From: a virus
Reading direction: 5' to 3' (one strand)
IMG/VR virus record: IMGVR_UViG_3300025276_000235
Span: 1-22,479 of that record
Length of the DNA: 22,479 nt
Both the position numbers and the translations under genes were made by a program. This document shows positions 1-22,479 of the stretch, piece after piece; the stretch's first letter is position 1; every line of letters begins with the position of its first letter. The notes beneath the pieces were generated by a model, which worked only from the letters and a program-made list of their open reading frames with translations, was not told the origin of the DNA and searched no databases.

Positions 1-64
1 AGGTATGAGCCCGAGTTTGACTGGGCAAAAGATAAGTACCCAAAGAAGGAGAGAAGAGACATGA
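1..64 (+). other. Upstream coding sequence of unresolved frame
   Basis: Two frames are open from the left edge. Frame 1 runs without a stop straight into the primase-helicase and reads as a hydrophilic, protein-like stretch (…FDWAKDKYPKKERRD). Frame 2 stops at TGA 62-64, overlapping the ATG at 61 in an ATGA junction. The local context ACATGAC recurs at the ATGA junctions 2091, 5730 and 8591. Frame 1 would mean that the primase has an N-terminal extension outside the window, and frame 2 would mean a separate upstream gene. I cannot decide from 60 bases. Confidence 0.5.
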
Positions 65-1467
65 CTGCTGACGTTATCCCGACCACCAAGACCATACTTA
101 CTACAGGTAAGGGCAAGTATGTAGACATGAGGGGCATCAAAGCCTCTGTCATGGAAGATTATGGTGTAATGACCTTTGATACGACACAAGAGTACAAGTA
201 CCCTAGTGGTGGCGTGAAGGTTCGTAACCTTACAGAGAAAGGCTTCTGGGCTAAAGACGGGTTCAAGGGTGACGAGTTGTTCGGCATGAACTTCTTTACC
301 GCTGGATCATCTAAGATGTTGACCATCACTGAGGGAGAGCTGGACGCCCTGTCTGTGTCGCAGATGCTTAAGTCTGGTACCTACACTAACCCCGTGGTGT
401 CGTTGCCCTCTGCTACCCCCTCTAAGAAGCTGTGGGAGAACTGTAGTGAATGGATCAATAGCTTCGAAAAGATCATTATCAGTGTTGACGGAGATGAAGC
501 TGGAAATGCTATTGCCACTAAAATTTCAAAGCTGTTCCCTAACAAGACCTACAGGGTGTCGCATGACAAGTACAAAGACGCTAACGAGTTTCTACAGGCT
601 GGGGCTGGACAGGAGTTTAAGTCTGCTTGGTGGAACGCTAAGAAGTATGTTCCTGACAATGTTCTTAACACTGCTGATCAGTTCCTTAAGCTGTTTAGAG
701 AAACTCCCGACCATCAGTTTGTGCCTACAGGTATCCAATCCCTTGACGACAAAATCATGGGACTCATGCAAGGTCACTTTACCGTCATTAAGGCACCCAC
801 TGGTATCGGCAAGACAGAGGTAATGCGGTACTTAGAGTACAACCTGATACAACGTAACGTACCATTCGCTAGTTGGCACTTAGAGGAGACAAAGCTTAGG
901 AGCCTCTTAGGGCTTGTTAGTTACCAGTTGGGCATGAACGTGACCCGAAGAGACCTGATCGACGCTTGTGGTGCCACTGAGCAAGTGGAAGACGCCATCA
1001 GGAAGGTAGCTGCTAACGAGTGTATCTATCAGTTCTTCTTAGGTGACGGTCAGGGTACTGAAGAGTTGTGTGAGCAGATTAGATACTTCCGTGAGGCTTG
1101 CGGTGTTCGTTATGTATTCTTTGAGCCTATCCAAGATGTAGTCTCAGGTCGAAACGAGAGTTCTAAGGAAGAATTGTTGTCGGACTTGTCTGTACGGTTG
1201 TCTAAGTTAGCAGCAGAGCTTAACGTAGGTATCATCACTATCGCACACACTAACGATGATGGTGATCCGAAGTACTGTAAAATGATTGGACAAAGGGCTT
1301 CAGTTATTATAGACCTTAGTAGAGACAAAGAAGCAGAGGACGATCAGGAAAGAAACACAACTACCTTGAAGGTCGAGAAGAACCGCCCATGTAGTGAAGA
1401 GGGTTACGCTGGTTCACTACGGTTTAACATGGACACTTTTACTTTACAGGAACTAGACTATGGATAA
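61..1467 (+). CDS. T7 gp4-like primase-helicase (TOPRIM plus RecA-like helicase)
   Basis: This is a bifunctional replication protein that primes lagging-strand synthesis and unwinds DNA at the phage fork. The TOPRIM domain has the glutamate motif TEGELDALS (E91) and the acidic motif VDGDEAG (D143, D145). The helicase domain has Walker A APTGIGKT (245-252), a catalytic-type glutamate in HLEET (E275/E276), a sensor histidine in IAHTND (H396) and a late arginine (R442) where T7 gp4 has its arginine finger. At the Walker B position FFEPIQD replaces the usual hydrophobic-D pattern, so the aspartate is a glutamate (E355). No zinc-ribbon primase domain lies downstream of this ATG. The start aligns roughly with the internal start of the short T7 form gp4B, and an AAGGAG sits 9 bases upstream. 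The frame stays open to the window edge, so a longer form is possible. It overlaps the next gene by 8 bases. Confidence 0.93.
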   Translation: MTADVIPTTKTILTTGKGKYVDMRGIKASVMEDYGVMTFDTTQEYKYPSGGVKVRNLTEKGFWAKDGFKGDELFGMNFFTAGSSKMLTITEGELDALSVSQMLKSGTYTNPVVSLPSATPSKKLWENCSEWINSFEKIIISVDGDEAGNAIATKISKLFPNKTYRVSHDKYKDANEFLQAGAGQEFKSAWWNAKKYVPDNVLNTADQFLKLFRETPDHQFVPTGIQSLDDKIMGLMQGHFTVIKAPTGIGKTEVMRYLEYNLIQRNVPFASWHLEETKLRSLLGLVSYQLGMNVTRRDLIDACGATEQVEDAIRKVAANECIYQFFLGDGQGTEELCEQIRYFREACGVRYVFFEPIQDVVSGRNESSKEELLSDLSVRLSKLAAELNVGIITIAHTNDDGDPKYCKMIGQRASVIIDLSRDKEAEDDQERNTTTLKVEKNRPCSEEGYAGSLRFNMDTFTLQELDYG

Positions 1468-1723
1468 TACAGTGCCGATAGATGATGACATGGACGAGCA
1501 AGACTACTACAACTACAACGAAGTTTACACGGTGATCGTACCAGTACTTGACGGGCCACAGGACATCATAGTAAGGCTAGGCATGGACAGTGAGTACGAC
1601 CCAGAAGCTTGGACACTACTGGGCGCCTACGGAGATACAGACGGAGAGGTCTATGATCTTAATATGGAGCAGTACTGCATGGCTATAGAGTTAGTGCAGA
1701 CAATACACAGGAGATTGATATAA
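1460..1723 (+). CDS. Very acidic 87-aa orphan protein, lysine-free
   Basis: I do not recognise this 87-residue protein. By count it has 20 Asp/Glu residues against three Arg and no Lys, a net charge near -17. Asp and Tyr are concentrated at the N-terminus (IDDDMDEQDYYNYNE). There is no signal peptide or membrane segment. The ATG follows CAGGA with 8-base spacing and overlaps the primase-helicase end. The stop overlaps the next start as TAATG. It lies between helicase and polymerase and is presumably co-expressed with them. Such charge is compatible with a DNA-mimic or replication-accessory role, but that is inference from composition only. Confidence 0.8.
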   Translation: MDNTVPIDDDMDEQDYYNYNEVYTVIVPVLDGPQDIIVRLGMDSEYDPEAWTLLGAYGDTDGEVYDLNMEQYCMAIELVQTIHRRLI

Positions 1724-2094
1724 TGCCAGAACTAAAGGAAGACTCTAGCGAGAAGGAAGGCTGGGTTTATGTAGGTCGTAAGAAGAGTGGGGAAGCTAAG
1801 TTTAGAAAGTACACTAATCAAACTTTAGAGCATGTTACAGCTTATCTGGACTCAAAAGAACTAACTTATTTTGTGTACGAAGACCAGTGTTTGATATTTA
1901 TCTACAAGGTTAAAGAGCCAAAGAAAAAACACAGCCCCAGATATTCCTACTACTACACTACTGGGCAGTGGGGTGGAACATCGAGACGCAAGCACTACCA
2001 CTCAGACGGTATTGAACACTTTGTTGAAAAGTACTACAAAACTTATGACGAAGAGAAGGCATACTGGGATGCAAAAGAAGGGGAAGACACATGA
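1723..2094 (+). CDS. Hypothetical protein, 123 aa, Tyr/Lys-rich
   Basis: No recognisable domain. The protein is hydrophilic with mixed charge and an unusual density of tyrosine and histidine in its middle (SYYYTTGQWGG, RKHYHSDG), then an acidic tail ending in EGEDT. The start is supported by AGGAG nine bases upstream. It overlaps the preceding stop by one base (TAATG) and the polymerase start by four (ATGA), so it is coupled between two replication genes. Soluble and cytoplasmic by appearance. A polymerase or helicase accessory role is only suggested by its position. Confidence 0.8.
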   Translation: MPELKEDSSEKEGWVYVGRKKSGEAKFRKYTNQTLEHVTAYLDSKELTYFVYEDQCLIFIYKVKEPKKKHSPRYSYYYTTGQWGGTSRRKHYHSDGIEHFVEKYYKTYDEEKAYWDAKEGEDT

Positions 2095-3947
2095 CTGTAT
2101 TCGACATTGAAACTGACGGGTTCTTGGACAAGCTAACCAAGATACACGTTGTAAGCTATAAGACCCCTGACATGCTAGACCCTGTGTCTATCTTTGACTA
2201 TGATGAAATGCGAAAGTTCTTCTTGAGCCAAGACACGCTCATCGGACACTTCATTGTAGGCTTCGATGTTCCTGCTATCGAAAAGGTCTTGGGCATTAAG
2301 ATTACTGCAAGACTTATCGACACACTGAGTGTCAGTTGGTACCTGTCACCAGACAGGGGCAGTCATGGTCTTGCATCTTACGGTGAAGACTTCGGTGTGC
2401 CCAAGCCTATAATAGAGGACTGGGACAACATGTTCAGGGACGATTATGCTCACCGTTGTCAGGAAGACGTTAAGATCAACTTTCGTCTGTGGTCGATACA
2501 AGAGCAGAAGCTTGACCGTTTGTATCTTAACGACTTCGACAAGTTTAGGTTCTTAGACTACCTGACAACCAAGATGCAGACTGCTAGGGAGCAAGCTGAC
2601 AATGGCTGGCGTTTAGATCATGTCTTAGCTAACGACTTGTTAGTTAGGTGGGAAGCAGCCAAGGCAGTTAAGGTCGATCAGTTGGTGCAAGTTATGCCCC
2701 ATAAGCAACACTGGGTTATGAAGCACAAGCCGTCACTAGATCGTATGACCCTTAAGAATGGCTTACCTTCTGCTGCTGCAACTAAGTGGTTTGAGTTGTT
2801 GGCTGAGGCTAAGTACCCCATGACTACAGAGAGCCTACGGCACTGCCACAAGACTGATCCAGCTAACCCTAATTCACCAGATCAGGTGAAAGAGTGGCTG
2901 TTCTCTATGGGCTGGGAGCCCTGTACGTTTAACTTCATCAAGGAGGGTGATCCTGTCAACATGATTGAAAGGAAGGTACCACAAATCCGTAAGGACGGTG
3001 AACTATGTAACAGTGTTAAGCGTCTTATAGACGTCAATGAAGGTGTAGCCCTACTAGACGGTCTTACTGTGTTGTCGCACCGTATCGGTATCGTCAAGTC
3101 GTTTATCTCTTGTGAGAGAGGCGGGTTCCTCAAGGCTACCATCAGTGGTCTGACTAATACCTTTAGGTTCAAGCACTCACGGCCTTTGGTTAACCTGCCT
3201 TCAGTGGACAAGCCTTACGGTCAGGAAATCCGTAGCTGTCTGATAGCAAGGGAAGGTATGACCTTGTGTGGTGCTGATATGGTTAGTTTAGAGGATACTA
3301 CTAAGCGTCACTACATGAAGGCTTTTGACCCTGACTACGTTAACGAAATGTCTAAGGAAGGGTTTGACCCTCACCTTGACCTTGCTAAGTTTACTGGTGC
3401 TGTCACACAGGAAGACATTGACAAGCACAACTCTGGTGAAGTTAGCCTTAAGGCTATTCGTAAGAACTACAAGGTGGTGAACTACAGTGCCACGTATGGC
3501 GTAGGAGCCTTTAAGCTGGCCCGTGAGACAGGCCTTACACAAACGGCAGCAGCTAACCTACTAGAAGCTTTCTGGGCTCGTAACTGGTCCATACAGAATG
3601 TAGCTAACAACGCTAAGGTCAGGGAACTGATGGGCAAGACTTGGATACAAAATCCTGTGTCAAAGTTTTGGCATGTGTTGCGTAGTGACAAGGACAGGTT
3701 CAGCACACTAAACCAAAGCACAGGTGTCTACTGCTTTGACACTTGGGTTAGTTACGTCAGGGCTGCTGGTGTTAAGATACTTGGGCAGTTCCATGACGAG
3801 GTAATTGCAGAGATACCAAAAGGTGACGAAGAAGCACTAGCTACTACACTAAAAGTCTGCATGACTTACACTAACGACCATGTAAATCTAAACATACCAT
3901 TAGGCATCGACTATTCTTTTGGTAAAAGTTATGCAGAAATTCACTAA
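2091..3947 (+). CDS. Family A DNA polymerase with 3'-5' exonuclease domain
   Basis: Replicative DNA polymerase of the Pol I/T7 gp5 family, 618 residues, somewhat shorter than the roughly 700 of T7 gp5. The N-terminal proofreading domain keeps the metal-binding acids D5 and E7 (FDIETDG), D59 (GFDVP) and D126 (CQEDV). The usual Exo II Asn and Exo III Tyr are replaced by F54 and R122. The polymerase domain has motif A at D396 to E401 (ADMVSLE), motif B RKNYK…NYSATYG (R457, K461, Y465, Y469) and motif C FHDEV (H568, D569). Y465 is the equivalent of E. coli Pol I F762 and T7 Y526. AAGGGG lies seven bases before the ATG. No 5'-3' nuclease domain is fused; a separate gene at 4685 supplies it. Confidence 0.97.
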   Translation: MTVFDIETDGFLDKLTKIHVVSYKTPDMLDPVSIFDYDEMRKFFLSQDTLIGHFIVGFDVPAIEKVLGIKITARLIDTLSVSWYLSPDRGSHGLASYGEDFGVPKPIIEDWDNMFRDDYAHRCQEDVKINFRLWSIQEQKLDRLYLNDFDKFRFLDYLTTKMQTAREQADNGWRLDHVLANDLLVRWEAAKAVKVDQLVQVMPHKQHWVMKHKPSLDRMTLKNGLPSAAATKWFELLAEAKYPMTTESLRHCHKTDPANPNSPDQVKEWLFSMGWEPCTFNFIKEGDPVNMIERKVPQIRKDGELCNSVKRLIDVNEGVALLDGLTVLSHRIGIVKSFISCERGGFLKATISGLTNTFRFKHSRPLVNLPSVDKPYGQEIRSCLIAREGMTLCGADMVSLEDTTKRHYMKAFDPDYVNEMSKEGFDPHLDLAKFTGAVTQEDIDKHNSGEVSLKAIRKNYKVVNYSATYGVGAFKLARETGLTQTAAANLLEAFWARNWSIQNVANNAKVRELMGKTWIQNPVSKFWHVLRSDKDRFSTLNQSTGVYCFDTWVSYVRAAGVKILGQFHDEVIAEIPKGDEEALATTLKVCMTYTNDHVNLNIPLGIDYSFGKSYAEIH

Positions 3948-3953
3948 AGGGGG

Positions 3954-3983
3954 TTGAAAGACCTCTTATCACTACTATATACT
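3954..3983 (+). promoter_or_regulatory. Putative sigma70-like promoter before the SSB gene
   Basis: The 63-base gap after the polymerase, one of the few real gaps in this arm, holds TTGAAA (3954-3959), an 18-base spacer and TATACT (3978-3983), each close to the bacterial consensus. It would give extra transcription of the binding protein and downstream genes by host RNA polymerase. No T7-type RNA polymerase gene is seen here. The -35 overlaps an imperfect GC-rich hairpin just after the polymerase stop. Confidence 0.5.
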
Positions 3984-4010
3984 ATAAACACTCAGACAAA
4001 GGAATGTAAA

Positions 4011-4505
4011 ATGAGTAAAGCAAGAACTATCGTGATGAACGGCTTCGTAGAGTATGCACGGGTCTTCAAAGAGAACATGGATAGCAACCCTGACTTCCAC
4101 CCTACAGGGCAATTTAACATGAACTTCTATCCGTCCACAGATGCAGACTTAGAAATGTTCTGGGAAGCTGGCGTAGCAAAAGAGTTCCGAGGACACAAGC
4201 GTCTTAAAGACCCACGTAACGGTGATGGGTATGGTATCGGCCAGTACATTCGTCTCAAGCGTGACAACGTAAACCCCGTAGCAGAGGCACTGGGTGGCGC
4301 CCCACAGGTTGTTAACTGGTCAGGTGATGAGTTGACTAAGGGTGCTGCTTGGTCGTTCGCTGACGGTGAGCTGGGTAACGGTACTGAAGTGCGTGTCAAG
4401 GTCACTGTGTATGGTGAAGGTGATCGTACAGGAAGCCGTGTCGATAAGATCGGCGTGACTAATTTGGTACAGTACCAGTCCACCGTATCAGAGGATGGCT
4501 TCTAA
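4011..4505 (+). CDS. Single-stranded DNA-binding protein, gp2.5-like
   Basis: A 164-residue protein expected to coat single-stranded DNA during phage replication and recombination. The overall pattern fits the phage SSB group, with conserved stretches TGQFNMNFYP and GIGQYIRLKRD, and a C-terminal acidic tail ending in an aromatic residue (SEDGF), the hallmark by which T7 gp2.5 contacts polymerase and helicase. The open frame extends to a TTG at 3954, but the ATG at 4011 has AAAGGA seven bases upstream and gives the expected N-terminus MSKARTIV. It sits between the polymerase and the 5'-3' exonuclease. Confidence 0.85.
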   Translation: MSKARTIVMNGFVEYARVFKENMDSNPDFHPTGQFNMNFYPSTDADLEMFWEAGVAKEFRGHKRLKDPRNGDGYGIGQYIRLKRDNVNPVAEALGGAPQVVNWSGDELTKGAAWSFADGELGNGTEVRVKVTVYGEGDRTGSRVDKIGVTNLVQYQSTVSEDGF

Positions 4506-4700
4506 GTGAAGCTTATTACCCTTAGCCAAGAAGCATGGGGGCCTGACGATAGTCGTGAGGCTTCCTACTCATCTTCTAATGTAAACACTATTGAAGACTT
4601 CCTAGACCACTGTCAGAACGTGGCTAGGGTTGCTGGGTTTGGAGACTTAGCTATAGGCTCAAAGTACATGGGCGGAGAAGAAGTATGGTCCCAGTTTTAA
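4506..4700 (+). CDS. Hypothetical protein, 64 aa, GTG start
   Basis: Small unrecognised protein starting at a GTG directly after the TAA of the binding-protein gene. The sequence is mildly acidic with a serine-rich segment (SYSSSNVN) and no membrane segment. The 3' end overlaps the exonuclease start by 16 bases, so it fills exactly the space between two replication genes, which is the main reason to believe it is coding. No function can be assigned. Confidence 0.65.
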   Translation: MKLITLSQEAWGPDDSREASYSSSNVNTIEDFLDHCQNVARVAGFGDLAIGSKYMGGEEVWSQF

Positions 4701-5425
4701 AGACTATCGTGGATGGCGACATAGTGGCATACCGTGCTGCCGCCCACAAAGTAGAAGACAATGACGGTAAGCGTGAGTGTACTGCGGTAGAGGCCTTAGA
4801 GTATGCTAAATCGTTTATGAAAGAGATACTGGCAGAGTGTTCCTTCTATAATGACAGTCGTGACTACTCTGTCTACCTAACTGGCAAGGGCAACTTTCGT
4901 TTCGATATTGCAAAGACTGCGGTCTACAAAGGAAACAGAAGTGATAAGCCTAAGCCGCCCATGTTGCCAGTTATTCGCAGGTATCTGTCTGAGGAGTGGG
5001 GTGCTATTACCTCAGAAGGAGAAGAAGCAGACGACCTAATAGCTATAGACGCAGCTAACACTGGCTATCGTGCAGTTGTAGCTACCATCGACAAAGACAT
5101 GCTGCAAATCAAGGGCCTTCACTACAACCTAACTAAGAAGACCTTTACCTATATGGACAGGTTTGACGGACTACACTGGTTCTACAAACAGATTCTTATG
5201 GGGGATGCAGCAGATAACATCAAGGGTCTACACAGAGTGGGTCCAGTTAAGGCAGAGGACATGCTAGTTCATTGCACTAACGAGAAAGAGTTGTATCACG
5301 CTGTGGTACATCGGTATGACGGAGATGAAGAGAGGGTACTGGAAAATGCCCGACTACTGTGGCTAAGACGAACGGAGGGAGAGTTATGGGTTCCGCCGCA
5401 TCATCGAAAGCCAAAGGCCGCTTAG
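4685..5425 (+). CDS. 5'-3' exonuclease / flap endonuclease, T7 gp6-like
   Basis: FEN-family nuclease (246 aa) that would remove RNA primers and process 5' flaps during replication and recombination. Visible features are the N-terminal metal ligands VDGD (D10, D12), the YKGNR arch motif (81-85), the acidic cluster EGEEADD (E114, D116, D117), TIDKDM (D136, D138), and a helix-3-turn-helix region MGDAADNIKGLHRVGP with D174 and D177. The length fits the stand-alone phage form. The start is preceded by GGAG at seven bases. It supplies the activity missing from the polymerase at 2091 and overlaps the next gene. Confidence 0.94.
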   Translation: MVPVLKTIVDGDIVAYRAAAHKVEDNDGKRECTAVEALEYAKSFMKEILAECSFYNDSRDYSVYLTGKGNFRFDIAKTAVYKGNRSDKPKPPMLPVIRRYLSEEWGAITSEGEEADDLIAIDAANTGYRAVVATIDKDMLQIKGLHYNLTKKTFTYMDRFDGLHWFYKQILMGDAADNIKGLHRVGPVKAEDMLVHCTNEKELYHAVVHRYDGDEERVLENARLLWLRRTEGELWVPPHHRKPKAA

Positions 5426-5733
5426 GTCAACAAGAGATAAGGGATAAGATACTGAAGACCTTCCCAACACTAGAACCTGACGATGTTAGGTCAACGGCTA
5501 TGGGCCAACAAGGGGAAGACATTCAGTTAAGTCCAAGGGCAAGAGAGCTTATCCCTATCTCTGCTGAAGTAAAGCGCAGGAAGAACTTGAAGACTATCTA
5601 TGACTTTGTTGACCAAGCCAAACAAGGCGGTGAGTATGAGCCAGTAGTTTTCTTTAGGGCAGACAGACAAGAGTGGCTAGTAATCACTAAACTAGATCAC
5701 TACATGGAACTACTAAAAGGATGGAAGACATGA
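5386..5733 (+). CDS. PD-(D/E)XK nuclease, possible Holliday junction resolvase
   Basis: A 115-residue protein with the order expected of a PD-(D/E)XK nuclease: E17 in GQQEIRDKI, D45 in GEDIQLS, then E61-x-K63 in SAEVKRRK and a glutamine on the next helix (Q77). The small size and position after the flap nuclease suggest a junction-resolving or recombination endonuclease like T7 gp3, but the family assignment is inference from the motif. I chose the ATG at 5386 because GGAGG lies seven bases upstream. A GTG at 5359 in the same frame is less well placed. It overlaps the 3' end of the exonuclease and ends in an ATGA junction. Confidence 0.75.
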   Translation: MGSAASSKAKGRLGQQEIRDKILKTFPTLEPDDVRSTAMGQQGEDIQLSPRARELIPISAEVKRRKNLKTIYDFVDQAKQGGEYEPVVFFRADRQEWLVITKLDHYMELLKGWKT

Positions 5734-5909
5734 CTATAACTAAGTTACTAAGCGAACCCAGAGTAGATGAACGGGGTTTAACAAAGGTTCTTGTTGAGTA
5801 TTTGGGTAAACCTTTAGACATGACCCTAGCAAGTTACTCTGCTAAGGCAGTTGTAGATCACTTTAAGCACACGAACACGCCTTACATATTTGGCTATGAA
5901 GGCGCCTAA
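5730..5909 (+). CDS. Hypothetical protein, 59 aa
   Basis: Unrecognised short protein beginning MTITKLLSEP. An in-frame ATG at 5721 exists, but the AAAGG directly abuts it. The ATG at 5730 has that site at nine bases and overlaps the previous TGA as ATGA, the common junction here. The stop overlaps the next start as TAATG. No membrane or motif signal. Its place between the nuclease and the MazG-like gene suggests a replication-era accessory role only by association. Confidence 0.65.
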   Translation: MTITKLLSEPRVDERGLTKVLVEYLGKPLDMTLASYSAKAVVDHFKHTNTPYIFGYEGA

Positions 5910-6073
5910 TGTCCGTATACCATAGCGACCAAGAGTTACTTGGTGTTGTGGAAGACTTTGGGCTACTTCAACTAATGTTAGACGCAGGTTTGACACAGGA
6001 TGAAGTAGCCCTTCACTTGCACCACACAGGTTTAATAGACTTAGATGAGTACTTAAATGAGGAGGACTACTAA
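5909..6073 (+). CDS. Acidic 54-aa protein without Lys or Arg
   Basis: A small gene that fills the space between 5909 and the MazG-like gene. The 54-residue product has 13 Asp/Glu and no lysine or arginine at all, a net charge near -13. It reads as mostly helical (EDFGLLQLMLDAGLT, DEVALHLHHTGLI) and ends in NEEDY. The ATG overlaps the previous stop (TAATG). The last codons contain the AGGAGG that serves the next gene, one base after its stop. Function unknown; the composition would suit a DNA mimic or a protein-binding inhibitor. Confidence 0.7.
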   Translation: MSVYHSDQELLGVVEDFGLLQLMLDAGLTQDEVALHLHHTGLIDLDEYLNEEDY

Positions 6074-6074
6074 G

Positions 6075-6512
6075 ATGATTACCCAAGATGACATAGACGC
6101 CTTCATGGAGATGAAATCTGACATCTCTATCACCCAGTTTCCCATATTTGCTGATGCGACACCACAAGAGATGGTTACACAGTTCGTTGACCATATGGGT
6201 CAGCCTATGGACAAAGAGTACAAGCTGGGCTCAGACTTAGAGGACTTTAGGTTTACCTTAATACGTGAGGAGTTCTACGAGGTTGTAGACGAGACAGAGC
6301 CACACGCTAGGTTAAAAGAGTTAGCTGATCTGCTGTATGTAGTGTACGGATATGCTGTTACCTTTGGTTGGGACTTAGACGAAGCATTTAAGCGGGTACA
6401 TGAGTCCAACATGTCAAAGTTGGATGAAGATGGTAAGCCCATTAAAGACCAACACGGTAAGGTTATGAAGGGTCCGAACTATAAACCACCTAACTTGAAA
6501 GACTTAGTATGA
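6075..6512 (+). CDS. MazG-like nucleotide pyrophosphohydrolase
   Basis: Member of the all-alpha NTP pyrophosphatase superfamily (145 aa), which cleaves nucleoside triphosphates to monophosphate and pyrophosphate. The metal-binding helices are visible as REEFYEVVDE (E65, E66, E69) followed by KELADLLYV (E82, D85), the EExxE plus ExxD pattern of MazG/PRA-PH folds. A later ESNMSKLDEDGKP segment is also typical of phage forms. An upstream in-frame ATG at 6057 exists, but AGGAGG nine bases before 6075 supports the shorter start. Next to ribonucleotide reductase it probably helps nucleotide recycling. A role in lowering (p)ppGpp is proposed for phage MazG but is not shown here. Confidence 0.85.
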   Translation: MITQDDIDAFMEMKSDISITQFPIFADATPQEMVTQFVDHMGQPMDKEYKLGSDLEDFRFTLIREEFYEVVDETEPHARLKELADLLYVVYGYAVTFGWDLDEAFKRVHESNMSKLDEDGKPIKDQHGKVMKGPNYKPPNLKDLV

Positions 6513-6697
6513 ACTGGCTCACTAGGTACTGGAAATACTTACAGACTTGGCGGCTACACAGGGCGACCATAAAGCAGCTAAACACTCTGCCAGACTCTAT
6601 CTTAAAAGACGTAGGCATTAACCGTGGTGACATTAACCGTATGATCTGGTTAGACGAAGATATTATTCAAAGGGGAAAGAACAAAGATGAAAAGTAA
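6509..6697 (+). CDS. DUF1127 family protein, phage-encoded
   Basis: A 62-residue protein whose core (residues 22-42) has the DUF1127/YjiS signature: a leucine-rich helix, L-x-D-x-x-L-x-D-(IV)-G, then RGDI, here LPDSILKDVGINRGDI. The N-terminus is aromatic and basic (WLTRYWKYLQTWR). DUF1127 proteins are abundant in alphaproteobacteria. One in Rhodobacter (CcaF1) is reported as an RNA-binding factor affecting RNA maturation and turnover, and others influence phosphate and carbon metabolism. The start overlaps the MazG-like stop by four bases and the stop overlaps the reductase by eleven. Host origin is likely but not testable here. Confidence 0.8.
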   Translation: MNWLTRYWKYLQTWRLHRATIKQLNTLPDSILKDVGINRGDINRMIWLDEDIIQRGKNKDEK

Positions 6698-8594
6698 CTA
6701 TCTACCAACAGACTACCAAACCTTTATTGCGACCAGCCGTTACGCTCGGTGGCTTGAAGGTCTTGGACGTCGAGAGACTTGGGGCGAGACAGTAGGTCGG
6801 TACATGACTAATATTGCTGGCAAGTACCTAGCCGATGACCCTGATACTATGGGTCAGATCGAGTCAGCTATTCTTACCCTATCTGTTATGCCGAGTATGC
6901 GGTCACTCATGACTGCGGGTATTGCTGCTGAACGTGACAACACTTGTATGTACAATTGTAGCTACTTACCCGTGGATGATCCTAAGTCTTTCGATGAGGC
7001 TATGTTCATCTTGCTTTGCGGTACGGGGGTTGGTTTCAGTGTTGAGCGTCAGTTCATCAGTAAACTCCCTGAGGTTCCTACGCTTTTCGAAAGCGAAACG
7101 ACTGTCGTCATCAAGGATAGCAAGGAAGGCTGGGCTAAAGGTCTCAGGCAAGTGTTGGCACTCCTATGGGCTGGTGAAATTCCTAAGTGGGATGTGTCAA
7201 AAGTTCGCCCTGCTGGTGCTAAACTTAAGACGTTTGGTGGTCGTGCTAGTGGTCCTGCTCCTTTGGTTGACTTGTTTAACTTTGCAGTCACTACATTCAA
7301 AGCCTCACAGGGCCGTAACCTGTCAAGTCTTGAGTGTCATGACCTTATGTGTAAGATCGGTGAAGTTGTCGTTGTAGGGGGCGTTAGACGCTCTGCTATG
7401 ATCTCTCTGAGCAACCTGTCAGATGATCGTATGCGTTACGCTAAGTCTGGGGATTGGTGGAAAACTGAAAAACAACGGGGCCTAGCTAATAACTCTGTAG
7501 CCTATACAGAAAAGCCTGATAGTATGTCCTTCATGCGTGAGTGGACCGCACTTATGGAAAGTGGGAGTGGTGAACGTGGTATCTTCAACAGACAAGCATC
7601 AGTTAAACAAGCTGCAAAAAATGGCCGTAGAGAGTCTTGCTACGACTTCGGAACAAACCCCTGTTCGGAAATCATTTTACGCCCAAATCAGTTCTGTAAT
7701 CTCACGGAGGTGGTCATCCGTGCAAACGACACTGTGGCAGACCTTGAAGACAAAGTCCGCCTTGCGACTATACTTGGAACCATACAGTCAACCTACACAC
7801 ACTTCCCGTATCTGCGAAAGATGTGGAACACAAATACCGCAGCAGAACGACTGCTCGGTGTGTCACTCACAGGGATAATGGACAATAAGCTAATGACACT
7901 GGCTAATGATGACCTGTCAGAAACTTTGGAGCATTTAAGGGATGTGGCTATTTCTACTAACGCTGAGTGGGCTGAACGTCTTGGTATCCCTCATAGCACT
8001 GCTATTACTTGCGTCAAGCCCAGTGGAACAGTTTCCCAACTGGTTGACTCAGCTTCTGGTATTCATGCTCGTCACAGTCCCTATTATATCCGTACTGTGC
8101 GTGGAGATAATAAAGACCCACTGACTCAGTTTATGATAGATCAGGGTATCCCTAATGAGCCTGACGTTATGAAGCCTGATGCTACTACAGTGTTTAGCTT
8201 TCCTATGCAGTCTCCTGTGGGCGCTGTTCATACTGCTGACATGACTGCGATTGAACAGCTAGAGATGTGGCTGGCGTATCAACGTCATTGGTGTGAGCAT
8301 AAGCCTAGTGTTACGATTAACGTCAAGAAGGCCGAATGGCTAGAGGTAGGTGCCTTCGTGTACAAGCACTTTGATGAAATGTCAGGTGTATCGTTCTTGC
8401 CTTTCGATGAGCATACGTATCAACAGGCGCCCTACCAAGACTGTGACAAAAGTCACTACCTTGAGGTCACTGACACCTCACCTAAGAGTATCGACTGGAC
8501 TAAGTTATCTGAATATGAGGTAGAGGACAACACCAGTGGCATGCAGACTATGGCTTGTACTGGTGACGTCTGTGAAATGGTGGATATTACATGA
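6687..8594 (+). CDS. Class II (adenosylcobalamin-dependent) ribonucleotide reductase
   Basis: Reduces ribonucleoside triphosphates to deoxynucleotides for phage DNA synthesis, using coenzyme B12 rather than oxygen or a separate beta subunit. The 635-residue protein shows the active-site loop NPCSEI (N324, C326, E328), cysteines C91 and C337 as the likely reducible pair, the class II segments KPSGTVSQLVDSASGIHAR and GVSLTGIMD, and a C-terminal CTGDVC (C624, C629). The X4 spacing of this last pair matches the redox pair of Lactobacillus RTPR. No R2-type subunit or activase gene follows, consistent with class II. No intein insertion is evident. AAGGGG precedes the ATG. Activity would need host-derived cobalamin. 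Confidence 0.95.
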   Translation: MKSNYLPTDYQTFIATSRYARWLEGLGRRETWGETVGRYMTNIAGKYLADDPDTMGQIESAILTLSVMPSMRSLMTAGIAAERDNTCMYNCSYLPVDDPKSFDEAMFILLCGTGVGFSVERQFISKLPEVPTLFESETTVVIKDSKEGWAKGLRQVLALLWAGEIPKWDVSKVRPAGAKLKTFGGRASGPAPLVDLFNFAVTTFKASQGRNLSSLECHDLMCKIGEVVVVGGVRRSAMISLSNLSDDRMRYAKSGDWWKTEKQRGLANNSVAYTEKPDSMSFMREWTALMESGSGERGIFNRQASVKQAAKNGRRESCYDFGTNPCSEIILRPNQFCNLTEVVIRANDTVADLEDKVRLATILGTIQSTYTHFPYLRKMWNTNTAAERLLGVSLTGIMDNKLMTLANDDLSETLEHLRDVAISTNAEWAERLGIPHSTAITCVKPSGTVSQLVDSASGIHARHSPYYIRTVRGDNKDPLTQFMIDQGIPNEPDVMKPDATTVFSFPMQSPVGAVHTADMTAIEQLEMWLAYQRHWCEHKPSVTINVKKAEWLEVGAFVYKHFDEMSGVSFLPFDEHTYQQAPYQDCDKSHYLEVTDTSPKSIDWTKLSEYEVEDNTSGMQTMACTGDVCEMVDIT

Positions 8595-9028
8595 CAGAAG
8601 TAAAGAAGCGGTTTGAACAAAGTTTGTACGATAGGTTTGACAACCCTGCTAAGGTCAAGCTTATCGAAATCTTGGAGAGGCAAGGACACACAGTGTCTAA
8701 CGTCAAAGAGAACTACTTTGCAGATGTAGAGACTACAAAGAAGGGTATCGTCTATTACTCGGAGGGTGAGGTTAAGAGGGCTTGGTCTGAGGAGTGGCCT
8801 GATGATTGGGCAGAGATACGGATACCTCATCGTAAAGAAAGGTTGCTAAAGAAATACGACAGTAACGTAAACTTCTATGTCTTTAACGTCCACTTAACAC
8901 AGTGCTGGATGATCAGGGGGCAGCAAATGACAGAGGAGACTGTCAGGACTGCTAAGGGTAGGTACATTCAAAAAGGTGAGTTATTCTACCATATTCCATA
9001 CAAGGAAGCGGAGTTAATCAGACTGTGA
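8591..9028 (+). CDS. Hypothetical protein, 145 aa, possible nuclease-like fold
   Basis: Not firmly recognised. The sequence has a helix with E26 (KLIEILERQGH), then FADVE (D45) and SEGEVK (E60-x-K62), followed by a strand-rich NVNFYVFNVHLTQCWMI. This ordering resembles the E…D…ExK layout of PD-(D/E)XK nucleases, but the match is weak and untested. There is no signal or membrane segment. It couples to the reductase by ATGA and to PhoH by GTGA, so it belongs to the nucleotide-metabolism block. Confidence 0.75.
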   Translation: MTEVKKRFEQSLYDRFDNPAKVKLIEILERQGHTVSNVKENYFADVETTKKGIVYYSEGEVKRAWSEEWPDDWAEIRIPHRKERLLKKYDSNVNFYVFNVHLTQCWMIRGQQMTEETVRTAKGRYIQKGELFYHIPYKEAELIRL

Positions 9029-9720
9029 CACAGCAGCAACCCAAGACAAGACGTAAGACAACTTATAAAGGTGCAGATCAGAAGGCAACTTCTGGCCTCA
9101 CCCCTAAGACCACTAAGCAAAAGGAGTTCATAGAAGCCCTTAGAGACTCTACACAGGTCTTTGTGTTAGGGCCAGCAGGTACAGGCAAGACTTACATCAC
9201 CGCCACAGTAGCTGCTGACCTCTACACTACTAAAGGTATAGACAAGATTGTTATCACTAGGCCTCACGTAGCTGTAGGAAAAGACTTAGGGTATTTGCCC
9301 GGCTCTTTAGAAGAAAAGACTTACCCTTGGGCCTTGCCAGTCTTAGACGTGCTAATCAAACACTTGGGTAAGGGTACAGTGGAAACAGGTATTAAGTCTG
9401 GTAATATCGAAATGGCACCACTGGCCTTAATGAGAGGTCGAAGCTTTGAAAACGCCTTTATCATAGTTGACGAGACTCAGAACATAACTACCCACGAACT
9501 TAAGATGTTGTTAACTAGGGTAGGGGAGAACTCTACTATCGTCCTTAACGGTGATGTTCAACAGTCGGACTTAAAGGAAGCAGATGGGTTGTCTAAGGTG
9601 ATCCACCTAGCTAAGAAGCACTTGTTGCCTGTATCAGTTATTGAGTTTGGGGTTGACGACATAGTGCGAAGTGATATATGTGCCCAATGGGTACGTGTTT
9701 TTATGAAGGAGAACTTATGA
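9025..9720 (+). CDS. phoH: PhoH-like ATPase
   Basis: P-loop ATPase of the PhoH family (231 aa). Walker A is GPAGTGKT (49-56), Walker B is FIIVDE (145-150) followed by TQN, and the family-typical NGDVQQSDL appears near residue 175. About 30 basic, disordered residues precede the core. PhoH is widespread in marine phages, is induced by phosphate starvation in bacteria and is linked to RNA metabolism, but its phage role is unsettled. The start is a GTG overlapping the previous TGA. The last codons carry the AAGGAG for the next gene. Confidence 0.93.
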   Translation: MTQQQPKTRRKTTYKGADQKATSGLTPKTTKQKEFIEALRDSTQVFVLGPAGTGKTYITATVAADLYTTKGIDKIVITRPHVAVGKDLGYLPGSLEEKTYPWALPVLDVLIKHLGKGTVETGIKSGNIEMAPLALMRGRSFENAFIIVDETQNITTHELKMLLTRVGENSTIVLNGDVQQSDLKEADGLSKVIHLAKKHLLPVSVIEFGVDDIVRSDICAQWVRVFMKENL

Positions 9721-9941
9721 TATACGTGTATGTTGTAATACTTAGTGTGTGGGAGGACGGGATACCTGTCTACTCGGTGAGAGCCCCTAATGCGGTGTAT
9801 AAAACGGAAGAGAAGTGCCAAGCAGTGAGAGAACTAAACATGCTATACCTGCTTGAGACATCACCAAACCCTGCAGCAGAGTTCCGCAGTCTCTGCGTGG
9901 GGATGCAATTTCAAAACCAGAAGCCTAAAGGAGATTTATAA
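9717..9941 (+). CDS. Hypothetical protein, 74 aa
   Basis: Short unrecognised protein starting MIYVYVVILSVWEDG. The hydrophobic N-terminal strand is too short and too interrupted by acidic residues to be a secure membrane anchor. Two cysteines lie at mid and late positions. An upstream in-frame ATG at 9678 lies inside phoH. The ATG at 9717 has AAGGAG five bases away and an ATGA overlap, so it is preferred. The stop overlaps the next start as TAATG. Confidence 0.7.
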   Translation: MIYVYVVILSVWEDGIPVYSVRAPNAVYKTEEKCQAVRELNMLYLLETSPNPAAEFRSLCVGMQFQNQKPKGDL

Positions 9942-10087
9942 TGCAAGTTAAGGGTACAGTACAAGCGGGTCAAACTAAGATCGTATTAGGGGAAGGCTCT
10001 ACGTTTACTCCAAGGGGCCAACCCATCCCCCCTCTAGGGCACCCTATGAAGACGGTACAAGAAGTTAAGCCGACAGAGAAGGACTGA
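9941..10087 (+). CDS. Hypothetical protein, 48 aa
   Basis: Tiny gene between 9717 and the DUF3310 gene. It begins MQVKGTVQAG, has a proline/glycine-rich centre (TPRGQPIPPLGHP) and a charged tail ending TEKD. AAGGAG lies eight bases before the ATG, which overlaps the preceding stop (TAATG). The next gene starts two bases after its TGA. The ribosome site and exact fit into the gap make it credible. Function unknown. Confidence 0.65.
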   Translation: MQVKGTVQAGQTKIVLGEGSTFTPRGQPIPPLGHPMKTVQEVKPTEKD

Positions 10088-10089
10088 CA

Positions 10090-10341
10090 ATGGCTAAATG
10101 GAGAGAGATGATCAGTGACTTTGACAGTGACATGGTTAACCACCCGCCCCACTACGGGACAGGTTCCATTGAGTGTATTGAATACATCGAAGACTTCTTA
10201 AACGAAGAGGAGTACATCGGGTACCTACGTGGGAATATTGCCAAATACTTACACCGATGGCGATACAAGAACGGTATAGAAGACCTAAAGAAAGCCCAGT
10301 GGTATGGGAACAGGTTGATGAAGGTGGTGGAAGATGCCTGA
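10090..10341 (+). CDS. DUF3310 family protein
   Basis: Small phage protein (83 aa) with the DUF3310 pattern: VNHPPHYG near residue 16, IECIEYIEDFL, and the C-terminal YLRGNIAKYLHRWRYKNG followed by EDLKKAQWY. Annotations sometimes call this family nucleotide kinase-like, but no P-loop is present and the biochemical function is unknown. AAGGA precedes the ATG. The end overlaps the next small gene by eight bases. Confidence 0.9.
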   Translation: MAKWREMISDFDSDMVNHPPHYGTGSIECIEYIEDFLNEEEYIGYLRGNIAKYLHRWRYKNGIEDLKKAQWYGNRLMKVVEDA

Positions 10342-10489
10342 TGTTGTGTCTATTATACTGGTAGTTCAAACACTACTGATTCTCTGGTTAGCAGGTAAGG
10401 TAGATAGGCTAGAAAAGGATATAGACTTTAAGATGAGGGTTCCTATGTATGCCCTCTTTAGGCACTTAGACGAAGAGCACGACAAATAA
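10334..10489 (+). CDS. Small membrane protein, 51 aa
   Basis: Short gene at the end of the + strand arm. The product has one clear N-terminal membrane segment (residues 4-20, VVSIILVVQTLLILWLA) followed by a charged cytoplasmic-type tail with a heptad-like stretch (GKVDRLEKDID) and an acidic end. The ATG overlaps the DUF3310 gene by eight bases and has GGAAG nearby. The stop runs into the terminator. It could be a small membrane-remodelling or inhibitor peptide; nothing identifies it. Confidence 0.6.
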   Translation: MPDVVSIILVVQTLLILWLAGKVDRLEKDIDFKMRVPMYALFRHLDEEHDK

Positions 10490-10528
10490 AAAAAGCCCCC
10501 GTATCCTTAATTGGACGCAGGGGCTTTA
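10490..10528. terminator. Bidirectional rho-independent terminator between convergent arms
   Basis: An inverted repeat pairs AAAGCCCC (10492-10499) with GGGGCTTT (10520-10527), with a partly paired inner stem (…TCC/GGA…) and a TTAATT loop. An A-run lies on the left and a T-rich tract on the right, so it can stop transcription on either strand. It lies exactly where the + strand operon ends and the - strand operon finishes. Confidence 0.85.
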
Positions 10529-10537
10529 CTTTGTGTA

Positions 10538-10669
10538 TTACTTTTTGTTATTAGTGTTGGATATTAAAGCTGCTTGCTGTTTAATTAGTTGTTGCTGTTT
10601 CTCTAGCTCAAGATACTGCTTGTCTAGCTCTGACGTTTGCGGGAACTCTAGTACCTTACCGCTTTCCAA
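10538..10669 (-). CDS. Possible 43-aa helical protein, TTG start
   Basis: After the putative holin stop, another - strand frame stays open from a TTG at 10669 to TAA at 10538, just before the terminator. The 43-residue product is dominated by a charged, glutamine-rich helix (DKQYLELEKQQQLIKQQ), the sort of composition seen in coiled coils, and ends in NTNNKK. It would overlap the holin gene by 14 bases. There is no ATG and only a weak ribosome site, so the start is doubtful. Without it this stretch holds nothing else visible. Confidence 0.4.
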   Translation of the reverse strand: MESGKVLEFPQTSELDKQYLELEKQQQLIKQQAALISNTNNKK

Positions 10670-11009
10670 AGAACTTACTCACAGACCTCATACCTATGCT
10701 GGCACTAACGATACCCCCCAAGGCAATCTGATACCACTGGGGCATAACCTCAAGTGAAGCAAAGCCTCGGGCTACTATGTCGTTGCCCCAATCTCCACAG
10801 AACGCAAGTATGAGTGGGATACTGAACAGTAGGGTGATCCATTCGTCCTTCCAACTGTTCTCAGTAGCTCTCATAGCTTCTATGTCCCAGTCAATCTCAC
10901 CTGTAAGCTGCTTCTTCTTTATCTCAGCCTCTGTCAATTTGACCTGTGTCTTACCGTCTATGATGCTTGTAGCAAGCCCTGTGAGGCTGCTTATGAGGGC
11001 TCCTATCAT
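10656..11009 (-). CDS. Putative holin, GTA-type 3TM-like
   Basis: A 117-residue membrane protein. A weakly hydrophobic N-terminus (MIGALISSLTGLATSI) is followed by a charged linker, then two clear membrane segments at about 57-72 (ITLLFSIPLILAFCGD) and 92-107 (YQIALGGIVSASIGM), and a basic end (KFFGKR). The layout and the W-x-D-E-W lead-in resemble the GTA_holin_3TM family, which permits endolysin release through the inner membrane. The neighbourhood of small membrane genes and an endolysin supports a lysis role. AGGA precedes the ATG, which overlaps the previous stop as ATGA. Confidence 0.65.
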   Translation of the reverse strand: MIGALISSLTGLATSIIDGKTQVKLTEAEIKKKQLTGEIDWDIEAMRATENSWKDEWITLLFSIPLILAFCGDWGNDIVARGFASLEVMPQWYQIALGGIVSASIGMRSVSKFFGKR

Positions 11010-11212
11010 TTTTCATGTCCTAACCATACAGCAAAGGCTCCGGTCATAGCACCTGTCACAGTGGCTGTGAGAGCAGTGGCCTGTGAGGTCATAAAATCAG
11101 GGGGTAAGCTCATGAACCAGAACAGTACATGTATGTACATGTATGTCATAACCAGCATCATAATACGAGGAAGTATCTTCCAGTGCAAAAGTCTTTCCAT
11201 AGTTACAGTCAT
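11006..11212 (-). CDS. Small two-segment membrane protein, possible holin or antiholin
   Basis: 68 residues with two membrane segments (about 13-35, ILPRIMMLVMTYMYIHVLFWF, and 44-64) and a short charged end GHEK. Two-TM proteins next to an endolysin can be holins or antiholins, but no family signature is certain. The ATG at 11212 has AAAGGA six bases upstream and touches the previous stop. A second Met at residue 5 could act as a dual start, as in lambda S, which is speculative. The first membrane segment is encoded by a 10-base perfect tandem repeat. Confidence 0.7.
   Translation of the reverse strand: MTVTMERLLHWKILPRIMMLVMTYMYIHVLFWFMSLPPDFMTSQATALTATVTGAMTGAFAVWLGHEK
11126..11145. repeat. 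Perfect 10-bp tandem repeat with palindromic core
   Basis: TACATGTATG occurs twice without interruption, and each copy contains the palindrome TACATGTA. It lies inside the 68-residue membrane protein gene, encoding the MTYMYIHV region. Gain or loss of one 10-base unit would shift the reading frame. Confidence 0.85.
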
Positions 11213-11506
11213 TCATCGTCCTTTCAAGCCATCTATAATCTCTTGTGCTGAAGGCCTACGTTTCTTAAAGTCGTACACACATTCAAACCTCTGAGGGCAT
11301 TGTCTGTAGGCAGCACCGTACTCGTACTTAGGTATCAGGGGTGTGGGGTAGTATGTAGCAGAAGACCCGTTAGGGCCACGGTACCAACACTGTTGTATAC
11401 CCATTATAGCAATACGTTTCCACAACTTGCAGATAACCATACGTGGCTCTTTAGCCTGTGTACCCACAGTGGAAAGCATCAGTAGTATGACGAACATTTT
11501 TACCAC
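11213..11506 (-). CDS. Exported small cysteine-containing protein
   Basis: 97 residues with a likely signal peptide: MVK, a hydrophobic core (MFVILLML) and a plausible cleavage after TQA. The mature part has four cysteines that could form disulphides in the periplasm, and a basic C-terminal helix. There is no lipobox cysteine, so it is not an obvious Rz1-like spanin. The GTG at 11506 keeps the lysine of the signal peptide n-region. The ATG at 11497, two bases after the previous stop, is an alternative. It lies in the lysis region; function unknown. Confidence 0.7.
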   Translation of the reverse strand: MVKMFVILLMLSTVGTQAKEPRMVICKLWKRIAIMGIQQCWYRGPNGSSATYYPTPLIPKYEYGAAYRQCPQRFECVYDFKKRRPSAQEIIDGLKGR

Positions 11507-11982
11507 GAACCTGTACCCTTACCTATTAAATATGTGCCTAGAAAAACAAAGCCTATAATGCCAAGGGACAACAAGAAGAGGGCTATGTTGTTAATGATTT
11601 CTTTCTTAGCTTCCATTGCCCTGTAGACAGTATCTTCACGCTCTTTGCGTATCTGACGTCTGAGCTTGATCATCTCTTCCCAAGTAGAGGGTCCGAACCT
11701 CATGTTCAGTAAGAACATCAACTCTTTCTCCTGAGCTGCCAGCTTCTTCTTGTGGACAATTATATCAAAGGCTTCCTTCTCTATACTATCGCCAGCAGTT
11801 AGCTTCTGTATAGTCGAAGGGGCCTTTCTTTGTTGCTCTGCCTTATGGAGATCAGAGGCGGCACCAAACCACTCTCCTAGCTGCCCCATAACGTCTTCTA
11901 TCTCTCTGCCATGTTGCACCAGCTTCTTGGTCATAGTGAACGCAGCAGTACAGGCTGATATGGCCGTTATGGGGTCTAGCAT
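11500..11982 (-). CDS. Hypothetical protein with C-terminal membrane anchor, 160 aa
   Basis: Begins MLDPITAISACTAAF, a start I associate with a family recurrent in marine phages, then a long charged helical region (KLVQHGREIEDVMGQL … EEMIKLRRQIRKERED) and one C-terminal membrane segment at about 133-153 (ALFLLSLGIIGFVFLGTYLIG). The topology suggests a cytoplasmic helical domain tethered to the inner membrane. The location between endolysin and holin suggests lysis or virion-release functions, but no activity is known to me. The start overlaps the preceding stop as TAATG. Confidence 0.75.
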   Translation of the reverse strand: MLDPITAISACTAAFTMTKKLVQHGREIEDVMGQLGEWFGAASDLHKAEQQRKAPSTIQKLTAGDSIEKEAFDIIVHKKKLAAQEKELMFLLNMRFGPSTWEEMIKLRRQIRKEREDTVYRAMEAKKEIINNIALFLLSLGIIGFVFLGTYLIGKGTGSW

Positions 11983-12233
11983 TAGTCTCTCTCCATTACC
12001 TCAAGCATCCTTTCAAGGGACTCTTTAATTCCCTTTATGTTCTCTTCTATCTTGCCTAACTGCACGGCTTGGGTAACTGAGGATGTTTCAACAGCCTTAA
12101 CATCGGCACTTATTCTAACTATCGAGGCGTAGTTGGCATCTACGTCTGCCCTCATCTGTGAAATAGCCCAAACTATCATTGCGGCTTGCACTACCAAGGC
12201 AAACATAAGACTTGCCGATATATTTTTATTCAT
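11982..12233 (-). CDS. Membrane-anchored coiled-coil protein
   Basis: With the ATG at 12233 the product is 83 residues: MNKNIS, a membrane segment (ASLMFALVVQAAMIVWAI), then a helix with repeated hydrophobic spacing (ANYASIVRISADVKAVE … IEENIKGIKESLERMLEVM) ending in MERD. One N-terminal anchor followed by a periplasmic-type coiled coil resembles an inner-membrane spanin in outline only. A GTG at 12260, overlapping the endolysin stop, would add nine residues. Neither start has a strong ribosome site. Confidence 0.7.
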   Translation of the reverse strand: MNKNISASLMFALVVQAAMIVWAISQMRADVDANYASIVRISADVKAVETSSVTQAVQLGKIEENIKGIKESLERMLEVMERD

Positions 12234-12252
12234 TACCCAAAATTCATCCCCG

Positions 12253-12633
12253 CTAGTCACAGGGGTAGGCTTTCCAATCTAGTTGGAAGTGAGGCCCATC
12301 AGGGAACTTCTTCCAGTCGCCACCCCAAACAATCTTAATACCAAGCTCCTCTGCTGCTGCCTTCATCGCATCCCCAATAGGGTAAAACTCATCCCATTCC
12401 CACGACACAGGGTAAGGTACAACATCTACTGCATGACCCGTCAGGTGACGAGACTTTAGTGTAGTTGACTTACCTGTCTTCTTAAGTATACGCTGACGTT
12501 CAATGTTACGAACACCCTCCGTTACACTAAAGTCCTTTTCACTAATCTCTAATGCTCTTTTAACAACAGCAACCATGTCAGGGTGTACCCCAGACAAGTT
12601 CTGTCTACTTCGTAGTCCTAGTGTGTATCCCAT
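12253..12633 (-). CDS. M15-family peptidoglycan peptidase (endolysin)
   Basis: Zinc-dependent peptidase of the M15/VanY group, similar in plan to the phage T5 L-alanyl-D-glutamate endolysin, that would cut peptide cross-links of the host wall at lysis. The 126-residue enzyme is a single catalytic domain. Zinc ligands are H63 and D70 in SRHLTGHAVD and H115 in DGPHFQLDW, with D112 at the position of the catalytic acid (three before the histidine, as in T5). There is no signal peptide, so it needs a holin. GAGGG precedes the ATG. It follows the tail fibre gene by eleven bases. Confidence 0.92.
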   Translation of the reverse strand: MGYTLGLRSRQNLSGVHPDMVAVVKRALEISEKDFSVTEGVRNIERQRILKKTGKSTTLKSRHLTGHAVDVVPYPVSWEWDEFYPIGDAMKAAAEELGIKIVWGGDWKKFPDGPHFQLDWKAYPCD

Positions 12634-12644
12634 TGTATTTCCCT

Positions 12645-14237
12645 CTACTTTAGTACTTTGTAAACCGCAGGTCCGCCTTGGCCGCTTTGGGACGCTATTG
12701 TCCCTGTAATTCTCCAGTAATGATCATCCGGTATTATTACCCACGCACGCCTCCTACCCCCACCAAAACTATCACCCTCGTCAACATAACCCGGGCTGAA
12801 CACAAGCGTGATCCACGTGCTGTTGTCGGAAGAAACCTGAAAACTTGCAGTATTTCCTACGCCTGAAAACTCAGCAAAAACTTGTATCGGTACGCCCTCA
12901 GTGTTTCGACCATCCTTAGTGTTTGCCTGCCAAGATTGGCTTACACCAACACCGCCACTGCCACCAGAAGCAGCAGCCCAAGTCAAGCCGCCTGCGTTTG
13001 CGCTTTGGGCTGTAAGGACGTAGCCATTTGTAGGGTTATTGCTGACCTTTAAATTTGCTTCGTCTACAATATTGCCGGCAATAACAGTTGCACCGTCAGC
13101 GGTACTGGTGACTTCACCAGAGTGGTTAGGGTGAGTGTAGTTGTTTGCGCTTGCTGCGATGCCGTTTAGTTTCGTATGGTCTGTATCTGTAAACACGTTT
13201 GAGTCAGATGCGGCTTCAACAGCTGCTCTAATCTCAGCGTTGGTCTGGTCAGCAGTAGCAGTAGTTTCAATATTGCCAAGTTTCGTATGGTCTGCATCTG
13301 TAAACACGTTTGAGTCAGTTGCGGCTTCAACAGCTGCTCTAATCTCAGCGTTGGTCTGGTCAGCAGTAGCAGCAGTTTCAATATTGTTAAGTTTCGTATG
13401 GTCTGCATTGGTAAAACTGTTTTCACTCAGCTCGCCATCTTGGATCGAGTAAACGGTGTCACTGTCCGAATTGCCTGTGCCAGCGCCAATAAGTGTGCGA
13501 ATTTCCCCAGCCGTGATATTCGTGTTCAGGCTAGGAACTGTGCCATTGCTAGTAATAGCCGCAAGCACAGGAGTAGCCGCAGTCGCCCATGCTATGTCGG
13601 TCGCCGTGGCGGTCAATATTTGCCCATTTGTCCCCTTTGATAACCGAGCTGTTCCTGCTGCACTTCCGTACAGGATTGACCCCCGAGTTATGGAATCCAA
13701 CTGGTTAATCTCTGTAGTTGTAACAGTTGCACCTGCAAGTTTGTTAAGCTCTGTAGTTGTAACAGTCGCACCTGCAAGTTTGTTAATCTCTGCAGTTGTA
13801 ACAGTTGCACCTGCAAGTTTGTTAAGCTCTGTAGTTGTAACAGTTGCACCTGCAAGTTTGTTAAGCTCTGCAGTTGTAACAGTTGCACCTGCAAGTTTGT
13901 TAATCTCTGCAGTTGTAACAGTCGCACCTGCAAGTTTGTTAAGCTCTGCACCAGTGGCACTTATGGCTGTGCCAGCAAGAGTTAACCCCTGCGTGGTAAT
14001 GGACAACACATTGTTAGAAGCCTGATCTAGTACAGCTATGGATATCCAAGCATTGTTAGCCTCATTACGTACCTTAAGTATGTTAACGTCAGTTTCATAC
14101 CACCACTGGTTAGCATGAGTAGTAGAGGGCTCTGTACTACCGGAGGAGTTAGAGGCTAAGGCAACAAGGGCATTATTAAGGTCTGTCCTAGTGGCTGGGA
14201 AAAGTTGATTCCCAATGGTAAAATCGTGTTGCGACAT
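12645..14237 (-). CDS. Tail fibre / receptor-binding protein with tandem repeats
   Basis: 530-residue structural protein downstream of the tail tip gene. The N-terminal part (MSQHDFTIGNQLFPA … QWWYETD … NAWISI) is a type I associate with marine phage fibres and probably attaches to the tail. Next come six 13-residue repeats (ELNKLAGATVTT), then two near-identical 37-residue units (DADHTKLNNIET … AEIRAAVEAA … SNVFT) and a partial third, then a glycine/serine linker (GGSGG) and a beta-rich C-terminus likely to contact the receptor. Such repeats suit a trimeric fibre shaft. AAGGA precedes the start, which overlaps the previous stop. Confidence 0.85.
   Translation of the reverse strand: MSQHDFTIGNQLFPATRTDLNNALVALASNSSGSTEPSTTHANQWWYETDVNILKVRNEANNAWISIAVLDQASNNVLSITTQGLTLAGTAISATGAELNKLAGATVTTAEINKLAGATVTTAELNKLAGATVTTTELNKLAGATVTTAEINKLAGATVTTTELNKLAGATVTTTEINQLDSITRGSILYGSAAGTARLSKGTNGQILTATATDIAWATAATPVLAAITSNGTVPSLNTNITAGEIRTLIGAGTGNSDSDTVYSIQDGELSENSFTNADHTKLNNIETAATADQTNAEIRAAVEAATDSNVFTDADHTKLGNIETTATADQTNAEIRAAVEAASDSNVFTDTDHTKLNGIAASANNYTHPNHSGEVTSTADGATVIAGNIVDEANLKVSNNPTNGYVLTAQSANAGGLTWAAASGGSGGVGVSQSWQANTKDGRNTEGVPIQVFAEFSGVGNTASFQVSSDNSTWITLVFSPGYVDEGDSFGGGRRRAWVIIPDDHYWRITGTIASQSGQGGPAVYKVLK
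13181..13402. repeat. Two 111-bp direct repeats in the tail fibre gene
   Basis: Copies at 13181-13291 and 13292-13402 differ at only a few positions and encode the 37-residue unit of the fibre. The shared segment TTTCGTATGGT recurs at the end of a third, partial copy to the left. The high nucleotide identity indicates recent duplication or homogenisation rather than ancient protein repeats. Confidence 0.9.
13710..13943. repeat. Six 39-bp tandem repeats in the tail fibre gene
   Basis: Six contiguous copies of a 39-base unit beginning CTCTG(T/C)AGTTGTAACAG, with a few variable sites (T/C in GTAG/GCAG and GTTGCA/GTCGCA; AAG/AAT at the end). They encode the 13-residue shaft repeat E(L/I)NKLAGATVTT(A/T). 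All are in frame and without spacers. Confidence 0.95.
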
Positions 14238-17176
14238 TACGTCACTTCCTTTCCGTAGCCCTGAGCTACATAGTCTAAGGTTGCAGAGTTTGTACTAACT
14301 GAGTTGCCAGTAAAGGTGTTTATGGTAAACCCAGTTCTAGTCTTGTTTGTCATGGTGTACCTGTCTCCGTTAGCTAAATTGGCTAAAGATATTCCTACAG
14401 CTGGGGCAACCTTGAATGGCGTGGCGTACGTTACGTTTTTAGTTCCAGTAAAGACAACACCACTCTCAGAAGCGACCCTGTCGGGCATGTCCACAACAAC
14501 AGCCAGTTCTTTGACAACAGGACTTGCGTTGACGTTAGTAGAGCCTAACACAACCCTAAACTCAAAGGCCCGTGCAGTTACATCAGCTACACTAAGGGGA
14601 AGCCAGTCAGTCCAAGTAGGTGAAGCGGTAGGGTCCCCTGTTGTGTGTCGCAACTCTAAAGATACAGATGTATCGTCAGACCCCACGGGGCTCTGATAGT
14701 CAAAAAGACCCGACCTACTGTCAAACGTACCTGTAGCAGCATCAAAAGTTTCCTTGTAGTCGAACCTACCAGTAAGAAGGGTGCTGCTAAGTCTGCTGGT
14801 AAAAACAGCCCCAAGGTCTATGCCACTAGAAAAGTAGTACGTCCCAGAACTTACAAACTGCCCACCTGTAAACTGTAGCACAAGGTGGTTGGGGGCGCTG
14901 GCAAGCTCAAAGCTAGAAGACTCTTTTTCCAAGTTGGTGAGTGTGCCAGAGAACGAGGGGCTTTCTTGACGAGTTTCTATTAAGTTTAACTGCTCTAAGC
15001 CTGCGCTGGTAGTTATAAACTGAGCAGCGTTGTTGGAGACATTAGAGCCACTAAACGTATCATCTACAGCTTTAATAAAGTAAGTGCCTGTACCAGCGTC
15101 TTGGAGGACTAAGTTGTTAGTGCCTGCAGAAACTTCAGCTACAAGAACAGAGGAGTCGTAGTCTGAGCCACTGGGTTGTGGAGAATACTTAATAATGTAG
15201 TGTGCCAAATCTAAGTCAGGTACTGGTGTCCAGCTAAGGTATAGAGTTGTGCCTACCACGCTGCCCGAGAAGTTAGTGACATCAGCAGGCGGCAACCCCG
15301 GAAGACTAACTCGGTGTCTTAGTGTATAAACCCAATCACCGGTAACTCCCAGAGTGTTAGTGCTCCTAACTCTGATGTCATAGAGGGTCTCTAGTATAGA
15401 GGGGACCTCAATCCTCTCTGTGCCAACAAAGCTACCCAGAGTCCCTACCGATGTAAAATTCGGGTCAGTAGTAAGAGACTTGTTGATCTGCACCTCTGCA
15501 GAACTTAGGGTACTACTTGTGTTGGTTACATCAAGTAAAAGAACTCCCATGCTTTTACCCAGAATCTTCCTAATCTCTTGGCTTGGGGTTATTGTAAGAG
15601 TAGGTGTCGCAAAAGGGTCCAACAGGGTCGTGTTGTCTCTCTCGTAGACTACGCTGTCGAGAACCTCGTCGTAGACAGACTGTGCAGTTTCTCTCAGAGT
15701 CATGGTAACTTGTAGGTCTTGTTGACCTGTCATTCCAAACGACCAAGTTATTACTTGAAAGTGCTTATTAGTCCAACCAAACCTTGTGTTAGTGAGACTT
15801 ACATTGTCACCAACCTGTAGTCCTAAAGTCCTCAGGCCAAAAGAGGCGTTAATAGTAAGTTGCTGCCTGTTACTCTCTAAGCTGATCCGAGCAATTCGCC
15901 TCGCTTCGATACTGTTATCCGTAAAGGGTAAGTCTACGTCAGCAACAGCCTCCTGACCACCGTCAACGACGAGGAAGGGGTTGGGGTTTGCTACTGTGTT
16001 TTCAGGAACCTGTGGGTAGTCAGTAACTTGCCAATTAGATTCTGCCCCACGAAAGGTGCCCTTTACAGTGTTGTAGTTGTCTCTACGAGAATGACGTGTG
16101 CTTACTTCTATGGGGGACCGAAGGTCATCCTCATTTAAGCTCATCACGGGGTTTGTCCAATAAGCAGGTTTCATACGCCACTTACCCTGAGAGTACCACA
16201 AAGAGCCCCCCATACAAGTTAACAGGTCACTTAACAGGTCGTAGGGTGTCAGTGCAGTAGTAAAAGAGCCATTACAAGTGTACCGAGTAGTGCCATCATC
16301 TGTGTTATTCTGATTACACACAGTGACAGCAGAGTTAACTAAAGTATCGTCTATATTAGCTGGTAGCTCTTTAAGACCATACTCCGATGTTAAGTAATCT
16401 CTTATGCACAGGGCAGGGTTGTCTGACCACGCAGTTGTAGAAGTGGCAGGGTTGTAGACCTTCTTACCCTTAACTTCCGCTGTTATACTAGGTACACCGT
16501 TGGGAAACGCACTCTGATCATACTCAAGACGCACATACATGTAGGCTATGCCAGATAGCTTATGATTAGCTGTCCATTTTGAATCAGACTCTGCTACAAG
16601 TTCAGTATCGGCTGCTTGGTTAGTTGTACCGGTGTGAAAGTTTATCTTTATGAGGGGAACTGTAGATGATGTATAACGCATAAAGCACCCGTTGGTCTCA
16701 CGATCATCTCCGGTTTGCCCTGAGCAATCGTCGCCATTGTAATCTCTCACAACCCCCGTTGTGACTTTCTTAAGAAACTTGTCAGGGCCGGTGACGTTAC
16801 CGTTGCCATCAAGGGTAAGCTCTTCGTCTTCTATGTAGACCTTGTCAAAGGATTCAACCTCATGCCCAGCTACTGCAATAATACGGTGGTATATAATATT
16901 ATTAGTGCCTGTAGACTCGTCATACAGTACAGCCCCACCAACACGCATCTTACCGTAGATTATTGAGTGGTCTAATGCCGACCCCATAGCATTTACTTGA
17001 TAGCCACGGTTAGCCCCTTGAGACTTAGGTCTGGGGGCAAGGGCATTAAGTGCTAGACCCAGACCCACGTTCAAGGCAAAGGCACCAAGACTGAGTCCAA
17101 AGCCTGCGGTAAGGCTAAAGGTTATTACACCGGGCGCAGCAAGTGCGCCGACGACTATAAATAGGGCTGAAGCCAT
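14237..17176 (-). CDS. Tail tip / host specificity protein, lambda J-like
   Basis: Large 979-residue tail protein at the end of the tail-tip block, placed as J is in lambda. The first 48 residues are strongly hydrophobic and glycine-rich (ALFIVVGALAAPGVITF …), as in several phage tip proteins. A conserved tip region follows (YQVNAMGSALDHSIIYGKMRVGGAVLY, CIRDYLTSEYGLKE), then a fibronectin type III-like domain near residues 620-715 (PPADVTNFSG … LYLSWTPVPD … YIIKYSP) and beta-rich C-terminal domains. It would form the central tip and contact the host surface. GGAAGG lies seven bases upstream. It overlaps neighbours at both ends as TAATG. Confidence 0.9.
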   Translation of the reverse strand: MASALFIVVGALAAPGVITFSLTAGFGLSLGAFALNVGLGLALNALAPRPKSQGANRGYQVNAMGSALDHSIIYGKMRVGGAVLYDESTGTNNIIYHRIIAVAGHEVESFDKVYIEDEELTLDGNGNVTGPDKFLKKVTTGVVRDYNGDDCSGQTGDDRETNGCFMRYTSSTVPLIKINFHTGTTNQAADTELVAESDSKWTANHKLSGIAYMYVRLEYDQSAFPNGVPSITAEVKGKKVYNPATSTTAWSDNPALCIRDYLTSEYGLKELPANIDDTLVNSAVTVCNQNNTDDGTTRYTCNGSFTTALTPYDLLSDLLTCMGGSLWYSQGKWRMKPAYWTNPVMSLNEDDLRSPIEVSTRHSRRDNYNTVKGTFRGAESNWQVTDYPQVPENTVANPNPFLVVDGGQEAVADVDLPFTDNSIEARRIARISLESNRQQLTINASFGLRTLGLQVGDNVSLTNTRFGWTNKHFQVITWSFGMTGQQDLQVTMTLRETAQSVYDEVLDSVVYERDNTTLLDPFATPTLTITPSQEIRKILGKSMGVLLLDVTNTSSTLSSAEVQINKSLTTDPNFTSVGTLGSFVGTERIEVPSILETLYDIRVRSTNTLGVTGDWVYTLRHRVSLPGLPPADVTNFSGSVVGTTLYLSWTPVPDLDLAHYIIKYSPQPSGSDYDSSVLVAEVSAGTNNLVLQDAGTGTYFIKAVDDTFSGSNVSNNAAQFITTSAGLEQLNLIETRQESPSFSGTLTNLEKESSSFELASAPNHLVLQFTGGQFVSSGTYYFSSGIDLGAVFTSRLSSTLLTGRFDYKETFDAATGTFDSRSGLFDYQSPVGSDDTSVSLELRHTTGDPTASPTWTDWLPLSVADVTARAFEFRVVLGSTNVNASPVVKELAVVVDMPDRVASESGVVFTGTKNVTYATPFKVAPAVGISLANLANGDRYTMTNKTRTGFTINTFTGNSVSTNSATLDYVAQGYGKEVT

Positions 17177-17586
17177 TAAATTACCTTCCAGTACAGGTCA
17201 AGTTTAGGGTCTAGCTTAATAGGAGTTAGACCGTTAGTGTCTACAAAAAACCCATAGCCGCCCTTAACTACTCCGTAGGAGTGCCCCACAAGCCCCTGTA
17301 CGTCAGGCTTGGCTACGACACAACCGTCAGCTGGCCCTAAAGTAAAACTAAGCTTCTTGTTCAGATACCCGTTAAAAGACTTAACCTCGTGTTTAAGACA
17401 GGCTCTTATGTAGGCCCTTTTAGCAGCTCTAAAATCAGAATAACCCTGTAACTGCTCGTCGGACAAGTCTACGTCAAAACACTCTTTGGCATACTTAATA
17501 GCAAAAGCTATGCAATCGTGTTCACCCCAGACAAAAGGTTTGGTCCAATACTTAGACAAGAACTCGTCCACTAAACACGGTTCCAT
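17176..17586 (-). CDS. DUF6950 / NlpC-P60-like tail peptidase
   Basis: 136-residue protein with the FVWGEHDCIAFAIKYA start typical of DUF6950/NlpC-P60-related phage tail proteins. C25 is the probable nucleophile and H102 in GLVGHSYGVV the probable base, with a strand GPADGCVVAK between. It occupies the lambda K position, just before the J-like gene, and may cleave peptidoglycan during DNA entry. The start overlaps the preceding gene by 16 bases. Confidence 0.8.
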   Translation of the reverse strand: MEPCLVDEFLSKYWTKPFVWGEHDCIAFAIKYAKECFDVDLSDEQLQGYSDFRAAKRAYIRACLKHEVKSFNGYLNKKLSFTLGPADGCVVAKPDVQGLVGHSYGVVKGGYGFFVDTNGLTPIKLDPKLDLYWKVI

Positions 17587-18167
17587 AAAGTTTTCCTATC
17601 CTGCATGTCCTCTAAGAAATCTAAGCCTTCGTCTGTAGGGTATTTAGATTTCTGATAACCAGATGTAAAACGGGCAACTCTAGCCCTTTCAAGGTCAATC
17701 AACTTGTTTTCTACCTGAAGCTCGATAACTGAACTCTCAAAAGACTCAGAAATATTCATCTGATCCATGTACCCAGAGAAGATAGGGTTCAAGTTACCGT
17801 TACCACTACTGGTACCAAAGTAGATGTTAGCTACACGACCCTGATAAGGTTCACTAAGGGCTAAAGCCAGAAGTGGGTCAGTTACTCCACTTAAGGTTAT
17901 GCTGGCCCCCTTTACATCAAGGTTAGAGGTTTCATCTATTGCGGAGATGCTCAACAGGCTACTTACACCAGTGTAGGTCTTTGCTATAGTGCCCATCTGC
18001 CCAGCTGAAATACTCCCTTGACCTGTCCACAGGCGAACTTCTTTAGAAGCTCCTGTGCTGGGGTCATCACTAAACAGAAGTTCAACGGCGAAAAAGGGGA
18101 AAACTGTATCTGAGTTTATGTCAGCATCGGTCGTAGATATAAGGTCTCTTGACCCATAATTGGACAT
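17571..18167 (-). CDS. Minor tail / hub-like protein
   Basis: 198 residues in the lambda L-like position. Conserved-looking segments are FPFFAVELLFSDD, RLWTGQGSI, SLLSISAIDETS, ASITLSGV, ALSEPYQGRVANIYFG and a C-terminal RFTSGYQKSKYPTDEG followed by LEDMQD. This combination is familiar from siphovirus tail-tip proteins of marine phages (DUF2163-like in general plan). Expected to be a baseplate or tip component. A strong GAGGAG lies seven bases before the ATG. Confidence 0.75.
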   Translation of the reverse strand: MSNYGSRDLISTTDADINSDTVFPFFAVELLFSDDPSTGASKEVRLWTGQGSISAGQMGTIAKTYTGVSSLLSISAIDETSNLDVKGASITLSGVTDPLLALALSEPYQGRVANIYFGTSSGNGNLNPIFSGYMDQMNISESFESSVIELQVENKLIDLERARVARFTSGYQKSKYPTDEGLDFLEDMQDRKTLWNRV

Positions 18168-18178
18168 TCAGTATCTCC

Positions 18179-18484
18179 TCAAGGGTTCCAAGGCAGCCCA
18201 GAGGCTTTGGGGGTTTTTACTTTGCCCATCGCCACCGAAAGGCTCGACTCAGTAGCAGTCTGAGAGACTTCCCCCCAGACCCAACTTACTAACTGTTCTT
18301 GAGTCACGTCAGAAAAAGTAGTAAAGTCAGGGTCAGAAGCATCTGGTGTCAGCGTTACTGTTCCTCTGGACTGCAATATATCTTGTCCGTCAGTCGCTGT
18401 ACATTCCCAAGAGACCTTGTCAATGCCCCCTGTTGCCACATCTCGCTCACAATCTAGAATCTCCCACGTATACACTATAGACAT
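18179..18484 (-). CDS. DUF7936-like phage protein
   Basis: 101-residue protein starting with a beta-rich YTWEILDCERDVATGG, then VSWECTATDG, the conserved-looking TLTPDASDPDFTTFSDVTQEQ and VSWVWG, and a C-terminal TPKASGLPWNP. This order matches what I recall of DUF7936, a small phage family of unknown function. AAGGAG sits seven bases before the ATG. It lies in the tail-tip block, so it may be a structural or assembly protein. Confidence 0.7.
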   Translation of the reverse strand: MSIVYTWEILDCERDVATGGIDKVSWECTATDGQDILQSRGTVTLTPDASDPDFTTFSDVTQEQLVSWVWGEVSQTATESSLSVAMGKVKTPKASGLPWNP

Positions 18485-18495
18485 TAGTTTACTCC

Positions 18496-19089
18496 TTATA
18501 CTATGACTTCTACGGCTTCAAACTTTATACCATAAGTAGAAGCACTGTTTATTGACCATGAAGTAACACTCTGTGCTAGTCTGAAGACCCCCTTAGGGCT
18601 TGCTAGGTTTGCTGTACCAGTAGCACTTGTGTACGTATGCCTAAGTGTAGGCCAGATGTTTACAGTACCATCTGTAGATATGTCTTCAAGTACTTGGTGT
18701 AGCCTAGCAGTAGCGGCAGACCCAAGTTGTAGGTAGTCACCAGCCTTAAGTGTGCCAGTCAGAACGACACTAACCGCATCAGCCCCCACAGTGCCTGTGA
18801 CCACGCATGAACTACAAGTCCCCCTTGGCGTAGCATAGTCAGGGTCACCTAATAGGAAGGAGCCGTGAGAGCCTTTAAGGCCAACTAGCATAGCTTTCCA
18901 CTCAGCAGCTAAGTCACGTTTTACTGGGGGAATGCTGACCGAGGCTTCCCACCTCTGTCCACCATGTACGATAGTCTGTTGCTTATACGTGAAGGGAGAC
19001 TGAGAGGTAGCTACAGCATTGACTGCACGTAATTCAATACTTTCAATCCCTATAGTCGTTGGTGTACTTAGTGGGTACGTCAGTGCCAT
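18496..19089 (-). CDS. Distal tail-like minor tail protein
   Basis: 197-residue beta-rich protein directly after the tape measure, in the lambda M-like position. The N-terminal part (TPTTIGIESIELRAVNAV … GGQRWEASVSIPPV … WKAMLVGLKGSHGSFLLGDPDYATPRG) is typical of distal tail or adaptor proteins that link the tube to the tip complex. The C-terminal part is a barrel-like domain with GDYLQLG. A CSSC pair near residue 92 could bind metal or form a disulphide. AAAGGAAG precedes the ATG. Confidence 0.75.
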   Translation of the reverse strand: MALTYPLSTPTTIGIESIELRAVNAVATSQSPFTYKQQTIVHGGQRWEASVSIPPVKRDLAAEWKAMLVGLKGSHGSFLLGDPDYATPRGTCSSCVVTGTVGADAVSVVLTGTLKAGDYLQLGSAATARLHQVLEDISTDGTVNIWPTLRHTYTSATGTANLASPKGVFRLAQSVTSWSINSASTYGIKFEAVEVIV

Positions 19090-19103
19090 CTGTTATACTT
19101 CCT

Positions 19104-22100
19104 TTACCCGAAGGTTGCTTTCATTTGTCCACCACGGCGACGATCATTAATAATAGAACTTTTAGTCAGACTGGCAATCTGTGGTGCAGCCTGTGCAATG
19201 AGCTTCTTGACACTCTCGTCACCATTAGCTGCAAAGTTAAAGTTCTGATGAATGACAACGTCACCTGAGCCACCTTCTGCCTGTACCCCTAACTTACCAT
19301 TGGCACCACGCTTGAGTGGCATAATAGCTTCTGGGCCAGCTTCACCCATGAGACCTGTACGACCGCCTGACATACCAAAGTTAGTAGGAGAGCCTACGAC
19401 ACCACCACTAGCAAAAGGTATTACGTTGCCACCGTACATAGCGTTGCCATTAGCATTACCCATTACGTTTCCGAGGCCCCTATAAATAGCCCCAGAAATA
19501 CCAGTACCTGCTTCAGCACTTCCTACGAGTCGTTTAACGACAAGGACTTCATACAGTTCTTTTATGATAGCCCTAGCCATGTCCCTGAAGGCATCCTTAA
19601 CTGACTTAGTACCCTCAACCATAGACATAAAGGCGTCACCCATACTACCAGAAATACTATCTGCTAAGGCTTCCTGTGCTTCCTTTAGTTCTTTTGCGAG
19701 AGCTTTCCGTCTTTCATTCGCCTCTTCTAAGAACCTAACACGCTTTTCTTCCGCAGCTATTATTTTAGCAACTCTCATTATTTCATTACCGGCCCTGATC
19801 TGACCCGCCTTGTCCATTGCTTCTATCTTGTCTTTAGCTTTGTCATACAGTTGCATTTTAATAGTTTGTAGAATTATCTCTTCTTCTGTAAGGCCTATAA
19901 GTGCCTCACGTTTTTTGATATTCCAACCCAGAGCCTGAGCTTCTTTACTAAGTATTTCGTATACCTTTACCTCTTCTTTGCCACCGCCCGTTCTGTTCGG
20001 CTTCAATTTCGCCTTCAGCGCAAGTTCCTCTAAAGTAGCATCTCGAACACCCTCTTGTGCCGTCAGGCGGGCTTGAACCGATGCTGTTATTTGATCCTCA
20101 GTCAAAGTACGGTCGTTGCCAAGTTTGTCTTGCTGTCTTCTTAATTCGTCGCCCTCACGCTGAACCTTGAGCTCTTCTCTGAGATACGTACCCTCTGCTG
20201 CTGCCTCTTGGGTGCTGCGTCCCTCTTCTAAGACTTCTATTCGCCTTCTTATAACCTGTTCCGAATCCCCAAGGTTAAGGGTCTTGTCTAGGAAGGTCTG
20301 ATAGGCATCTGCCGCACGTTCAATTTGTGCAGCTAACTCTCTGGCGGCTGCTACTGTTTCCTGCATCCTCTCCAGTGCATCCTCAGCGGCGTGCTTCCTC
20401 TTCACAGCAGCTCCAGCGGCTTTACCAGCTTCTGTTGCCAAATCCTGCATAGTGTTAAACTCTGCGGTGGTTAGTTTCAACGCTTCGTGTCCAGACATAG
20501 CCCTGTGAAAAGCAGTCGTTTTAGCTTGTTCTATCTCAAGGTCACGGGCGTTTTTCAGATCACCCTCTGTCTTCATCAGGGCGACATTGAAGTCTTCTTC
20601 CTTCTTGTTAGAGGCAGTAGTTTGGTCTACTATCCTCTGATTAAAGGCGTAGACCTTATTAAGATGAGCTACATCTTTAGCATTGGCAGCTTCTATAGCC
20701 CTCTGTTCGCCCTCAAGGTGCTTGATGTTTGCCTGACGCATTTGCAGCGCTAGTCTTTTCTTTTTCGCCTGTGCATCTGCCGCCGCTTGATCTGTTTCTG
20801 CTTGAAGCTCTGCTGCTTCTATTTGCTGATCAACCATAAGGCCCAGAATACCTGTTTCCTGCATGAACAGGCGTACTTGATCTTGAAGCAGTCCTTTACG
20901 ACCCTTAGTGATCTTATTTAGTTCGTACCCAAGAGTAATCAGGTCTTGTTCGGAGTCGATTGGTGCGGAAAGGGCAATGGCTAGGTCGTCTATGTCTTTC
21001 TCTAGTTCCCCAATGGCTGTTGCATGTTGAAAAACCTTACCTGCCGCCGCTGCAGTGGCCAATGCCTCAGTTCCTTTCATCTCCTTTAGAGACTTTTGCA
21101 TATCTGCAAGTATGCCATCTTTCTGTATAATTACCTTACCGATAATAGGGATGTGTTGGAATATTAGTTTATTAAACTTTGACTGCGATTGTACACCAAA
21201 AGTTTGGCTGATCTCTTCTCGGACGTCCTTAAGGTCTATCGCCCTCATCTCTTTTAGCAGCTTAGAGAGTTCATACCGTGCAAGAGTCATAGGTGCCTTT
21301 AAGACACTGTCAAGTTGACCCCCCATATTCTGTATTTCACCTATCTTACTTGAAAGCTCGGAGAACGATTCAGTAAGGTCTTCTATAGCCTTTTCAGCCC
21401 TGTACGTCTGGTAGACTAAGTTGGCAAATGCAGCTATACCAGCGATGACAGCACCTATAATCGCACCCCCAGTACCAAAGATACCAGCGAACTGAGAACC
21501 CTGTTGCCCGAAAGCTACGAGTGCGTTCTGCCCCGAGGCAATTTGAACAATAAAGTCATTGACCTGATAACCAGCTTGTTGCAGACCAACTGATACAAAC
21601 CTCTTAGTTTTCTGCGTTGCCCTATACGCTTGGTCTCCGTAACGAGCAAACTGGTTTCCTGCGTCTACGATAGCGCCACGTTTAAGTGCATTGGTGAAAT
21701 CATGGTAGTCTTTTGTAAGGGCTTTAAGTGCTTGCCTACCTTCTGCAGTCTTATCACCACCCCAAGCAAGGTTTATACCCGTCACCGCATCCTTGTACAT
21801 TTCTAGGGCCGCATACGAACTGCTGTATTGCCTCTTAAGCTTTTCTACCTTTGCGGTTTGCTTGTCAGTCTTCTTGATAGACTCATCTATTATCTTATTC
21901 TTACGCTTTCTTTGAGCTATATCAACCTTATCTGTTTGAACGTAGTCCTTAAGTCTGGACTCCTCTGCCTTGAGCATCCTCATATGGTTGTTAAACTGCG
22001 TATCTTGTTGTTTTTCAGTCATCTGACCTAACGCAAGATCGTCTGACCTAATTTTAAGTAACTTGCTGTAAAGTTGATTGTATTGCTTAGTAGCATTCAT

Positions 22101-22241
22101 GCCCCTCTTCATGGCATGACCTTCTTTGTCGTGAGCAACTATGCGATCTTTACTGGCAGCGCCAAGTTCAAGCAGATAGCTAGTGGCTTGCTTGATCTCG
22201 TCTTTACCGTAAATCATAAACCGGAGGTCAACTGTGGGCAT
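19104..22241 (-). CDS. Tail tape measure protein
   Basis: 1045-residue protein that sets tail length and is ejected with DNA. It is long and mostly helical, with extensive charged coiled-coil regions, one hydrophobic stretch at about 254-280 (GTGGAIIGAVIAGIAAFANLV) of the type proposed to insert in membranes, and a lambda-H-like C-terminus with FASGGVV, MGEAGPEAIMPL and a final basic RRRGGQMKATFG. At the usual 1.5 angstrom per residue the tail would be about 150 nm (inference). AAGGAC precedes the ATG, which overlaps the chaperone stop as TAATG. Confidence 0.95.
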   Translation of the reverse strand: MPTVDLRFMIYGKDEIKQATSYLLELGAASKDRIVAHDKEGHAMKRGMNATKQYNQLYSKLLKIRSDDLALGQMTEKQQDTQFNNHMRMLKAEESRLKDYVQTDKVDIAQRKRKNKIIDESIKKTDKQTAKVEKLKRQYSSSYAALEMYKDAVTGINLAWGGDKTAEGRQALKALTKDYHDFTNALKRGAIVDAGNQFARYGDQAYRATQKTKRFVSVGLQQAGYQVNDFIVQIASGQNALVAFGQQGSQFAGIFGTGGAIIGAVIAGIAAFANLVYQTYRAEKAIEDLTESFSELSSKIGEIQNMGGQLDSVLKAPMTLARYELSKLLKEMRAIDLKDVREEISQTFGVQSQSKFNKLIFQHIPIIGKVIIQKDGILADMQKSLKEMKGTEALATAAAAGKVFQHATAIGELEKDIDDLAIALSAPIDSEQDLITLGYELNKITKGRKGLLQDQVRLFMQETGILGLMVDQQIEAAELQAETDQAAADAQAKKKRLALQMRQANIKHLEGEQRAIEAANAKDVAHLNKVYAFNQRIVDQTTASNKKEEDFNVALMKTEGDLKNARDLEIEQAKTTAFHRAMSGHEALKLTTAEFNTMQDLATEAGKAAGAAVKRKHAAEDALERMQETVAAARELAAQIERAADAYQTFLDKTLNLGDSEQVIRRRIEVLEEGRSTQEAAAEGTYLREELKVQREGDELRRQQDKLGNDRTLTEDQITASVQARLTAQEGVRDATLEELALKAKLKPNRTGGGKEEVKVYEILSKEAQALGWNIKKREALIGLTEEEIILQTIKMQLYDKAKDKIEAMDKAGQIRAGNEIMRVAKIIAAEEKRVRFLEEANERRKALAKELKEAQEALADSISGSMGDAFMSMVEGTKSVKDAFRDMARAIIKELYEVLVVKRLVGSAEAGTGISGAIYRGLGNVMGNANGNAMYGGNVIPFASGGVVGSPTNFGMSGGRTGLMGEAGPEAIMPLKRGANGKLGVQAEGGSGDVVIHQNFNFAANGDESVKKLIAQAAPQIASLTKSSIINDRRRGGQMKATFG

Positions 22242-22479
22242 TACTGCGTCCTTATGTATATCACGTCAAGCTCTTTGACGAGTTCTACTTCTCTTGGGTT
22301 TAGTGGTGTGCCTGTAAGTTCCATCCAAGCTTTTATACTTTCGTAGGGGAGGGGGTTAGCACCACTAAAACCCCCTGTCCTTCCCTTGCTACATGCAACA
22401 AAGGCAGACCAGATATGCGACAAAAGAACTGGGAAGTCTGGCCCCTCTAATTCCTTTGGTCTAATACCCGTCTGCCTTT
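22241..22479 (-). CDS. Tail assembly chaperone, C-terminal part (partial)
   Basis: The frame is open from the right edge to TAA at 22241. The visible 78 residues contain PKELEGPDFPVLLSHIW, SKGRTGGFSGANPLPYE, SIKAWMELTGTPLNPREVE and LDVIYIRTQ. This W-x-x-L-T-G-x-x-L pattern is typical of the lambda GT-like chaperone extension that lies directly before the tape measure. No ATG is present in the visible part. A TTG at 22423 would cut off matching sequence. The true start, or a -1 frameshift from a G-like frame, lies at or beyond the edge. Confidence 0.75.
   Translation of the reverse strand, partial: RQTGIRPKELEGPDFPVLLSHIWSAFVACSKGRTGGFSGANPLPYESIKAWMELTGTPLNPREVELVKELDVIYIRTQ

Follow-up and report, generated by a model that had tools for sequence, protein, structure and literature searches.

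In-frame tandem repeats in a predicted marine phage tail fibre: signs of recent duplication, exchange and separate homogenisation of stem units

The window analysed here, the whole 22,479-base stretch of an IMG/VR virus record, carries long ORFs running rightward up to about 10.3 kb and tail genes running leftward, a layout that is the same as in Roseobacter phage CRP-6; at the DNA level, megablast aligned the two over a single 360-base stretch (72% identity), in the CRP-6 DNA polymerase gene. The tail module includes a fibre gene flanked by a lambda J-like gene on one side and an M15 endolysin gene on the other, as is gp38 in CRP-6. The fibre protein matches PHROG tail fibre families (phrog_21412, E 1e-32; phrog_24456, E 2.4e-17); it reaches the cut-off of no Pfam family and matches nothing in NCBIfam at E ≤ 0.1. 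The J-like protein was identified through phrog_5616 (E 8e-76) and phrog_31, 'central tail fiber J' (E 5.5e-59), and the endolysin through PF13539 (E 1.1e-13) and phrog_465 (E 6.1e-60). The three genes, and the parts into which the fibre protein can be divided, are as follows:

12253..12633, minus strand: M15 peptidase (endolysin), downstream neighbour (Pfam and PHROG)
12645..14237, minus strand: tail fibre gene, 530 aa (ORF, PHROG matches and gene position)
12648..12953, minus strand: C-terminal tip, residues 429-530, predicted small beta-sandwich
12954..13178, minus strand: residues 354-428, the beginning of a third 37-aa unit plus the 'THPNHSGEV...GGLTWAAA' module, as far as the Gly-rich junction
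13179..13400, minus strand: two 37-aa (111-bp) units, residues 280-353 (TRF, repeat search)
13473..13700, minus strand: inter-array module 'ITRGSILYG...ATDIAW...', residues 180-255, common to relatives
13701..13934, minus strand: six 13-aa (39-bp) units, residues 102-179 (TRF, repeat search)
13965..14237, minus strand: N-terminal part (residues 1-91), interpreted as the anchor; present in 87 loci, a count that takes in window copies and duplicates
14237..17176, minus strand: J-like central fibre or tail tip gene, upstream neighbour (PHROG matches)

Some features of this neighbourhood were recorded in their own right. Nine of the relatives listed have an M15 endolysin with 94-96% amino acid identity, although their J segments are 54-88% identical (50-70% in three others), and DNA matches to relatives extend past the endolysin to about 11200; the region (12253-12633 down to about 11200) may represent a lysis module that either moves on its own or is under strong conservation. 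Residues 911-970 of the J-like protein (first Met uncounted) gave a weak H-type lectin match (PF09458, E 0.0073), under the curated cut-off, and this segment near the C-terminus is a possible second binding domain. A perfect 10-bp tandem repeat, GTACATGTAT x 2.2, is found at 11125-11146 within a small minus-strand ORF. On the plus strand, a 189-aa frame antisense to the fibre gene is open at 13456-14025, and since unit lengths in multiples of three tend to leave other frames open, it is probably not a gene.

TRF reported the 39-bp unit in 6.3 copies at 13704-13950 (score 438) and the 111-bp unit in 2.2 copies at 13168-13415 (score 447), each with 94% matches and with spacings that a separate repeat search also recovered, as against a best score of 67 in 200 codon shuffles of the fibre gene. 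Both periods are multiples of three and both arrays lie inside the 530-aa minus-strand ORF, in agreement with the six 39-bp and two 111-bp near-identical in-frame units of the original prediction, which had described them as nested; they are in fact consecutive, about 290 bp apart. Unit identity was 94% (39 bp) and 95.5% (111 bp), while 1,000 synonymous resamplings gave means of 73% and 74% and maxima of 79% and 83%, respectively. Codon pairs that encode the same amino acid within an array differed in 8 out of 172 cases for the 39-bp units and in 0 out of 33 for the 111-bp units, where the resampling expects 65% and 61% on average. Because synonymous codons are so nearly identical, protein constraint alone is insufficient to account for the arrays, and recent duplication or conversion is needed. 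The two 111-bp units are separated by five base differences in four codons, each amino-acid-changing, which are too few for inferring selection. The six 39-bp units are six distinct haplotypes, and all four combinations occur at 3/3 informative site pairs within this unit in the window and at 7/10 in that of a relative, L002; such a pattern is expected from repeated exchange between units, though recurrent mutation may also produce it.

The first two lists of relatives comprised the best 80 of 285 and the best 80 of 245, and among the homologous fibres compared the 13-aa unit is present in zero to six copies and the 37-aa unit in zero to two; like the window record, the relatives studied closely are contigs from metagenomes. 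By alignment, six 13-aa units are found in the window and in L002, two in L004, one each in L003, L005, L019, L085, L089 and L094, and none in L087 (a stricter regular expression counts one unit in L004 and none in L005). L019, which is among the closest loci by J (78% amino acid identity, about 90% DNA identity over much of J), combines its single 13-aa unit with no 37-aa unit at all. There are two 37-aa units in the window and L005 and one in L002, L003 and L004, that is, exactly one copy apart, and the J protein is 71% identical to that of the window in L002 and 46% in L005. Copy number, for which a fixed value had been named in advance as the outcome against the original prediction, therefore differs among relatives.

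The two long 13-aa arrays allow the history of the units to be followed further. Synonymous differences amount to 8/172 (4.7%) within the window array and 21/144 (14.6%) within that of L002, but to 191/302 (63.2%) between them. When the 12 units are divided in all 924 possible ways, no grouping other than the actual one and its mirror image gives a value as extreme as that observed. Units at the same position in the two arrays are no exception, being 72% alike, with 71% for units at different positions. These comparisons suggest that each array has been homogenised separately, either after independent expansion or as one ancestral array evolving in concert in each lineage, and the data fit both. 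That both long arrays stand at six copies could reflect a constraint on copy number rather than freedom. For the 37-aa unit, at least 27 tandem arrays with at least 65 units were found by motif and summarised by 24 loci (several arrays per locus being merged for L007 and L070); zero synonymous difference is seen in the window's contig alone, and the other 23 loci range from 19% to 69%. These motif-based counts are lower bounds, because the regular expression demands 'ADQT' or close variants and missed the 'ATVDQT' of L005 unit 1 and of L004. In L031, an adjacent pair of 37-aa units is 96% alike by TRF, and recent duplication has thus also occurred outside the window.

Units also appear to have moved between phages. 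The second 37-aa unit of the window is 97% identical to that of L005, with 0/34 synonymous differences, as compared with 6/31 before it and 11/34 after it, and the longest run without synonymous change between the two contigs, 48 codons (residues 304-354), was reached in 0/20,000 permutations. The window's first 37-aa unit is a patchwork of bases typical of L005 units 1 and 2. A second pair, L002 and L003, shares a stem block of 419 bp at 99.5% identity, with two synonymous changes in about 138 codons, in a fibre that is otherwise diverged; no further match lies within 300 bp, and the block stops at the Gly-rich junction, after which the tips are different. The fibre as a special recombination hot spot found no support. 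In an all-against-all comparison (islands of at least 93% identity, between 90 and 900 bp long and no closer than 300 bp to the end of a locus), from which the CRP-6 record was left out together with L001, L002, L019, L161 and L162, which duplicate other loci or the window, fibre-type ORFs contained 25/113 of all near-identical islands and 2/45 of the isolated ones, counted per locus pair and hence non-independent, against 17% of the bases. Islands being not enriched in it, the fibre is one mosaic region among many.

At both ends of the stem the protein is recognisable across loci of very different length. Distinct complete fibres among the loci with the N-terminal part (n = 66) measure 205-691 aa, with a median of 228, and 7/66 reach at least 400 aa. 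A tip profile scan, in which 57 loci were fetched out of 120 stretches with the peptide pattern, located the tip family C-terminally in 57/57 ORFs (six of them cut at the 5' end, near-identical contigs included), ending 7-17 residues from the C-terminus and starting anywhere from residue 35 to residue 661. When the N-terminal part is also recognisable, 22 of 25 ORFs start the tip at residue 90-150, and the window's stem is therefore unusually long for its anchor and tip type; the remaining three tips start at 298 (L223, a partial N-terminal match), at 332 (L175, which is the contig of L003) and at 449 (L174, a window-like contig, in stop-to-stop coordinates). The roseophages CRP-822, CRP-406, CRP-831 and CRP-811 have a related N-terminal part and quite different distal parts. 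In CRP-831 (L172, 2498-4201), the protein with this related N-terminal part carries repeats of the 'NTAxGxxALxxNTTG' type, which resemble YadA-head repeats, so that stems of several kinds may be mounted on this type of anchor. One scan of bacterial genomes with six peptide patterns returned no whole fibre; it gave eight relatives among 32 stretches, the longest spanning 84 residues. Stretches within residues 313-396, around 'THPNHSGEVT', were matched in genomes of five Paenibacillus, one Rhodobacter and one Bacteroidetes bin (L231-L237), and judging from these alignments the region may be a fibre module common beyond marine phages.

Structure prediction of the whole fibre as a monomer was poor (pLDDT 50.9, pTM 0.22), the N-terminal part being the best predicted. 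In this model every 13-aa unit has a short helix in the equivalent position (starting at 96, 109, 122, 135, 148, 161 and 174), and a pair of helices from the first 37-aa unit region appears again 37 residues further on (277/314 and 296/333), which is consistent with one structural element per unit and with nothing beyond that. The tip was modelled as a small beta-sandwich (pLDDT 72.1, pTM 0.67) with five moderate BFVD matches at E ≤ 0.001 (best 3.4e-5, TMq 0.61), all of them predicted viral proteins and some annotated as tail fibres; the search of the PDB gave weak matches and none at E ≤ 0.001. The 37-aa motif is found in the fibre protein gp28 of cyanophage P-SCSP1u (PDB 8i4m, E 1.9e-8), for which the published description states that the N-terminal part is clearly resolved (PMC10575957).

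Taken together, the arrays most probably form a modular, repeat-built stem between a conserved N-terminal anchor and a C-terminal tip, with unequal recombination altering the number of units. A single structural element would correspond to each 13-aa or 37-aa unit. Unequal homologous exchange or slippage between near-identical units would gain or lose whole in-frame units, as the comparison of relatives suggests, and the same exchange would homogenise those that remain, by a molecular route that we infer; short tracts, down to about one 37-aa unit, would also be swapped with other phages, as the two contig pairs indicate. The N-terminal part would anchor the fibre and the predicted tip would bind the host receptor, and whole units being gained and lost in the stem, the latter could serve as a length-adjustable spacer that sets the distance and flexibility of the tip. 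The evolutionary side of this reading (duplication, exchange, homogenisation) is well supported by the sequence comparisons, and the functional side (reach, host range), which draws on analogy with other phages, is plausible. The recent duplication or gene conversion proposed in the original prediction is upheld by the near-zero synonymous divergence, the separate homogenisation, the four combinations and the patchwork unit. Its claim that the change is ongoing does not go beyond inference: the IMG/VR contig 3300009428_000825 is 99.94% identical to the window over 6,543 bp, with four mismatches, none within the fibre gene, and has the same copy numbers, though it may share the window's sample. 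It was the sole match to exact and degenerate DNA patterns of the 39-bp unit in viral contigs, and no copy-number change is seen within a population because this single near-identical contig has the same number. A broader picture, which we consider unlikely as a whole, would have the stem repeats act as a currency in the marine phage community, in which single 37-aa units and stem blocks swap between strongly diverged phages, apart from the tip, conversion spreads a new unit along the array, and neither the length nor the texture of the stem is tied to the evolution of the anchor and the receptor-binding tip.

Among the alternatives, the one with a real, if minority, chance of being correct is that the expansion is neutral, a recombination-driven change in size with no effect on infection because any foldable stem is tolerated; it opposes the spacer function and leaves the recombination history as it is. 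The same anchor and tip do exist almost stemless, as in the 22 of 25 ORFs mentioned above, and the fibre of CRP-6 is 231 aa long. Against neutrality, in-frame fibre duplications of Enterococcus phage EfV12-phi1 rose in 4/4 coevolving replicates and never in phage controls, as reported (PMC6365445), so that fibre changes of this kind can be selected, albeit in another phage and by an unknown mechanism. It is improbable that the arrays are an assembly artefact, short-read assembly having fixed or collapsed the copy number or having formed chimeras across repeats that several phages have in common. The window record and its closely compared relatives are all metagenome contigs, and chimeras are conceivable since 37-aa units recur in marine phages; yet all six 39-bp units differ from one another, the second contig carries the same array with its four SNPs elsewhere, and L002 and L003 come from different IMG sample numbers and differ at two synonymous sites inside their shared block.

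We consider it quite improbable that the window's repeats are old and stable, kept alike only through protein selection with 13 and 37 residues as structural periods. A period of exactly 37 is indeed common (36/55 spacings between successive motif matches within ORFs of the loci examined), and the window and L002 both have six 13-aa units, but such selection would leave synonymous sites diverged, as they are between phages and not within the window arrays. This explanation is thus contradicted for the window and may hold for many of the 37-aa arrays of other phages (19-69%, 23 loci). Finally, a role of the repeats as DNA or RNA (a recombination signal or a regulatory RNA), with the protein secondary, is extremely improbable and is unsupported by folding, Rfam or cross-phage DNA divergence: the nucleotide identity within arrays is high, but RNA folding z-scores are -0.92 and -1.53, no Rfam family reaches its gathering score within 12600-14300, the same protein units have unconserved DNA between phages (191/302 synonymous differences), and all 139/139 TRF rows with a period of at least 30, which come from 157 of the loci L001-L160, have a period divisible by three (the rows overlap, and some of their loci are near-duplicates).

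With the modular stem as the preferred reading, the window can be placed among systems already described. In phage T4 the duplications are reportedly located in the receptor-binding part, whereas in the window it is the stem that is duplicated. What both have in common is small duplications in a fibre gene, those of the T4 adhesin domain being reported to expand host range (Tetart et al. 1996). In EfV12-phi1, in-frame tandem copies in variable number occur in a putative tail fibre gene, upstream of the predicted binding domain, but its unit is of 1.8 kb and arose in the laboratory, whereas those of the window are of 39 and 111 bp, natural, homogenised and common to several phages; the authors state that how the duplications altered infectivity is not known (PMC6365445). 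In the antireceptors of Streptococcus thermophilus phages, repeats likewise separate receptor-binding protein domains, although they are collagen-like and unrelated in sequence to those of the window (PMC5601072).

Parallels are also found in marine phages, whose 13-aa and 37-aa fibre repeats the window matches in motif and period. The 13-aa 'LDGVTATTAELN' repeats are also present in KBS-P-1A, P-RSP2, CRP-9, CRP-603 and Octadecabacter DB virus 2, but with more diverged DNA where measured (adjacent units 54-79%, three phages), and the 37-aa 'HTKLxxIExxATADQT' repeats in NATL2A-133 and P-SCSP1u gp28. CRP-6 gp38 (MK613348) occupies the same gene position, shares the N-terminal part at 53% and, by iterated profile, has a tip of the same family, and differs in being 231 aa long and without a repeat stem. 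A 2025 paper on CRP-822-type roseophages gives a length of about 19 nm for the tail fibres of CRP-822 and suggests rapid tail gene evolution, and the word 'repeat' is absent from its text; in the literature searched, no paper named these repeats in its title or at the start of its abstract, the motif itself not having been a search term. In-frame fibre duplication as a phage adaptation is already published, and in principle such a stem is nothing new. The window contributes an example from nature, in a marine phage, of two unit types in concerted evolution and of exchange at the scale of the unit. In this example the stem differs by 13 or 37 residues at a time and bears footprints of recombination while anchor and tip are alike, and cultured roseophages could on this basis be used to test what fibre length does for adsorption.
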